Part shown: positions 1 through 64,000 of the stretch, one piece after another
Numbering within the stretch: the stretch's first letter is position 1
How the letters are laid out: each line of letters begins with the position of its first letter
From: Rhodovarius crocodyli
GTDB taxonomy: Bacteria; Pseudomonadota; Alphaproteobacteria; Acetobacterales; Acetobacteraceae
Assembly (NCBI RefSeq): GCF_004005855.1
Contig: NZ_SACL01000001.1
Span: forward strand, 620,001-684,000
Direction: 5' to 3'
Length of the DNA stretch: 64,000 nucleotides
Translations under genes and position numbers: made by a program
The notes under the pieces: generated by a model
The model's database searches: none
The model's input: only the letters and a program-made list of their open reading frames with translations
Told to the model about the DNA's origin: nothing

Positions 1-635
1 GTCGGCCGCCGCATGAGCCCACGGATGAGACCCGCGCCAAGGTGTTGGAGCTGACTGCGAAGGCCGTGGACATCTGCAACATCGCGGAAGCCATCGGCGT
101 GTCGGAGCCGACCCTGCACGCGCACTATGCTGAGGAACTGGAGGCAGCTCGCCCCCAGCAAAATTTTCCATTTCTGGAGTTTCAGCAGGCCAGCGAGCCT
201 CGCCTCACGCGACCACATGCCGGCGGCCGGCCTCCCCACGTGCCGACGCCCGAGCTTCGGGAGAATGTGGAGATCCTGGTCGCCAGCGGTATGCGCGCTT
301 GGCAGATTGCGGCGGCCCTCGGGATCTCGGAACCGACGCTGGCTGAGCACTACGAGCACGAGCTGGCGAACGGCAAGGCGAAGAAAACCGCCGCGGTGGT
401 GCTGGCGCAGTTCAGGGCTGCAACGGAGGGCAATGTCGCGGCCCAGAAGGCATGGTTGGGCCAGAGCCTTGCCATGGAGAAGGGGCCAGCTTCGGGCCAG
501 GCCCCGCCGTCATCCGGCTCTGCGCCGCTGGCGCGCCTCGGTAAGAAGGAAGTCGCGCAGCACCTGGCCCAGGAGGCCGCGACCGGCAAATTCGCCACCC
601 CCGCGCCGCCCAAGCTGGTGGTGAACAACAAATGA
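1..635 (+). CDS. Phage small terminase-like protein with two tandem HTH repeats (5' end outside window)
   Basis: The reading frame is open to the left edge (first full codon at position 3), so the GTG at 42 is internal and the gene starts upstream. The visible product contains two copies of one module: a GRPPH-x-PT opening followed by a helix-turn-helix ending GVSEPTLHAHY in the first copy and GISEPTLAEHY in the second. Small terminases recognise packaging-site DNA through HTH domains, and the stop overlaps the start of the large terminase, which supports the role. The C-terminal third is low-complexity and rich in Ala and Pro. The family itself is not recognised with certainty; a phage DNA-binding regulator is the alternative. 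Confidence 0.65.
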   Translation, partial: RPPHEPTDETRAKVLELTAKAVDICNIAEAIGVSEPTLHAHYAEELEAARPQQNFPFLEFQQASEPRLTRPHAGGRPPHVPTPELRENVEILVASGMRAWQIAAALGISEPTLAEHYEHELANGKAKKTAAVVLAQFRAATEGNVAAQKAWLGQSLAMEKGPASGQAPPSSGSAPLARLGKKEVAQHLAQEAATGKFATPAPPKLVVNNK

Positions 636-2335
636 TGCGCTGGTCCACCGCCTGCCCGGATTGGGAGCGACGCATCATCAAGGGCGAGAGCCTGATCCCG
701 TTTCCGCCGCTGTTCCCGACCGAGGCGCATGAGGCCATGCGCATCTTCGAGGATCTACTGATCGTTGATGCGCCCGGCAGCCCTCGCATTGGCGATGCGT
801 GTCGGCCTTGGGTGCTGGACTTCGCCCGTGCCGTATTCGGTTCCTATGACGCCCAGAGTGGGCGCCGGCTGATCCGGGAGTACTTCCTCTCGGTAGCCAA
901 GAAGAACGCCAAGTCCACAATAGCGGCGGGCATCATGCTCACCGCGCTGCTGCGGAACTGGCGTGAGTCGGGCGAGTTCATGATCCTCGCTCCCACGATC
1001 GAGATCGCCAACAACAGCTTCGGCCCGGCGCATGACATGATCCGCAAGGATGAGGAACTGCAGAAGCTCCTCGATGTCAGCACCCATGAGCGCCTGATCC
1101 GGCACCGCAACACCAAGGCTACACTGAAGGTGGTGGCCGCCGCTGACGATACGGTGGGTGGCAAGAAAACCATCGGCCTGCTGGTGGATGAGGTGTGGCA
1201 GTTCGGACTGAAGCCGAACGCCAGCAGCATGCTGCGCGAGGCGATGGGCGGGCATGCCTCCCGGCCCGAGGGCTTCGCCATCTACCTGACCACGCAGTCA
1301 TCCCAGCCGCCGGCGGGCGTGTACAAGGAGAAGCTGGACTACTTCCGCGACGTGCGGGATGGCCTGATCGACGACAATGCCAGCCTGCCGGTGCTGTACG
1401 AGTTCCCGGAGTCGATGCTGAAGGCCGGCCAGCACCGCGTGGCCGACAACTTCTACATCACCAACCCCAACCTGGGCGCTTCGGTCGATCTGCCCTTCCT
1501 CCTGCGGGAAATGGCCAAGGCCGAGCGTGTAGGCGAAGCGGAGCTGAACGACTTCCTGGCCAAGCACCTGAACGTGCAGATCGGCCAGAACATGCGCAAC
1601 GGCCGCTGGGCCGGCGCAGATCACTGGCCTTCCAGTGTCGATGCCTCGATCACGCTAGAGACCATCATGGCGCGGTGCGACGTGATCACGGTGGCTGTCG
1701 ATGGCGGTGGCCTCGATGACCTGCTCGGGCTTTGCGTGCTGGGGAAGGATCGCGTGACGGATCGCTGGCTGTCTTGGGTCAGGGCCTGGGTGCATCCGGT
1801 GGCGCTGGCCCGGCGCAAAAGCATCGCCAGCGAACTGGCTGACTATGCCAAGGCTGGCGACCTGGTGATGGTGGACACCATCGGCCAGGACGTGCGCGAG
1901 GTGGCCGACCTGATCGCCCGCATCCGTAACGCTGGCAAGCTCGGTGGCATCGGACTGGACCCGTATGGCATCGGGGACATTCCGGCCGAGCTGCGGGCCC
2001 GCGGCATTGAGGGCGACACGCAGTATGACGGGCAGCCTGGGCCCTTGGTCATGGGCATCCCCCAGGGCTGGAAGATCAACGCCGCGATCAAGACGGCCGA
2101 GCGGGGCCTGGCGGCGGGCACCATCGCCCATGCGGATCAGGCCTTGATGAGCTGGTGCGTGGGCAATGCGAAGGCGGAGGCCAAGGGCAACGCAACCTCC
2201 ATCACCAAGCAGATGGCCGGTACCGGGAAGATCGACCCGCTGATCGCCTTCTTCATGGCGGTCGAGGTGATGACGCGGAACCCGGAGCCGGTCGCGAAAT
2301 CGTTCTGGGAAACCATGGCCCCTGAGGAGGCGTGA
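632..2335 (+). CDS. Terminase large subunit (packaging ATPase/nuclease)
   Basis: Packages DNA into the prohead, powered by ATP, and cuts concatemers. The 567-residue length is normal for the HK97/Terminase_1 type. A Walker A-like segment SVAKKNAKSTIAAG lies near residues 87-100 and a Walker B IGLLVDEVW near 181-189 (D186, E187). The C-terminal half has the acidic VAVDGGGLDD stretch expected of the RNase H-like nuclease, near residue 355. The ATG at 632 overlaps the upstream TGA, giving translational coupling. The portal gene follows directly. Confidence 0.93.
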   Translation: MMRWSTACPDWERRIIKGESLIPFPPLFPTEAHEAMRIFEDLLIVDAPGSPRIGDACRPWVLDFARAVFGSYDAQSGRRLIREYFLSVAKKNAKSTIAAGIMLTALLRNWRESGEFMILAPTIEIANNSFGPAHDMIRKDEELQKLLDVSTHERLIRHRNTKATLKVVAAADDTVGGKKTIGLLVDEVWQFGLKPNASSMLREAMGGHASRPEGFAIYLTTQSSQPPAGVYKEKLDYFRDVRDGLIDDNASLPVLYEFPESMLKAGQHRVADNFYITNPNLGASVDLPFLLREMAKAERVGEAELNDFLAKHLNVQIGQNMRNGRWAGADHWPSSVDASITLETIMARCDVITVAVDGGGLDDLLGLCVLGKDRVTDRWLSWVRAWVHPVALARRKSIASELADYAKAGDLVMVDTIGQDVREVADLIARIRNAGKLGGIGLDPYGIGDIPAELRARGIEGDTQYDGQPGPLVMGIPQGWKINAAIKTAERGLAAGTIAHADQALMSWCVGNAKAEAKGNATSITKQMAGTGKIDPLIAFFMAVEVMTRNPEPVAKSFWETMAPEEA

Positions 2336-3555
2336 TGTCTGTGTTGACGCGCCTGTGGCCGTTCCAGCGCAAATCGGCCGGTGACAGCTGGGAAGACGTG
2401 TTCCGCCGCCTGTTCGGGGGGCGGGAGACGAAAGCGGGCATCACGCTGACCGCTGATACCGCCATGCAGGTCACAGCCGTGCTACGCTGCGTGCTGGTCA
2501 TCGCTGATGGCATCGCCACGGTGCCGCTGAAGGTGTTCCGGAAGGACGCCAGCACCGGCCGGCGCGAAGTGGCGACCGACCACCCGCTGCTGGACCTGCT
2601 GGCGGTCGAACCGAATGACTGGCAGGACGCTCTCCAGTTTCGCGAGACGCTGGCCATGCACGTCGCGCTGCTGGGCAATGCCTACGTCTTCATCAACCGT
2701 GTGCGCGGCCAGATCAGCGAACTGCTGCCGCTGGACCCGTCCCGCGTCATGGTGAAGCGCGGCGCCGATTTGCGGCTGACCTATACCGTCACCAGCGAGG
2801 CAGGAATCGCGCAGCAGTTCCCGGCCGAGGCCATCTGGCACCTGCGCGGCCCGTCCTGGAACAGCTGGATGGGGATGGAGCCGCTTCGCATGGCACGCGA
2901 GGCCATCGGCCTGTCCGTCGCGCTCGAAACCTCGCATGCCAGCCTGCACAAGAACGGGGTGCAGAGCACCGGCATGTACTCGGTCGAGGGTTCGATGACC
3001 CCCGACCAGTACAAGTTCCTGCGGGCCTGGATCGAGCAGCACAACGCCGGCGCCCACCATGCGGGCAAGCCGCTGCTTCTGGACCGCGCGGCAAAATGGA
3101 CGCCGCTGACCATGAGCGGCGTGGATGCCCAGCACCTGGAGACCAGGCGCCACCAGATCGAGGAGATCTGCCGGGCGTTCGGGGTGATGCCGATCATGGT
3201 GGGCTATTCGGACAAGGCGAGCACCTATGCCAGCGCCGAGCAGATGTTCCTCGCGCACGCGGTGCATACCATCCGGCCGTGGCATCGGCGCTTCGAGGCC
3301 TCGATTACCCGGACGCTTCTGACCAAGGCCGATCGTGACGCGGGCCTGTATCCGAAATTCCTTGATGCCGAGCTGCTGCGTGGTGCGGCGAAGGATCGAG
3401 CCGAATTCTACAGGTCCGGCATCGCGGCGGGGTGGCTGATGCGCAATGAGGCGCGCGAATGGGAGGAACTGGACCCGAAGGATGGTCTCAGTGAGCCGCT
3501 TTCGCCCTCCAACATGGTCGTTGGCAACCCGCCGGCAACGTCGCCGAACCCATAG
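2335..3555 (+). CDS. Phage portal protein (HK97 family)
   Basis: Forms the dodecameric ring at the capsid vertex through which DNA passes. At 406 residues and placed between terminase and protease, it fits the HK97-type portal. Recognisable segments include an early helix with MQVTAVLRCVLVIADGIATV and the later GVMPIMVGYSDKASTYASAE stretch typical of this family. The ATG at 2335 is preceded by a strong GAGGAGG ribosome site. A GTG one codon upstream (2332) is an alternative start and overlaps the terminase stop. Confidence 0.92.
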   Translation: MSVLTRLWPFQRKSAGDSWEDVFRRLFGGRETKAGITLTADTAMQVTAVLRCVLVIADGIATVPLKVFRKDASTGRREVATDHPLLDLLAVEPNDWQDALQFRETLAMHVALLGNAYVFINRVRGQISELLPLDPSRVMVKRGADLRLTYTVTSEAGIAQQFPAEAIWHLRGPSWNSWMGMEPLRMAREAIGLSVALETSHASLHKNGVQSTGMYSVEGSMTPDQYKFLRAWIEQHNAGAHHAGKPLLLDRAAKWTPLTMSGVDAQHLETRRHQIEEICRAFGVMPIMVGYSDKASTYASAEQMFLAHAVHTIRPWHRRFEASITRTLLTKADRDAGLYPKFLDAELLRGAAKDRAEFYRSGIAAGWLMRNEAREWEELDPKDGLSEPLSPSNMVVGNPPATSPNP

Positions 3556-3564
3556 GGGGTACCA

Positions 3565-4230
3565 GTGGAACGCAGCATCTTCGGCCTGCGCGAGGTGAAG
3601 CTCGCGTCGGAAGGCGCCGACATGACCTTTTCCGGCTATGGCGCGGTCTTCGGCAACATCGACAGCTATGGCGACGTGATCGAGCCAGGCGCCTTCGGGG
3701 CGACCCTGGCCGAGGCCAAGGCCTCCGGCGACTGGCCCGCTATGCTTCTCCAGCATGGTGGCCTGACCGCCGAGGACAACACGCCCATCGGCATCTGGAC
3801 CGACCTGGCGGAAGACGGGATCGGCCTCAAGGTCACCGGCAAGCTGGCCGATACGCCTCGTGGGCGAGAGATCTACACGTTGCTCAAGATGGAGCCGCGC
3901 CCGGCCATCAAGGGCATGAGCATCGGCTACCGTGCCGCCGCTTACGAGCAGCGGACGAAGCCCGAAGATCCGCGGCGCAGGCTGACGAAGCTGGACCTGT
4001 TCGAGGTGTCCATCGTCACCTTCCCCGCCAACCGGAAGGCCAACATCACCGATGTGAAGTCGGGCCTGACCGAACGTGATGCCGAGCGGGCCCTGCGGGA
4101 TGCAGGGTTCAGCCGGTCCGAGGCCAAGGCGGTGATCGCCTCCGGCTTCAAGGCTCTGCCCCAGCGGGACGCTGGTGAGGCGGGCACCAAGGCCGCTCTG
4201 GAGCGGCTGCTCACCACCCTCAAGTCCTGA
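3565..4230 (+). CDS. Prohead maturation protease (HK97 family, S78-like)
   Basis: Cleaves the scaffold part of the capsid protein during head maturation. The N-terminal FSGYGAVFGNIDSYGDVIEPG motif region is diagnostic. The expected catalytic His is in MLLQHGG (H64) and the Ser in KGMSIGY (S119). The GTG start at 3565 follows AGGGGGT. The gene lies between portal and capsid, as in most HK97-like phages. The C-terminal 60 residues are charged and may tether the protease inside the prohead. Confidence 0.92.
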   Translation: MERSIFGLREVKLASEGADMTFSGYGAVFGNIDSYGDVIEPGAFGATLAEAKASGDWPAMLLQHGGLTAEDNTPIGIWTDLAEDGIGLKVTGKLADTPRGREIYTLLKMEPRPAIKGMSIGYRAAAYEQRTKPEDPRRRLTKLDLFEVSIVTFPANRKANITDVKSGLTERDAERALRDAGFSRSEAKAVIASGFKALPQRDAGEAGTKAALERLLTTLKS

Positions 4231-4241
4231 AGGATACAGCT

Positions 4242-5570
4242 ATGCCCGAGATGGAGCAGATCATCGATCAGCTCGGCCGCGCCCATGAGGAATTCAAGCG
4301 CAAGGTCGAGACCGAGCTGAGCGAGGTGAAGGCCGGCCTCAAGGCCGCGCCCGCCGACCTGACCAAGGTCAATGAGGCCCTGGACCGCCTGACCAGCGCC
4401 AAGGATGCCCTGGAAGCGAAGCACGCCGCCGAGCAGAAGCGCCTCGACGACATGGAGAAGCGCCTGAACCGACCCGGCGGGGGCGGCGAGGCGGGCAACA
4501 AGCTCGAAGCCGAGCTGAAGTCGATGAACGACCTGCTGCGCTCGCATGCCGGCGTGCTCCAGCGCCCCATGGGCCCGGAAATCGATGCGGATGGCCTCAG
4601 GTCCTACCGCGAGGGCTTCAAGTCCTACCTGCGCGGCGGCGACAACCGCCTGTCCGATGCCGAGCGCAAGGCGATGTCCTCCGGCTCCAACCCGGATGGC
4701 GGCTACCTGGTGCACGCCGACACCACGGGCCGCATCGTGCAGCGGGTCTATGAGACCTCGCCCATCCGCCAGATCGCGAACGTGCAGACCATCAGCACCG
4801 ACGCGCTGGAGGGGATGAACGACCTCGACCAGGCCGCCGACATGGTGATGCTGAATGAGACCACGGGCCCGAGCGAGACCAGCACGCCGCAGGTCGGCAC
4901 TTGGCGGATCCCGGTGTGGGAAGGCGCGGTCGAGCCGCGCGCGACCCAGAAGCTGCTGGAAGACGCCTCGGTGGATGTCGAGGCCTGGCTGGCCCGCAAG
5001 ACCGCCGATCGCATCGCCCGCGGCCAGAACCGCCGCTTCGCGCTGGGCAGCGGCGCCAATGAGCCGCGCGGCTTTACGGCCTACCCGGTGGCCGCGACCA
5101 GCGACGCGACGCGGGCCTGGGGCACGCTGGAGGTGATCGGTACCGGCGTGAACGGCGATTTCGCCGCCTCCAACCCTGGGGACATCCTGTTCGACATGGT
5201 GGGCGCCTTCAAGGACGCCTACCTGCAGAACGCCCGCTGGGTGACGCGGCGCGAGGTCATCACCAAGATCCGGAAGTTCAAGGATGCCCAGGGCCAGTAC
5301 CTCTGGCAGCCTGGCCTCCAGCAGGGCCAGCCCCAGCAGATCATCGGCTTCCCGGTGACGGTGGCGCAGGACATGCCCACGCTCGGCGCCGCCAGCCTGT
5401 CCATGTCCTTCGGCGATTTCCAGGAGGGCTACCAGATCGTGGACCGGCTGGGCATCACGGTGATCCGCGATCACCTGACCGCCAAGCCCTACGTCAAGTT
5501 CTGGACCCGCGTGCGCTTCGGCGGCGGCGTCGTGAACTTCGAGGCCATCAAGCACATCCGCTTCTCCTGA
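4242..5570 (+). CDS. Major capsid protein (HK97 fold)
   Basis: Builds the icosahedral head. Residues 1 to about 110 are highly charged and predicted coiled coil (the delta/scaffold domain removed by the protease). The rest matches the HK97 capsid pattern, including SSGSNPDGGYLVHADTTGR at the cleaved-domain border and the C-terminal DFQEGYQIVDRLGITVIRD segment. The ATG at 4242 follows AAGGATACAG, the same leader that precedes the tail chaperone gene at 12097. A strong hairpin follows the stop. Confidence 0.95.
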   Translation: MPEMEQIIDQLGRAHEEFKRKVETELSEVKAGLKAAPADLTKVNEALDRLTSAKDALEAKHAAEQKRLDDMEKRLNRPGGGGEAGNKLEAELKSMNDLLRSHAGVLQRPMGPEIDADGLRSYREGFKSYLRGGDNRLSDAERKAMSSGSNPDGGYLVHADTTGRIVQRVYETSPIRQIANVQTISTDALEGMNDLDQAADMVMLNETTGPSETSTPQVGTWRIPVWEGAVEPRATQKLLEDASVDVEAWLARKTADRIARGQNRRFALGSGANEPRGFTAYPVAATSDATRAWGTLEVIGTGVNGDFAASNPGDILFDMVGAFKDAYLQNARWVTRREVITKIRKFKDAQGQYLWQPGLQQGQPQQIIGFPVTVAQDMPTLGAASLSMSFGDFQEGYQIVDRLGITVIRDHLTAKPYVKFWTRVRFGGGVVNFEAIKHIRFS

Positions 5571-5580
5571 AGCGTGGCAG

Positions 5581-5602
5581 CGCGGGGCCGCCCGGCCCCG
5601 CG
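5581..5602 (+). terminator. Hairpin after the capsid gene, terminator-like
   Basis: A perfect 9-bp stem CGCGGGGCC/GGCCCCGCG with a GCCC loop starts 10 bases after the capsid stop and is followed by TTCTTCCCCC. The T-tract is weak, so it may partly terminate or stabilise the abundant capsid mRNA rather than stop all transcription. Downstream late genes have no obvious promoter of their own. Confidence 0.6.
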
Positions 5603-5639
5603 TTCTTCCCCCATCCTCATGCCATAGGAGCACCGCGCC

Positions 5640-6068
5640 ATGCGCGACCTGATGAGCGACATCCATGTGCTGCCCGCGCTGGCGCCGGCCGCCGCTGCGA
5701 TCACCGACAACACCGCCCAGGTGGGCGCCGTCATTGACCGGCTGGGCTATGACAGCGTGACCTTCGCCATCGTCACCGGCACCCTGGCCGATGCGGACGC
5801 CACCTTCGCCGTCACGGTGGAGCATGGCGACGTGGCGAACCTGTCCGATGCGGCCGCCGTTCCCGCGGCCTCGCTGGTCGGCACCACGGCCCTGGCCGGC
5901 TTCACCTTCGCGGATGACGCCGAGACCCGGAAAATCGGCTATGTCGGTGAGAAGCGCTACGTCCGGCTGACCATCACGCCGTCCAGCAACACCGGCAATG
6001 CGCCGATGGCTGCCATCGCCATCCTCGGCCATCCGGCTCAGGCGCCCACGCCGAACCCGCCGGTCTGA
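5640..6068 (+). CDS. Small phage structural protein, possible capsid decoration
   Basis: The 142-residue product is rich in Ala, Val and Thr, is predicted mostly beta, and has no cysteines. It sits between the major capsid and the head-tail connector, where decoration or head-fibre proteins are often encoded. No family motif is recognised. The start ATG at 5640 is preceded by AGGAG. The role is inferred from position only. Confidence 0.7.
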   Translation: MRDLMSDIHVLPALAPAAAAITDNTAQVGAVIDRLGYDSVTFAIVTGTLADADATFAVTVEHGDVANLSDAAAVPAASLVGTTALAGFTFADDAETRKIGYVGEKRYVRLTITPSSNTGNAPMAAIAILGHPAQAPTPNPPV

Positions 6069-6076
6069 GGCCGGCC

Positions 6077-6688
6077 ATGTCGGACAGCATCCTGACCGTC
6101 ATCACGCCCGCGCCGGACCGCCTGCTCGCGACCGCCGCCGATGTGGCGGCGCAGCTGGGGCTGTCCAACCCTCCGCCGGGCATCGGTCCGCTGATCCTGC
6201 GCGCCAGCGATGCCATTGCCGGCGCCTGCAATGGCCGTGTCTTCGGGCGGGAGACGGTGCGGGAGACGTTCCGCCTCTCCTGCCCGCTGAAGCCGTTGAT
6301 GCTGGCCCGTGACCGCGTGCATGCCATCGCCTCGGTGGTGGTGGATGGCACCACCCTGGTGGAGGGCGCGGATTTCGAGGTGGATGGGCCCGCCGGGCTG
6401 CTCCATCGCCTCTCTGGCGACGCCCGCTGCGCCTGGCGCGCCGCCAAGGTGGTAGTGGAGTACAGCGCCGGCTGGCTGCTTCCCAGCCAAGACGACAGCG
6501 ACCTGCCGGGCGATGTCCGCGGCATCTGCATCGACCGTGCCGCCCGCGCCTACCTGGGCCAGGGCGAGGATCTGCGCATCCGCAGCGAGAGCGCGGAGGG
6601 CGTGGGCAATGTCTCCTACTTCGACCCGGACAAGCTGAGCACGCCGGAGCTGGTCGCGCTGGCCCCCTATCACCTGTACCGCCTCTAA
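6077..6688 (+). CDS. Head-tail connector protein (gp6-like)
   Basis: At 203 residues, it begins with a helical segment (LLATAADVAAQLGLS, then LILRASDAIAGACNGRVFG) characteristic of HK97 gp6-like adaptor proteins. These bind under the portal and continue the DNA channel. The position after the capsid genes fits. The second half is beta-rich (VVVDGTTLVEGADFEVD). Confidence 0.75.
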   Translation: MSDSILTVITPAPDRLLATAADVAAQLGLSNPPPGIGPLILRASDAIAGACNGRVFGRETVRETFRLSCPLKPLMLARDRVHAIASVVVDGTTLVEGADFEVDGPAGLLHRLSGDARCAWRAAKVVVEYSAGWLLPSQDDSDLPGDVRGICIDRAARAYLGQGEDLRIRSESAEGVGNVSYFDPDKLSTPELVALAPYHLYRL

Positions 6689-6703
6689 CCGGGGAGCACC
6701 TCC

Positions 6704-9124
6704 ATGCCTGATGTGCGGCTCTCGCAGCTGCCGGAAGCCCGGCCGCTGGAGGACGATGATGTCGTGTGGTCCGAGCAGGCCCGCGATGACGACGGCGTCG
6801 TCACCCGCAAAGCCACGGTGGGCCAGCTGTCCCAGCGCGCTGCGGTGACTGTGCGTCCGGAAATCGAGGCCCTGCGTGATGAGGTGCCCGGCCTGGCCCC
6901 GGTGCAGTCCGTGGCTGGTGAGACGGGCAATGTGCAGCCCGTCGCCCTGCGTGGCGCGCTGGGGCTGGATGGCCTGATTCCCACCACCCAGGTGGCGACC
7001 TATGCCGCGCTGTCCGCCCTGGTGGGCACCAGCGTGGGCCAGATGGCCGAGGTCTATGCTGACCCCACGGCCCCGGCCACCGCCAACCCCGACGGGTCCA
7101 ACCGGAACGGCCGCTATCGCTGGTCTGGCTCCGCCTGGACCTACGACGGGCCGAGCGTCGGTGTGCTGTCGCAGCGCACCACCAACCTGGAAAGCCAGAT
7201 CCGCGAGGATCAGCCCCGCGCGCTGCCGCTCGCGATCCGCGACATCATCGGCAATGTGCTGGCGATGCTGCGCGAGAACGGCGCCTGGGTCACGCCGCCC
7301 ACCGAGCTGGCGCCCGGCGGTGCAGGGCTGCGCGTCCGTGACGATGCCGGCGCCGTGCTGCTCAACGTGGATCCGGCCACCGGTCTGACTGTGCCCGGCG
7401 CCACCCTCTCCCCCGCCGGCATCCTCTCCATCCTCGGCGCCCTGACCACCAGCGCCTCCACGCTGGAACAGGCCGGCACCGGCCTGCGCGTGCGTGATGC
7501 CAACGGCGCCGTGATCCTCAATGTCGATGCGGCCGGCTTCGCTGTGCCTGGTGTGGCGGTATCGCCGGCGGGCGACATGGCGCTGGCAGGCCGGGCCGTG
7601 CTGGCCGGCATCGTGGATGCGGTCCCGGTGGCCGGCAGCGCCTTCGCCTTCCGCATCCGGGATGACCAGGGCCATGTCGCCCTACAGGTCGGCGCGGACG
7701 GCTACCTGACCCGCGTGGACCCTATCGTGTCGGACTTCGACGCCATCGTCCGCCGCATGGATGCCCGCGCCCGCAGCGCCAGTGCCGAGCCCTCGCGCCA
7801 GACGGTGGCCGGCATCGCTTTTCCCACCGCCGCGCTCAACCAGATCGCGGTCAACGGACAGTCCCTGGCTGAGGGTTATGAGGCCCATCCGCCCGTCACC
7901 AAGGCGCAGCCCTACGACAACCTGATGATCGGGCTGTCCACCCATTCCCAGAACAGCGGCACCACCTGGCCCAAGTTCGGCTCTGGCCTGCAAAGCCTGA
8001 TCGCCACGGTGCGCGGCACGGGCGGCGCATTGCTGACCCCTGCGGAGATCGCCGCGCTCGACTTCGGGGATGACGCCATCGGCGAGGATGCGGGCATCGC
8101 CGCGGCCAACTACCTGCGCCGCGACTGGCTGGATGAGCGCGACCTGCTGGCCTCCACCTCCGCCCCCGTCTCCACCTGCCGCTTCGTGGTGAACACCTGC
8201 GGCAGCGGCGGCCAGCCCATCGCCAGCTTCATGCAGGGCGACCCAGCCGGTCGCTGGGGGCGCTTCACCGGGCTGGTCGACGCCTTCAAGGCTGAGGCCG
8301 ATGCGCTGGGTGCCACCCGCCTGCTCATGGCCGTGCTGTGGGTCCAGGGCGAGGCCGATTACCCGATCACCACCAAGGCCGATTACAAGGCCAGGCTGAT
8401 CCAGCTGATCGGCGCCTGGCGCGACTATGCCGCTTCCGCGCTCGGCCAGGCTCGCCCGCCGGCGGTGTTCATCTACCAGACCGGCGCCACCTATGTGACG
8501 GCGGGCACGCAGCTCTCGATCGGCGAGGCGCAGTATGAGGCAGTGGCCGAAACGGCTGGCGCCTTCATGGTCGGCCCGTCCTATCCCTACCCGGACAAGC
8601 TCGGCCACCTGACCGCCAATGGCACCCGCTGGATGGGTGAGAAGTTCGGCCAGGTGATGGCCGAGGTGCTGGTGCGGCGCCGGGCCTGGAAGCCGCTTAG
8701 CCCCAATGAGGTGGTGTACAGCGGTCGCAAATGGGCCGTCGCCTTCCACGTTCCGGCCCCGCCCCTGGCGTGGCGCCAGTGCTGGGATGTGGGCGTCGCC
8801 ACCACCTTCGCGAATTACGGCTTCGCGGCCAGCGACGACAGCGGCGCGCTGCCGGTCTCGGGCGTGACGCTGGGCGGCGACTGCACGGTACGCGGGGTGT
8901 TCGCCCGCGATCCGGTCGGCACCGTGCGCATCCACTATGCCGACAGCGGGACGCGCGGCGCCGGGAACCTCGCGGACAGCGACCCGGCCCTGGCGAGCAC
9001 CCCCTACGTCTACCTGCCCGCCGACGGCATGGACGCCGAGGAAAACATCACCTCGCTCGTCGGCAAGCCCTACCCGCTCTGGAACTGGTGCATCGGCTTC
9101 TGCCGCACCGCCACCCTCGTCTGA
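6704..9124 (+). CDS. Virion protein with SGNH/sialate-esterase-like hydrolase domain
   Basis: An 806-residue protein. Residues 1-200 look like a tail- or head-fibre attachment region (VRLSQLPEARPLEDDDVVW). Residues ~205-340 hold three repeats of a GLRVRD-x2-GAV-x-LNVD unit. Residues ~380-650 form an SGNH-type hydrolase: block I NGQS (S387), a VLWVQGEADYP block near 544-554, and the Asp/His pair in DKLGHL (D631, H635), as in carbohydrate acetylesterases. A beta-rich C-terminal domain follows. The enzyme probably removes acetyl groups from surface polysaccharide during adsorption. It is encoded between head and tail-terminator genes rather than with the distal tail genes, which is unusual. Confidence 0.8.
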   Translation: MPDVRLSQLPEARPLEDDDVVWSEQARDDDGVVTRKATVGQLSQRAAVTVRPEIEALRDEVPGLAPVQSVAGETGNVQPVALRGALGLDGLIPTTQVATYAALSALVGTSVGQMAEVYADPTAPATANPDGSNRNGRYRWSGSAWTYDGPSVGVLSQRTTNLESQIREDQPRALPLAIRDIIGNVLAMLRENGAWVTPPTELAPGGAGLRVRDDAGAVLLNVDPATGLTVPGATLSPAGILSILGALTTSASTLEQAGTGLRVRDANGAVILNVDAAGFAVPGVAVSPAGDMALAGRAVLAGIVDAVPVAGSAFAFRIRDDQGHVALQVGADGYLTRVDPIVSDFDAIVRRMDARARSASAEPSRQTVAGIAFPTAALNQIAVNGQSLAEGYEAHPPVTKAQPYDNLMIGLSTHSQNSGTTWPKFGSGLQSLIATVRGTGGALLTPAEIAALDFGDDAIGEDAGIAAANYLRRDWLDERDLLASTSAPVSTCRFVVNTCGSGGQPIASFMQGDPAGRWGRFTGLVDAFKAEADALGATRLLMAVLWVQGEADYPITTKADYKARLIQLIGAWRDYAASALGQARPPAVFIYQTGATYVTAGTQLSIGEAQYEAVAETAGAFMVGPSYPYPDKLGHLTANGTRWMGEKFGQVMAEVLVRRRAWKPLSPNEVVYSGRKWAVAFHVPAPPLAWRQCWDVGVATTFANYGFAASDDSGALPVSGVTLGGDCTVRGVFARDPVGTVRIHYADSGTRGAGNLADSDPALASTPYVYLPADGMDAEENITSLVGKPYPLWNWCIGFCRTATLV

Positions 9125-9135
9125 AGGACGCAATC

Positions 9136-9894
9136 ATGGGTCTCGACATCATCGTTCGCGGCGCCGATTTCAGCTCGGTGGCCATCGACTTCGTGCCGCC
9201 GGTCACGCGCGGGCTGCGCGCCTGGCACCTGCTGGGCCAGACCGAGGCGCTGAGCCTCAAGAACCGGTGGGGTGCTGGCGCCGGGGACGCGACCAAGGTG
9301 GGTGCGCCCACCTTCCAGGCCAGCTCGCCCTTTTTCGCGGGGCTGAAATCCGACACGAACTATCTGCAAACCCCGGTGCTGGAGACGGACAGCCTGACCC
9401 TGGTGTCGGTGCTCGCGAACAACGACACGCTGGCAGCCTCCGCGACGCGCGGCATGATTGCCGGCTGGCAGCAGGGCGGCACCGGCAGCGGCACCGGCCT
9501 GTACTTCGCCAATACCTCCGGGCTGCCCCAGGCCTCGCTGACGCTGGCGACCTTCACGAGCGTGAGCGGAACGCCCACCTCCGTGTCGCCTTCGCTTTCC
9601 CTGGCGGATGCCGGTGTATTCCACCTGGTGAGCGCGGTGGTCGAGGCTGGGGTGTCCGCACGGCTGAACGACCATACGACCGGCCAGGCGGCCTCGCTGG
9701 CTCTCTCCAATCCGCGCCTGCTCAACGTGGCAGGTGCGGGGGCCCGCATCGGCGCCACGCAGCGGACCGATTGGGGCGGCGCGACCAAGCAGGGGTTCTT
9801 CGCGGCGTTCAACGTGGCGCTGACCAGCGCCGAGATCGCCCAAGTCGTTACCTCGGTGCGCGCAGCCATGGCGGCACGCGGCATCACGGTCTGA
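9136..9894 (+). CDS. Phage virion protein, LamG/concanavalin-like
   Basis: The 252-residue product contains segments such as LTLVSVLANNDTLAASATRG and GFFAAFNVALTSAEIAQVV, which resemble laminin-G/concanavalin-type binding modules found in phage fibres. The final residues LTSAEIAQVVTSVRAAMAA are typical of that fold. It follows the SGNH protein by 11 bases, so the two probably form one accessory adsorption unit. The assignment of fold is by pattern only. Confidence 0.65.
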   Translation: MGLDIIVRGADFSSVAIDFVPPVTRGLRAWHLLGQTEALSLKNRWGAGAGDATKVGAPTFQASSPFFAGLKSDTNYLQTPVLETDSLTLVSVLANNDTLAASATRGMIAGWQQGGTGSGTGLYFANTSGLPQASLTLATFTSVSGTPTSVSPSLSLADAGVFHLVSAVVEAGVSARLNDHTTGQAASLALSNPRLLNVAGAGARIGATQRTDWGGATKQGFFAAFNVALTSAEIAQVVTSVRAAMAARGITV

Positions 9895-10307
9895 TGTCCC
9901 TCTCCGCCACCACCTCCCGCATGCTGGCCTGCAAAGGTGCTCCGGCCGAGCTGCGGCGCCGCGCCGGGACCACCGGCACCTTCGGCACCGACTCCTGCCG
10001 CGCCTTCATCACCAGCTATTCGCCTGACCAGCTCGTAGGGCAGGTGCGCCAGGGCGACGCGCGCGCCGTGGTCGGTGCCGCATATCCGTCGCTCGGCGGC
10101 CCTGAGCCGCATGACCAGCTGGTGCAGGACGGCAAGCTCTGGACCATCATGGGCGCCAAGGAACGCCGAGTGCGCGGCGTGCTCGCGGGCTATGACCTGT
10201 GGCTGCGCGGCACCGGCACCGCCGATGATCGCCGCGGCAACCGGGCCGAGACAGAGGGCGGCGCCCTCGGCGTCACGGGCGGCGGCAGCCGCATCGCGGT
10301 GGCCTGA
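9894..10307 (+). CDS. Putative head-tail stopper/neck protein
   Basis: A 137-residue protein starting at the ATG that overlaps the upstream TGA. It is predicted to be a small beta-barrel (FITSYSPDQLVGQVRQGDAR, then KLWTIMGAKERRVRGVLAGYDLWLRG). Its size and its place before the tail terminator fit a head-closure protein. Family not firmly recognised. Confidence 0.65.
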   Translation: MSLSATTSRMLACKGAPAELRRRAGTTGTFGTDSCRAFITSYSPDQLVGQVRQGDARAVVGAAYPSLGGPEPHDQLVQDGKLWTIMGAKERRVRGVLAGYDLWLRGTGTADDRRGNRAETEGGALGVTGGGSRIAVA

Positions 10308-10723
10308 TGACCAGCTCCATCGCATGGGCCCGTGCCGAGGCCGTGATCTCCCGCGTGCCGGGCTTCACCCTGGCCATGCCGAACACCGGCTTCAATCCTG
10401 ACACGGCCATGACGCCCTTCGTGCGCATGGGCGGCCGCTCCGCCGCTGGCGGGCCGGTGGAACTCGGCCGTGCGCCGATCTGGGATGAGGATGGCGTGAT
10501 CGAATGCGCCATCTGCATCGAACGCGGCGTCGGCTCCATGCCGGCCCGCAACATCGCCGGGGACATCCTGGCCGCCTTCCGCGCCGACAACCGGGACCGC
10601 GAGGCCAGCCCGGTGATCTGGGGCGGCTACGCGATCGACGAAGGCGAGGAAGCCGAGAAGGGCGCCTACTGGGCGCTCAACCTCCAGATCTGGTTCCGGC
10701 TGAACACCACGCTGGTGGGCTAA
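10307..10723 (+). CDS. Tail terminator protein (DUF4128-like)
   Basis: The 138-residue protein starts at an ATG overlapping the previous stop. The segment ARAEAVISRVPGFTLAMPNT and the closing WALNLQIWFRLNT resemble the DUF4128/minor tail U group, which caps the tail tube and joins it to the head. Placement directly before the tail tube gene supports this. Confidence 0.75.
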   Translation: MTSSIAWARAEAVISRVPGFTLAMPNTGFNPDTAMTPFVRMGGRSAAGGPVELGRAPIWDEDGVIECAICIERGVGSMPARNIAGDILAAFRADNRDREASPVIWGGYAIDEGEEAEKGAYWALNLQIWFRLNTTLVG

Positions 10724-10797
10724 CCCGCCACGTCATGCGCTTCGGCGCGCCCTGCAGCCCTTGGGCAAGGCACCTCTCATGAACATGGAGCTTTCCC

Positions 10798-11994
10798 ATG
10801 CCCAGCGTGACCGGGATTTCCGCCGGTGCGGAAACCGCTGATGTCGTCCTGTCCTACGGCATCGAGAGTGCCTGGCGCACCCCGCCTGCCACCACCTTCA
10901 AAGGGCTGCGGATCACCAGCGAGACCCTGGCCGGCACCAAGAACCGCCAGCGCTTCAACGAGATCACCGGCAAGCGCCAGGTCAGCCCCTCCGTCACGCA
11001 GAGCGTGTCGGGCGGCGGTGGCATCAATTTCAACCTGTCCTACGGCACCTTCGATGATCTGCTGGCTGCTGCGCTGGGCGAAGAATGGACCTCGGCGCTG
11101 GCCATCGATGGCGTGGCCGGCGACATCTCGACCGTGGCCAGCGGCAACAAGCTGACCAGCACCACCAGCGGCAAGTTCAACAGCGTCGTGGTGGGCCAGT
11201 TCATCCGGCTGTATGGATTCACGGCCAACAGCGGCGCCAACAATGGCATCTATCGCGTCTCGGCCAAGACCTCCGGCCAAGACATCACTCTGGCCGGCAA
11301 GACCGTCGCCAACGAGACCCCGACCGGCACGGCCGCGAAGGTCCGCGGCTCCATGCTGCGCAATGGCGACCTGTCCAAGAGCCTGTTCCTGCAGAAGAAG
11401 GTCGGAAGCGACTGGTTCCAGTACCCGGGCTCCATCATCCCCGGCCTGAACCTGCAGGGCGGCATCAATCAGGCCTTCACCGGCAGCTTCAATGTCCTGT
11501 CCGCGCAGGAGGCTAAGGCCGTCGCCGATGCTTCCACGGGCGGCATCATCCCGGCACCCACCGGCGGCTTCTTCGACGGGGTGGGCAATTTCGGCGGGGT
11601 GATGGTGAATGATGCCGCCATCGATGCTGTGGTGCAGTCCACCGCCATCAGCCTGTCGCGCGAAGGTGCGGCCATGGACTACGGCATGGGCTCGGCCACG
11701 GCGCAGGGCGCGCTGCTGGGCCAGGTGAATCCCTCCGGCACCATCGAGGTGCTGTGGCGGAACAGCACGCTCTATGACCTGTTCATGAGCGAGGCGAACA
11801 GCCTGCTGTCCTGGACCATGCGCGACCCGCAGGGCAACGCCTATGCCATGAGCCTGCCGGCCGTGGCCCTGATGAACGGAAGCCCGCAGGCGGGTGGCCC
11901 GAATCAGACCGTGCGCAGCCGCTTCACGATCGAGGGCGCGCAGGATCTGGCATCGCACTGCATTCAGATCGACCGGTTCCCGGCCGTGCCGTGA
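10798..11994 (+). CDS. Major tail tube protein
   Basis: The 398-residue product begins SGISAGAETADVVLSYGIES-like and continues with FKGLRITSETLAGTKNR, a pattern of phage tail tube proteins in which a beta-sandwich polymerises into the tail tube. An internal stretch around residues 110-180 looks like an inserted Ig-like or fibronectin-like domain, common in tail tubes. The start ATG at 10798 follows ATGGAG. A strong hairpin follows the stop, as after the capsid gene, which fits a highly expressed structural gene. Confidence 0.85.
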   Translation: MPSVTGISAGAETADVVLSYGIESAWRTPPATTFKGLRITSETLAGTKNRQRFNEITGKRQVSPSVTQSVSGGGGINFNLSYGTFDDLLAAALGEEWTSALAIDGVAGDISTVASGNKLTSTTSGKFNSVVVGQFIRLYGFTANSGANNGIYRVSAKTSGQDITLAGKTVANETPTGTAAKVRGSMLRNGDLSKSLFLQKKVGSDWFQYPGSIIPGLNLQGGINQAFTGSFNVLSAQEAKAVADASTGGIIPAPTGGFFDGVGNFGGVMVNDAAIDAVVQSTAISLSREGAAMDYGMGSATAQGALLGQVNPSGTIEVLWRNSTLYDLFMSEANSLLSWTMRDPQGNAYAMSLPAVALMNGSPQAGGPNQTVRSRFTIEGAQDLASHCIQIDRFPAVP

Positions 11995-12031
11995 CGATAT
12001 GCGCTGCCGGGCCTCTGCCTGGCGGCGTATC

Positions 12032-12067
12032 GGGGCGCCCTGGACCGGCGGGGAGCCAGGGCGCCCC
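12032..12067 (+). terminator. Strong hairpin after the tail tube gene
   Basis: A perfect 12-bp inverted repeat GGGGCGCCCTGG/CCAGGGCGCCCC with a 12-base loop lies 37 bases after the tube stop. No T-run follows, so partial termination or mRNA protection is more likely than full termination. Confidence 0.55.
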
Positions 12068-12096
12068 AACCCCGCATCCCCGCAAGGATACAGAAG

Positions 12097-12576
12097 ATGA
12101 AGTTGAGCAAGCTGGCGACCCCCGTGGCCGCCGCCGCCGATGGCCTGTGGACTGGCCCCTGGCCCGAGACCGGCGACCTGAAGATCAAGGCCCGGCCCTA
12201 TACCGAGGACTATCAGACGGCGCTCTCCCGCGCGCAGAATGAGCTGGTCCGCCGGCTCCGCGTCGAGGGTGCCCTGAAGAACCGCGAGGGCTGGGAGGAT
12301 ATTGCGCTGAAGGACCGCCTGGCCCTGTCGCGTGAGCTGCTGCTGAAGCGCCTGGTGGTCGATGTCGATGGCCTGGAGGAAGACGACGACACCCCGGTGA
12401 CGGTGGAGCGGTTCCGCGAGCTGGCGATGGATGCCGACACCTATGGCGCGCTGGTGACGGCCGCCTTCCTGGCGGTGGATCAGGTCACCTCCGACAAGGA
12501 TCTGCTGCGCAAGGCCGCGGAGGGAAACTCCGTGCGTTCCTCCGGCAGCACGAGCGCCCCGGCGAAGCCGAGCTGA
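12097..12576 (+). CDS. Tail assembly chaperone, short form (gpG-like)
   Basis: A 159-residue, mostly helical, charged protein directly between tube and tape measure genes, the place of lambda gpG-type chaperones that coat the tape measure protein. The slippery heptamer GGGAAAC at 12522-12528 is in phase with codons GGA-AAC (residues 143-144). This lets some ribosomes shift -1 into the 12528-12887 frame and make a longer gpGT-like product of about 263 residues. The ATG follows AAGGATACAG. Confidence 0.85.
   Translation: MKLSKLATPVAAAADGLWTGPWPETGDLKIKARPYTEDYQTALSRAQNELVRRLRVEGALKNREGWEDIALKDRLALSRELLLKRLVVDVDGLEEDDDTPVTVERFRELAMDADTYGALVTAAFLAVDQVTSDKDLLRKAAEGNSVRSSGSTSAPAKPS
12522..12528 (+). 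promoter_or_regulatory. Programmed -1 ribosomal frameshift site
   Basis: The heptamer is G GGA AAC in the reading phase of the upstream chaperone, matching X-XXY-YYZ, and is close to lambda's GGGAAAG. The next frame (-1) is open from here to 12887 without a stop and encodes plausible protein. A C+G-rich stretch follows and could form the stimulatory structure. Confidence 0.85.
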
Positions 12577-12887
12577 TCGACGCCCTGGGCTGGGGCGAGG
12601 CGCCGGCCCAGGTGACGCTCATGCCCGAATGGGCCTGGGTGTGGCGCGCCTGGTGCGCGCTGTCGGCAGACCGCCAATGGCTGGTCACCATGCAGATGGT
12701 GGCCCCGCCCATGGGCGCGCCGGTCTTCCAGTCCCGCCCGGTGCCGCGGCCCGTCGCCTGGGCTGCGGTGCAAGGCTGGGCGGATCGCCACGACCTGGCG
12801 CCGGTCGAGCGGGATGACCTGCTTGCCCTGATCCAGGGCATGGATGCCGAGTTCATGCTGATCAGTAATGAGCGGGGGCGGGAGTGA
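12528..12887 (+). CDS. Tail assembly chaperone extension (gpT-like), expressed by -1 frameshift
   Basis: This frame lies -1 to the upstream chaperone and is open from the slippery site to the TGA at 12885. It encodes about 119 residues (LRAFLRQHERPGEAELIDAL, then WAWVWRAWCALSADRQWLV). The first internal ATG is at 12612 but has no good ribosome site, so expression as a fusion is more likely. In lambda-like phages the fusion links chaperone-coated tape measure to tail tube subunits. The end overlaps the next gene's GTG by 4 bases. Confidence 0.8.
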   Translation, partial: LRAFLRQHERPGEAELIDALGWGEAPAQVTLMPEWAWVWRAWCALSADRQWLVTMQMVAPPMGAPVFQSRPVPRPVAWAAVQGWADRHDLAPVERDDLLALIQGMDAEFMLISNERGRE

Positions 12888-13540
12888 GGCTTGCGCAGAG
12901 AATGCAGCTGCTGATCGATCGGGCGATGCCCGAAGCGAAGCAGCGCCAGTTCGCCGCTGACTACGCCCGTGGCCTGCGGGATGGGCTGATCAGCAGCGGC
13001 CGCGCCTCACCCTTTTACACCACAGAGGTGGACGGACGGGCCGGCGCAGCCGAGGAATCGGTGAAGCTGGATGGCGGCCGCATCGTCTACCGCTTCCACG
13101 GCCTGGCACGGGCCGTGCAGTTCGTCCTGGACTATCTGCAGGCGCGCAGCCCGGTGCTGACCGGGGAGTACAAGCGCAGTTGGGTGGTGCTGGTGAACGG
13201 CAGCCCTTGGCGTGGCGACCTGGGCGACATCCCGGCCGATGCCGAGGTGGTGGTGACGAACGATCGCCCGTGGCATCGCCTGTTTGAGGTGGGCAGCAAC
13301 GGCAAGCCTCAGACCACCCAGCGGCGGAAGCACACGACCCGTAAGGGCATCACCACCATGCGCGTCATCGGCGCCACGGAGGATGCCATGCGCCAGGTGC
13401 GGCAGCGCTTCCCGGGCGTGTGGGCGCAGCGGCGTTTCGTGCGGCTATCCGGTGGCAAGAACGATGCGCCATGGATCAGGAAAGACGGCCAGGAGGTGAC
13501 TTACCCGGCCGTCGTGCTGCGGATGCGGCCGGAGGGTTAG
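12884..13540 (+). CDS. Phage tail/neck protein of unknown family
   Basis: A 218-residue basic protein starting at a GTG that overlaps the upstream TGA. It has AFR-like basic patches (TTQRRKHTTRKG) and a segment SPVLTGEYKRSW reminiscent of HK97 gp10-type proteins (the LTG-x2-x-S pattern). In the usual order gp10-like proteins lie before the tube, so the position after the chaperone is odd and the assignment is tentative. Its stop codon overlaps the convergent lipoprotein gene. Confidence 0.65.
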   Translation: MRLAQRMQLLIDRAMPEAKQRQFAADYARGLRDGLISSGRASPFYTTEVDGRAGAAEESVKLDGGRIVYRFHGLARAVQFVLDYLQARSPVLTGEYKRSWVVLVNGSPWRGDLGDIPADAEVVVTNDRPWHRLFEVGSNGKPQTTQRRKHTTRKGITTMRVIGATEDAMRQVRQRFPGVWAQRRFVRLSGGKNDAPWIRKDGQEVTYPAVVLRMRPEG

Positions 13541-14367
13541 CGCCGGCGGGCCCGGGCAGGAGGTTCAGGTTCCGGCGGCGATGGCGCCCGGCGGTCCACT
13601 TCAGCTTGCGCCTCAGCGAACCCGGCTATCATGAAGTCTTGGTCCAAGGTGCCTCGGACCGTCGTGATCTGGACGGCCATGATACTGCCCTCGCGGAGTT
13701 GAGCTGTCAGCGTTGCGGGGTTGGGCACGTCACAGGAGTCGCCTGCACCTCTGCAAATGCCCTCGAACACAGTGTTCTGCCCTATCCGCAGCCTGAAGGT
13801 GACGGGTGGCGGAGCGGCTGTAATGACCCAGCGGCGTCCACCGTCAATGCTCCAGAGACTGGCAGAAACCGGTGTGCCCGATATGACCGTGAGGTTGCGC
13901 GACAAATGGCAGCGTACACGATCAGTAAACCGATCATTTTCGCAGCGGGTTTGCCATCGACCGGGTGCGGCCATGGGTGAAACCCCGGATTGCAATACCC
14001 TTTCTCGGTTTCGACGAGCATATTCCTCGTTGAGTGCACGCTCCGCCGCGAATTCTTCAGATGTTTGAACTCGGCGGCTGGCCAGAGGTGTTGAAGGCCT
14101 CGCCGCAACATCGTTCGCGCGTGCAGATGGTGAATCCACAGCCAGACCAGTTGGGCTGGCGGCCTGCTGGTCCCTGATCCATTCTTGATTTCGCCGAGCA
14201 GCGGCGTCAGCTTCAGCTGCGCCGGAACTCGACATCCTATGTCGCTCCCAGAACAGCCGTTCACGCTCAGCCTGCTCAGCTGTCGGTGATGTATTTCCAG
14301 GCGGTTGCACTGCGCAGCCGGCCAACGCGGCACCAAGTGCTGCAACGCAAACAATCCTGACGGCCAT
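13537..14367 (-). CDS. Prophage lipoprotein, IalB-like C-terminal domain (moron)
   Basis: The 276-residue product starts with a lipoprotein signal ending LAGC (lipobox Cys18). Residues ~30-130 are a charged, low-complexity linker. The C-terminal ~140 residues, with paired cysteines (WQTRCENDRF, RVRCHLSRN, FEGICRGAGDSC), resemble the invasion-associated locus B fold. It is transcribed against the late operon between tail chaperone and tape measure genes, and its flanks look less G+C-rich, all typical of a moron expressed from the lysogen. A surface role such as superinfection exclusion is inference. Confidence 0.8.
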   Translation of the reverse strand: MAVRIVCVAALGAALAGCAVQPPGNTSPTAEQAERERLFWERHRMSSSGAAEADAAARRNQEWIRDQQAASPTGLAVDSPSARANDVAARPSTPLASRRVQTSEEFAAERALNEEYARRNRERVLQSGVSPMAAPGRWQTRCENDRFTDRVRCHLSRNLTVISGTPVSASLWSIDGGRRWVITAAPPPVTFRLRIGQNTVFEGICRGAGDSCDVPNPATLTAQLREGSIMAVQITTVRGTLDQDFMIAGFAEAQAEVDRRAPSPPEPEPPARARRR

Positions 14368-14475
14368 TTTCGTCCCCCTGAGCTAGGGCGCGAATGTGCC
14401 GCGCCGCGCTTCGATCGACATCATTCAAATCAATGACGCGCTGGGGCAACCCGTGTGCCGCCGTCTGGAGGTCGC

Positions 14476-17400
14476 ATGACCACTCTCCGCGAGGTTGCTG
14501 AACTGGAAGTCCGGCTCCGCAACGGGGTGAGCGAAGGCGCCGCTGCTGCTGCGCGCGAGCTGGAGCAGGTCGAGGCGGCGGCGACAAAGGCCCAGGCCGC
14601 CCTCAAGGCGACCGATGGCACCCTTTCGCTGGTGGGCAACAGCTTCGACACGCTGACCGCGAAGGTGGATGCCAACGCCCGCGCCGAGCAGCAGCGGCAG
14701 GCCATATCCGCGCGCGCAGAGCGCCAGGCGGCGGAACTCACGGCCGCCGCGGCGCGCGAGGGGCGCAGCCAGGATGAACTGGCGCGCTCCATTGCCGCTG
14801 TGACAGAGCGGCGGGATGCCGACATCGCCAAGGTGGACCAGGCACTGGCCCGGGCCCGCGCGCAGCAGATGGCGCTGACGGGCGGCGTCACGGCGCAAAC
14901 CCAGGCCATGGCGGCCAGCGCCAGCGCCACGAACTCGGCGGCCTCATCCACCGGCCGGTTCACGGCGGCGATCGGTCAGGCTGGCTTCCAGGTGCAGGAT
15001 CTCGCGGTGCAGCTGGCCGGCGGCCAGAACGCGCTGGTGGCTTTCAGCCAGCAGGGCTCGCAGCTCCTGGGCGCCTTCGGCAAGTGGGGTGCCATCGCCG
15101 GCGCCGCGCTGGCGGTGGGTGGCCTGGTACTCCAGCTGGCCCTGGGCAAGACCGAAGCCGAGAAGCTGACAGCTGCCATTGAGGGGCAGCGCACGGCCTA
15201 TCAGGATGTGACGCGCCGGGCCGATGAATATGTGTCCGCGCTGTCCCGTCAGGGGCTGCAGTATGTGAGCGCAGCCGAGGCCGGGCGGCGCTATCGCGAG
15301 GGCCTCCAGCAGGAAGCGCAGTCGGTCGTGAACCTCGCCCGCTATTATGGCGGGCTGGATGAGGCTCAGCGCCAGGTGGAGGCGCGCCGTCTCCAAGACC
15401 AGCAACTGACCCTCGGTGCGCGCCAGGAAGGGCTGCTGCGGCAGGTCGGTTCCACGATGGGCCGCTATGTGGGCGCCTTCGGCAATGCCGAAAGCCAATC
15501 CCTGGAGCGGAACCTGGGCGTATATCTGGAGGCTGGCAACCTAGACCTGACGGGGCTACGTCGCCTGGCCGATCAGGCGCTGTCGGTGGCCCGGGCTACC
15601 GCGACCAGCACCGAAGAATTCACCTCTAATCAACGCGCGATCCTGACCTTGGTCGAGGCTGTGGAGCGATACCAGGACGCGCTGCGTCAGCTCGGTGTGC
15701 AGCAGCGCACGCTGGCGGGGCAGAATGGCGCTGAGGTCACCCTTCGCCGATTCGAGCAGACGACGGGCGAGTTGGGCGGGCGGTACCAGACGGGCCAGCG
15801 TATCCAGCAGCAGCGCCAATACATCCGGGAGGGGATGGCGCTGGGCACGCTCACGCCCGAACAGGCAGCCGCCGGACGTTCTTCCCTCCAGGTCTTGGCG
15901 CAGCAGGAACAGGGCCTGACCCCCGCCACGACGCAGCAGCTTCGGGCGCTGCGGGAGCAGGCATCCCTCGCCCTGGCGGCAGAGGGCGCGGCGCGGGAGC
16001 TGGCGCAGGCCGAGCTGGAGTTGGACAGGGCCGCGCGCTCATCTGGTGCCGGCATGGCCAGCGCCTCGGAAAAGGCAGAGGCCCGCCGACTGGTGCAGGA
16101 GCGGCTAGAGCGCCAGCTCGTCTCCAGCTTGGTCACGCTGAATCGCCAGATCGACGGCGAGGAACAGATCGCGGCTGCCTATGGCCGCAGTGATCAGGAG
16201 GGCCGCCGCGCCGAATCGCGCATTCGCGCCGAGGCGGAGGCGCTGCGCTACGCCGAGGAAGGAACCCGCGACTATGAGCGCGCGGTCGATACCCTCACGG
16301 TTCGCTATACGAAGCTGGCCGAGGTGCAGGCCCAGCGCCAGCAGGCCACCCGCAACATTCAGTCGCGCGACGAGCTGGCCGTGCTTGAGCGCGAGGCGCA
16401 ACTGGTCAGTGTCACGGCCGAGGCCCGCGAGCGAGAACTGGCGGTGCTCCGCGCCCAGCAATCCACCCGCAGCATCGCTGGCACGCCGGAGGCTGCGGAA
16501 GCGGTGCGCCTGGCGGGCAGCCTGGCCGATGCGCGTAGCAACCTCCAGCTGTTGCAGAACTCCTGGGGCGAGGTGTCGCGCCTGGGCGAACAGGCCTTCG
16601 ACCGGATCGGCAGCGCCATCACGCAGGCCTTTGCCAATGGCAGCCTGAAGGCGCTCGACTTCGGCAACGTGGCCCGTGCGGTGCTGAGCGAGATCGTCCA
16701 ATCCGCCCTGCGCCTCAGCTTGGTGAATCCTGTGCTGAACAGCCTGTTCGGCGGCACGCGGGGCACTCTGGGCGGGGTGAGCGCCGTCATCGGCGGCACG
16801 AAGGATATGAGCGGGAGCGCGTCCACTGGCTCGCTGCTGTCCACCGGCGGCGGGGCGCTGTCGATCGGGAACCGCCTTTTCGGCGGCAGCGGCGGCGGCA
16901 GCTTCCTGGGCGGCTACGGCTTTCTGACTGATCCCTCTGCCTTGGCCAGCACTGGTTGGGGTGGTCTTGATGGCGTCCTGAATACCCAGCTTGTCGGCAA
17001 CTCCACCAATGCCGCTCTTGGGGGGCTGGGAAGCGGTGTATATGGGCCCGCGACGCAGGCGCAGCTTCAGGCTGCCGGAGGCCCCGGCCTCACCCTCGGC
17101 GGCGCCCTCGGCAGCGCCCTGGCCATCGGCGGTGGCATTTATGGCGCCATCTCGGGCTTCCAGCGCGGCGGCCTGGGCGGCACCCTGTCCGGCATTGGTG
17201 GCGTCACCAGCGCCGTCACCGGTGCTGCCACCCTCGGTTCCTCTCTGGGCCTGCTGCCCGCCCTCGGCGCTCTCGGGCCAGTCGGCATCATCGGTGGGGC
17301 GCTGCTGGCGCTGATCGGCGGCCTGCTGCCGGGCCAGAAGCCCAGCGGCAAGGGTCAGGAATTCCGCCTGGACCTGGCCACGGGCGCCGAGGAACGCAAC

Positions 17401-18606
17401 GGCCTCACCGGCAACCGCTACAGCGCGCAGAATGCCTCCCAGGCCGAGACTGCGGCGCGCAGCCTGGCCAACCTTGCCACCACCATCGGTGACCAGCTGG
17501 GCGGCCTGCGCCTCGGCGGGGAGCTCGCGGTGGGCGTCACCTCCGGCCGGGGTGGCGACGACAAGGGCAACCTCTATCTCGACTACAGCGGCCAGAAGGC
17601 GCAGTTCGCGAACACCGAGGAAGGCGCGCAGCAGCTCGCCACCCGGGCCGGCGAGTTCCTGCTGGAGGGCTTCCGCAAGATTGCGCAGGGCGACTACCTC
17701 TCGATCCTCAACGCCTCCGGCAACAGCGTCGAAACGCTGTCCAGCAACCTGGAATGGTACAAGGGCACCTATCAGGCCCTGACCAAGACGGGTGAGGCCG
17801 CCAGCGAATTCGAGAAGTCGCTGACCGCCCTCAGCGATCAGTGGCAGCCCGCCATCGACAAGGCCAATGAGCTGGGCCTGGCCACGGCTGCCCTGACCGA
17901 TGTGCGTGACCTGGAAATCGCAAAGCTGCGGGAACAGCGGGCGCTCCAGGTCGCGGGCTATGATGTGGGCCTCGATGTCCGCAGCCTGCGGGCGCGCGGC
18001 CTGGCGCAGGAGGCGGACCTGGCCGCCTTCGACTTCGCGGCCCGGCAGGAGCTGTTCACGGCGCGCAGCACGCTGGAGGGGCTTGGGCTGAGCGCCGAGG
18101 ATGTCTCGGCCCGCATCCTGCGCACCGAGCAGGTGCAGGCCGAGGAACGCCTGGCCATCGTCCAGAAGTCCGCGCAGCAGATCACCGAGGCGCAGATCGC
18201 CGGCGCGAAGTCGGTGCTGGACTGGCTGACGGCGCAGCAGCTCGGGGCCACCTCCAGCCTGTCGCCCACCGCCCGGCTGGCGGCGGCGCAGGGGGCCTTC
18301 GATGCGGCGCTGTCAGGCGGGGATGCCTCCAAGGTCACCTCGGCTGCCGATGCGCTGCTGACCGCCGGCCAGAACGTCTATGGCGGCGCCACCGGTAGCT
18401 ATGCCCGGCTGGAAGGCTTCGTTCGCAGCGAGGTGGCGGGCTTCGGCACCAACGCCGCGGTGCAGGGTGGCGATGTCGCCCTGCAGAAGGCCATCGCCGA
18501 ACTGGCCCGCCAGAACGCCTCCACCATGGCGGCGCTGACGGAGCAGGTCGGCGCACTGGTCCGGGAGTTCCGCCTGAACACCAGCAGGGAGTCCATGAGC
18601 GCATGA
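14476..18606 (+). CDS. Tail tape measure protein
   Basis: Sets tail length and helps DNA entry. The 1376-residue protein has long Ala/Gln/Arg-rich helices (residues ~1-700), hydrophobic stretches such as WGAIAGAALAVGGLVLQLAL near residue 215 and GPVGIIGGALLALIGGLLPG near residue 940, and a glycine-rich centre. The ATG at 14476 has GGAGG nine bases upstream; a GTG at 14455 is a weaker alternative. It is the longest gene of the late operon, as expected, and its stop overlaps the next start. Confidence 0.92.
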   Translation: MTTLREVAELEVRLRNGVSEGAAAAARELEQVEAAATKAQAALKATDGTLSLVGNSFDTLTAKVDANARAEQQRQAISARAERQAAELTAAAAREGRSQDELARSIAAVTERRDADIAKVDQALARARAQQMALTGGVTAQTQAMAASASATNSAASSTGRFTAAIGQAGFQVQDLAVQLAGGQNALVAFSQQGSQLLGAFGKWGAIAGAALAVGGLVLQLALGKTEAEKLTAAIEGQRTAYQDVTRRADEYVSALSRQGLQYVSAAEAGRRYREGLQQEAQSVVNLARYYGGLDEAQRQVEARRLQDQQLTLGARQEGLLRQVGSTMGRYVGAFGNAESQSLERNLGVYLEAGNLDLTGLRRLADQALSVARATATSTEEFTSNQRAILTLVEAVERYQDALRQLGVQQRTLAGQNGAEVTLRRFEQTTGELGGRYQTGQRIQQQRQYIREGMALGTLTPEQAAAGRSSLQVLAQQEQGLTPATTQQLRALREQASLALAAEGAARELAQAELELDRAARSSGAGMASASEKAEARRLVQERLERQLVSSLVTLNRQIDGEEQIAAAYGRSDQEGRRAESRIRAEAEALRYAEEGTRDYERAVDTLTVRYTKLAEVQAQRQQATRNIQSRDELAVLEREAQLVSVTAEARERELAVLRAQQSTRSIAGTPEAAEAVRLAGSLADARSNLQLLQNSWGEVSRLGEQAFDRIGSAITQAFANGSLKALDFGNVARAVLSEIVQSALRLSLVNPVLNSLFGGTRGTLGGVSAVIGGTKDMSGSASTGSLLSTGGGALSIGNRLFGGSGGGSFLGGYGFLTDPSALASTGWGGLDGVLNTQLVGNSTNAALGGLGSGVYGPATQAQLQAAGGPGLTLGGALGSALAIGGGIYGAISGFQRGGLGGTLSGIGGVTSAVTGAATLGSSLGLLPALGALGPVGIIGGALLALIGGLLPGQKPSGKGQEFRLDLATGAEERNGLTGNRYSAQNASQAETAARSLANLATTIGDQLGGLRLGGELAVGVTSGRGGDDKGNLYLDYSGQKAQFANTEEGAQQLATRAGEFLLEGFRKIAQGDYLSILNASGNSVETLSSNLEWYKGTYQALTKTGEAASEFEKSLTALSDQWQPAIDKANELGLATAALTDVRDLEIAKLREQRALQVAGYDVGLDVRSLRARGLAQEADLAAFDFAARQELFTARSTLEGLGLSAEDVSARILRTEQVQAEERLAIVQKSAQQITEAQIAGAKSVLDWLTAQQLGATSSLSPTARLAAAQGAFDAALSGGDASKVTSAADALLTAGQNVYGGATGSYARLEGFVRSEVAGFGTNAAVQGGDVALQKAIAELARQNASTMAALTEQVGALVREFRLNTSRESMSA

Positions 18607-20252
18607 CCGTCCTCGGCGCATACCCGGTCGGCATCGAGGAACCGACGCCACCTGTCGCGCTCGACCTGCTGGCCCTGCCGCAGCCAGCCCTGTCGGATGC
18701 CGTGCTGCTGGTCGAGTGCACGGCCACGGACGGCATCCTGACCACCTTGGGCGGCGCGCTCACGCTGGGCGCGGAGCCGGTGGGCATCCTGCCGGGAGGC
18801 CTGACCGGCGGCCAGGTGCCGCTGCAATGGTCGGATGTGGACTGGACTTCCCAGCCGGGCGATCTCCGCCCCTCCACCCATTTCGAGGGGCGGCTGAGCG
18901 ACATCAGCCTGGAGCGCGCCTTGCCGCTGGACCCGTCCGCCGAACGGCGGGTGGCCGCCGCGCTGGGCGAGATCATCATCGACAACACCGATGGTGCCTA
19001 TGACGGCACGGCGGAGGGTCTGGCCATCGACGGCAGGCCAGTCACCCTCAGCCTGCTCGGCAGCCGGGGTGCCGCCTATGCCGACCGCCGCGTCCTATTC
19101 GCCGGCGTGGGCCGCGCCTGGCGGACGGACCGCCGACAGCTGCGCATCAATGTCGCCAGCCTGGCCTATGTGCTGGATGTTCCCATGCTCGGCCTCTACG
19201 GCGGCACGGGCGGCGCCGATGGCGGAGAGGATCTGGCGGGCAAGGTCGTTCCGGAGGCCTGGGGGCGGGTGCGCAATGTGCCTCCGCCGCAGCTCGATGC
19301 CGGGCTGCTGATCTATCAGCTGCATGCGCGTGAGATCGGGGAGATCACGGGGGTCTATGTCCGGGGCGCACCGCTCGATGCCGGCGCCGGCTACGGCACC
19401 TATTCCGCGCTGGCTGCCGCCACGGTGCTGCCCGGCACCTATGCCTGGGCGATCACGCCCACCGGCAGCTATATGCGCCTGGGAAGCAGCCCTGACGGCA
19501 CGGTCACGGCTGATCTCTGGGGGCAGCCGGGCGGTGCCAGCATCCCACGCATGATGCGGCTGGTGCTGGCGCGCGGGGGCGTGTTGGCCAACCCCGCCAC
19601 CTTCGACAGCGCGGAAGGCTATGTGCCCGGCACCGCCGGCATCTGGTTGGCCGAGCAGCTGACCTTTGCCGATGCCATCAACCGCCTGGCCGCCGGCGGC
19701 GGCCTGTGGTGGGGCGACGATGGCAGCGGCAGCGTGGTGGTGGGGCGCGTCTCGGCGCCGGCGGGCCCCGGCGGCGTGGCGCTCGACCAGGACAGCATCC
19801 TGGATGACCTGGAGCCGCTGGAACCCCCCGTGCCCGCATGGCGCGTCGTGCTGACCTATCGCCGCAACTGGTCGCCGCTGTCCGGCACGGACCTGGTGCC
19901 CGAGCCCACGATCACTGAGGCCCGCCGGCTGGAGCTGGCGGCGACCGGCCGCAGCACCGCCGTGCAGATCGATGCGCGGCGGGTGCGCAATGCCCAGGCG
20001 CGAGACATCGCCCTGGAAACCCTGTTCGATGATGAGGGAGACGCCGCCGTGCTCGGCAACAACATCCTGACCCTGCTCGCGCCGGGCCGCACGCTGTGGC
20101 GGGTGCCCGGGGGCTTGTCCGGCTGGGGGCTGGCGCTTGGCCAGCAGGCGCGGCTCACCTGGCCGCGCTATGGCCTGGCGGCCGGGCGCGATGTGCGCGT
20201 GGTGGGGCAATCCGCCCGTGGTAATCGCCTCGATCTGACGGTGCTGGGATGA
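18603..20252 (+). CDS. Distal tail / tail hub protein
   Basis: A 549-residue, beta-rich protein immediately after the tape measure, with a 4-base ATGA overlap. Segments such as VLFAGVGRAWRTDRRQLRIN and a second half that binds the next tail protein's gene by overlap suggest a hub or baseplate component. No catalytic motif seen. Role assigned from position and general composition. Confidence 0.7.
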   Translation: MTVLGAYPVGIEEPTPPVALDLLALPQPALSDAVLLVECTATDGILTTLGGALTLGAEPVGILPGGLTGGQVPLQWSDVDWTSQPGDLRPSTHFEGRLSDISLERALPLDPSAERRVAAALGEIIIDNTDGAYDGTAEGLAIDGRPVTLSLLGSRGAAYADRRVLFAGVGRAWRTDRRQLRINVASLAYVLDVPMLGLYGGTGGADGGEDLAGKVVPEAWGRVRNVPPPQLDAGLLIYQLHAREIGEITGVYVRGAPLDAGAGYGTYSALAAATVLPGTYAWAITPTGSYMRLGSSPDGTVTADLWGQPGGASIPRMMRLVLARGGVLANPATFDSAEGYVPGTAGIWLAEQLTFADAINRLAAGGGLWWGDDGSGSVVVGRVSAPAGPGGVALDQDSILDDLEPLEPPVPAWRVVLTYRRNWSPLSGTDLVPEPTITEARRLELAATGRSTAVQIDARRVRNAQARDIALETLFDDEGDAAVLGNNILTLLAPGRTLWRVPGGLSGWGLALGQQARLTWPRYGLAAGRDVRVVGQSARGNRLDLTVLG

Positions 20253-21076
20253 CCAGGCTCCTGCTGTCCTGGGTCAACTGGCTGGACCGGCCGGGTGTCT
20301 CCATCACCACCAACAGCGAGACGGTCGGCCTCGGCGTCACGCGCTTGGCCGATCCCATCCTGCGCCGCCGCTGGCGCAGCACCCCCGGCATCATCAACCC
20401 GGTGCTGTCGGTGGACCTCGGCGAGCTGCGCGAGGTGGGGGTGCTGGCCCTGGCGCAGCCGGATGACGCCGGCGGCGTCGATGCCATGGGCGAGGCGCGG
20501 GGCTGGATGCGCAGCCCGCCGGACACGCTGCGGCACCAGCTGGATGCCGTGACGCCCGGTGCGGGCGGGTTGCTCGATACGGGTACCATGTCGGGTGGCT
20601 GGGTGCCGGGCTACGGCATGCACGCGTACCTGCCGGCCGCACCGCTCTCCGCACGCTACTGGCGCGCGGAAATCAATGGCTGGTCGCTGGCTGCGGGCGT
20701 CGGCTACCTCGATCTCGGCCGGGCCTGGATCGGCCCCGCCTGGCGCCCCTCGCGCGGCAATGTCGCCTATGGCTGGGGCAGGGCGCGGCAGGATGGCTCC
20801 GTGGTCTCGGCCAACAGCCGCAGCGGGCTCGAATTTGTGGACCGCGGCCCGCGGCAACGCGTCATCACCTTCAGCTTGCCGAACCTCTCGGCCGAGGATG
20901 CCGACGCGCTGGACCAGCTCCAGGAAGTCGCCGGTACCAGCCGCCAGGTGCTGGCCATGATCGATCCCGATCAGCCGAAAACCTGGATCATCGGCCGCCT
21001 GGCCGAGGTGCCGGCCATCACGCAGCCGGGCTTCGACCTGCACGCCACCACCTTCCAGATCCGCCAAATCCTGTAG
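20249..21076 (+). CDS. Tail tip protein of unknown family
   Basis: A 275-residue protein overlapping the upstream gene by 4 bases. It contains WRSTPGIINPVLSVDLGEL and a C-terminal segment LAEVPAITQPGFDLHATTFQ that resembles distal tail proteins with a galectin-like half. No enzymatic motif recognised. Confidence 0.65.
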   Translation: MTRLLLSWVNWLDRPGVSITTNSETVGLGVTRLADPILRRRWRSTPGIINPVLSVDLGELREVGVLALAQPDDAGGVDAMGEARGWMRSPPDTLRHQLDAVTPGAGGLLDTGTMSGGWVPGYGMHAYLPAAPLSARYWRAEINGWSLAAGVGYLDLGRAWIGPAWRPSRGNVAYGWGRARQDGSVVSANSRSGLEFVDRGPRQRVITFSLPNLSAEDADALDQLQEVAGTSRQVLAMIDPDQPKTWIIGRLAEVPAITQPGFDLHATTFQIRQIL

Positions 21077-21085
21077 GGGCGCACC

Positions 21086-22201
21086 ATGCTGCAAACCGCC
21101 ATCGAGCAAACCACCAACACGGTGGGAACGGGCACCTATGAGCTGACGGCGCCCACCAATGCCTTGCGCACATCATTCCTGACCGGCGTCGGGAATGGCG
21201 GGGATGTCTGGTACCGCTGTGAATCGGATGCCGCCTGGGAAGAAGGGTACGGTACCGTCACCGCCGGCACGCCCGACACGCTGACGCGCAATGTGCACCG
21301 GTCCAGCAACGCGAACGCCGCCATCAACTGGTCTGCCGGCGTGAAGCGCATCTATTGCAGCCCGGACGGCCAGGCGCTGCGGTTTGGCGGGGTGGGCGCC
21401 GTGCCCTCAGCCGGCGGCACTGCCAATGCCCAGGCCATCGTGCATAAGCCGCCCCTGCTGGTGCTGCGGCCCGGCATGACGGGCGCGCACACGGTCACCA
21501 CCACCAACACCGGGGCCGTCACGCTGGCTATCGACGGGCTGGGGGCACAGCCCCTCCGGCGCGCCAATGGCACCGACTTCGGCCTGGGCGAACTGATTGC
21601 CGGGCAGACCATCCGGTGGGTGTGGACCGGTACAGAATTCCGCGTGCTGTCCGACATCAACCGTCGCGACCTGGGGCGGGAGCTGCTGGCGAGCGTGGCC
21701 ATGGCGGGCAGCTCCGGTGTCGAGGTGACGATCCCCAGCGGCTTCGACCTGCTGGAGGTGGCCGTTGAGGGGGCGCGGGTCGGCTCGGGCAGCCTTCTGC
21801 AGGTCTTCCTGCAGGCCAAGGTGGGTGGTTCCTGGCTCACTGGTCCCAGCGGCCAGTATTTCGATGCCCGCACCTTCAACGCGGCCAGCACCGGCTGGGT
21901 GCAGCAGAGCTATGCCGATGCGGGAATCGCCACTTACCTGGGCTGGATCGGCGGGACGAATAACGATCCGCTCAACGCCATGACCACGCTCCTGAACTGC
22001 GCCGGCAACAGCTACGCCGATCGTGCTCATGTCATGACGCGCAGCCTGAGCAATGCTGAAGGCGGCTATGGCTGGAGCGAGATGTTCGCGGGCGGCCATG
22101 TTGCCCTTGGCGCTAATCAGCGGATCGAGGCGATCCGCATCACCGATCCGGGCCGGGCCTATACGGGTGGCCGGCTGCTGATCATGGGGGCACGTCGATG
22201 A
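21086..22201 (+). CDS. Tail fibre/tip protein
   Basis: The 371-residue product opens with an N-terminal region found in many phage tail proteins (GTGTYELTAPTNALRTSFLTG, then AGTPDTLTRNVHRSSNANA), thought to attach fibres to the tail tip. The remainder is Gly/Ser/Thr-rich and beta-predicted, ending GRAYTGGRLLIMGARR. It probably contributes to receptor binding. Confidence 0.75.
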   Translation: MLQTAIEQTTNTVGTGTYELTAPTNALRTSFLTGVGNGGDVWYRCESDAAWEEGYGTVTAGTPDTLTRNVHRSSNANAAINWSAGVKRIYCSPDGQALRFGGVGAVPSAGGTANAQAIVHKPPLLVLRPGMTGAHTVTTTNTGAVTLAIDGLGAQPLRRANGTDFGLGELIAGQTIRWVWTGTEFRVLSDINRRDLGRELLASVAMAGSSGVEVTIPSGFDLLEVAVEGARVGSGSLLQVFLQAKVGGSWLTGPSGQYFDARTFNAASTGWVQQSYADAGIATYLGWIGGTNNDPLNAMTTLLNCAGNSYADRAHVMTRSLSNAEGGYGWSEMFAGGHVALGANQRIEAIRITDPGRAYTGGRLLIMGARR

Positions 22202-22509
22202 GCGACACTGTGGTTGTCCGTATCCTTGCACCGGGAGAGGTGGAGGCGCCGCCCCCGTATGTGCCGCCGCTGGGTCCGCTGACGCGCCGGCAGCTGCGGC
22301 TGTGGCTGCTGGGGCAGGGCATCAGCACCGCCGATGTCGAGGCCGCCATTGCGGCCTTGCCGGCGGGCGAGCGGGAGGCGGCGATGATCGAGTGGCAGGA
22401 CAGCAGCGAATACCGCCGCGATCACCCCCTGCTGGTGCGCCTGGCGGGAGACCTGGGCCTGAGCGAGGCGCAACTGGATGCAGGCTGGGCCCAGGCGGTG
22501 GCCCTGTGA
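22198..22509 (+). CDS. Small phage protein next to tail fibre gene
   Basis: A 103-residue acidic protein with an N-terminal Pro-rich strand region (EVEAPPPYVPPLGPL) and helical remainder (LTRRQLRLWLLGQGIST). It overlaps both neighbours by 4 bases. Such small proteins after fibre genes are often fibre-assembly or adaptor proteins; function here is unknown. Confidence 0.7.
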   Translation: MSDTVVVRILAPGEVEAPPPYVPPLGPLTRRQLRLWLLGQGISTADVEAAIAALPAGEREAAMIEWQDSSEYRRDHPLLVRLAGDLGLSEAQLDAGWAQAVAL

Positions 22510-22823
22510 GCGGCCCGACCGAGCCGCCAGGCGTCTGGGGTGAGGCCGCCGTGGCGCTCGCCGTGGGGACCGTCAGCGCCGCGGCCGGCGCCTATGTGCG
22601 GGCCAAATCCTCCACCCGGCCGCTGCCCTCGCTGCTGGCGCTGCTGGCCGAGGCCGTGGTCTGCGGGTCCATATCCTCGGCCGTGGTGCAGTACCTCCAG
22701 ATAAGCGATGTGCGCGTGCTGGCGGGGGTGTCCAGCGCGGCGGGGCTGATCGGCACGCAGGCCATTTCCCTGCTGCTCATCCGCATTGTGCGGCAGCGCA
22801 CGGGGCCGGAGGGGAGGGCTTAG
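22506..22823 (+). CDS. Putative phage holin (two or three membrane segments)
   Basis: A 105-residue protein starting at the GTG at 22506, which overlaps the previous TGA. Hydrophobic stretches near residues 10-30, 40-65 and 70-95, with a charged C-terminus (RIVRQRTGPEGRA), fit a holin or other small membrane protein. The nearby endolysin supports a lysis role. The second candidate at 23510 leaves open which one is the holin. Confidence 0.65.
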   Translation: MSGPTEPPGVWGEAAVALAVGTVSAAAGAYVRAKSSTRPLPSLLALLAEAVVCGSISSAVVQYLQISDVRVLAGVSSAAGLIGTQAISLLLIRIVRQRTGPEGRA

Positions 22824-22824
22824 G

Positions 22825-23178
22825 CTACTCCGCCGCCGTGCCCAGCGCGCGGGCCGTCATCTCCGGCTCGCGCATGATCACCTTCAGGTAGGACGTGGCC
22901 GCCTGGTCGGGAATGCGGCGCCTCTGCTCCCAGTCGCGCAGGGTTCCGACCGGGATGCCGTATCGGTCTGCAAAGGCCGCCTGCGACAGCTTCAGCCGGG
23001 CACGGAGCGCCAGCACCATGCCGGCCGCGCTCTCCCTGTCCGTCAGGATGGGGGCGGCGTCGGGGTTCTCGGCCGCCTGGCGCTCAATGTCGGCATCGGT
23101 CAGTGCGTCCTGGGCTGCCCAGTCCACGGCCTTCAGCGCCTTCTCGGCGGTGGCCTTTGTCGCCTTCACGATAGCCAT
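22825..23178 (-). CDS. HTH antitoxin paired with BrnT-like toxin
   Basis: The 117-residue product has a helix-turn-helix of Xre type near residues 55-105 (ALRARLKLSQAAFADRYGIP, then LRDWEQRRR). It overlaps the toxin gene by 13 bases, as in many toxin-antitoxin operons. Classical BrnA antitoxins are ribbon-helix-helix proteins; here the partner is an HTH protein, a known variant arrangement. It should bind the palindromes upstream of the toxin gene and repress the operon. Confidence 0.85.
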   Translation of the reverse strand: MAIVKATKATAEKALKAVDWAAQDALTDADIERQAAENPDAAPILTDRESAAGMVLALRARLKLSQAAFADRYGIPVGTLRDWEQRRRIPDQAATSYLKVIMREPEMTARALGTAAE

Positions 23179-23429
23179 CTCTTTTGCTCCTTCGTGTGGG
23201 CCTTGCGGACCGAGATGATCCGCAGGGCCTCGCCGCGCGGGGTGTAAGTGCAAACGAACAGGCGCCCCGCCACCAGCCCGAAAGCGTTGAAGCGGGGCTC
23301 GCCGTAGTCGCGGCGCACGTCCTGCTCCTCGCCCACCAGACCCTCGAAGATCAGCACTGCCAGCGCCAGGGACACGCCGTGCTTGGCGATGTTGCTGGCG
23401 TCCTTCGCGGTGTCGAACTCGATGTCCAT
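23166..23429 (-). CDS. brnT: BrnT family ribonuclease toxin
   Basis: An 87-residue protein with the BrnT (DUF497) hallmarks: FDTAKDASNIAKHGVSL near the start, a central DVRRDYGEPRF and the C-terminal GEALRIISVRKAHTKEQKRW. BrnT is a RelE-like mRNA-cleaving toxin neutralised by its partner antitoxin. The pair lies on the minus strand between two phage lysis genes and may stabilise the prophage or act in phage exclusion. Start chosen at MDIEFD because upstream codons in frame lie in the operator region. Confidence 0.88.
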   Translation of the reverse strand: MDIEFDTAKDASNIAKHGVSLALAVLIFEGLVGEEQDVRRDYGEPRFNAFGLVAGRLFVCTYTPRGEALRIISVRKAHTKEQKRWLS

Positions 23430-23438
23430 GCGCAGAAC

Positions 23439-23489
23439 ATACGGCAATGCCGCATGTCTGGCAAGACAGATCATACGGCAATGCCGTAT
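23439..23489 (-). promoter_or_regulatory. Twin palindromic operators of the BrnT operon
   Basis: Two copies of a 17-bp palindrome, ATACGGCA-A-TGCCGTAT, lie at 23439-23455 (one mismatch) and 23473-23489 (perfect), with starts 34 bp apart, about three helical turns. They sit just upstream of brnT and also upstream of the divergent gene at 23510, so the antitoxin could repress both directions. Confidence 0.8.
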
Positions 23490-23509
23490 TTTTCCAACAG
23501 GAGAACATC

Positions 23510-23848
23510 ATGGATCAGGTTATCCAGGCCGTCACCAGCGGTCTCTGGGCGCTGGCTGCTGCCGCGATCACCGCAGCGGCCGGCATCGCCGTCCCCGCGC
23601 TGCGCGCCTGGGCCGTCAACGCGGTCCAGAAGCGCCTCGGCGAGGGCGCGGCCCGCGTGGCGGGCGAGATTGCGGCCGAGGTGGCCGCCAATCCCACCAT
23701 CAATGCCGCGACGCAGGCGATGCTCGATGCGGCGGCTGACAAGCTCCGGCAACGCTTCCCCGACACGGCCGGGCGTCTGCCGCTCGACACCCTGAAGGGC
23801 ATGGTGGCCGGCGAGCTGGGCAAGCTGGGCCAGGGGGTGGCGCGGTGA
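23510..23848 (+). CDS. Putative LL-H-type holin or lysis-associated membrane protein
   Basis: A 112-residue protein with one N-terminal membrane segment (GLWALAAAAITAAAGIAVPAL, residues ~10-30) followed by amphipathic helices, the layout of the LL-H holin group. ATG at 23510 is preceded by CAGGAGAA. It is directly upstream of, and overlaps by 4 bases, the endolysin gene. It is read divergently from the toxin operon and shares the operator region. Confidence 0.7.
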   Translation: MDQVIQAVTSGLWALAAAAITAAAGIAVPALRAWAVNAVQKRLGEGAARVAGEIAAEVAANPTINAATQAMLDAAADKLRQRFPDTAGRLPLDTLKGMVAGELGKLGQGVAR

Positions 23849-24648
23849 GCCTTCTGGCGTGGCTGGGGCGGCTGTTCGCTGCCCCGGCGCCGGCGCTGCC
23901 TGCGGCTCCTGCGCCATTGCCGCCGGCCGTCCCCGTCGCGGCGGTGGGCGATCCGCCTAGCGTGGTGGTCACCGAAACGATGGTGCGGCAGGGCTTCCCG
24001 CGCTGCGCTGACCCCGCCGCCTGGGCGAAGGCGCTGACTGCGGCCTTCGCGCGCTTCCCGGCCTTCACGCCCCTCGGCGCCGCCACCATCATCGCCAAAG
24101 CGCAGGTCGAGACAGGCGGCCTCACGCGCTGGGACGAAAACCTGAACTACTCCAAGCCCGAGCAGCTGCTGAGGATGCACGGCTCCCGTGCGGTGCGCAC
24201 GGAATCGGCCAAGGCCGCCCTGCGCGCGCGTCCCGCAGGCGGCCCCTGGCCCGACATCGCCCTGGCCGAGGCGCGGGAAATCTGCGGCAAGCCCATGGCC
24301 TGCGGTGATCGCGTCTATGCGGCCCTTGGCGGGTATGAGGCCCGTGGGGGCGGCATCGTGCAGCTGACGGGCCTCGATAACCAGCAGGCGTTTGCCCGCT
24401 ACCTGGGCCTGACGTTGGCGCAGGCGCGGGACCACATGCGCACGATCGAGGGCGCGGCGCTGACGGGACCTTGGTACGTCCAGCATTTCGGCGGGCAGGA
24501 TGCCGCCAACCGGGGCGACATGCGCGAGATCCTGCGCATCGTGGCCGGCAAACGGACGCAGGCCGACCTGGCGGCCATCTGGTCGAGCATCCACGGCGAT
24601 GACCAGATGGCCGCCTTCCATCGCTGGCGCGGGCTTCTGGAGGCCTGA
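23845..24648 (+). CDS. Endolysin, GH19-like muramidase/chitinase fold
   Basis: The 267-residue product has an N-terminal hydrophobic and Ala/Pro-rich segment (residues 1-40), which may act as a signal-arrest anchor, then a GH19-type domain: AKAQVETGGLTRWDENLNYS (expected catalytic Glu89) and GGGIVQLTGLDNQQAFARYL. It cuts peptidoglycan at lysis. GTG start overlaps the upstream stop. Decayed copies of related C-termini follow downstream. Confidence 0.85.
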   Translation: MSLLAWLGRLFAAPAPALPAAPAPLPPAVPVAAVGDPPSVVVTETMVRQGFPRCADPAAWAKALTAAFARFPAFTPLGAATIIAKAQVETGGLTRWDENLNYSKPEQLLRMHGSRAVRTESAKAALRARPAGGPWPDIALAEAREICGKPMACGDRVYAALGGYEARGGGIVQLTGLDNQQAFARYLGLTLAQARDHMRTIEGAALTGPWYVQHFGGQDAANRGDMREILRIVAGKRTQADLAAIWSSIHGDDQMAAFHRWRGLLEA

Positions 24649-24653
24649 CGTTC

Positions 24654-24669
24654 ATTTTCCGAAACGGCG
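24654..24669 (+). repeat. 16-bp direct repeat, copy 1
   Basis: ATTTTCCGAAACGGCG occurs here, right after the endolysin stop, and again at 25908-25923. Each copy continues with similar sequence (GAC then TTCGAGA nearby). The spacing relative to endolysin relics suggests that the repeats mark duplicated segments. Confidence 0.6.
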
Positions 24670-24723
24670 AGACAGATTCGAGACAGATCGCGGCTTCGGT
24701 GGAGAGTTTCCCGCTTTGTTCCA

Positions 24724-24888
24724 TGCCAGCGCGTTCTATGCGTGTTGTTCTCGACGGCCATGGGCGCCAATGCCATGGCGGATCGCGGCGATGTCCGCAG
24801 CATCCGCATCAATGCCAATGGCGGCACCATCGGCCTGGAGCATGTGCTGGAGGTCGAGGCGGGGATCAGGGCGGTGCTGCTGGCTTAG
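24724..24888 (+). pseudogene. Decayed lysozyme C-terminus, relic 1
   Basis: The frame ending at TAG 24886-24888 encodes NAMADRGDVRSIRINANGG followed by TIGLEHVLEVEAGIRAVLLA, which resembles the closing part of GH19/N-acetylmuramidase lysozymes (ADxGD...RRINGG.NGL pattern). A preceding ASAFYAC piece is in another frame, implying a frameshift. No start codon or catalytic region belongs to it. Confidence 0.65.
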
Positions 24889-25093
24889 CGCCATCGTCAC
24901 CGTGTTCGGAAGCTGGCGGCGCCGATGTCGTTGGCCTCGTGCTGGCGTCCAGTGTATCGAGACCCGCTCTGATGATGCGCCGAAGGGCTTCCGATGCAGT
25001 GAGGCCGGCCGAGTAGGTCCACGCCTTCAGACGCTCGGCGTCGCTGTGTGGAAGGGTCGTAGTTACCCTCAGGGTCTTCGGCTCATCATCCAT
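24866..25093 (-). CDS. Small ribbon-helix-helix (CopG/Arc-like) protein
   Basis: A 75-residue protein with the RHH pattern: beta strand TLRVTTTLPHSDAERL followed by helices around AGLTASEALRRIIRAGLDTL, then an Ala/Pro-rich tail. Such proteins are transcription factors or antitoxins. No toxin partner is visible next to it. Its 3' end overlaps relic 1, so its tail may be secondary. Confidence 0.65.
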   Translation of the reverse strand: MDDEPKTLRVTTTLPHSDAERLKAWTYSAGLTASEALRRIIRAGLDTLDASTRPTTSAPPASEHGDDGAKPAAPP

Positions 25094-25161
25094 CGGCTAT
25101 CCGCTACAGTGGATATGCGCCGTTGTGTAGGCGATCGACCGCCCATCACGGACAGTTAATT

Positions 25162-25260
25162 CAATCACGCGCCATCCGCATCAAGGCGAATGGTGGGACG
25201 GAAGGGCTGGCCAATGTCATGGCGATCGAGGGGCGGATTAGGGCGGCGCTGTTGGCTTAA
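25162..25260 (+). pseudogene. Decayed lysozyme C-terminus, relic 2
   Basis: The frame ending at TAA 25258-25260 encodes RAIRIKANGGTEGLANVMAI then EGRIRAALLA, clearly related to relic 1 (IRI-x-ANGGT-x-GL ... IRA-x-LLA). Only about 33 codons remain and no start is seen. Confidence 0.65.
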
Positions 25261-25387
25261 CGCTGGCCGCGCTTCAATCTGAAGGCTGGTCGCCTTCATG
25301 ATCGGTGTCCGGTGAGCGGGCATCTTCTGATGCCGAACAACTCGCCGTTCCGGCCACGTAGGAACCCTGCCAGACCGGCAGCGCCTC

Positions 25388-25510
25388 TCAATGGCCGACG
25401 GAGATCCTGTGCAGGGTGGTGCCGACGAAAAACAGCACCTGTCCCGCCTCCGTGCGGGCCAAGATCGCCGCTTTGCCTCTGTATTCCTTGATCAGCGAAG
25501 CCTCGAACAT
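25388..25510 (-). CDS. Possible 40-residue small protein
   Basis: This reverse-strand frame encodes MFEASLIKEYRGKAAILART followed by EAGQVLFFVGTTLHRISVGH. The composition looks like a folded small beta protein and not like random high-GC translation. The same DNA read in other frames gives only low-complexity sequence. No ribosome site was judged strong and no family is known, so it stays tentative. Confidence 0.4.
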   Translation of the reverse strand: MFEASLIKEYRGKAAILARTEAGQVLFFVGTTLHRISVGH

Positions 25511-25632
25511 GCCTGGAGCCCTGATGCCCAGGCTTAACGCCAAGCTCGGGCGCGGGTTCAGGCGGGGGCATAGAAAGTGTGGCCTGACCGCCAGGATATC
25601 GCGGTCATTCTTCGAGGATCAGTTCTGGCTGA

Positions 25633-25845
25633 TCAGAATGGTGCGTCGACCACCATTTTGATGGTGTAGTCCCCATCCGCATCGAACTCGGGATAGTTGG
25701 TCAGCGCGGCGCGGGCCCACCTGAGCATGTCGTCCAACGTCTCTGCGTCCGCGATGAGGCCGTGATAGGCGCCCGCCCGGGCAACCCACCTACCCGCAGA
25801 GATGTCGCGTTCGACGTGAAGCAGAATGACGCCAGGCGCAGGCAT
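25633..25845 (-). CDS. Small DUF1902/HicB-like protein
   Basis: A 70-residue product with ILLHVERDISAGRWVARAGA and GLIADAETLDDMLRWARAAL, which matches the general layout of DUF1902/HicB-like small proteins (a strand-rich half with a W-V-A motif and a helix beginning ADAETLDD). HicB proteins are antitoxins, but no HicA-type partner is seen alongside. Confidence 0.6.
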   Translation of the reverse strand: MPAPGVILLHVERDISAGRWVARAGAYHGLIADAETLDDMLRWARAALTNYPEFDADGDYTIKMVVDAPF

Positions 25846-25907
25846 GTCGAAACCTTCCGGAAGACGTTGCGCAACCTAAACGTGTGAGAAGCGGGGCGGT
25901 TTCATAT

Positions 25908-25923
25908 ATTTTCCGAAACGGCG
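25908..25923 (+). repeat. 16-bp direct repeat, copy 2
   Basis: Identical to 24654-24669 (ATTTTCCGAAACGGCG). It opens the gene-poor interval 25846-26172, which otherwise holds only relic 3 and no convincing gene. Confidence 0.6.
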
Positions 25924-26058
25924 GGACCGCTTCGAGATCCCGCCGTCTACTGGAGACCCCAACAGAAGCCGGTCCGATGGCTTCGCTGGTTCCCCACCAT
26001 GGAGCGCGTCGGGCTTCGATGCCTTCGCCTATGTTAGTCGGACGTTCACGGCTGCGGC

Positions 26059-26109
26059 ATCCATGGTGATGAACAGCTGGCGGCGTTTCAGCGCTGGCTT
26101 CGGGGGTAG
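26059..26109 (+). pseudogene. Decayed endolysin C-terminus, relic 3
   Basis: The frame ending at TAG 26107-26109 encodes IHGDEQLAAFQRWLRG, to be compared with IHGDDQMAAFHRWRG at the end of the intact endolysin (residues ~250-264). The upstream part no longer aligns and has stops in all relevant frames. It is a duplicate of the endolysin 3' end. Confidence 0.7.
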
Positions 26110-26172
26110 CGCGTTAGACGTCGCGTGATGCGTATCCGCGCAAAGTGAGTATCGAGCTGATCTGGGAGAACT

Positions 26173-26817
26173 TCAAGAACGTTGTACTGAATGGAACACC
26201 GCTGAAATAACGCTACTCGCTTCATATTTTAGCCGCCTTACATCCATCTCATAGCCGAAGTGAATTATTTTCTCTTCCATAACTATATATCCACGACAGA
26301 AATTTACGCTAATTTCATTTGGTGCAGTAAATTCATCCCTATTGTCTACAGCAGAATCAATTAACCAGCCGGCGTCAGGTTTTCTTAGCTCTTTTTCTAC
26401 ATGTTCATCGATATGCACAATTTTATTTCTCAATGACCGGTTTTTTAGAAGAACTATCTCTAAATCATTGCCCTTACAAATACTTTCAACATATTCATAT
26501 CTCTCATTGCGAAGTTTATATGCACGATCATTTTCGTTGATTTTCTTTGGTGAATTGTCAAAAAGAATGGTTGATGCGACCCCATAGTGAAAACAGATCT
26601 CACTTATTGCGTCAGATATTTCCGGATTTGGATATAAACCACGAACTTTCGAAGAACTTACTAGTTCGTGCAAAAGGTCAATCTTTCGGCACGTAGCCGC
26701 GAGAGCGTCGCGTCCTTGGCTGAGCACAACATTCTGCGTAACGCTTAGATTTTTATCGAATATTATACGCCGACCAGACCAGATTGCGCTGGGTTCTACT
26801 GGTTTTGATTTTCCCAT
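26173..26817 (-). CDS. A+T-rich cargo protein with HEPN-like Rx4H motif
   Basis: A 214-residue, Lys/Glu/Ile-rich protein whose codon use is very unlike its neighbours. It is mostly helical and contains SLRNKIVHID: an R-N-x3-H motif (R130, H135) of the kind that forms the RNase site of HEPN proteins. HEPN domains are frequent in toxins and abortive-infection proteins, but the motif also occurs in unrelated helical proteins. It stands alone on the minus strand at the border of the A+T-rich cargo block. The ATG has GGGGAAAC upstream. Function not recognised. Confidence 0.75.
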   Translation of the reverse strand: MGKSKPVEPSAIWSGRRIIFDKNLSVTQNVVLSQGRDALAATCRKIDLLHELVSSSKVRGLYPNPEISDAISEICFHYGVASTILFDNSPKKINENDRAYKLRNERYEYVESICKGNDLEIVLLKNRSLRNKIVHIDEHVEKELRKPDAGWLIDSAVDNRDEFTAPNEISVNFCRGYIVMEEKIIHFGYEMDVRRLKYEASSVISAVFHSVQRS

Positions 26818-27034
26818 CTTGTTTCCCCAATGATGATATGTGCGAAGTTGTTTTTCTATGATGAAATCACAAATGATTTTATCGTAATGTGTCCAGAATC
26901 AATTCTTTTTCGATCCAAACTACTCTACAAATAGGTGTGTACCCCTGCAATGCGCTCTTGATCCACCGGCTTTTGGTCTAAATCCCAGCGGTCGGCATGA
27001 TGGGCCTCCTTGCTTTGCGTGCCATGTTCTATTT

Positions 27035-27244
27035 ATGTTCTCGCCATGCTTGTCGCACCAACCTTCTTTCCCCGCTTCGCTACCGCCGACCGCCGCGAGC
27101 CACCTGGCGGCTGCCGTGCTTGAAGCGCGGCGCGAGGGGCGCGATGCCTCGGCCGCTGCGCGCGACGCGGCGCTGGCCATCATGCCGGCCGCGCCCTGGC
27201 CGGTGATCGAGGCCGCCGCTAGCCGGGCCGCGGGCCTGCGGTAA
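27035..27244 (+). CDS. Small prophage protein, unknown
   Basis: A 69-residue, Ala/Arg-rich helical product (AAVLEARREGRDASAAARDA, then PWPVIEAAASRAAGLR). Composition and the following gene, six bases downstream, suggest a short phage operon. The start is uncertain because the first 15 residues look less protein-like. The 217 bases upstream are A+T-rich and hold no other gene. Confidence 0.5.
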   Translation: MFSPCLSHQPSFPASLPPTAASHLAAAVLEARREGRDASAAARDAALAIMPAAPWPVIEAAASRAAGLR

Positions 27245-27250
27245 TGCTCG

Positions 27251-27478
27251 ATGGATTATGCGGCGCCGAAGCCTGTGGATCCGCTCTGGTACCGCGAGGA
27301 TGGGTACTGGATGCGGGCCCAATGCCTCTGTGGGCATGAGGTGACCAAGCCCGTGCACCTCTGGATCAAGGCGCGGCGACTGCGGCGCGAGCTGGCGTTC
27401 TATGAGGTGCAGGACCGACTTCGCTGCACCTGGTGCGGGCAACGCGCCGCAACCATCACCGTCAGCCGCCGGCTTTAG
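27251..27478 (+). CDS. Small zinc-ribbon protein
   Basis: A 75-residue product with two cysteine pairs, QCLCGHEV (CxC) and RCTWCGQR (CxxC), arranged as a zinc ribbon around a basic helix (WIKARRLRRELAFYEV). Such small proteins in prophages are often DNA- or RNA-binding accessory factors. Its stop region overlaps that of the convergent SRAP gene. Confidence 0.7.
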   Translation: MDYAAPKPVDPLWYREDGYWMRAQCLCGHEVTKPVHLWIKARRLRRELAFYEVQDRLRCTWCGQRAATITVSRRL

Positions 27479-28158
27479 ATGAGCAGCGGTCCCGGTACGG
27501 GCTGCAATAGCGTGGGGTCATCGTCGCCCACGCCGGTCCTGTTCACCCGGCTGTCCACGATGTGCTCGCGCAGCAGATCCTCGCGCGCGGCCACCAGACC
27601 TTCCTCGCCGATCTCGCCCGACAGCCAAGCCTCATGCTGCTCGGGCTCCAGCACCACCACCATGCGGTCGTGATAGCGCTCCATCCACGCGTTCGGGCTG
27701 GTGACGATCATGGTGCAGCTGGTGATCGCCTCGCCCTTAGGGTCGCGCCACGCCTCCCACATGCCGGCGATCGACAGGATGGGCGCGCCGTCGGCCGCCG
27801 TGAACAGGTGCGGGATCTTCGCCTTGCCGCGCGTCTCCCACTCATAGAAACCCGACACGGGGATGATGCAGCGCCGGCGGGCCTTCCAGGCGCCGCGAAA
27901 CATCGGCTTCTCGGTCACGGTCTCGGCGCGGGCGTTGAAGGTGGCGGGCACTTCCTTCGCCGTCTTCTTCCACCAGGCAGGGATGAGGCCGCAGCGCATG
28001 TAGCTCGCCTGGCGCTCGCCCTCGACGGTGCGGACGGCCAAGATGGAGGTAGTTGGGGCCAGATTGTAGCGCGGCCGCACGTTGATTGGCGGGCCGGCGA
28101 CTTGGAGGTGCTGGCCCAGGTCATGGGCATTGAAGTGCTGGGTAACGCGGCCACACAT
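27475..28158 (-). CDS. SRAP/YedK-HMCES family abasic-site protein
   Basis: The 227-residue length is typical of the family. The catalytic residues are all present: Cys2 (MCGRVTQ), Asn75 (TFNARAE), Glu106 (GFYEWE) and His163 (RYHDRMVV). YedK/HMCES proteins form a thiazolidine crosslink to abasic sites in single-stranded DNA and shield them. Phages and defence-rich islands often carry extra copies. It is divergent from the ATPase gene at 28227, with 68 bases between the starts and no LexA box seen. Confidence 0.92.
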   Translation of the reverse strand: MCGRVTQHFNAHDLGQHLQVAGPPINVRPRYNLAPTTSILAVRTVEGERQASYMRCGLIPAWWKKTAKEVPATFNARAETVTEKPMFRGAWKARRRCIIPVSGFYEWETRGKAKIPHLFTAADGAPILSIAGMWEAWRDPKGEAITSCTMIVTSPNAWMERYHDRMVVVLEPEQHEAWLSGEIGEEGLVAAREDLLREHIVDSRVNRTGVGDDDPTLLQPVPGPLLI

Positions 28159-28226
28159 ATCTTCATCTTCCCCGAAAACTGGTCTAGGCCATCTTAATAT
28201 TCGCTTGAGTGGCAGGGCTTATCTCA

Positions 28227-29438
28227 ATGAAACGCGCAGATGCCTCAATCCGCTTGAGGCTAAAGAGATTATGCAAAATCCGGGGGGCTCGAAAGCATCA
28301 ACATCGGCTCATTGCGAAAGCTAAGCGGCGCGGTGAGAAATATCAAAAAGCATCATTGTATTATGGCGGCGGGCAAACCCGTTCTGGCAAGGTAACAGGA
28401 CCAGGCCTAAAAATGCCGGCCAATTTTTGCCTCGACAGCAACTACGCAGAGGTCAGCGCATTTCTAGAAAAAATGCGCGAATCCCTTCATCAAGGAATGG
28501 AAAAATGGATAGCAAAAGGAAGGCCAAAATCAAATAACGCAATAATAACGAAATGGTTTGATTTTTCTACTATTCAGCGAATAACTCCTTCCGCCGCACT
28601 TGTGTTAGCGGCTGAATTTGATCGTCTTCGCTTGATAGGACAGCGAGGCCTTATAGCCATCGACGTTCATAAATGGAATCCTGATGTGCTATCAACATTA
28701 CGCCGACTTGGATTATTTGAGATTTGGGAGATGGATCCCCCCAGTTATGATTATCTTGAAAACGACAGCGACAATCTATTTATAATTCCGATGAGGTCTG
28801 GACATGAAGTTCTTGGACAAGCCGCCAGCCAATTGAATGGCGAAATCGCCAACGTAGTAATTGAGGTCGTTAAATCATCATTAATAGGAAAAACCTATTC
28901 TGATGCAGAGCTTGACGAAATATGGGATGATAAAGCCGGAAATATTTATATCATATTAATTGAGGCGATGGACAATGTAATAAATCATGCCTACACAGAT
29001 GATAAAATAAATGGACTTAGAACCGTAAAAAGATGGTGGATGACCGCTGCAATCGACCGATTGAGAAGCAAACTTACTGTCGCTATATATGACCAGGGGA
29101 TTTCTATTCCAGTTAGTTTGCCCTATTCAGAAAATTACCCAAAAATAAAAGGGCTCATTCGCGACTTTCTCGGGGTAGAACACGATATCGAAAACCCGAG
29201 ACATGACGGTGTTGCGATCCGCCAAGCAACCGAGGCATCAAGGAGCTCGACGGGCGAAGCGCATCGCGGGAAGGGCCTCGCCGTCATGGTTTCCTTCATC
29301 GACAAGTGCCGTGATGGAAGGCTGCGCATCCTAAGCAGGCATGGCGAGTTCATCCATGAGAAAGGGTTGGGCGGCTATGTGAACGCTCATCAGACGAGCA
29401 TGGGCGGCACGCTACTCGAATGGGAGGTGCAACTTTGA
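28227..29438 (+). CDS. GHKL-type ATPase with N-terminal STAS-like region
   Basis: A 403-residue protein. Residues 1-45 are very basic. Residues ~100-190 (WFDFSTIQRITPSAALVLAA, then GLIAIDVHKWNPDVLSTLRR) look STAS-like. Residues ~225-400 form a histidine-kinase-like ATPase: N-box EAMDNVINHAY from E246, D-box YDQGISIP with Asp289, and G2 box GKGLAVM at G348-K349-G350. No phospho-acceptor His box is evident, so it is probably not a sensor kinase. The first gene of a three-gene A+T-rich cassette. ATG at 28227 is preferred over the GTG at 28209 because the basic N-terminus begins there. Confidence 0.85.
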   Translation: MKRADASIRLRLKRLCKIRGARKHQHRLIAKAKRRGEKYQKASLYYGGGQTRSGKVTGPGLKMPANFCLDSNYAEVSAFLEKMRESLHQGMEKWIAKGRPKSNNAIITKWFDFSTIQRITPSAALVLAAEFDRLRLIGQRGLIAIDVHKWNPDVLSTLRRLGLFEIWEMDPPSYDYLENDSDNLFIIPMRSGHEVLGQAASQLNGEIANVVIEVVKSSLIGKTYSDAELDEIWDDKAGNIYIILIEAMDNVINHAYTDDKINGLRTVKRWWMTAAIDRLRSKLTVAIYDQGISIPVSLPYSENYPKIKGLIRDFLGVEHDIENPRHDGVAIRQATEASRSSTGEAHRGKGLAVMVSFIDKCRDGRLRILSRHGEFIHEKGLGGYVNAHQTSMGGTLLEWEVQL

Positions 29439-29463
29439 ATCCAACGCTATATAAAAGCTCGCT

Positions 29464-29820
29464 ATGACGGAGCACCTGGTGAGCACCGGCTCGTATACCA
29501 TTGATGTGGCTAGAGACTTCTCTGCCTATCCGGGGGGGCGCTATGCGCGGCTTGGCCCGTTTTCTGGTGAGGCCTTCCGGAAAGAGCAGTTGGAGCCAGC
29601 GTTGCAGCGCGGCGGGAACGTCATCGTGATACTGGACGGCGCAGAGTCGTACCCTGTTTCATTTTTAGAAGAGGCATTCGGCGGACTGGTTCGAGTTAGC
29701 GGCTACTCAAAGTCCGAGCTTGAACAACGCCTCAAGATTCAGGCGTCGAAGCCCCGCCTAGCGACGCTTCGCGATTTAGCCTGGAACTACATAAACAAAG
29801 CTCCAGCAAAATCAAAATAA
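29464..29820 (+). CDS. STAS-like DUF4325 protein
   Basis: A 118-residue protein with the DUF4325 pattern: RYARLGPFSGEAFRKEQLEP, then NVIVILDGAESYPVSFLEEAFGGLVR. The fold is related to anti-anti-sigma STAS domains, which bind GHKL ATPases. The gene follows the ATPase by 25 bases, so a partner-switch pair is likely by analogy with SpoIIAB/SpoIIAA. That analogy is inference. No sigma factor is encoded nearby. Confidence 0.85.
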   Translation: MTEHLVSTGSYTIDVARDFSAYPGGRYARLGPFSGEAFRKEQLEPALQRGGNVIVILDGAESYPVSFLEEAFGGLVRVSGYSKSELEQRLKIQASKPRLATLRDLAWNYINKAPAKSK

Positions 29821-30459
29821 GTGGCGGATTTTCTTCCCGTACTGACCGGCGCGTGCATCGGCGCCGGGGTTTCCGTTAGTGCAATACTTATAAAGGCGAG
29901 CTTAGATTCTTTTATTTCTCTTTGTGATGCATTTTGCGAAAAAATAGAAGAGGCCGCTGATTTAGCCTCAGAATATTGGCTAATCCCAGCTGTTTCTCTG
30001 CCAATTTCAGCTGTGCGCGCTGGACCTCCAGGCCAACAGCCGATCATAAATGAAGACGATGTTAGAATTCGTCTTCTTGAGTCTAGAATTGTGGGCCTGC
30101 AAACTAAAATAGGTCTAATTGGTGAGAGTATTATTCCGGGCCTTCCAGAATTACACCAGCTGAAAATTACAAGAAGTCTTGTAGATTTTTACGAAGCGCT
30201 CTCCGGGGGAACATTCAAAGCTCGTGATGGAAACATTCACGAGGTTTTCGCCGGCATGGCTCAGCATCACTCCGCAGTGATCGTCTCAACCGTCAGATCT
30301 GCCTTGCGGGAGAGGCATACGTTCCGTGGCATGGCTCGCCATCGCACCATGAGCTTGCTGAGGGCAATCGGTGGTAGCTATACAGTTGCAGCTACGGGCC
30401 GGAACGTTTTGTCATTCCCATTTCCCATTGAATTTATTATCGTAATTCTATTGCGGTGA
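29821..30459 (+). CDS. Membrane-anchored helical protein, third gene of ATPase-STAS cassette
   Basis: A 212-residue product starting at the GTG immediately after the DUF4325 stop. It has an N-terminal membrane segment (FLPVLTGACIGAGVSVSAIL, residues ~4-23), a helical middle, and a very hydrophobic C-terminal end (FPFPIEFIIVILLR). No family is recognised. Tight linkage to the ATPase and STAS genes suggests that it is the effector or membrane target of that pair. The tRNA-derived att site begins three bases after its stop. Confidence 0.7.
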   Translation: MADFLPVLTGACIGAGVSVSAILIKASLDSFISLCDAFCEKIEEAADLASEYWLIPAVSLPISAVRAGPPGQQPIINEDDVRIRLLESRIVGLQTKIGLIGESIIPGLPELHQLKITRSLVDFYEALSGGTFKARDGNIHEVFAGMAQHHSAVIVSTVRSALRERHTFRGMARHRTMSLLRAIGGSYTVAATGRNVLSFPFPIEFIIVILLR

Positions 30460-30462
30460 TGG

Positions 30463-30505
30463 CTTTGGGTACAGGAGGTCGTGGGTTCGAATCCCGCCGC
30501 CCCGA
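30463..30505 (+). other. attR: 3' half of tRNA-Pro(UGG)
   Basis: The sequence contains an anticodon loop TTTGGGT (30464-30470, anticodon TGG), its 3' stem ACAGG, a five-base variable loop, a complete T-arm GTGGG-TTCGAAT-CCCGC (30481-30497) and the acceptor 3' strand CGCCCCG with discriminator A at 30505. No matching 5' half (D-arm, acceptor strand) lies upstream, so it is not a working tRNA gene. It is the duplicated end of a tRNA-Pro used as attachment site. Confidence 0.85.
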
Positions 30506-30523
30506 TACCCGTTTGTGAGTTGC

Positions 30524-30988
30524 TTACACGGGAAGGCTCGTCGTGGCCTTGATCTCGGTCATCACCACGCTTGAGGTGATGGCACGCACACCCGGCAGTT
30601 GCGACAGCCGGGTGTAGAAGAAAGTCTCGTAATATTTGATGCTGGGGACAATGATCTTCAGCAATGCGTCGCTGTTGCCCAACAGCAGGTAACACTCGAT
30701 CACTTCCGGCAGCGCGCGCACATGCTCCCGAAAAGCTGTCGTCGCCTCCAGATCATGGGCCGTGAGTTGGATGTTCGCATAAAGCGTGACCTCCAAACCC
30801 ACGGCTGCGGCGTCTACCAGCCATACCTGGCGGCGCAGGCATCCGGCATCCTTCAATCTTTTTACCCTGCGCCAGCATGGCGGCGGCGTCATGCCGATGC
30901 GCTGGGCCAGTTCGTTGACGGTCAACGAGCCGTCCTCCTGCAACATGGTCAGGATACGCCGATCCGTATCGTCCAGGGTTATGCTCAC
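30524..30988 (-). CDS. Lrp/AsnC family transcription regulator
   Basis: A 154-residue protein with an N-terminal winged HTH (DDTDRRILTMLQEDGSLTVN, then LAQRIGMTPPPCWRRVKRL) and a C-terminal RAM/ACT-like ligand domain. The GTG start at 30988 follows GGAAGGA. It is divergent from the EamA transporter, with 126 bases between starts, and probably controls it in response to an amino acid, a common pairing. Confidence 0.9.
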   Translation of the reverse strand: MSITLDDTDRRILTMLQEDGSLTVNELAQRIGMTPPPCWRRVKRLKDAGCLRRQVWLVDAAAVGLEVTLYANIQLTAHDLEATTAFREHVRALPEVIECYLLLGNSDALLKIIVPSIKYYETFFYTRLSQLPGVRAITSSVVMTEIKATTSLPV

Positions 30989-31114
30989 AGATGTCCTTCC
31001 CGATAGGCAGTTATAAAAATACCCGAATTCATGACGCGGCGCAAAAGACAACGCTTGGAATAACCTGGATGAGCGGCGCAACATTGTTGCGTCGCAGCAC
31101 TCCATGAGGCCCGG

Positions 31115-32077
31115 ATGACTGGCAACCGCTTCAGCGCACTGCTCGCCCCGCAACGCATCGGCTGGGTGGCGGCTCTGGTAACGGTGGCCGTCTGGACAAC
31201 CTGGATAACCACGTCGCGCATGGCCATGCAGGGTGCGCAGCCTCTGGATGGCGCACTGCTCGCCTTCCTGCGCTTCGGTACGGCAGGGGTATTGCTGGCG
31301 CCGTTCTGGTGGCGCTTCCGCATCATTCCCAAACAGTCTCCCAAGCTCGCTCTACTGGGCCTTCTCTGCGCCGGGCTTCCCTATCAGTTGCTGGTGCTTG
31401 AGGGCCTGCATCACGCCCCGGCGGCAGAGGCCGGCCCGCTGCTGACAGGCAGCCTGCCGCTGTTCATCGCCCTGCTGAGCGCGACGGTGTTGGGCGAGAA
31501 ACTCGGCCGGGGCCGCATTGCGGGCGTGGCCTTCATCACGGTCGGGGTGGCCTTCATCATGGGCCATGGCCTGATGAATCTCGAGGGGGGCAGCTGGCGC
31601 GGGCATCTGCTGGTGCTGGGCGGCGCCCTGGCCTGGTCGATTTACACGGTCGCCTTCCGATACAGCCGTTTGAGCGGCGTCGAGGCAGCGGCCTTCGTGT
31701 CCTTCTGGTCCGTCGTGCTGCTGGTGCCCGTGGCCGGATGGCGGGTGCTTGAAGGCCTGCAGACCACGGCCCCGTCGCTCCTGCTGCGTCACGTCCTCAT
31801 TCAGGGAGTGATGGCCGGGGTGCTGGCGCTGCTGATCTTCACCTTGGCACTTCGGCATATCGGCGCGGCGCGCACCACCGCCGTCACAGCCCTGACACCG
31901 GTAACCGTGACGCTGGTCGCCGTCATGCTTCTGGGCGAAGTGCCCAGCACCCTGGAACTTCTGGGCTGCGCGCTGGTGGTGTTCGGTGTTCTGGTCACCA
32001 GCGGCGTGCTGCGGTTGCCCAGCCGCCCGTCCCTGCTGGCCGGGGCCATGCCGTCGGCCAACCTTCCCAGCCGGTAA
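31115..32077 (+). CDS. EamA/DMT-family transporter
   Basis: A 320-residue inner-membrane protein with about ten hydrophobic helices in two EamA repeats; GALLAFLRFGTAGVLLAPFW and the later LVVFGVLVTSGVLRLP are typical ends of these. Members export amino acids or other small metabolites. The Lrp-type gene next to it suggests amino-acid export. Substrate cannot be told from sequence. Confidence 0.88.
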   Translation: MTGNRFSALLAPQRIGWVAALVTVAVWTTWITTSRMAMQGAQPLDGALLAFLRFGTAGVLLAPFWWRFRIIPKQSPKLALLGLLCAGLPYQLLVLEGLHHAPAAEAGPLLTGSLPLFIALLSATVLGEKLGRGRIAGVAFITVGVAFIMGHGLMNLEGGSWRGHLLVLGGALAWSIYTVAFRYSRLSGVEAAAFVSFWSVVLLVPVAGWRVLEGLQTTAPSLLLRHVLIQGVMAGVLALLIFTLALRHIGAARTTAVTALTPVTVTLVAVMLLGEVPSTLELLGCALVVFGVLVTSGVLRLPSRPSLLAGAMPSANLPSR

Positions 32078-32081
32078 GTTT

Positions 32082-32096
32082 GTTCTTTATTTGTTC
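32082..32096 (+). promoter_or_regulatory. LexA box (alphaproteobacterial SOS operator)
   Basis: GTTC-TTTATTT-GTTC fits the alphaproteobacterial LexA consensus GTTC-N7-GTTC exactly. It lies 24 bases before the dnaE2 start codon, so SOS induction of that gene is expected. Confidence 0.85.
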
Positions 32097-32119
32097 CATA
32101 ATTTGCGCCATGCAGGGCC

Positions 32120-35100
32120 ATGCATCTTCGCCTGGTCCACCCCCTGCCCGCTTACGCGGAGGTAGCGGCGCGTTCCAACTTCTCCTTCCTGGATGGTGCC
32201 TCGCACCCTGAGGAACTGGCGGCCCGCGCCGCCGAATTGGAACATGCCGGCTTCGGGCTGTGCGATACCAACGGCCTGGCCGGAGTCGTGCGCGGCCACC
32301 TCGCCGCCAAGGCGCGCGGGCTATCCTTCGCCACCGGCTGCCGTTTCCGGCTGGAGGACGAGACGGAATGGCTGGCCTGGCCCACGGACAGGACCAGCTA
32401 CGGCCGGCTGACCGCGCTTCTGTCCACCGCACGCATGAACGCCCCCAAAGGCGAGGAGCGCATCAGCTTCGACGCCATGCTGGCCGCCGCCGAAGGCTGG
32501 GTACTGGCGGCCATACCGCCCGACAGGCCGGGCGGATCGGATCTCAGCGCCCTGTGCCGGGCCGCTTCCGCGCGCCTTGCCTTGCCGGTCATGGTGGCCA
32601 CCTCATGCCCCAGGCTGGGGGAGGATGGCCCTCGGCTGGCACGCCATGCCGCGCTGGCAGAGGCAGCCGGCGCCTGGCTGCTGGCCACCAACAATGTGCG
32701 CTACCATCACCCGTCCCGCGCCGCGCTGGCCGATGTGTTGAGCGCCATCCGTCTGCACCGGACGATCGACACGCTGGGCACGGCAGCCGAGCCCAATGCC
32801 GAGCGACACCTGAAATCACCCGCGGAGATGCTGGAACTGTTCGGCCGCTATCCGCGCGCCCTGGCCAATACCATCCGGATCATCGACGCCACGCGCGGCT
32901 TCTCGCTGGACCAACTGCGCTATGAATACCCCGAGGAGACGCTGGACCCGGGCCGCACTGCCCAGGAAACGCTGGAAGCCAGAGTGGCGGCGGCCGTGGC
33001 GGAGAAGTGGCCCGCCGGCGCGCCGGAGGAGATCGCCGACCGCCTTTCCCATGAAATGGAGCTGATCGGACGGCTGGGCTACGCGCCCTACTTCCTGACC
33101 GTGCATGAGATCGTGCTCTTCGCGCGGCACAAGGAGATTCTCTGCCAGGGGCGCGGTTCGGCCGCCAATTCCACCGTCTGCTACGTGCTGGGGATCACGG
33201 CCGTGGATCCGGCGCGGCACAAGCTGCTGTTCGAACGCTTCATTTCCGCTAGCCGCAACGAGCCGCCCGACATCGATATCGATTTCGAGCATGAGCGGCG
33301 TGAGGAGGTCATCCAGCACCTCTACGAACGCTATGGGCGGGACAGGGCCGCGATCTGCGCCACCCTCATCCGCTACCGCTCCCGCAGCGCCATCCGGGAA
33401 GTGAGCAAGGCGCTGGGCATCGGGGAGGAAGTCGCCGCCAGGCTGTCGAAGGCAAGCTGGGGGCCCGGACGCGATACCGAACTGAGCGATCTTGCAGCGC
33501 AGGCAGGCTTCGATCTGCGGGAGCAGCGGCTGGCGCTCATGGTGCAGATGACGGAGGAACTGATCGACTTTCCGCGCCACACCGCCACTCACGTCGGCGG
33601 CTTCGTCATCACGCGTGGCCCGCTGGTCGAACTGGCCGTGGTGGGCAATGCCACCATGGACGACCGTACCGTGCTGGAATGGGACAAGGACGATATCGAA
33701 GCACTCGGCATGCTGAAGGTCGATGTGCTGGGCCTCGGGATGCTGTCATGCCTGCGCCGCGCCTTCGACCTGATGTGGCAGCACCACCGTCACCCCCTAG
33801 GGTTGCGCAGCCTGCCGCCGGAATGCCCCCAGACCTACGCGATGCTGCGCCGGGCGGATGCCATCGGCGTGTTCCAGGTGGAAAGCCGCGCGCAGATGAA
33901 CATGCTGCCGCGGCTGCGGCCGGAGAAGTTCTACGACCTGGTGATCGAGGTCGCTATCGTGCGGCCGGGGCCCATCCAGGGGGGCATGGTCCATCCCTAT
34001 CTGCGCCGGCGGCAGGGGCTGGAGGAACCCCAATACCCCGAGCCCAGCCCGGAGTTCGGCCCGAAGGATGAGTTGCGGGACGTGCTGGAGGACACGCTGG
34101 GCGTGCCGCTGTTCCAGGAACAGGCGATGAAGCTGGCGATCGCCGCCGCCAAGTTCACACCGGAGGAAGCGGACCAGCTGCGCCGCGCCATGGCGACCTT
34201 CAAGAACCGGGGCACCATCGAGCTGTACCGGGAAAAGCTGGTCGGCGGCATGGTGCGGCGCGGCTATGTCCGCGAATTCGCCGAGCGTGTGTTCTCTCAG
34301 ATCGAGGGCTTCGGCAGCTATGGCTTTCCCGAAAGCCACGCGGCCAGCTTCGCCTTGCTGGTCTACGCCTCGGCCTGGCTGAAATGCCATTATCCGGCGG
34401 TCTTTGCCTGCGCGCTGCTGAACAGCCAGCCCATGGGTTTCTACGCCCCCGCCCAGATCATTCGTGACGTGCAGGAGCATGACGTCACGGTGCTGCCCAT
34501 CGACGTGAATGCAAGCGATTGGGACTGCACGCTGGAACGGGAGGGCGCCGCCCTGCGCCTGGGCATGCGGCTGGTGAAAAGCCTGAAGCCGGGCGATGCG
34601 AAGCGGATTTCAGACGCGCGCCAATCCCGGAACGGCGCCCCCTTCGACAGCGTGGAGGAACTCGCCTGGCGCACCGGGCTGGACGCGGACGCGATCGAAG
34701 CCCTGGCGGCGGCAGACGCCTTTCCCGGCACGCCGCGCCGACGGGCCATCTGGGATGCACGGGGCAGCGCCGGCTCCCCGCTGCGCCTGCCCTTGTTCGC
34801 CAGCCAAAGGGAGGAAGCCGCCCTGGGCATGGCGGGCGAACACCCCCTGATGGCCGAACCGCTCAGCCACCTGCCGGAGGAGGCGGAAGGCGAGGCCATC
34901 CTGACCGACTACAGCGTCACGGGCCTCAGCCTGAGGCGACATCCCATGGCCTTGCTTCGGCCGCATGTCAGCGCGCATGGGTGCATTCCCACCACCGCGC
35001 TGCGCAAGGGCCGTGCGCGTGTCGCAGGGCTCGTGCTGATGCGCCAGCGCCCCGGCTCATCCAACGGGGTCATCTTCGTGACTCTGGAGGACGAGGCCGG

Positions 35101-35350
35101 AACCGCCAATCTGGTCGTGTTCCCGGATGTGGCCGAGCGCCACCACGACGTACTGACCGGCTCCCGCCTGCTGATCGCAGAAGGCAAGGTGGAAAGGCTG
35201 GAAGAACGGGTCGAGAAGCCCATCACCCACCTGATCGTGCACAGGCTGGTCGACGGGACGGGACTGCTGGAAAGGCTTTCAGACGGCGCCATGCCTGAAA
35301 GGCAGCGGACGCTGACGGGCAGCATGCCCGCCAGCCGTGACTTCCGTTAG
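32120..35350 (+). CDS. dnaE2: Error-prone DNA polymerase DnaE2
   Basis: A 1076-residue C-family polymerase, the DnaE2 size and not the longer replicative DnaE. An N-terminal PHP domain opens with YAEVAARSNFSFLDGASHPE, a DnaE2 signature. The polymerase core has the catalytic PDIDIDFEHERR block (Asp384, 386, 388), and an OB-fold follows (ATNLVVFPDV-like). It performs translesion synthesis and damage-induced mutagenesis. The usual imuA-imuB partners are not adjacent here. The LexA box upstream supports SOS control. The stop overlaps the convergent nadX stop. Confidence 0.93.
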   Translation: MHLRLVHPLPAYAEVAARSNFSFLDGASHPEELAARAAELEHAGFGLCDTNGLAGVVRGHLAAKARGLSFATGCRFRLEDETEWLAWPTDRTSYGRLTALLSTARMNAPKGEERISFDAMLAAAEGWVLAAIPPDRPGGSDLSALCRAASARLALPVMVATSCPRLGEDGPRLARHAALAEAAGAWLLATNNVRYHHPSRAALADVLSAIRLHRTIDTLGTAAEPNAERHLKSPAEMLELFGRYPRALANTIRIIDATRGFSLDQLRYEYPEETLDPGRTAQETLEARVAAAVAEKWPAGAPEEIADRLSHEMELIGRLGYAPYFLTVHEIVLFARHKEILCQGRGSAANSTVCYVLGITAVDPARHKLLFERFISASRNEPPDIDIDFEHERREEVIQHLYERYGRDRAAICATLIRYRSRSAIREVSKALGIGEEVAARLSKASWGPGRDTELSDLAAQAGFDLREQRLALMVQMTEELIDFPRHTATHVGGFVITRGPLVELAVVGNATMDDRTVLEWDKDDIEALGMLKVDVLGLGMLSCLRRAFDLMWQHHRHPLGLRSLPPECPQTYAMLRRADAIGVFQVESRAQMNMLPRLRPEKFYDLVIEVAIVRPGPIQGGMVHPYLRRRQGLEEPQYPEPSPEFGPKDELRDVLEDTLGVPLFQEQAMKLAIAAAKFTPEEADQLRRAMATFKNRGTIELYREKLVGGMVRRGYVREFAERVFSQIEGFGSYGFPESHAASFALLVYASAWLKCHYPAVFACALLNSQPMGFYAPAQIIRDVQEHDVTVLPIDVNASDWDCTLEREGAALRLGMRLVKSLKPGDAKRISDARQSRNGAPFDSVEELAWRTGLDADAIEALAAADAFPGTPRRRAIWDARGSAGSPLRLPLFASQREEAALGMAGEHPLMAEPLSHLPEEAEGEAILTDYSVTGLSLRRHPMALLRPHVSAHGCIPTTALRKGRARVAGLVLMRQRPGSSNGVIFVTLEDEAGTANLVVFPDVAERHHDVLTGSRLLIAEGKVERLEERVEKPITHLIVHRLVDGTGLLERLSDGAMPERQRTLTGSMPASRDFR

Positions 35351-36159
35351 CTGCCGACCTTGAGCGTGCTGACCAGGCCACGCAGGCAGGCCAGGATCGA
35401 CAGGCCGGTGATCTTGCCGGTGCGCGGATTGGCCTCGGTCGGCACGTTTTCGATGGTCATGGTCAGGCGGGCGGCGGCTGCCTCGACCTTGATGGTGTGG
35501 GTGTTACGGGTCACGCCCGGGTCGGCCCAGATCTCCACCATCGTACGCTCGGGCCCGACACCGGCCATGGCCAGCGCGGCCGCCACATTCACATTGGCCG
35601 GAAAGCCCTTGGCGGCATCGAAGGCATTGCCCTTGAACACCAGCGTGGGCTCATTGATGCCCAGCACCTGGATGTTGTTCTGCACGAGATAAGGTGCACC
35701 CTCCAGGCCGCGCGGCGGCTTACGGGTCTGGATGGTGACGCTTTCAACCTCGCCCTCGGCGGCCGCACGCACGGCATCCAGGCCCAGCAGGGCGCCGGTC
35801 GGCACGATGATGCGCGCGCCGGTTTCCTTCGCGCGCTCCACCAGATGCATGCGCGGCAGCAACTGCCCGCAGGAGGAAGGGACGAACACGCAGCCGGATT
35901 CGATGGCCGCCGTCGCCACTTCCTCAAAGATCGCGGAGGGGGCGGCCTCGACGATGATGTCGCATTCGCGCGGCAGCTTGGCGATGTCCAGGATCAAGGG
36001 GCGATCCTTGAAATCCTTCATGGCGGCGCGGGCCTTCTCGGCATCGCGCACGGCAACGGCGGTCAGCTTCAGCCCAGGCACGCCCTTGTCCAGCGCGCGC
36101 GCCAGTTCCAACCCGATGGCCCCGAGGCCCACGATTCCGACGGTGTATGTCTCGCTCAT
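35347..36159 (-). CDS. nadX: L-aspartate dehydrogenase family protein
   Basis: A 270-residue NAD(P)-dependent enzyme with Rossmann motif GIVGLGAIG near the start, the SSCGQLLPR and PTGALLGLDA segments, and the WADPGVTRNTHTI motif that carries the active-site His in L-aspartate dehydrogenases. It would turn aspartate into iminoaspartate, feeding NAD synthesis or aspartate catabolism. The ATG at 36159 (MSETYTVG) fits the Rossmann start; an upstream start at 36195 is less likely. It is downstream of the MlrC-like gene by 36 bases, likely one operon. Confidence 0.85.
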   Translation of the reverse strand: MSETYTVGIVGLGAIGLELARALDKGVPGLKLTAVAVRDAEKARAAMKDFKDRPLILDIAKLPRECDIIVEAAPSAIFEEVATAAIESGCVFVPSSCGQLLPRMHLVERAKETGARIIVPTGALLGLDAVRAAAEGEVESVTIQTRKPPRGLEGAPYLVQNNIQVLGINEPTLVFKGNAFDAAKGFPANVNVAAALAMAGVGPERTMVEIWADPGVTRNTHTIKVEAAAARLTMTIENVPTEANPRTGKITGLSILACLRGLVSTLKVGS

Positions 36160-36195
36160 GGCCCTGAGGTTACCGGGGCTTGGCCGCCCGGCCAA

Positions 36196-37656
36196 CTACC
36201 CCACCGGATGACGCCAGGCTTCAGGCACGTAGCGGAACGGAAGGCGCAGCAGATCCAGCGCCGCGGGGCCTGGGGCATCGCATTCGACGATGGCGCTGCA
36301 CCGGGCCTGGAAGGCCGCGCGGAAATGGTTCTTGGCCTTGTTCGCCAGCAGGCGAACCTGCGTCAGGTCGATGCCGTGCAGCGAGAAGAAGGCCGGGTCC
36401 ACCGCCGCTTCCTTGCGGCTGGTGACGATGATGGAGAGCTTTCCCGTGCGCAGCACGGCGGTCTGGCCCAGATCGACGGGGGCACCGGCTTCCATGGGCC
36501 CCTCGTTCAGGAACTTCCCGTGGGTGATCTTCTGGACGATGCCCTCGAAGGGCACAGGCGGACCGAAATCGGACGTGGTGCGCCCGCCGAGGCGCGCCTG
36601 GAGGGGCGCCCCCTCACCGGCGCGCGCCGCGTCGCTGACCAGTTGCGGATCATGCAGGAAGGCGAAAACGGTCTCGACCTGGAGATCCGCCTGGATCAGC
36701 GTGCGCAGCAGCTCCGGGGTGTCGCAGGCACCGCCGGACAGGGGGTTATCCGCCGGGTCCAGCAGGGCAACCAGGCCCGGCGGCGCCGCCAGCGCGCGCT
36801 CCAGCCCTTCCTCCGTACCGGGCAGCGTCACGCCAAAGCGTGGAAAGCGCTCGCGGATCGCCTCGGCCAGTTGGCGCGCAGCGGCGCGGGCCGTGGCATG
36901 GTCGGTTCCCCAGACAAAGGCGGTCGGCCCGGCGGTCGGGCTGTCACCCCAGGCGAAACCGCCGAAGATGCTGACATCGGGCAGAGCAGGGCCTTCGAGC
37001 GACCTGGCGATCTCCCAGACCTCGGCCATGGGGCCTGCCTGATGGCGCATATGAAAGCTGTGCAGCACCTGCGGCAGCTTCACGATGCCGGCGTGCAGCC
37101 GTTCCCCTTCCACGACACGCTCCAGCAGCGCCAAGGCCCGCAGGGCACATTCGGCCATGTCGGTATGCGGATAGGTGCGATAGGCGGATGCGCCGTCCAG
37201 CAACCCCGCCAGTTCCGGCGAGATGTTGGCGTGAAAATCAAAGCTGGCGACGATGGGCGTGCTGGGCCCCACAATGCCGCGCACCAGGCGGATGATGGCC
37301 AGATCGGCCTGGGGCTCGCTTTCCGTCAGGCAGGCGCCGTGCAGGGACAGATAGACCCCGTCCCATTCCCCGCCGGCCAGGCCTTCAGCCACTTCATCCC
37401 ACCATGCCGCGAAGGCACGGTCCTCCATCGGTCCGCCGGGTTGGGCAGAGGTACAGCGCAGCACCGTCGCGGACCAGTGCGGCCGCTCGGCCAGAAAGGC
37501 CTCAAGCCCCCCGAGTTCGGTCGCCGTGCCGCGATAGGTCGCGAGGGCCGCATCGCCCGCGGTCCATTCCCGCCCCTGGAATGCTTCCAGAGGGGCTGGT
37601 TCAGGGGCAAAGCTGTTCGCTTCGAACCAAAGGCGGGCGACGGCGATGTGCGGCAT
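36196..37656 (-). CDS. M81 family metallopeptidase (MlrC-like)
   Basis: The 486-residue product opens with IAVARLWFEANSFAPEPAPL and includes YLSLHGACLTE and FDFHANISPELAG, which hold the metal-binding Asp and His residues of the MlrC/M81 family. The family is named for a microcystin-degrading enzyme, but most members act on unknown small peptides or amides. Linkage to aspartate dehydrogenase suggests breakdown of an amino-acid derivative; that is inference. Confidence 0.88.
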   Translation of the reverse strand: MPHIAVARLWFEANSFAPEPAPLEAFQGREWTAGDAALATYRGTATELGGLEAFLAERPHWSATVLRCTSAQPGGPMEDRAFAAWWDEVAEGLAGGEWDGVYLSLHGACLTESEPQADLAIIRLVRGIVGPSTPIVASFDFHANISPELAGLLDGASAYRTYPHTDMAECALRALALLERVVEGERLHAGIVKLPQVLHSFHMRHQAGPMAEVWEIARSLEGPALPDVSIFGGFAWGDSPTAGPTAFVWGTDHATARAAARQLAEAIRERFPRFGVTLPGTEEGLERALAAPPGLVALLDPADNPLSGGACDTPELLRTLIQADLQVETVFAFLHDPQLVSDAARAGEGAPLQARLGGRTTSDFGPPVPFEGIVQKITHGKFLNEGPMEAGAPVDLGQTAVLRTGKLSIIVTSRKEAAVDPAFFSLHGIDLTQVRLLANKAKNHFRAAFQARCSAIVECDAPGPAALDLLRLPFRYVPEAWRHPVG

Positions 37657-37713
37657 GGCGCGGACATTCGCACCGCATGCTGCGCTGCGCCAGACGGTAT
37701 GCGGGATTAAGCC

Positions 37714-38409
37714 TCAGATGGCGCGGCAGGCCAGCAGATAGTTCACATCCGTCGATCCGCCGGCACGCCATTCGCCGCCGGGAAAGCGTGGACCCAGGCC
37801 GGAAACCTCCTCGACCGTAAAGCCTGCGCGCCGCAGCAGGCCGCTCAGCTCGGCCGGCGTCACGAACTCGTTCCAGTCATGGGTGCCGATCGGCAGCAGG
37901 CGCAGTACATATTCCGCGCCATACTTCGCGACGATCAGGCTCTTTCGGGTGCGGTTCAGGGTCGAGAGGAACAGCTGACCGCCCTCGGGCAGCAGGGCAC
38001 GCAGGCTGGCCAGGAAAAGCGGCTTGTCGGCGACATGCTCGATCACCTCCAGCGCGGTGACCACATCGAAGCGGGCATCAGGCGCCAGATCCTCCGGGCC
38101 GCCATGGACATAATCCACCGCGACGCCGTGCTCCGCCGCATGCCGGCGGGCCACGTCGATCACATCGGGGGCCGCATCCATGCCCGTCACGGCCAGGCCG
38201 GCCTTGGCGAAGGCCTCGGCAGCCAGCCCCGCCCCGCAACCGATGTCCAGCAGTTGCAAGGGCTTGCCCTGCGGCAAGCGCTCCAGCACCCAGCGCGTGC
38301 GTGCCCCGTTCATGGCATGCAACGGCGCCATCGGGCCGCGCGGATTCCACCATTCACCCGCCAGCGCGTTGAACTTCGTGGCCTCTGTTTCCTTTACCGT
38401 GCCTTGCAT
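37714..38409 (-). CDS. ubiG: Ubiquinone biosynthesis O-methyltransferase
   Basis: A 231-residue SAM-dependent methyltransferase. The opening KFNALAGEWWNPRGPMAPLH is diagnostic of UbiG, as are the SAM loop LLDIGCGAG near residues 52-60 and HDWNEFVTPAEL. It catalyses both O-methylation steps of ubiquinone. It is divergent from lysC with 54 bases between the starts. The start ATG at 38409 is chosen because the UbiG N-terminus begins there; the frame happens to stay open upstream. Confidence 0.93.
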   Translation of the reverse strand: MQGTVKETEATKFNALAGEWWNPRGPMAPLHAMNGARTRWVLERLPQGKPLQLLDIGCGAGLAAEAFAKAGLAVTGMDAAPDVIDVARRHAAEHGVAVDYVHGGPEDLAPDARFDVVTALEVIEHVADKPLFLASLRALLPEGGQLFLSTLNRTRKSLIVAKYGAEYVLRLLPIGTHDWNEFVTPAELSGLLRRAGFTVEEVSGLGPRFPGGEWRAGGSTDVNYLLACRAI

Positions 38410-38463
38410 GGCCAACTCCGCGCCGTTATGGGTGCCCCGCCTCATATACGCCCCAGTGGGACC

Positions 38464-39711
38464 ATGCCCAGAATCGTGATGAAATTCGGCGGTACATCCG
38501 TCGCTGACCTGGACCGTATCCGCAATGTCGCCAACCGCGTGAAACGCGAGCGCGATGCGGGCAATGAGGTGGCCGTCGTGGTTTCCGCCATGTCGGGCAC
38601 CACCAATCAGCTCGTCAAATGGTGCACCGACCTCGACCCGCTGCACGACCCGCGCGAATACGACGTGGTGGTCGCGACCGGTGAGCAGGTGACGATCGGC
38701 CTGCTGGCGATCGCGCTGCAGAAGCTCGGCGTGCCGGCACGCTCCTGGGCTGGCTGGCAGATCCCGATCCGCACCGATGACGCGCACGGCAAGGCCCGCG
38801 TGGACAGCATCGAGGGCGCGGACCTGATCGCTTCCATGCAGCTCGGCCAGGTGCCCGTGGTGGCCGGCTTCCAGGGCGTGGGCCCGGATGGTCGCATCAC
38901 CACCCTGGGCCGTGGCGGCAGCGACCTGTCCGCCGTGGCCCTGGCCGCGGCGCTCAAGGCCGACCGCTGCGATATCTACACGGACGTGGACGGCGTCTAC
39001 ACGACCGACCCCCGGATCGTGCCCCGCGCGCGCAAGCTGGACCGCATTTCCTTCGAGGAAATGCTGGAACTGGCCAGCGTCGGTGCGAAAGTCCTGCAGA
39101 CCCGCAGCGTGGAGATGGCGCTGAAGCAGCGCGTGCGCGTGCAGGTCGTGAGCAGTTTTGAAGACAAGCCTGGTACCCTCGTGGTTGATGAGGACGAGAT
39201 CGTGGAAAAGCTGATTGTCTCCGGCATCGCCTATTCGGCCGACGACGCGAAGGTCACCCTGCGGCGCGTGCCCGACCGGCCCGGCGTGGCGGCGCGCCTG
39301 TTCGGCCCGCTGGCCGAAGCCAATGTGAACGTCGACATGATCGTTCAGAACATCGGCGCCGACGGCACGACGGACATGACCTTCACGGTCAACCGCACCG
39401 ACCTGCCGCGCGCCAAGGAAGTGCTGGAGGCCGCCCGGGACTCCCTGGGTTATGAGTCGATCAACACCGACCCGAACGTCGTGAAGATTTCGGTCGTGGG
39501 CATCGGCATGCGCAGCCATGCGGGCGTGGCCTCGACCATGTTCCGCGCGCTGAGCGAAAAGGGCATCAACATCCAGGTGATCTCGACGAGCGAGATCAAG
39601 GTGTCTGTGCTGGTCGCCTCCGAGTACAAGGAACTCGCGGTGCGGGCCCTGCACACGGCCTATGGCCTGGATGGCCCCGAGCCCGACGCCAAGACCGGCG
39701 AGGAAGGCTGA
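38464..39711 (+). CDS. lysC: Aspartate kinase
   Basis: A 415-residue enzyme that phosphorylates aspartate for lysine, threonine and methionine synthesis. [15 protein letters not shown] at the N-terminus holds the ATP/substrate Lys7. [20 protein letters not shown] and [15 protein letters not shown] are conserved. Two ACT domains fill residues ~270-415 and would bind lysine or threonine for feedback control. No lysine riboswitch fits in the 54-base leader. The next gene starts two bases after the stop. Confidence 0.95.
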
Positions 39712-39713
39712 TC

Positions 39714-40715
39714 ATGTCCGTCGCGTCTCTCATGAAGCGTGGCGCCGAATTCCTGGGTGCCGACTACGCGATCCTGGGCGGCGCGATGAGCTGGATCAGC
39801 GAGCGCAACCTGGTTGCGGCGCTGTCCAACGCCGGCGCCTTCGGCGTGATCGCCTGTGGGGCGATGGAGCCCAAGCGCCTGGCCGAGGAAATCACCGCCA
39901 CCCAGGCGCTGACGCAGAAGCCCTTCGGCGTGAACCTCATCACCATGCATCCCATGCTGATGGAGCTGGTCGAGGTGGTGCTGGCCGCCAAGGTGCCGGT
40001 GATCGTCTTCGCCGGCGGCATCCCGCCCGGGCCCGCCATCAAGCGGGCCAAGGAAGGCGGCGCCAAGGTGATCTGCTTCGCCCCTGCCCTGGCACTGGCG
40101 AAGAAGCTGGTGCGCTCGGGTGCCGACGCGCTCGTTATCGAGGGCAGCGAGGCAGGCGGGCATATCGGCCCCGTGTCACTGAATGTTCTCGCGCAGGAAA
40201 TCCTGCCGCACATCACCGAGGTACCGGTCTTCGTGGCCGGCGGCATCGGCCGCGGTGAGGCGATTCTGAGCTATCTGGAGATGGGGGCTGCCGGCGTGCA
40301 GCTGGGCACGCGCTTCGTCTGCGCGACCGAATGCGTGGCCCACCCGAACTTCAAGAAGGCGTTTCTGCGCGCCGCCGCGCGTGACGCGGTGCCGACCGTG
40401 CAGCTGGACGCTCGTTTCCCCGTCATTCCGGTGCGCGCGCTGGTGAATGCCGGCAGCCAGCGCTTCCTGGAGCACCAGGCCCATGTCATCGACCGCTTCC
40501 GCAAGGAAGAGCTGACGAAGGACGCGGCCCAGCTTGAGATCGAGCATTTCTGGGCCGGCGCGCTGCGCCGCGCGGTAATCGACGGCGATGTCGAGAACGG
40601 CAGCCTGATGGCCGGGCAGTCCGTCGGCATGGTATCTGCCGAACAGCCCGTCACGGAGATCATCCGGGAGCTGATGGAGCAGGCAGAAGCGGCGCTAGCC
40701 CGGCGCGCCGCATAG
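39714..40715 (+). CDS. Nitronate monooxygenase family flavoprotein
   Basis: A 333-residue TIM-barrel FMN protein. FAGGIPPGPAIKRAK, then ADALVIEGSEAGGHIGPVS and VFVAGGIGRGEAI are hallmarks of the 2-nitropropane dioxygenase/FabK group. It may oxidise alkyl nitronates; some relatives are enoyl-ACP reductases. It follows lysC so closely that co-transcription is likely, without an obvious metabolic link. A strong hairpin follows. Confidence 0.85.
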   Translation: MSVASLMKRGAEFLGADYAILGGAMSWISERNLVAALSNAGAFGVIACGAMEPKRLAEEITATQALTQKPFGVNLITMHPMLMELVEVVLAAKVPVIVFAGGIPPGPAIKRAKEGGAKVICFAPALALAKKLVRSGADALVIEGSEAGGHIGPVSLNVLAQEILPHITEVPVFVAGGIGRGEAILSYLEMGAAGVQLGTRFVCATECVAHPNFKKAFLRAAARDAVPTVQLDARFPVIPVRALVNAGSQRFLEHQAHVIDRFRKEELTKDAAQLEIEHFWAGALRRAVIDGDVENGSLMAGQSVGMVSAEQPVTEIIRELMEQAEAALARRAA

Positions 40716-40720
40716 CGGAA

Positions 40721-40754
40721 GCGCGGAGAGACCCCCTTTCCCCCTCTCCGCGCT
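40721..40754 (+). terminator. Intergenic hairpin after nitronate monooxygenase gene
   Basis: A perfect 11-bp stem AGCGCGGAGAG/CTCTCCGCGCT with a 12-base pyrimidine-rich loop starts five bases after the stop. No T-run follows, so termination is only probable. Confidence 0.55.
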
Positions 40755-40771
40755 ATGGGCTACATGCCGGT

Positions 40772-41749
40772 GTGTCCTTCTCCATGAAACGCTTCTCGCG
40801 AGCCGAAGCCATCCCGAGCGGCGATGCCGCCCGGCTGGGTGAGGAGCTGCGCGATGCCCGCATCTCCTCTGGTCTCTCCATCGAGGATATGAGCGCGGTG
40901 CTTCGCATCCGGCGCGTCTATCTCGTGGCGCTGGAGGAAGGGCGGGTGAAGGACCTGCCCAGCCCCGCCTATGCCGTGGGCTTCGTGCGGAACTATGCCA
41001 CCTCGCTCGGCCTGGACGCCGAGGATTTCGTGCGTCGCTTCCGGGAATGCACCGGTGCCGTCGCTCCGAAGCGGCAGGACCTGGTCTTTCCCGAACCGGT
41101 TCCGGAACGCGGCGTTCCCTCCGGCGCCATCATCCTGATCGGTGTCGTGCTCGCCGCCGCGGCCTATGGCGCGTGGTACACCTGGAGCAGCGGCGGCGAT
41201 CGTTCGGTCGACGCCGTGCCCCCGGTGCCGCCGCGCCTGGAACGCGCGGCGCGCGAAGGTACTTCCCCGGAACCGCCGCCGCCGGCGTCCGGCCAGACCA
41301 CCACGGTGCCGCTGCCGGAGCCGGTGCCCGTGCCGGTCGTCGTTCCCCCGCCACCGCCGCCCCCGCCGCCGCCGCCCTCGCCCACCGATGCCAGCCGCAT
41401 CACGCTGCGCTTCACGCAGCAGGTGTGGATGCAGGTGCGAGCGCCCGGGCAGCAGCAGCCGGTGCATGAGCGTGTCATGCGCGCCGGCGAGACCTACACG
41501 CCGCCCAATCGGGAAGGCCTGCTGATGACGCTGGGTTCCGTGGCCGGCGTGGAAGTCACGGTTGACGGCCAGCAGCAGCCCGGCTTCGCGCCCGGCGCCG
41601 GCACCCGGCGCAATATTCCGCTGGACCCCGTTCTGTTCCGGGCAGGCGTGGTGCCGCCCGGTGCACGCTTCACAACGCCGCCCGCAGCCAATCCCGCGCA
41701 GCAGGCTCCGCGCCCTGCGGCGCCCGCCCCGGCCGCCAGGCCGCAATAA
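40772..41749 (+). CDS. RodZ-like membrane protein (HTH + TM + DUF4115)
   Basis: A 325-residue protein. Residues ~20-95 are a RodZ-type HTH_25 domain ([20 protein letters not shown], then [17 protein letters not shown]). One membrane helix lies near 117-137 ([20 protein letters not shown]). A long Pro-rich linker with a run of prolines near 190-205 follows, then a C-terminal DUF4115 beta domain. RodZ links MreB to the cell-wall machinery and sets cell shape. The GTG at 40772 and the ATG at 40784 are both possible starts. Confidence 0.85.
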
Positions 41750-41814
41750 CGATTGTGCCTGGGCATGACGCCCAGGCGCACTATCTCTCCTGCCTACGGC
41801 ACAAGGAGCCGGCC

Positions 41815-42942
41815 ATGAGCAGCTACCGTCCCTATCAGCACATCGAGCGCCGCAAGTCCCGCCAGATCCACGTGGGCAAGGTGGCCGTGGGCGGGGACGC
41901 GCCCATCAGCATCCAGACCATGACCAACACCCTGACGTCGGATGCCGAGGCGACCATCGCCCAGATCCGCCGCGCGGAGTTGGCGGGTGTCGATATCGTC
42001 CGCGTTTCCTGCCCCGATGAGGAGAGCACGGCCGCGCTGCATGAGATCGTGCGCGAGGTGAATGTGCCGATCGTTGCGGACATCCACTTCCACTACAAGC
42101 GCGCCATCGAGGCAGCCCAGGCCGGCGCGGCCTGCCTGCGCATCAATCCGGGCAATATCGGCAGCCCGGACCGCGTGAAGGAAGTGGTGAAGGCGGCAAG
42201 GGACCATGGCTGCTCCATCCGCATCGGCGTGAACGCCGGTAGCCTGGAAAAGCACCTTCTGGAAAAGTATGGGGAGCCCAACCCCGACGCGCTGGTCGAA
42301 AGCGCGCTGTGGCACGCCGACCATCTGCTGCAGAACGACTTCCATGAATTCAAGATCAGCGTGAAGGCCTCGGACGTGTTCCTGGCGGTCGCGGCCTACC
42401 AGCAGCTGGCCGACGCCTGTGACCATCCGCTGCACATCGGCATCACCGAAGCCGGCGGCCGCCGTGCCGGCACGGTGAAGTCGTCGATCGGCCTGGGCAA
42501 CCTGCTCTGGGCCGGCATCGGCGACACGATCCGCGTCTCCCTCAGCGCCGAGCCTGAGGAAGAGGTCCATGTCGGCTGGGACCTGCTGAAATCGCTGCAC
42601 CTGCGCAATCGCGGTGTGAAGGTGATTTCGTGCCCGTCCTGCGCACGCCAGGGCTTCGACGTCATCAAGACCGTCGCCACGCTGGAAGACCGCCTGGCCC
42701 ATATCGTGGAGCCGATCACGCTCAGCATCATCGGCTGCGTCGTGAATGGCCCCGGTGAGGCCCTGATGACCGATATCGGCCTGACGGGCGGCGGTTCCGG
42801 CCGCCACATGGTCTATGCGTCAGGCAGGCAGGACCACACCACCAGCACGGATGACATGGTGGCCCATCTGGTCGATCTGGTGGAAAAGCGCGCCGCCCTG
42901 CTGCGCGAAGCCGCCGAAGCGGAGAAAGCGGCGGCCGAGTAA
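41815..42942 (+). CDS. ispG: 4-hydroxy-3-methylbut-2-enyl diphosphate synthase
   Basis: A 375-residue [4Fe-4S] enzyme of the MEP isoprenoid pathway (MEcPP to HMBPP). The start region [20 protein letters not shown] and [14 protein letters not shown] are typical. Cluster cysteines are visible as SCPSCARQG (C273, C276) and CVVNGPGEA (C308). ATG at 41815 follows AAGGAG. The gene ends at a bidirectional terminator shared with ilvA. Confidence 0.96.
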
Positions 42943-42951
42943 GCCGCCGCC

Positions 42952-42973
42952 GCGCCGGGGTCAGCCCCGGCGC
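42952..42973. terminator. Bidirectional terminator-like hairpin between ispG and ilvA
   Basis: A perfect 9-bp stem GCGCCGGGG/CCCCGGCGC with a TCAG loop separates the convergent genes. The loop holds the ilvA stop codon itself, so the right arm encodes the last ilvA residues. No T-tract is present on either side. Confidence 0.55.
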
Positions 42974-44181
42974 ACCACGTAATCGCCCGCCTGCAACGCC
43001 GCGATGATGGCGTCGCTCTGGGCGTGGTCGCGCACCTCGATCATCAGTTCCAGCTCTGCCGTCTGCACGCTGGGTGCAGCGAACAGGCGCTGATGGCTGA
43101 CCTCGATGACATTGCCGCCCGCTGCCGCCACTCGGGTGGCGATGTCGGCCAGCACGCCCGGACGGTCCGGGATATCCAGGTGCAGGCGCAGGATACGACC
43201 GTCGCGCAACAGGTTACGCAGCAGCACATTGGCCAGGATGCGCGGGTCGATATTGCCGCCGCAGACCGGCGTGCCGACGCGATGGCCGCGGAAGCGCTCC
43301 GGAAAGGCCAGCAGCGCCGCAACACCTGCCGCACCGGCGCCCTCGGACACCACCTTCGCGCCTTCGGCCAGCAGGGCGATGGCCTGCTCGACGGCCCGTT
43401 CCGGCACGACCAGAACCTCCACGCCCAGCTGGCGCAGCAGGTCGGTCGGCAGTTGGCCCACATCGCGAACGGCAATGCCCTCCGCGATGGTCGGGCCGCC
43501 GACCTGCACCGGCTGCCCGGCCAGGCGCTGGGCCATGGCCGGATAACCCTCGACCTCCACGCCGAACACCTTCACCTGCGGACGCAGTTCAGCGGCCGCA
43601 ACGGCACAGCCGGAAACCAAGCCGCCACCGCCCGTCGGCAGCACCAGCATGTCGACCTCGGGCGCGTCATCCAGCAACTCAAGCGCCAGGGTGCCCTGCC
43701 CTGCAATGACCGCGGGGTCGTCATAGGGGTGGATGAAGGTCAGGCCTTCCTTCAGGGCCAGCTCATGGGCATGGGCTGCGGCCTCGGCCAGCGTCTCGCC
43801 GTGCAGGACGACATGCGCGCCGAAATTCTCGGTGCGCACCACCTTCGTCGCCGGCGTGAACTTCGGCATCACGATCACAGACCGGATACCCGCCAGGGTC
43901 GCATGACGAGCCACGGCCTGGGCATGGTTGCCTGCCGACATCGCCACGACACCCGCCTTGCGCTCACGCTCGGTCAGCAGGGCGATGCGATTGGCAGCGC
44001 CGCGCTCCTTGAAGGCACCCGTGGCCTGCAGGTTGTCCAGCTTCAGGTAGACCGTCGCACCCGTCGCGCGCGACAGCGCCGGCATCTCCATGGTGGGCGT
44101 ATGCAGCACCGCCCCCTGGATACGGGCCGCCGCCGCGCGGACGTCAGCGAGGCTGAGCGCCGCCCGCACCGGCGTGCTCAC
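42961..44181 (-). CDS. ilvA: Threonine ammonia-lyase with C-terminal ACT domain
   Basis: A 406-residue PLP enzyme converting threonine to 2-oxobutanoate. The PLP lysine is Lys58 in ATGAFKERGA; a GGGGLVSGCA phosphate loop is near residue 185. Residues ~330-400 form one ACT domain, as in the short form also called biodegradative (tdcB) or IlvA-short. The ATG overlaps the greA stop by 4 bases, so it is translationally coupled to greA. Confidence 0.92.
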   Translation of the reverse strand: MSTPVRAALSLADVRAAAARIQGAVLHTPTMEMPALSRATGATVYLKLDNLQATGAFKERGAANRIALLTERERKAGVVAMSAGNHAQAVARHATLAGIRSVIVMPKFTPATKVVRTENFGAHVVLHGETLAEAAAHAHELALKEGLTFIHPYDDPAVIAGQGTLALELLDDAPEVDMLVLPTGGGGLVSGCAVAAAELRPQVKVFGVEVEGYPAMAQRLAGQPVQVGGPTIAEGIAVRDVGQLPTDLLRQLGVEVLVVPERAVEQAIALLAEGAKVVSEGAGAAGVAALLAFPERFRGHRVGTPVCGGNIDPRILANVLLRNLLRDGRILRLHLDIPDRPGVLADIATRVAAAGGNVIEVSHQRLFAAPSVQTAELELMIEVRDHAQSDAIIAALQAGDYVVRRG

Positions 44182-44651
44182 TGGAAGGCGACCGCCACGA
44201 TCTCATAGGCGCGCGAGCCGCCCGGCGTGGGAACCTCCACGCTGTTGCCGACCTTCTTGCCCATCAACGCCTTGGCGAGCGGGGAGGTCAGCGAGATCGA
44301 GTTGGTCTTCATGTCGGCCTCATACTGGCCGACGATGCGATAGGTCTTCTCCTCGTCCGTCTCCTCGTCCACCACCGTGACCTTGGCGCCGAAACGCACC
44401 TGGTCGCCCGACAGCTTGGAAACGTCGATGACTTCGGAAGACGGAATGATCGATTCGAGCTCAGCGATACGCCCCTCGATGAAGGACTGCTTCTCGCGCG
44501 CCGAGTGGTACTCGGCGTTCTCGGAGAGGTCCCCATGGGCACGCGCTTCCGCGATGGCACGGATGATCGCCGGACGTTCCTCGACACGCAGATACTTCAG
44601 CTCTTCCTCGAGCTTCGCGAGGCCCACTGCCGTAATCGGGAACTTCTGCAC
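44178..44651 (-). CDS. greA: Transcription elongation factor GreA
   Basis: A 157-residue protein, the standard GreA size, starting at the GTG at 44651 (MQKFPITAVGLAKLEEELK) with AAGG just upstream. The N-terminal coiled coil carries the acidic tip HGDLSENAEYHSARE; the C-terminal domain ends SRAYEIVAVAF. It rescues backtracked RNA polymerase by transcript cleavage. It lies 100 bases downstream of carB on the same strand. Confidence 0.95.
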   Translation of the reverse strand: MQKFPITAVGLAKLEEELKYLRVEERPAIIRAIAEARAHGDLSENAEYHSAREKQSFIEGRIAELESIIPSSEVIDVSKLSGDQVRFGAKVTVVDEETDEEKTYRIVGQYEADMKTNSISLTSPLAKALMGKKVGNSVEVPTPGGSRAYEIVAVAFQ

Positions 44652-44751
44652 TGCAACACCTTTCACCAATGGGAACGGGCGGCCAGTCGCCTGCCCGCCC
44701 GTACCGGCCATTCAGGAGGGGTAAAACGGTCAGAAACCCCTGAGCGTCCGC

Positions 44752-47997
<3,246 letters not shown>

Positions 47998-48035
47998 GGG
48001 GGCTACCGAAATTCGAGGTTTGGGAAAGCCAGGGC

Positions 48036-48785
48036 TCAGCCCAGCGTGGCGAAGCCACCATCCACCGGGATGGCGGTGCCGGTGACGAAGCGTGCTTCCT
48101 CACTGGCCAGAAAGACGGCAATGGCCGCCAGATCATCAGGCCTGCCCCATCGCCCCATGGGCGTGCGGGACAGGATCTTGTCGTACAGCCCCGGCACGTC
48201 GCGCCGGGCGCCATCGGTCAGTTCGGTCTCGACCCAGCCGGGCAGAACCGTGTTGGCGGTGATGCCCTCCGCCGCCCAGGCCGCGGCAAGCGACTTGGTG
48301 TACTGCACCACCGCGCCCTTGCTGGCGCCGTAGGCGGGCGAGAAAGGCACGCCGAAGATGGAGAGGATGGAGCCGATATTGATCACACGGCCGCGGCCCG
48401 AGGCCTTCAGCGACGGGTAGGCCGCGCGCGTCAGGCGCATCAGCGCGCCCAGGTTGATCTCCAGGATGCTCGACCATTCGGCGTCGGAGATTTCCTCCGG
48501 CCGCTTGCGGATATTCATTCCGGCATTGTTGACCAGAATGTCCAGCCGCCCGGCTTCAGCCAGCACCTTGTCCAGCAGCACCTCGGTCGCACCCGGTGCG
48601 GCGAGGTCCAGTTCCACGGCCAGGCTACCGGCGGGAAGGGCGGCCAGCGCCTCGGCGTTCTTGGCGGGGTTGCGGCCGGTGATCACCACGCGCGCGCCGT
48701 GCTCGGCCAGGCCTTTCGCCATGGCCAGCCCGATCCCGCCATTCCCGCCGGTGACAAGCGCCACCGTTCCCGTCAGGTCGAACAT
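48036..48785 (-). CDS. Short-chain dehydrogenase/reductase (SDR)
   Basis: A 249-residue classical SDR: cofactor loop [12 protein letters not shown] motif in ILVNNAGMN, catalytic Ser in INIGSIL, YGASK with Tyr and Lys, and [10 protein letters not shown] at the end. It resembles gluconate 5-dehydrogenase-like or FabG-like enzymes; the substrate is not clear. Its position between carA and carB (gaps of 25 and 38 bases) is unusual. Confidence 0.9.
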
Positions 48786-48810
48786 CGCCGTGCCTCTCCC
48801 ACCCGCGCGG

Positions 48811-50160
48811 TCAGGCCGCGCGGTTCTTGTCCATCAGCTCCGCGAAGCGGGCGAACAGGTAGTGGCTGTCGGAGGGCCCAGGCGAAGCCTCCGGGTGATA
48901 CTGCACGGAGAAAGCCGGCAGCACGTCACTCGCGATGCCTTCGTTGGAACCATCGAACAGGCTGCGATGGGTCACGCGCACGCCCTCGGGCAGAGAGGCC
49001 TCATCGACCGCGAAGCCGTGATTCTGGCTGGTGATCTCCACCTTGCCCGTCGTCAGGTCCTTCACGGGCTGGTTCGCACCGCGATGGCCGCGATCCATCT
49101 TGTAGGTGCGTGCACCGAGCGACAGGGCCAGCAGTTGGTGGCCGAGGCAGATGCCGAACACCGGCACCTTCTTCTCCAGCACACCCTTGATGGCCGGCAC
49201 GGCATACACGCCGGTCGCTGCCGGGTCGCCGGGACCATTGCTCAGGAACACGCCGTCGGGCTGGTGGCGCAGAATGTCCTCGGTGGTCGACGTGGCGGGC
49301 AGCACCGTCACGTCGCAGCCGACTTCAACCAGGCTGCGCAGGATGTTGCGCTTCGCGCCGTAATCCAGAGCCACAACGCGGTAGCGCGGGGTGGCGGCAG
49401 GCTGGAAGCCCTCGCCCCAGCGCCAGGTGCCCTCGGACCACTTGTAGCTCTGGCGGGTCGTCACTTCCTTGGCGAGGTCCATTCCCTCAAGCCCCGGCCA
49501 TTCACGCGCCTGCGCCACCAGGGCGGGCAGGTCGAATCGGCCGTTTTCCGGGAAATGCAGCACGCCGTTCGGGGCGCCGAGGTCACGGATCCGCGCCGTG
49601 AGGGAGCGCGTGTCCACACCGGCGATGCCCGGCACGCCATGGCGCTTCAGCCACGCATCCAGATGCGCGATCGCGCGGTAGTTGGCGGGCTCGGTCACGT
49701 CCTGCTTCACGATCAGGCCGCGGGCGACGGGGTTCGTCGCCTCCTCGTCCTCACCGTTGGTGCCGACATTACCGATGTGCGGGAAGGTGAAGCTGATGAT
49801 CTGGCCCGCGTAGGAGGGGTCGGTCAGGGTTTCCTGATAACCCGTCATGCCGGTGTTGAAGCAGATCTCGGCGACCTGGGTGCCATAGGCGCCGAAGCCA
49901 CGGCCCCACAGCACACTCCCATCGGCCAGAACCAGCGCGGCGGTCGCGCCCTCGGGCACCTCGGTATTCACGGCGGGCTGTTCAGCACCAGGCATGTCAG
50001 AGAACTCCAGACCGGTTGCGGCCACAATGGCGGCCCAATGCTTGGAGGGAATGGCCTTGGCTTGGCGCCACTTTCGCAGCGCCTCCGTGCCGAGACTCAG
50101 GCGCTGAGCGGCCGCATCAGGACCGCCGAGCAGGGAAAGAATGTCTTCGACGCTGCGCAT
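48811..50160 (-). CDS. carA: Carbamoyl-phosphate synthase small subunit with N-terminal HTH domain
   Basis: From residue ~65 the protein is a full CarA: AALVLADGSVLWGRGFGA, then the amidotransferase with nucleophile Cys in FGICLGHQL and the catalytic His-Glu in QYHPEASPGP. It supplies ammonia from glutamine to CarB. In the same frame residues 1-50 form an extra HTH-like domain (MRSVEDILSLLGGPDAAAQR, then LGTEALRKWRQAKAIPSKHW) resembling YdaS/Cro-like phage regulators. A start at 49995 would give a normal 394-residue CarA, but the HTH coding looks genuine. Palindromes sit just upstream. Confidence 0.93.
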   Translation of the reverse strand: MRSVEDILSLLGGPDAAAQRLSLGTEALRKWRQAKAIPSKHWAAIVAATGLEFSDMPGAEQPAVNTEVPEGATAALVLADGSVLWGRGFGAYGTQVAEICFNTGMTGYQETLTDPSYAGQIISFTFPHIGNVGTNGEDEEATNPVARGLIVKQDVTEPANYRAIAHLDAWLKRHGVPGIAGVDTRSLTARIRDLGAPNGVLHFPENGRFDLPALVAQAREWPGLEGMDLAKEVTTRQSYKWSEGTWRWGEGFQPAATPRYRVVALDYGAKRNILRSLVEVGCDVTVLPATSTTEDILRHQPDGVFLSNGPGDPAATGVYAVPAIKGVLEKKVPVFGICLGHQLLALSLGARTYKMDRGHRGANQPVKDLTTGKVEITSQNHGFAVDEASLPEGVRVTHRSLFDGSNEGIASDVLPAFSVQYHPEASPGPSDSHYLFARFAELMDKNRAA

Positions 50161-50183
50161 GACGACCCCATAGCGGGATCGTT

Positions 50184-50227
50184 TTTCCCAAGGCAAGTGA
50201 AATTACCGCCCTGGGAAATTTTTTCCC
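50184..50227 (-). promoter_or_regulatory. Palindromic elements upstream of carA
   Basis: Two overlapping dyads lie in the 67-base gap between the ankyrin gene and carA. One is GGGAAA-TTT-TTTCCC (50213-50227, perfect arms). The other is TTTCCCAAGGC / GCCCTGGGAAA (50184-50194 and 50208-50218, 10 of 11 bases paired, 13-base spacer). They could be operators of the carA promoter, or the first could be part of the ankyrin gene's terminator. Confidence 0.55.
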
Positions 50228-50893
50228 TCAGCCCCTGCGGCGGCGCACAGGGGTGGAATCGCGTTCCGGAGCAACAGCCGGGCCGCTGCCCGTCTGGCCG
50301 GCATCAAAACCCAGGAAGCCGACTTCCTCACGCGCGGCACCGCCATCGTGCGCCCAGAGGCGCGCACGCTGAGGCGCCTGGCGGGCCGGTTCCGCCGCCG
50401 GAGCCGCGCGAGCGGCTTCTCGGCCACGCCCTGCGGCCGGACGCGAGGCAGGACCGGAAAGGCGCGGCGGTTCGGCGGGCGCAGCGCTTGACCCCGATAT
50501 GGATCCGCCGCGCAGCGACAGGACATAGAAGATCATTTCCGGGCGACCCTGGTCCACCGCCGAGTCATAGGCAGTAAGGCCCAGCGCATTGCGGGCCGTA
50601 GGCTCCGCGCCCCGCGCCACGGCGTCGCGCGCCGCCGGCACATCGCCGCGCGAAATCGCGTCGAACAGCGCATCGTTCGGGTTCATCGAGGAACCCGGGG
50701 TCTGCGCCGGAATCACCGGGGCCTGCCGTCCCAGCAGACCGGGAAGGCCTGGCGGACGCTCGCGCTGCTGTGGCTGAAGCCGCGGGTCGCTGGACCCGCC
50801 TGGCGCGGAAGCAGCCGACCCGAAGCGCCCTTGCGCAAAACCGACCGAAGGGGCCGCGACGATCGCGGCGATGAGCAGGACGATATGTCGCAT
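50228..50893 (-). CDS. Secreted ankyrin-repeat-like protein
   Basis: A 221-residue product with a signal peptide (HIVLLIAAIVAAPSVGFAQ, cleavage after about residue 20), a Pro/Gln-rich stretch, and one ankyrin-like unit near residues 70-125 (NDALFDAISRGDVPAARDAV, then GLTAYDSAVDQGRPEMIFYV). The C-terminus is Arg/Ala/Pro-rich and low-complexity. It is the last gene of the MoxR cluster by spacing (9 bases from the previous stop). Confidence 0.75.
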   Translation of the reverse strand: MRHIVLLIAAIVAAPSVGFAQGRFGSAASAPGGSSDPRLQPQQRERPPGLPGLLGRQAPVIPAQTPGSSMNPNDALFDAISRGDVPAARDAVARGAEPTARNALGLTAYDSAVDQGRPEMIFYVLSLRGGSISGSSAAPAEPPRLSGPASRPAAGRGREAARAAPAAEPARQAPQRARLWAHDGGAAREEVGFLGFDAGQTGSGPAVAPERDSTPVRRRRG

Positions 50894-50902
50894 GCCGGTC
50901 TT

Positions 50903-52984
50903 CTAGCGCCCTTCGCGGCGCCAAGCCAGCATGGTGAAGCCCACAATCAGCGCCAGGGCCAACCACGGCGGCATGAGCGAGGTCGCCCGGACCTCGGTGA
51001 CGAGGTGATCCTCATTTCGGCGCAGACCGATCCAGCCGGCGGCGCTGCTGGCCGCCATTGCCCGCCCGGCGGCGACACGGCGCAATTCAGGCACCTGGCT
51101 ACCGTCACCGAGCCAGCGAAAGGAGCCGCCGGTTTCCGCCATCGCCAGGCGCAAAGGCTCCGGAGATGCCCTGAGATCCTGATACTCGGGCGGGTTGCCC
51201 GGCGGCACCGCGACCAGGGTCGTCCGCTGTCCCGCCGCCACGCGCCACACGCCAGAGGCCGAGGCAGGCAGTTCCGCCACACTGCGGCCCCTGCCGTCAT
51301 CCTGCGCCGGCAGCCGGGTCACGGCTCCGTCAGGCGCCGTCACCTCGAATTCACGCGGCCCGGGCACCTGCAGGGTTCGATGTTCGAGCTGAAGCGCCCC
51401 CTGTGCGTATCGGGCACGCAGTTCCTCCTCCTCCAGCTGAGGCTCCCGCATCAGCCAATGCGCCAGCCGCCGCAACAGTTCCTGGTGCGGGCCGCCACCG
51501 TCATGCCCACGCGCCCAAAGCCAGATGTGGTCGGACAGCATGAGAGCGACGCGCCCTTCCCCCACCCGGTCGAGAATCAGCAACGGTGCACCGTTGGGGG
51601 CCTGCATGACCGCATTGCCGGACGTCTGTGTCGATCGAAGCAGCCGATACCAACGCCCCCAGCTCGGCGTAGCGCCGGCAAGCAGGTCGCTCGTGACCGG
51701 GTGCCGGCGCCCGATATCCGAGATCTGCGGACGATAGGGTTCCTCCAGCAGCGCCTGCCCGCCGGCCAGGGGGCGCGCGGGCAGCACCGGCCCCAGGGGG
51801 GTGTTGGCCAGGCTGGTGCCGCCCATGAACTCCGGCCCCACCGACACCAGCAGCGCGCCACCGGCTCTCACATACTCCGCAATGTTGCGCAGATAGGCAG
51901 GCGGGAGGATGCCGCGGTTGGAGAAGCGGTCGAAGATGATCAGATCGAACTCACGAAGCTTGACCTGAAACAGCTCGCGCACGGGGAAAGCAATGAGCGC
52001 CAGCTCATTCAGCGGCGTCAGATCATCCTTTTCAGGCGGGCGCAGAATGGTGAAGTGAACCAGATCGACGCCCGGGTCGGACTTCAGAAGGCGCCGCCAT
52101 GTCCGCTCACCCGCATGCGGCTCACCGCTGACCAGCAGGACACGAAGTCGGTCGCGAATGCCGTTGATGGTCATCAGCAGCCGGTTGTTCTCTGCGCTGA
52201 CCTCGCCGGGCCGCTCTTCGAGCACGGCCTCGACCACCATCGGGCCGCCACGCTCTATGGGTACGGAGAAGCTGTACTCACGCCCGATCGGAACCGTTTC
52301 GGTCCGCGGCGCACCGCCGTCGATCCGAACGGTCATGCGTGCATTGCCGGAGGCGCCGGCGACGCCCAGATCCTCGGCCATGACCCGCAGGTCGACATTC
52401 CGGCCGATGATGCCGAAGCTCGGCCCCTCGACAAGACGCAGGCGGCGGTCGACCTCGCCCGACGCGCCCGGCAGCAGCACATGGAACGGTGCGGACAGCG
52501 CGGCCGCGTGCTCCGCGACATCGTGCACCTGGCCGTCGGTGATGGCCACGATCCCGGCCAGACGCGCGCGCGGGATCTCGGCCAAGGCCCTTTCGACGGC
52601 CTGCAGCAGGCGGGTCCCTTGCTGCCCCTGCTCAGGGACCTCGACGACGCGGGTCTCCAGCCGATCCAGCCCCTCCAGACGCCGCATCAGCAGCTGCCGG
52701 GCCGCGGCGATGGATTGCGCGCGATTGGCCACCAGCCTTGTGCTGTCGGACTGGTCGATCACCACGAGTGCGATGTCCGGCCGTTCCTCACGCACCTCGC
52801 TGACCCAGCGCGGATTGATCAGCGCCAACAGGCACATCGCCAGGGCCGCCAGCCTGTACCCGGTGCCGGCCGCCCGGCGGTACAGCATGAACCCGATCAG
52901 CAGCAGCGCCAGGATCGCGGCGGCCAGCAACAGCCATTCAGGCAGCAGCGGCGCCACATCGATGCGGAAGGCGGAACGGATCAC
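50903..52984 (-). CDS. Membrane protein with glutamine-amidotransferase-like/VWA-like domains
   Basis: A 693-residue protein with two N-terminal membrane helices ([20 protein letters not shown] near 15-35 and LAALAMCLLALI near 46-57), a VWA-like region (IALVVIDQSDSTRLV), a GATase1-like region (FDLIIFDRFSNRGILPPAYL, GALLVSVGPEF) and a C-terminal membrane helix (WLALALIVGFTMLAW). It belongs with MoxR-DUF58-DUF4159 clusters. Such clusters are thought to assemble or chaperone protein complexes at the inner membrane; substrate unknown. GTG start. Confidence 0.8.
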   Translation of the reverse strand: MIRSAFRIDVAPLLPEWLLLAAAILALLLIGFMLYRRAAGTGYRLAALAMCLLALINPRWVSEVREERPDIALVVIDQSDSTRLVANRAQSIAAARQLLMRRLEGLDRLETRVVEVPEQGQQGTRLLQAVERALAEIPRARLAGIVAITDGQVHDVAEHAAALSAPFHVLLPGASGEVDRRLRLVEGPSFGIIGRNVDLRVMAEDLGVAGASGNARMTVRIDGGAPRTETVPIGREYSFSVPIERGGPMVVEAVLEERPGEVSAENNRLLMTINGIRDRLRVLLVSGEPHAGERTWRRLLKSDPGVDLVHFTILRPPEKDDLTPLNELALIAFPVRELFQVKLREFDLIIFDRFSNRGILPPAYLRNIAEYVRAGGALLVSVGPEFMGGTSLANTPLGPVLPARPLAGGQALLEEPYRPQISDIGRRHPVTSDLLAGATPSWGRWYRLLRSTQTSGNAVMQAPNGAPLLILDRVGEGRVALMLSDHIWLWARGHDGGGPHQELLRRLAHWLMREPQLEEEELRARYAQGALQLEHRTLQVPGPREFEVTAPDGAVTRLPAQDDGRGRSVAELPASASGVWRVAAGQRTTLVAVPPGNPPEYQDLRASPEPLRLAMAETGGSFRWLGDGSQVPELRRVAAGRAMAASSAAGWIGLRRNEDHLVTEVRATSLMPPWLALALIVGFTMLAWRREGR

Positions 52985-53003
52985 AGCGACTTCCCCCGCA
53001 CCG

Positions 53004-55676
53004 TCAGTTCCCCAAACGCTCTAGAATGGCCGGGATATGCACCTGATCGCCCTTGTAGTTGCCCGTCAGCGCGTAAATGACCAGGTTGACACCGAAACGA
53101 TAGGCCAAGGTCCGCTGCCGGCTGCCGCCCGGAATGGCCGCATGCAGGTTCTGCCCCCGGTCATCCACCGCCCACGCACCGGCCCAATCATGCCCGCCGA
53201 CAATGATGGGGCTGACACTGTCATTCGCCCGGTCCTGGTCTCGCGCGGCCCAGACCGTTCCGCCGGTGAAGCGTCCCGGCAGGTCATTCAGCAGATAGAA
53301 GGCTCGCCGCAGAACATGATCCTCCGGCACAGGCGCCAGGGCCGGCACGGATAGGCCCGCAGTGACGCGGCGCAGCGCCTCTCGCGCACCCGGCGCCTGA
53401 CCTTCGCCGGCACCCTCGTCCCGCGTGTCGAGCAGTAGAATGCCGCCATTCTGCATGAAGCCATTCAGCGCCGCGCGGGCGGCTGCGTTCGGTGTCGGCG
53501 TGTTGGCCGTCACGGCCCAGTACAACAGGGGGAAAAGTGACAGATCCGACGATCCCGGCTCCACCCCCTGCGGCTCCGCCAGGCTGACCGAGGTTCGCCG
53601 GTTCACATAGTCGCTGAGCCCGGCCATGCCACGCCGCAACGTATCGTCCAGCGCGGCGTCGCCGGTCGCGACATAGGCCAGCCTGGGCGCATTGGCGAAG
53701 CCACCCTCCTGCCCATGAGCCAAAGGCACGCCGAGCAGCAGCAGCGCGCAGCCCACTGCCGACACCTGCCGCACCCCCAGCAGACCGCGCAGCCTGGCCG
53801 CCACCAGAAGATCCAGCAGCAGCAGAGCCATCGCTCCCAACAGGAACCAGGGCCCGAGTGCCTGTCCCTGCGTGGCCTCGCTCATTTCCATTGCCACGAG
53901 GCCGTCGGGCAAGCGCAGCGGCTCCAGCCGCTGAACATGGTCGCCGAGGTTGAAGGCCACGAGCCCGCCATTCTCCAAGCTGCCGTTGCCATACCAGCCA
54001 GGCGGGTTGCGTGGCGAAGGGGTACCGCGACTGGCGGCATTCAGGGGCCCGGCGGTGGCCGACGGACGCCCGAGCTGACCAAACCCGTCCAGCAGCCGAT
54101 TGGGCGGCAGCAGGCCATCCGCCGTCGCCTCCGAGCCCGTGCCGTTCGCCTGCGCCACGATGAGGCGCAACATCCGCACAAACGTGCCGGAGAGAACCAG
54201 ATTGGACCACTCGGCGGTCGGCGGCACATGGAACAGCACGATCCAACCCGCCCCACGCTGCTCTGCCGTGATCAGGGGCGTGCCATCGGCCAATCTGGCC
54301 CAGGTGCGCTCATTCAGCCGTGGCGAAGGGTCGGCCAGCACCTGCCGGCGGATAGTGACATCGGGCGGAGGAACCAGACCGGCGAAGGGCGAAGCCTCGG
54401 GAAATCTGCCGAGGGTCTGCGGTGTCTCCCAGCTCATGCCGCCGCCGAGCGCACGCTCGTTACGAAGTCTCACCGGCAGCAGGGGGTCAGGATGTTCCGC
54501 CACCACCGAGCCCGCGAAGCGTAGCAGCACACCTCCCCTATTGACCCAATCAGCGACCAGCGCCTGGTCTGAGGGGGCAGCGATGGCGCGATCCGGGACC
54601 ACGAGCACCGAAAGCGCCCGCGAGAGCAAGGTCTCAAGCCCACCGCGCCTGATCTCGGCAAAAGGCTGCAGAGCCCGTTCCAGATAATAGAATTCACCCA
54701 GCAAAGGGGTTTCGGCCCCCGCGACCGCCCCACTCAACAGCCCGACCGGACGGCGCCGGAAGCGCTCATCGAGCAGAAACACGCTGCCGGCCGAGGCTTC
54801 GCCTTCGATCTCGAGACTGGTGACCTGATTGCGGATTTCGGTCGGCAGCTGGAGCACGGCGCCCGCGGCATCCGAACCCGCCTCCGATCGCAGGGTCACC
54901 CTGCCGACCGCCCGGCCATCGGCGGTACGGGCGACGACCTGGCGATCACTGGCCAGAGGGCCGGGCGTCTGGACGATCGAGACGACCAGCGCCTCCCCTT
55001 CCTGCCGGGGCTGCACAAGAATGCGGCGAGGCTGCGTGAAGGCACCCCGAACTTCCAGCCGCCCGAGATCGCGCAGGCTTTGAACGAGCCCCTCATCCGC
55101 GAGACCATCCGCCAGATAGGTGACACGGAGCGGAGCCCGGTGATTGGCGCGCCATGCGTTTATCGCTGTGGCCGCGGCCCGGTGGTCCCGCGGCCAGGGC
55201 TTGGGCAGAAGTTGCTCCAATGTCGCCCGCAGTTCGGGTGCCGGCATGGGCGGGGTCACCACCGGAGGCAGGTCCGGCCCACGGAAAGCCGTGGTCGCCA
55301 AGGCCACCCGCGCACCGTCGCGCCCGGCCGCATCCACATCCGCCAGGGCGCGTGCCCGGCGGGCGGACCAGTCGCGACCGGAGGCCCATCCGTCATCCAC
55401 CACCAGCAGCCTCACGGCATCCGAGGCTTCCAGGTCACGCAGGCCGATGATGGGATTGGCAAGCCCGATGATGAAGCCGATCACCACGAGGCATCGCAGC
55501 AGCAGGATGTACCACGGGGTCCGGGCTACCGTTTCCTCCTGCAGCGGCAAGGCGCGCAGCAGGAACAGCGCCGGGAAGGTTTCTCGCCGCGGCTGCGGCG
55601 GCAGCACGCGCAGAAGCCACCACAGCACCGGCAGGGCCAGCAGCGCCAGCAGCAGAAAGGGAGAGGCGAAGCTCAT
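53004..55676 (-). CDS. DUF4159 domain membrane protein (BatA-like N-terminus)
   Basis: An 890-residue protein. The first ~90 residues hold two membrane segments and a BatA-like FASPFLLLALLALPVLWWLL motif. The middle is a soluble periplasmic or cytosolic region with GATase/VWA-like strands (VRLLVVDDGWASGRDW). A membrane segment follows near residue 625. The C-terminal ~210 residues are DUF4159 (LAYVATGDAALDDTLRRGMA, GGILLLDTRDEG). The ATG overlaps the DUF58 stop. Confidence 0.85.
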   Translation of the reverse strand: MSFASPFLLLALLALPVLWWLLRVLPPQPRRETFPALFLLRALPLQEETVARTPWYILLLRCLVVIGFIIGLANPIIGLRDLEASDAVRLLVVDDGWASGRDWSARRARALADVDAAGRDGARVALATTAFRGPDLPPVVTPPMPAPELRATLEQLLPKPWPRDHRAAATAINAWRANHRAPLRVTYLADGLADEGLVQSLRDLGRLEVRGAFTQPRRILVQPRQEGEALVVSIVQTPGPLASDRQVVARTADGRAVGRVTLRSEAGSDAAGAVLQLPTEIRNQVTSLEIEGEASAGSVFLLDERFRRRPVGLLSGAVAGAETPLLGEFYYLERALQPFAEIRRGGLETLLSRALSVLVVPDRAIAAPSDQALVADWVNRGGVLLRFAGSVVAEHPDPLLPVRLRNERALGGGMSWETPQTLGRFPEASPFAGLVPPPDVTIRRQVLADPSPRLNERTWARLADGTPLITAEQRGAGWIVLFHVPPTAEWSNLVLSGTFVRMLRLIVAQANGTGSEATADGLLPPNRLLDGFGQLGRPSATAGPLNAASRGTPSPRNPPGWYGNGSLENGGLVAFNLGDHVQRLEPLRLPDGLVAMEMSEATQGQALGPWFLLGAMALLLLDLLVAARLRGLLGVRQVSAVGCALLLLGVPLAHGQEGGFANAPRLAYVATGDAALDDTLRRGMAGLSDYVNRRTSVSLAEPQGVEPGSSDLSLFPLLYWAVTANTPTPNAAARAALNGFMQNGGILLLDTRDEGAGEGQAPGAREALRRVTAGLSVPALAPVPEDHVLRRAFYLLNDLPGRFTGGTVWAARDQDRANDSVSPIIVGGHDWAGAWAVDDRGQNLHAAIPGGSRQRTLAYRFGVNLVIYALTGNYKGDQVHIPAILERLGN

Positions 55677-56524
55677 CGCTGGCTCGCCAACGCATGCCAG
55701 ACCGCGAGCAACGACGGAGACGCCGATTCCGCCGTTCCACCGGTCACCAGCGTTCCGCCCATTTGCGTTGCCAGATGGCGAAGACCTTCCTGATGTGCCT
55801 GGAAACGCAACGCATAGGTCGCGGCCGCCGTGCGGGCGTTACGCAGCAACTCCCGATGCTCGCCGGATGCATCCAGCAGCTCGATACGCCCCGAATAGGG
55901 CAGTTGGGCCTCGGCAGGATCCAGTATCTGCATGAGCACCGGCCGGGGCGCGAGCCCTGACAACGGCGCCAGCATCGAAGTGATCTCAGGCAGTTCGAAC
56001 ATGAAGTCACTCAGCAGCAGCAGGCGCGCATTGCGCGGCACCGCGGCGGCGTCCAGGCTGAAGTCATAGGCCAGGATGGCCTGCGCCAACCGCTCGATCG
56101 CGGACCGGCCGTGGAAGTTGCGATGCTCTCCACCCGCCAGCCGGACCCTTTCGCCCGCGCGGAGGAGCATGATCCCGCAGGCCAAGGCAAGCAGTTGCGC
56201 ACGCATTCGTTTCGTAACCGGCGCATCCTTGCTGCGCCAATCAAGCCGGGAACTGGAATCCACCCACAGCACCACCGTCTGCGCGGCTTCCCACTCGGTT
56301 TCGCGGATCGATACCCGATCCGATCGCGCGCTTCGCCGCCAGTCGATCCGGTTGATCGGATCGCCGGGCAGAAAGGGGCGATACTGCCAGAAACTGTCAC
56401 CCACCCCGCTGCGGCGGCGTCCGTGACTGCCCTGCATGACCGTGGAGGCTACGCGTTCAGCCTCCACGAGCAGGGCCGGCAGCCTTGCGGCCAGGGCCTG
56501 CGCGGCGGCGAGTTGCTCAGCCAA
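55673..56524 (-). CDS. DUF58 domain protein
   Basis: A 283-residue protein. The DUF58 core is visible as RDGSFWQYRPFLPGDPINRI-like (here GVGDSFWQYRPFLPGDPINR) and IDWRRSARSDRVSIRETEWE, followed by a VWA-like half. DUF58 proteins accompany MoxR AAA+ ATPases. The TTG start at 56524 overlaps the moxR stop by 8 bases, which supports coupling. Confidence 0.9.
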   Translation of the reverse strand: MAEQLAAAQALAARLPALLVEAERVASTVMQGSHGRRRSGVGDSFWQYRPFLPGDPINRIDWRRSARSDRVSIRETEWEAAQTVVLWVDSSSRLDWRSKDAPVTKRMRAQLLALACGIMLLRAGERVRLAGGEHRNFHGRSAIERLAQAILAYDFSLDAAAVPRNARLLLLSDFMFELPEITSMLAPLSGLAPRPVLMQILDPAEAQLPYSGRIELLDASGEHRELLRNARTAAATYALRFQAHQEGLRHLATQMGGTLVTGGTAESASPSLLAVWHALASQR

Positions 56525-57530
56525 TGGTCGCCTTCAATTCATCGATCAGGCTGGAGATGGTGACGCCGTCGGCGCGCGCCGAGAAGGTCAGCGCCATTCG
56601 GTGCCGGAGCACCGGCTCAGCCAGCGCGATGACATCATCGACGCTGGGCGCCAGGCGACCGGAAAACAGGGCACGCGCCCGGGTGGCCAGCATCAGTGCC
56701 TGAGCAGCACGGGGCCCGGGGCCCCAGGCCAGGCTGTCCGCCAAACGACGCGATGCGGCGCTATCCGGCCTGGCGCCTCTCACCAGGCGCAGAATGGCCG
56801 TGACCACGTCATCGGGAACCGGCAGCCGGCGCACCAGCGCCTGGGCAGCCATGAGATCCTGGCCGGACAGCACCGGTACCGCCTGGGCTTCCTGCGCGCC
56901 CGTCGTCGCCAGCAACATCTGCCGTTCGGCGGCCTCGTCAGGGTAGCGGACCTCGACTTCCAGCAGGAAGCGGTCCAGCTGCGCCTCCGGAAGGGGATAG
57001 GTTCCCTCCTGCTCGATGGGATTCTGGGTCGCCAGGACATGGAAGGGCCGTGGCAGCGCCATCACCTCTCCGCCGATGGCCACCCGCCCCTCCTGCATCG
57101 ACTGCAGCAATGCCGATTGGGTGCGGGGCGAGGCACGGTTGATCTCATCGGCCATCAGAAGCTGGCAGAAGACCGGCCCCTTGATGAAGCGGAAGCTGCG
57201 CCTGCCGTCGGCCGCTTCCTCCAGCACCTCGCTGCCGAGAATGTCAGCGGGCATCAGATCTGGGGTGAACTGAACCCGACGGGCATCAAGGCCGAGCACG
57301 ACGGCTAGCGTTTCGACCAATTTGGTCTTCCCGAGGCCCGGCACGCCGACCAGCAGCACGTGACCACCCGAGAGGATGGTGACCGTCACCTGCTCGATGA
57401 CGCCCTCCTGCCCGAGGATGACCTTACCGACCTCCTCCCTGACCCGAACGAGCTGATCTGCGATCGCTTCAGCCTGCGACGCCATTTCCATAGCCTGATC
57501 CATTGCAGCCACGTCGGTGCGCTCTCCCAT
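56517..57530 (-). CDS. moxR: MoxR family AAA+ ATPase
   Basis: A 337-residue ATPase: Walker A VGVPGLGKTKLV near residues 61-72, Walker B LLMADEINRASPRTQSALLQ, and sensor ATQNPIEQEGTYPLPEAQLD, all typical of MoxR. MoxR proteins act as chaperones that remodel or insert metal cofactors in partner complexes. First gene of a five-gene minus-strand operon. It is divergent from the DUF1285 gene with 59 bases between the starts. Confidence 0.95.
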   Translation of the reverse strand: MGERTDVAAMDQAMEMASQAEAIADQLVRVREEVGKVILGQEGVIEQVTVTILSGGHVLLVGVPGLGKTKLVETLAVVLGLDARRVQFTPDLMPADILGSEVLEEAADGRRSFRFIKGPVFCQLLMADEINRASPRTQSALLQSMQEGRVAIGGEVMALPRPFHVLATQNPIEQEGTYPLPEAQLDRFLLEVEVRYPDEAAERQMLLATTGAQEAQAVPVLSGQDLMAAQALVRRLPVPDDVVTAILRLVRGARPDSAASRRLADSLAWGPGPRAAQALMLATRARALFSGRLAPSVDDVIALAEPVLRHRMALTFSARADGVTISSLIDELKATIG

Positions 57531-57589
57531 CCAGGCGGCGTCCTTCCTATATTGGCCCGCAGAGGGCGAGCTTGAGTAGGAATTTTAGG

Positions 57590-58165
57590 GTGGCCGACCT
57601 GTTTCACAACATCATGCGCGGAGGGTGCCTCTCGGCGCCGGACCAGAAGCCGCTGGCTCGCCCAGACGGCAAATGGAACTGCGGCGATCTGGACATGTTC
57701 ATATCGCGCGATGGTACGTGGTTCTACAAAGGTTCGCCTATTGGGCGGAAAGAGCTGGTCTGCCTCTTCGCCTCAGTCCTCAAAAGAGAGGAAGACGGTT
57801 CCTATTGGCTGGAGACGCCGGTGGAACGCGGTCTTGTCAAGGTCGAGGACGCGCCGTTCGTAGCTGTCGAGTTGTTCTGGAAAATCGACAACGGCAAGCA
57901 GTCCCTGAGCTTCCGGACCAATCTGGATCAGATGGTCACGGCTGACAGCGATCATCCGATCACTGTGCATGTCTGCCCCATTTCTCGGGAACCGCGCCCC
58001 TATGTTACGGTTCGCCCCGGCTTGCAGGCAAAAATCAACCGCGCCGTGTTCTATGAATTGGTGGCGCTCGCCTGCACCGAGGACGTCAACGGGCGGACGA
58101 TGCTGGGCGTCTGGAGCGAGGGCGTTTTCTTTCCGATCGATGACCTGCCAGGGGATGCTGCTTGA
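57590..58165 (+). CDS. DUF1285 protein
   Basis: A 191-residue protein with the family pattern CGDLDMFISRDGTWFYKGSP and later YWLETPVERGLVKVEDAPFV. GTG at 57590 is preferred because it follows TAGGAATTTTAG and gives the normal family length. The function of DUF1285 is not established. It heads a plus-strand operon with the NUDIX, CCA transferase and ABC transporter genes, each overlapping or nearly touching. Confidence 0.88.
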   Translation: MADLFHNIMRGGCLSAPDQKPLARPDGKWNCGDLDMFISRDGTWFYKGSPIGRKELVCLFASVLKREEDGSYWLETPVERGLVKVEDAPFVAVELFWKIDNGKQSLSFRTNLDQMVTADSDHPITVHVCPISREPRPYVTVRPGLQAKINRAVFYELVALACTEDVNGRTMLGVWSEGVFFPIDDLPGDAA

Positions 58166-58728
58166 TCCTCGACCCGGCCTCCCTGAGCCGCCTGCTGGAG
58201 CGGACCGCCTCGCCCGTCATTGAGCCGGCGTCGCCGCTCAAGCCGGCGGCGGTCCTTGTGCCTCTGGTCATGCATCCTGAGCCGACGGTGCTGCTGACCC
58301 TGCGGACCGCCACGCTTTCCAGCCACGCGGGGCAGGTCGCTTTCCCCGGCGGCCGGATAGAGCCCGGCGAAACGCCTGACGAGGCAGCCCTGCGAGAAGC
58401 CCAGGAGGAGATCGGGCTGCCGCCGGAACTGGTGCAGAAGATAGGCCACCTGCCCGAGCATGTGACAGGCACCGGGTATCTCGTCACGCCGATCGTCGGT
58501 CTTGTGAGGCCGGAATTCCAAGCCACCCCGGAGGTGGACGAAGTCGATGATATCTTCGAGGTCCCCCTCCGCATGATCCTGGACCCCGCCTCGCCGCGCC
58601 GCGAATCGCGGATGTGGTCGGGCCGCATGCGGGAATACTGGGTGTGGCCGCATGAGAAGCATTTCATCTGGGGCGCAACCGCCGCGATCCTGGTCAACCT
58701 CGCCACAGTCTTGCGGGGGGAGAATTGA
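58162..58728 (+). CDS. NUDIX hydrolase, CoA pyrophosphatase-like
   Basis: A 188-residue protein with the Nudix box GRIEPGETPDEAALREAQEE-IG and the upstream UPF0035 element (LRTATLSSHAGQVAFPGG) that marks the CoA-diphosphatase subgroup. It probably hydrolyses CoA or related dinucleotides. The TTG start overlaps the DUF1285 stop; AGGGG lies upstream. Confidence 0.92.
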   Translation: MILDPASLSRLLERTASPVIEPASPLKPAAVLVPLVMHPEPTVLLTLRTATLSSHAGQVAFPGGRIEPGETPDEAALREAQEEIGLPPELVQKIGHLPEHVTGTGYLVTPIVGLVRPEFQATPEVDEVDDIFEVPLRMILDPASPRRESRMWSGRMREYWVWPHEKHFIWGATAAILVNLATVLRGEN

Positions 58729-59939
58729 GCCTTACCCCGCCGACGCACCTGATGGTGGTGCGCCAGGCCCTTGCTGCCTTGCCCGGCGCGCGCATCGTGG
58801 GGGGCGCGGTGCGCGACCATCTGGCCGGGCGCCCGGTCAACGACATCGATCTGAGCTCAGCTTACCCGCCTGAGATCGCCGCCTCCATGCTCCGTCGATC
58901 CGGCTTCAAGGTCTTCGAGACGGGCCTCGCCCACGGGACCATTACCGCGGTCAGGAACGGGTTGCCGCTGGAAGTGACCACCTTGCGGCGAGATGTCGAG
59001 GCAGACGGCCGGCACGCCGACGTCATCTGGACTGACAGCTGGCAAGAGGACGCGCTGCGCCGCGACTTCACCATCAACGCCATGAGCATGGACGTTCACG
59101 GCAACATCTACGACTATTTCGGCGGTATGGCGGACCTCCGGGACGGATGCGTCCGCTTCATTGCGAACGCCACGATGCGGATCAGGGAGGATTACCTCCG
59201 CTCACTCCGGTTCTTCCGGTTTTGGGCGAGATACGGCCGCGGCGCACCGGACAGCGAGGCCATTTCGGCCATCGCGGCCAATCTGGATGGGCTGCGCATC
59301 CTGTCGGTCGAGCGCATCTGGATGGAGCTGAAGCGGCTGCTGGAAGCCCCTGATCCCTGCGATGCCCTGGTCCAGATGCAGGGCTGCGGGCTCTGGACGG
59401 CGCTGTTTCCCGAGGCCACGCCGCTCAGGATCGACCTTCTCCGTCTGCTGGCGGCGCAGTCCTCGGCGAACGACGTGCTGCTGCGGCTGGCATCACTTCT
59501 GCCGGACGCAGGCGCCGCAAACACGCTCGCGACTCGGCTCAAGATGTCGGGGGATGAGGCGGCGCGGCTGCGCTTGCTGCTGAATGAGGCCTTGCCGGTC
59601 CCGGCGGAGGCCTCTGATCGGCGGGGAATGCGGCTGCTGCTCCTGGCCGCGGGGCGGCCCGGCGGTGACGCGCAACACGATGCGGCCGCCTGGCTGCGAT
59701 TGCGTGAGGCGAGGGACGGCGTCTCCGCTTCCATTCGCGAGGCCTTGAGGGACATCCCGACACCTATCTTCCCCCTGCAGGGCCGAGACCTGATCGCGCT
59801 GGGCCATACACCCGGCCCGGAATTGGGTCGGAAGCTGCAATCCGTGAAAGACTGGTGGGTGTCCGACGGCGCGGCGGCCGATCGGGACGCATGCCTGCTG
59901 CGCCTTGCGGAACTCGCCAAGCCGGGCGGCGCCTGTTAG
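58725..59939 (+). CDS. cca: CCA tRNA nucleotidyltransferase / poly(A) polymerase family
   Basis: A 404-residue class II nucleotidyltransferase with RIVGGAVRDHLAGRPVNDID (the GGAVRD motif and the DxD metal ligands) and RRDFTINAMSMDVHGNIYDY with the RRDFTINAM motif. It adds or repairs the 3'-CCA of tRNAs. The TTG start overlaps the previous stop and has GGGGGGAG five bases upstream; the ATG at 58749 is an alternative. Confidence 0.92.
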   Translation: MSLTPPTHLMVVRQALAALPGARIVGGAVRDHLAGRPVNDIDLSSAYPPEIAASMLRRSGFKVFETGLAHGTITAVRNGLPLEVTTLRRDVEADGRHADVIWTDSWQEDALRRDFTINAMSMDVHGNIYDYFGGMADLRDGCVRFIANATMRIREDYLRSLRFFRFWARYGRGAPDSEAISAIAANLDGLRILSVERIWMELKRLLEAPDPCDALVQMQGCGLWTALFPEATPLRIDLLRLLAAQSSANDVLLRLASLLPDAGAANTLATRLKMSGDEAARLRLLLNEALPVPAEASDRRGMRLLLLAAGRPGGDAQHDAAAWLRLREARDGVSASIREALRDIPTPIFPLQGRDLIALGHTPGPELGRKLQSVKDWWVSDGAAADRDACLLRLAELAKPGGAC

Positions 59940-59948
59940 GCGGCTGAC

Positions 59949-61685
59949 ATGCAAGGCACCCTTCCGCTGCTCGGCCGGCTTTGGCGCGAGGTTCTCTCTC
60001 CCCTCCGGAGCCGGATCGCTCTGGCGATCCTGGCGACCCTGGGGCTGGCCGGCATCACGGCCTTGTATCCGGTCGTCATCCAGCAGGCCTTCGACCGCTT
60101 CACGGCGGGCGATGCCTCTGTGATCTGGGTTCTGCCCCCGACCATCATCGTCGTGACGAGCCTGCGCGGCGCATTTCTCTACCTGCAGCAGTATGTGCTG
60201 CATGGCACGGTCCTGCGGGCCATCGAAACGCTGCAGCGCAGGATGTTCTCGGCGCTGACGCGAGCGGATCTGAATGTCGTAGGGCGCTGGGCGCCCGCCC
60301 GGCAGGCATCCCGCTTCACCACCGATGCCACGGTCATTCGTGATGCCCTCTCCCGCGCCCTGAACGGCCTGGGCGACGTCTTCACCGTGATCGGACTGAT
60401 CGGCTCCATGCTCTGGCTCGACTGGCAGCTGGCCGCCATGGCGGCCCTGCTCTACCCGATCGCCGCCTGGCCCATCGTCAATCTGGGCAAGCGCATCAGG
60501 CGCGCCAGCTCCGGCATGCAGGACAGGATCGGCGAGACGGCCGCACTGGTGACCGAAAGCTTCGCGGGCGCGCGGGTCGTGCGGGCCTATGGCCTCGAAA
60601 AGGTTGAGGAACAGCGCGCCTTCGGCGTTTTTGCCCAGTTGCGTGAATCGCTGTTCGCCATTGCCGTCACCCGCGCGCGGGTGGATCCCGTACTGGAAGC
60701 ATTGGGCGGCCTTACCGTCGCTGCCGTGCTGGGCGTCGTGGGTTGGCGCGTGGCGGCAGGCTACGGGACGATCGGCGAGTTCACGGGCTTCGTCGCCGCC
60801 CTGTTGATCGCCTCGCGGCCCGTGCGCTCGCTGGGCGCGATGAATGCCGTGCTTCAGGAAGGGCTTGCCGGCCTCTCGCGGGTCTTTGCGGTGTGTGATG
60901 AGCCCCGCCGGATCAGCTCGGCGCCGGATGCGGCGGTTTTGGCCGAAGGGCCCGGCCGCGTGGAGTTCCGCAATGTCAGCTTCCGATACGCCGAATCGGA
61001 ACCGCTGGCCCTGAAGGACATCTCCTTCGCAGCTGAACCCGGCAGCACCCTGGCCCTGGTCGGCCCTTCCGGCGCCGGCAAGTCCACGGCGCTGATGCTG
61101 CTGCCGCGCCTATTTGATGCCTCTGAAGGGCTGATCACCCTGGACGGGCAGGATGTGCGGAAGACGACGCTCGATAGCCTCCGCCTGTCCATCGCCTATG
61201 TCGGTCAGGATAGCCTGATCTTTGACGATACCGCCTCCGCCAACATCCTGTGCGGCCGGCCCGATGCCTCGGAGGCCGAGGTTATCGAGGCAGCCAGGGC
61301 GGCGCAGGCGCATGATTTCATCGCGGCACTGCCCGAGGGCTATCACACCCGCCTCGGATCTGGCGGCAGCCGGCTGTCGGGTGGTCAGCGCCAGCGGATC
61401 TCATTGGCCCGCGCCCTGCTGCGCAACCCGCGCGTCTTGCTGCTGGATGAAGCCACGAGCGCGCTTGATGCCGACAATGAGGCGGCGGTGCAGGAAGCCC
61501 TGAGCCGGCTGCGCCATAACCGCACCAGCCTGGTGATCGCTCATCGGCTTTCCACGGTGCAGAACGCCGACACCATTTTGGTGATGGAGGACGGCCGCAT
61601 CGTCGAACGCGGGACACACCGCTCCCTGATCGAGCAGGACGGGGTTTATGCCCGCCTCGTGCGCGCCCAGACATTCGCCAGCTAA
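59949..61685 (+). CDS. ABC exporter, MsbA-like, fused permease-ATPase
   Basis: A 578-residue half-transporter: about six membrane helices in residues 1-310, then an ATPase with Walker A GPSGAGKST near 372, signature LSGGQRQRIS near 476, Walker B VLLLDEATSALD near 496 and the H-loop in IAHRLST. It resembles lipid A/multidrug exporters; substrate uncertain. Last gene of the plus-strand operon. Confidence 0.93.
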   Translation: MQGTLPLLGRLWREVLSPLRSRIALAILATLGLAGITALYPVVIQQAFDRFTAGDASVIWVLPPTIIVVTSLRGAFLYLQQYVLHGTVLRAIETLQRRMFSALTRADLNVVGRWAPARQASRFTTDATVIRDALSRALNGLGDVFTVIGLIGSMLWLDWQLAAMAALLYPIAAWPIVNLGKRIRRASSGMQDRIGETAALVTESFAGARVVRAYGLEKVEEQRAFGVFAQLRESLFAIAVTRARVDPVLEALGGLTVAAVLGVVGWRVAAGYGTIGEFTGFVAALLIASRPVRSLGAMNAVLQEGLAGLSRVFAVCDEPRRISSAPDAAVLAEGPGRVEFRNVSFRYAESEPLALKDISFAAEPGSTLALVGPSGAGKSTALMLLPRLFDASEGLITLDGQDVRKTTLDSLRLSIAYVGQDSLIFDDTASANILCGRPDASEAEVIEAARAAQAHDFIAALPEGYHTRLGSGGSRLSGGQRQRISLARALLRNPRVLLLDEATSALDADNEAAVQEALSRLRHNRTSLVIAHRLSTVQNADTILVMEDGRIVERGTHRSLIEQDGVYARLVRAQTFAS

Positions 61686-61757
61686 GACAGCTGCCGGCGC
61701 CTCATATTTCCGCATGGCAGCCACGCGCACGAAAAAAATTTCAGTACGGTGATAGGG

Positions 61758-61786
61758 CTGGACATTCCCTGATCCCAGTGTAGAAA
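61758..61786 (+). promoter_or_regulatory. Possible tRNA-Lys promoter
   Basis: CTGGAC (61758-61763) and TAGAAA (61781-61786) are 17 bases apart, and the second box ends 11 bases before the tRNA. The match to a sigma-70-type promoter is imperfect. Confidence 0.3.
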
Positions 61787-61797
61787 GCGCCCCGGAC

Positions 61798-61873
<76 letters not shown>

Positions 61874-61946
61874 CTTCCGTTCACTTGATGACTTGTTCAC
61901 TGTCATCCATGCGGGTTTTTCCGCGTGGTGGCGCAGGGGAGCCAGG

Positions 61947-62150
61947 ATGATGTTGGCTGATCGGGAGAGTCTGCAACGTCAGTTGCATCAGCTTCGCAGC
62001 GAACATCGAGACCTGGACACCGTCATCACCCGTAGCGCCGATGGCGCCATGGACCAGTTGCACGTCCAGCGACTGAAGAAGCGCAAGCTGCGCCTCAAGG
62101 ACGAAATCGCCTGGCTTGAGAGCCAGCTACTGCCGGATATCCCCGCGTGA
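61947..62150 (+). CDS. DUF465 (YdcH-like) small protein
   Basis: A 67-residue coiled-coil protein with the DUF465 pattern [20 protein letters not shown] then [24 protein letters not shown] at 61947 follows AGGGGAGCCAGG; a longer frame running back into the tRNA 3' end is not likely to be translated. Function unknown. It overlaps the purE start by 4 bases. Confidence 0.85.
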
Positions 62151-62647
62151 CATCAGAGACCAGCGCCGCAGCCCCGTTGGTGGGCATCATCATGGGCAGC
62201 ACGTCAGACTGGCAGACCATGGAGCATGCGGCAGCTGTGCTCCAGCAACTCGACATCCCGCACGAAACCAAGGTGGTCTCGGCACACCGGACGCCGGATC
62301 GTCTGGTGAGCTACGCCAAGTCGGCGGCGGGGCGCGGGCTCAAGGTCGTCATCGCCGGCGCGGGCGGCGCGGCACATCTGCCCGGCATGGCCGCCAGCAT
62401 GACGGCGCTGCCGGTGCTGGGGGTTCCTGTCGAATCCCATGCGCTGAAGGGCATGGATAGCCTTCTCTCCATCGTGCAGATGCCGGGCGGCATTCCTGTC
62501 GGCACGCTGGCCATCGGCAAGGCCGGCGCCATCAACGCCGCCCTGCTGGCCGCGGCCATTCTGGCGCTCTCCGATCCGGCGCTCGCGGAGCGCCTTGCGG
62601 CCTGGCGCACCCGGCAGACGGATGGCGTGGCCCATGACCCTCGGTAA
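62147..62647 (+). CDS. purE: N5-carboxyaminoimidazole ribonucleotide mutase
   Basis: A 166-residue class I PurE with [17 protein letters not shown] and [12 protein letters not shown] (His47), plus [11 protein letters not shown]. It turns N5-CAIR into CAIR in purine synthesis. GTG start overlapping the DUF465 stop. purK begins 14 bases before its end. Confidence 0.96.
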
Positions 62648-63731
62648 CGGCGCCCTTCCCCTCGGCTCCACGATCGGCATTTTGGGCGGGGGCCAGCTCG
62701 GCCGCATGTCTGCCATGGCGGCACAGCGGCTGGGCTATCGCACCCACATCTATTCCGTCGAGCAGGACTCGCCCGGCGCGCAGGTTGCGGCCCAGGTGAC
62801 CTATGGCGCCTTCGACGATCTGGAGGCCGTGGCGCGCTTCGCCGCCCAGGCAGATGTGATCACCTTCGAGTTCGAGAACATTCCCGGCGCGACGCTCGAT
62901 TTTCTGGCGACACAGCCGCACTGCCGCCCGCATGTCGGCGCCATCCAGATTTGCCAGGATCGCATCGCCGAGAAGCGCTGGATGGAAAAGTCGGCGGTTT
63001 CGGTTGCCAGATGGCTGGAGATCTCGTCGCTCGTCGATATCGACGCCGCATGCGAGAGCCTCGGCTTTCCCTTCGTGCTGAAGACCACCCGCATGGGCTA
63101 CGACGGCAAGGGTCAGGCCGTGGCGCGAAACCGGGAGGACGCCGTCGCGGCGTTCCACGCCCTGGCGCCCCATCCGCTGATCGCAGAGGCCTTCGTACCG
63201 TTCGAGCGTGAGGTCTCCGTTGTCCTGGCGCGCGGCGTCGGCGGCGAGTTGGCGCTGTATGAGCCGGTCGAGAACGTTCATCAGCATCACATCCTGCACC
63301 AGTCCATTGTCCCCTCCCGGCTCTCGGCAGAGCAGAAGGACGTCTGTCTGGGCTATGCCGCCCGCCTTGCTCAGGCGCTGGACTTCGTGGGCGTGATGGC
63401 GCTCGAGATGTTCGTCCTGCCTGATGGCGGCATTGTCGGAAACGAAATAGCGCCGCGCCCGCACAACTCTGGGCACTGGACGATGGATGCCTGCGTATGC
63501 AGTCAATTCGATCAGCATATTCGCGCCGTAGCCGGATTGCCGCTCGGCGCTACTGAACGTCATTTCGATGTCGTGATGCACAATTTGGTGGGCCAGGAAG
63601 GCGCGGAGGCCTGGTCTGGCTTCGTTGCCGCACCGAATGTGGTCCCTCACTGGTATGGCAAGAACGATGTCCGAAAGGGCAGAAAACTTGGTCACGCCAA
63701 TGAGTTGTGGGCCATGGGCACCATGCGCTAA
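62634..63731 (+). CDS. purK: 5-(carboxyamino)imidazole ribonucleotide synthase
   Basis: A 365-residue ATP-grasp enzyme: [20 protein letters not shown] at the N-terminus, [15 protein letters not shown] in the ATP-grasp region and [19 protein letters not shown] near the end are PurK signatures. It uses ATP and bicarbonate to carboxylate AIR, giving the purE substrate. The ATG at 62634 overlaps purE. Confidence 0.96.
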
Positions 63732-63743
63732 GAAGGGTTCGCT

Positions 63744-63766
63744 ACAGGGGCGTGACCGGCCCCTGT
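63744..63766 (+). terminator. Hairpin after purK
   Basis: An 8-bp stem ACAGGGGC/GCCCCTGT with a 7-base loop is followed by GGTGTTTTAG. A second, overlapping hairpin CTGTGG/CCACAG (63763-63782) competes with it. Either could end the purEK transcript. The rest of the 186-base gap to 63918 shows no gene. Confidence 0.5.
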
Positions 63767-63917
63767 GGTGTTTTAGCCACAGTGTGTGGAAATGGTCTGC
63801 TTGGTAGTGCCCAAATGGGCGCTACCGCGTTATGTTTGACGAACGCAGTGATCGGCCCTTGCTACGTGGGGTGCTCGACACCGCGATCAGCTTGGGTTTG
63901 CATCGAGGAGAGATGAC

Positions 63918-64000
63918 ATGAGCCTCAAGAAGGCGCTTCTGGCCGCGACGGTGCTGTCGCTGCCGATCGCTGCGCAGGCGCAGCCGATCACCGGCCTGTA
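63918..64000 (+). CDS. Start of an OmpA-like outer membrane protein gene (3' end outside window)
   Basis: The 27 visible residues, MSLKKALLAATVLSLPIAAQ followed by AQPITGL, are a signal peptide with cleavage probably after AQA. The sequence resembles OmpA-type porins of Acetobacteraceae, in which a beta-barrel follows. GGAGAGATGAC lies upstream. The family is a guess from the leader alone. Confidence 0.55.
   Translation, partial: MSLKKALLAATVLSLPIAAQAQPITGL

Follow-up and report, generated by a model that had tools for sequence, protein, structure and literature searches.

A prophage border within tRNA-Pro(UGG) of Rhodovarius crocodyli: the displaced 3' part, the related integrases and a neighbouring cargo operon

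Integration sites within tRNA genes have reportedly been ordered by sublocation in a scheme that Williams set out in 2002, in which subsite A is the anticodon loop. According to the available part of the Islander description, tyrosine integrases split tRNA genes, after which the island restores the gene and a displaced fragment marks the end of the island; the database holds 2083 islands with anticodon-centred sites (PMC4383910). In the available sections of another source, temperate mycobacteriophages that rebuild the tRNA, such as Boilgate at attB-4 in tRNA-Lys, have a typical core of 30-45 bp (PMC10865867). Likewise, the excerpted account of the Francisella phage vB_FhiM_KIRK describes a prophage that lies between attL and attR parts of a tRNA-Val gene (PMC7924643).

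We analysed a stretch of 64,000 nucleotides of the Rhodovarius crocodyli genome (the window) that carries the 3' part of a tRNA-Pro(UGG) gene. The locus shares with the subsite A islands of Islander a tyrosine integrase, a tRNA gene restored at one end, a 3' fragment at the other end and a repeat that starts at the anticodon loop. There is no difference in kind from these islands, and it is the combination of host lineage and target that is new. Compared with the Boilgate-type mycobacteriophages, the core is longer (52 bp) and extends 10 bp past the tRNA, and both the host and the tRNA are different. As in vB_FhiM_KIRK, the prophage lies between the attL and attR parts of a tRNA gene, with another tRNA and another host. 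The segment is almost certainly the attR of a 47.5-kb tailed-phage prophage, the tyrosine integrase of which recombines at the anticodon arm of tRNA-Pro(UGG).

Prophage borders and content

An initial annotation had read the segment as an attR in the 3' half of tRNA-Pro(UGG), and this reading is borne out by a 52-bp exact direct repeat. It pairs window positions 30464-30515 (+ strand) with a copy about 17 kb to the left of the window in the same genome (G000:C11:603001-603052, which equals L004:3001-3052), with different flanking sequence on either side. An intact 74-nt tRNA-Pro(UGG) was called by ARAGORN at the left copy (G000:C11:602969-603042, L004:2969-3042), and this is the gene with an identical 3' half that had been predicted there. 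At the window copy ARAGORN called no tRNA and the 5' half is therefore absent, as claimed. Window positions 30464-30505 (+) correspond to tRNA positions 33-74, from the anticodon loop to the discriminator base, and the whole 52-bp block to positions 33-84. Position 33 opens the anticodon loop, whose seven bases TTTGGGT were read from the sequence between CCTGT and ACAGG. The identity does begin at the anticodon loop, at 30464; the start first given, 30463, was one base early, since the window has a C there and the tRNA a T. It reaches the discriminator base (tRNA position 74, window 30505), as had been stated, and does not end there: ten further bases match, up to 30515, and base 30516 differs again.

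A blastn comparison of the tRNA plus 30 nt with the window gave E = 4e-23. For the 42-bp half, no other exact match within the window was longer than 10 bp, whichever strand was compared, and across 100 mononucleotide shuffles of the window the longest was 15 bp. Elsewhere in the genome, only a tRNA-Pro(GGG) gene on contig C22 matched the segment at E <= 0.001 (87% over 39 bases). Energy folding of the tRNA gave a z of -1.0 and the cloverleaf was not recovered.

The uninterrupted site was searched for in nine genomes of the genus, including the window's own, with a query of 407 bases in which the left flank and the tRNA were joined to the right flank. In the congener G002 this query matched in one piece (bases 1-406 of 407, 83% identical), and the tRNA-Pro(UGG) is flanked by homologues of the same host genes, namely an FAD oxidoreductase (87%) and an Lrp-type regulator (89%). 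The initial annotation held that prophage-free relatives should carry no lone fragment, and indeed G002 contains no stray half: the only two other matches at E <= 0.001 are the complete tRNA-Pro(GGG) and tRNA-Pro(CGG) genes. G002 is the only one of the eight congeners with a syntenic empty site. Six of the other seven have tRNA-Pro(UGG) with neither host neighbour in the fetched flanks, and in G003 (82% complete) both loci that were found are Pro(GGG) and Pro(CGG). After the tRNA, G002 reads TATCCGCATG versus TACCCGTTTG at both prophage ends. The phage copy therefore agrees beyond the tRNA with this host and not with G002, and it looks as if the phage site was taken from, or fitted to, this host lineage.

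Two further observations concern the tRNA and its surroundings. The 10 bp past the tRNA end (30506-30515) fit this host, and G002 differs at three of these ten bases. The anticodon loop of tRNA-Pro(UGG) reads TTTGGGT in G000 (the window's own genome), G002, G006 and G200, and TTTGGGA in G001, G004, G005, G007 and G008; the two loops go with different T arms, which makes two tRNA alleles in one genus.

The element spans C11:603001-650463 (47,463 bp) and ends on the right at the segment, where the initial annotation had placed the border. It starts outside the window (G000:C11:603001), and its right part occupies window positions 1-30463 (+). Scans of a selection of the ORFs between the repeats gave matches to a repressor, an exonuclease, a primase and an HNH endonuclease, to the small and large (632-2335, +) terminase subunits, a portal protein (2332-3555, +), a head maturation protease and a major head protein, and to a tail terminator, a minor tail protein, a tape measure protein (14455-18606, +, an N-terminal match), a tail fibre and an endolysin (23845-24648, +). 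Of 50,697 phage records, 547 contain a match to the terminase, none of which reaches 60% identity. PADLOC gave no hit at E <= 0.1 for nine prophage proteins. The prophage also contains a gene for a BrnT-type toxin of a type II toxin-antitoxin system (23166-23474, -); an overlapping ORF (22825-23511, -) has an HTH-like translation and may hold the BrnT partner. A gene for an SRAP protein (SOS response associated peptidase) lies in the cargo region (27475-28158, -). To the right of attR, the host flank begins with an Lrp/AsnC-family regulator (30524-31153, -, as the ORF was listed, with the true start probably further in).

Related integrases and the position of the crossover

The integrase gene that had been predicted for the left end lies directly behind the intact tRNA-Pro(UGG). 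The ORF (L004:3195-4571) begins 153 bp beyond the tRNA's final base and encodes 458 amino acids, with matches to the Pfam families Phage_integrase (41.7 bits, cut-off 27.1) and Arm-DNA-bind_3 (29.7 bits, cut-off 27). Among the 50,697 phage records no match to the integrase was found at 1e-5.

In the mechanism that we propose, recombination by this phage-coded tyrosine integrase joined attP to the anticodon arm of tRNA-Pro(UGG) in the host. Since the incoming attP itself contains the tRNA sequence from the anticodon loop to the end, a complete tRNA gene is rebuilt at attL, next to the integrase gene, while the original 3' half of the host is displaced to the far end, where it forms the window segment. 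We infer that the strand exchange spans the 7 bp TTTGGGT of the anticodon loop (30464-30470, +), that the phage contributed the left copy of the repeat, and that excision of the element is still possible.

Identical core copies cannot place the exchange from this prophage alone and we therefore compared relatives of the integrase. At E <= 1e-30, matches were found in nine of 397 genomes of the family, own genome included. Among 395 genomes of the order, six were found at 1e-60, all of them already known, and a single-sequence integrase scan of genome contigs gave 27 pattern stretches and no relative. Three weaker matches, in G055 (with two internal stops), G235 and G097, lacked a tRNA in the flank that was retrieved and were not considered further. 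Seven integrase ORFs, including that of the window's prophage, align along their length, the other six being 41-54% identical to it. R253, K284, H349, R352, H375 and Y388, which we take to be the catalytic residues, are invariant across the seven. The six related integrases lie behind tRNA genes for Pro(GGG) (G001 and G207), Lys(UUU) (G131), Arg(CCU) (G368), Pro(UGG) (G200) and Thr(CGU), the last in a second element of the window's own genome on contig C43.

Displaced fragments were located for four of these six. The fetched stretches (4-60 kb per element) contained no distal repeat of the related elements, and the four were found by whole-genome searches. The G200 fragment lies 61 kb away on the same contig and strand, and the 50-bp fragment of the Thr(CGU) element about 100 kb away, also on the same contig and strand (G000:C43:364757-464683). 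The fragments in G207 and G368 are on other contigs, so their linkage to the integrase is unproven. For G131 and G001 no displaced fragment was found; in these two the contig continues for 1.6 and 10.5 kb past the integrase before it ends. ARAGORN called no tRNA at any of the four displaced fragments.

Together with the window segment there are five blocks, of 52, 43, 52, 45 and 50 bp, at tRNA genes for Pro(UGG), Pro(GGG), Arg(CCU) and Thr(CGU), and all five include the whole anticodon loop. The left edge is the first base of the loop in four of the five, and the Thr fragment starts 4 bp before it. On the right, the blocks stop 10, 1, 7, 0 and 1 bp beyond the annotated tRNA. If the exchange takes place in the anticodon loop, the left edge should be constant and the right edge should vary, as in these blocks, and the start points of all five located fragments lend indirect support to a crossover that would take place there. 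Directly in front of the loop, four of the five fragments read GC and the intact genes GT, GT, GT and GA, so that GC is perhaps part of the phage core site. In addition, GGYCGT occurs at bases 7-12 to the right of the anticodon loop in six of the seven tRNA targets. From these alignments, GGYCGT and the GC before the loop are possible core-site signals of this group of integrases.

The same prophage with the same borders could also have been produced by an integrase whose crossover point is the T loop or the 3' end of the tRNA, in which case the identity from the anticodon loop would have another cause. The T-arm stretch CGTGGGTTCGAATCCC fits such a site, as it is found in six of the seven target tRNAs (all but Thr) and in only 5-9 copies per genome, compared with 62-73 matches to the general T-loop pattern (4-22 in the reversed control). 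However, CGTGGGTTCGAATCCC overlaps GGYCGT with its first bases and may itself be a core-binding half-site of an anticodon-loop exchange. Moreover, it is the left edge that is fixed, at the anticodon loop in four of the five elements, and the right edge that varies, whereas a crossover in the T loop would not require the phage to match the anticodon arm. We therefore consider a crossover at these other positions very improbable, though the T arm may still play some part.

Two other explanations carry next to no weight. Partial tRNA copies arise in genomes for other reasons, which is the sole point for an old tRNA pseudogene or a chance match unrelated to the prophage, and this was rejected in view of 52 bp of exact identity on the same strand, a paired attL with an integrase, phage genes in between, an empty site in G002 and shuffles that reach 15 bp at most. 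It is equally hard to believe in a tRNA-dependent lysogeny, in which the host tRNA is disrupted on integration and made good by one that the phage carries: a tyrosine integrase with a tRNA target is also found in the phages of that type in the available text of PMC10865867, but there the core is about 10 bp, against 52 bp here. This explanation was rejected because ARAGORN finds a complete tRNA-Pro(UGG) at attL, that is, the host tRNA is restored. No other tRNA was found inside the element by ARAGORN in two adjoining stretches, of which the seam at C11:620000/620001 is a place where a spanning tRNA would be missed.

The three-gene operon beside attR

The last three genes of the prophage (28209-30459) run in one direction, and the final stop ends 4 bp before the attR core. 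The first (28209-29438, +) matches phrog_3364 and stays below the cut-off for Pfam HATPase_c_2 (23.4 vs 27.4 bits), with E252, N256, D295, G297, G354 and G356 invariant in 28 aligned sequences. The model of its product (pLDDT 83) has the anti-sigma factor SpoIIAB as nearest structure in the PDB (E 7e-5), and on these grounds together the product is a SpoIIAB-like GHKL ATPase. The second gene (29464-29820, +) encodes a STAS-like DUF4325 protein. The third (29821-30459, +) encodes a protein of 212 amino acids, for which the model is helical (pLDDT 85, with a poor tail after residue 183) and found no PDB match at E <= 0.001 with Foldseek. Its N-terminus is hydrophobic and probably carries a membrane anchor.

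The operon is also found in other genomes and in viruses. The first gene occurs in four other genomes of 299 in the family; the second adjoins it in all four and the third is detectable in one. IMG/VR gave 186 pattern stretches; a relative of the second gene is encoded in 159, of which 80 were kept. An ORF resembling the first gene lies just upstream on the same strand in 74 of these 80 viral loci (64 of 70 clusters at 90% identity), and three of the six loci without it begin at a contig end. Downstream, 72 of the 80 ORFs group with the third gene by single-linkage blastp at 1e-4, with six matching it directly, and 43 of the 80 pass the same simple hydropathy cut as its N-terminus. A scan of viral contigs for the ATPase gave two pattern stretches and no relative, and a tRNA scan of 35 of the 80 loci found three tRNA genes in two loci.

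In Marinobacter phage AS1 the first and second genes correspond to AS1_41 and AS1_40, which are annotated as hypothetical and lie one gene away from a Cro/CI regulator. In the accessible text on KIRK, ORFs 46-48 are a 293-aa protein resembling a Marinobacter phage AS1 protein, a DUF4325 protein and a small TM protein (PMC7924643). By description these three resemble the operon; there they come after the CI repressor row, while here the operon ends at attR. No PADLOC model matched the operon. Our literature search on DUF4325 found no function, and of the papers retrieved on the operon only that on KIRK was judged relevant.

The pairing of a SpoIIAB-like ATPase with a STAS-like protein is suggestive of a partner switch. 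As a tentative idea, the operon could be a widespread and undescribed phage-borne partner-switch system that would sense infection or stress in the lysogen and act at the membrane, for instance in superinfection exclusion or anti-phage defence. The operon is more unusual than the attR itself and merits its own look.

Class of the site and meaning

A repeat with an intact tRNA at attL only and reaching from the anticodon loop, a tyrosine integrase beside the restored tRNA, phage structural genes between the att sites and an uninterrupted site in a relative are all present at this locus. We therefore classify the segment as an ordinary attR of the anticodon-loop class: the arrangement is a frequent and well understood one, of which this is a new example that fits in every testable feature. 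Both ends of the 47.5-kb prophage are fixed to the base, and a whole tRNA gene is preserved at the junction despite the insertion. With the border placed this precisely, the adjacent cargo operon can be assigned to the phage rather than to the host. Lastly, the related integrases form a small and orderly set: members of a single recombinase group lie behind genes for tRNA-Pro, tRNA-Arg, tRNA-Thr and tRNA-Lys, and every located fragment covers the anticodon loop. This makes the set useful for studying how an integrase changes its target.
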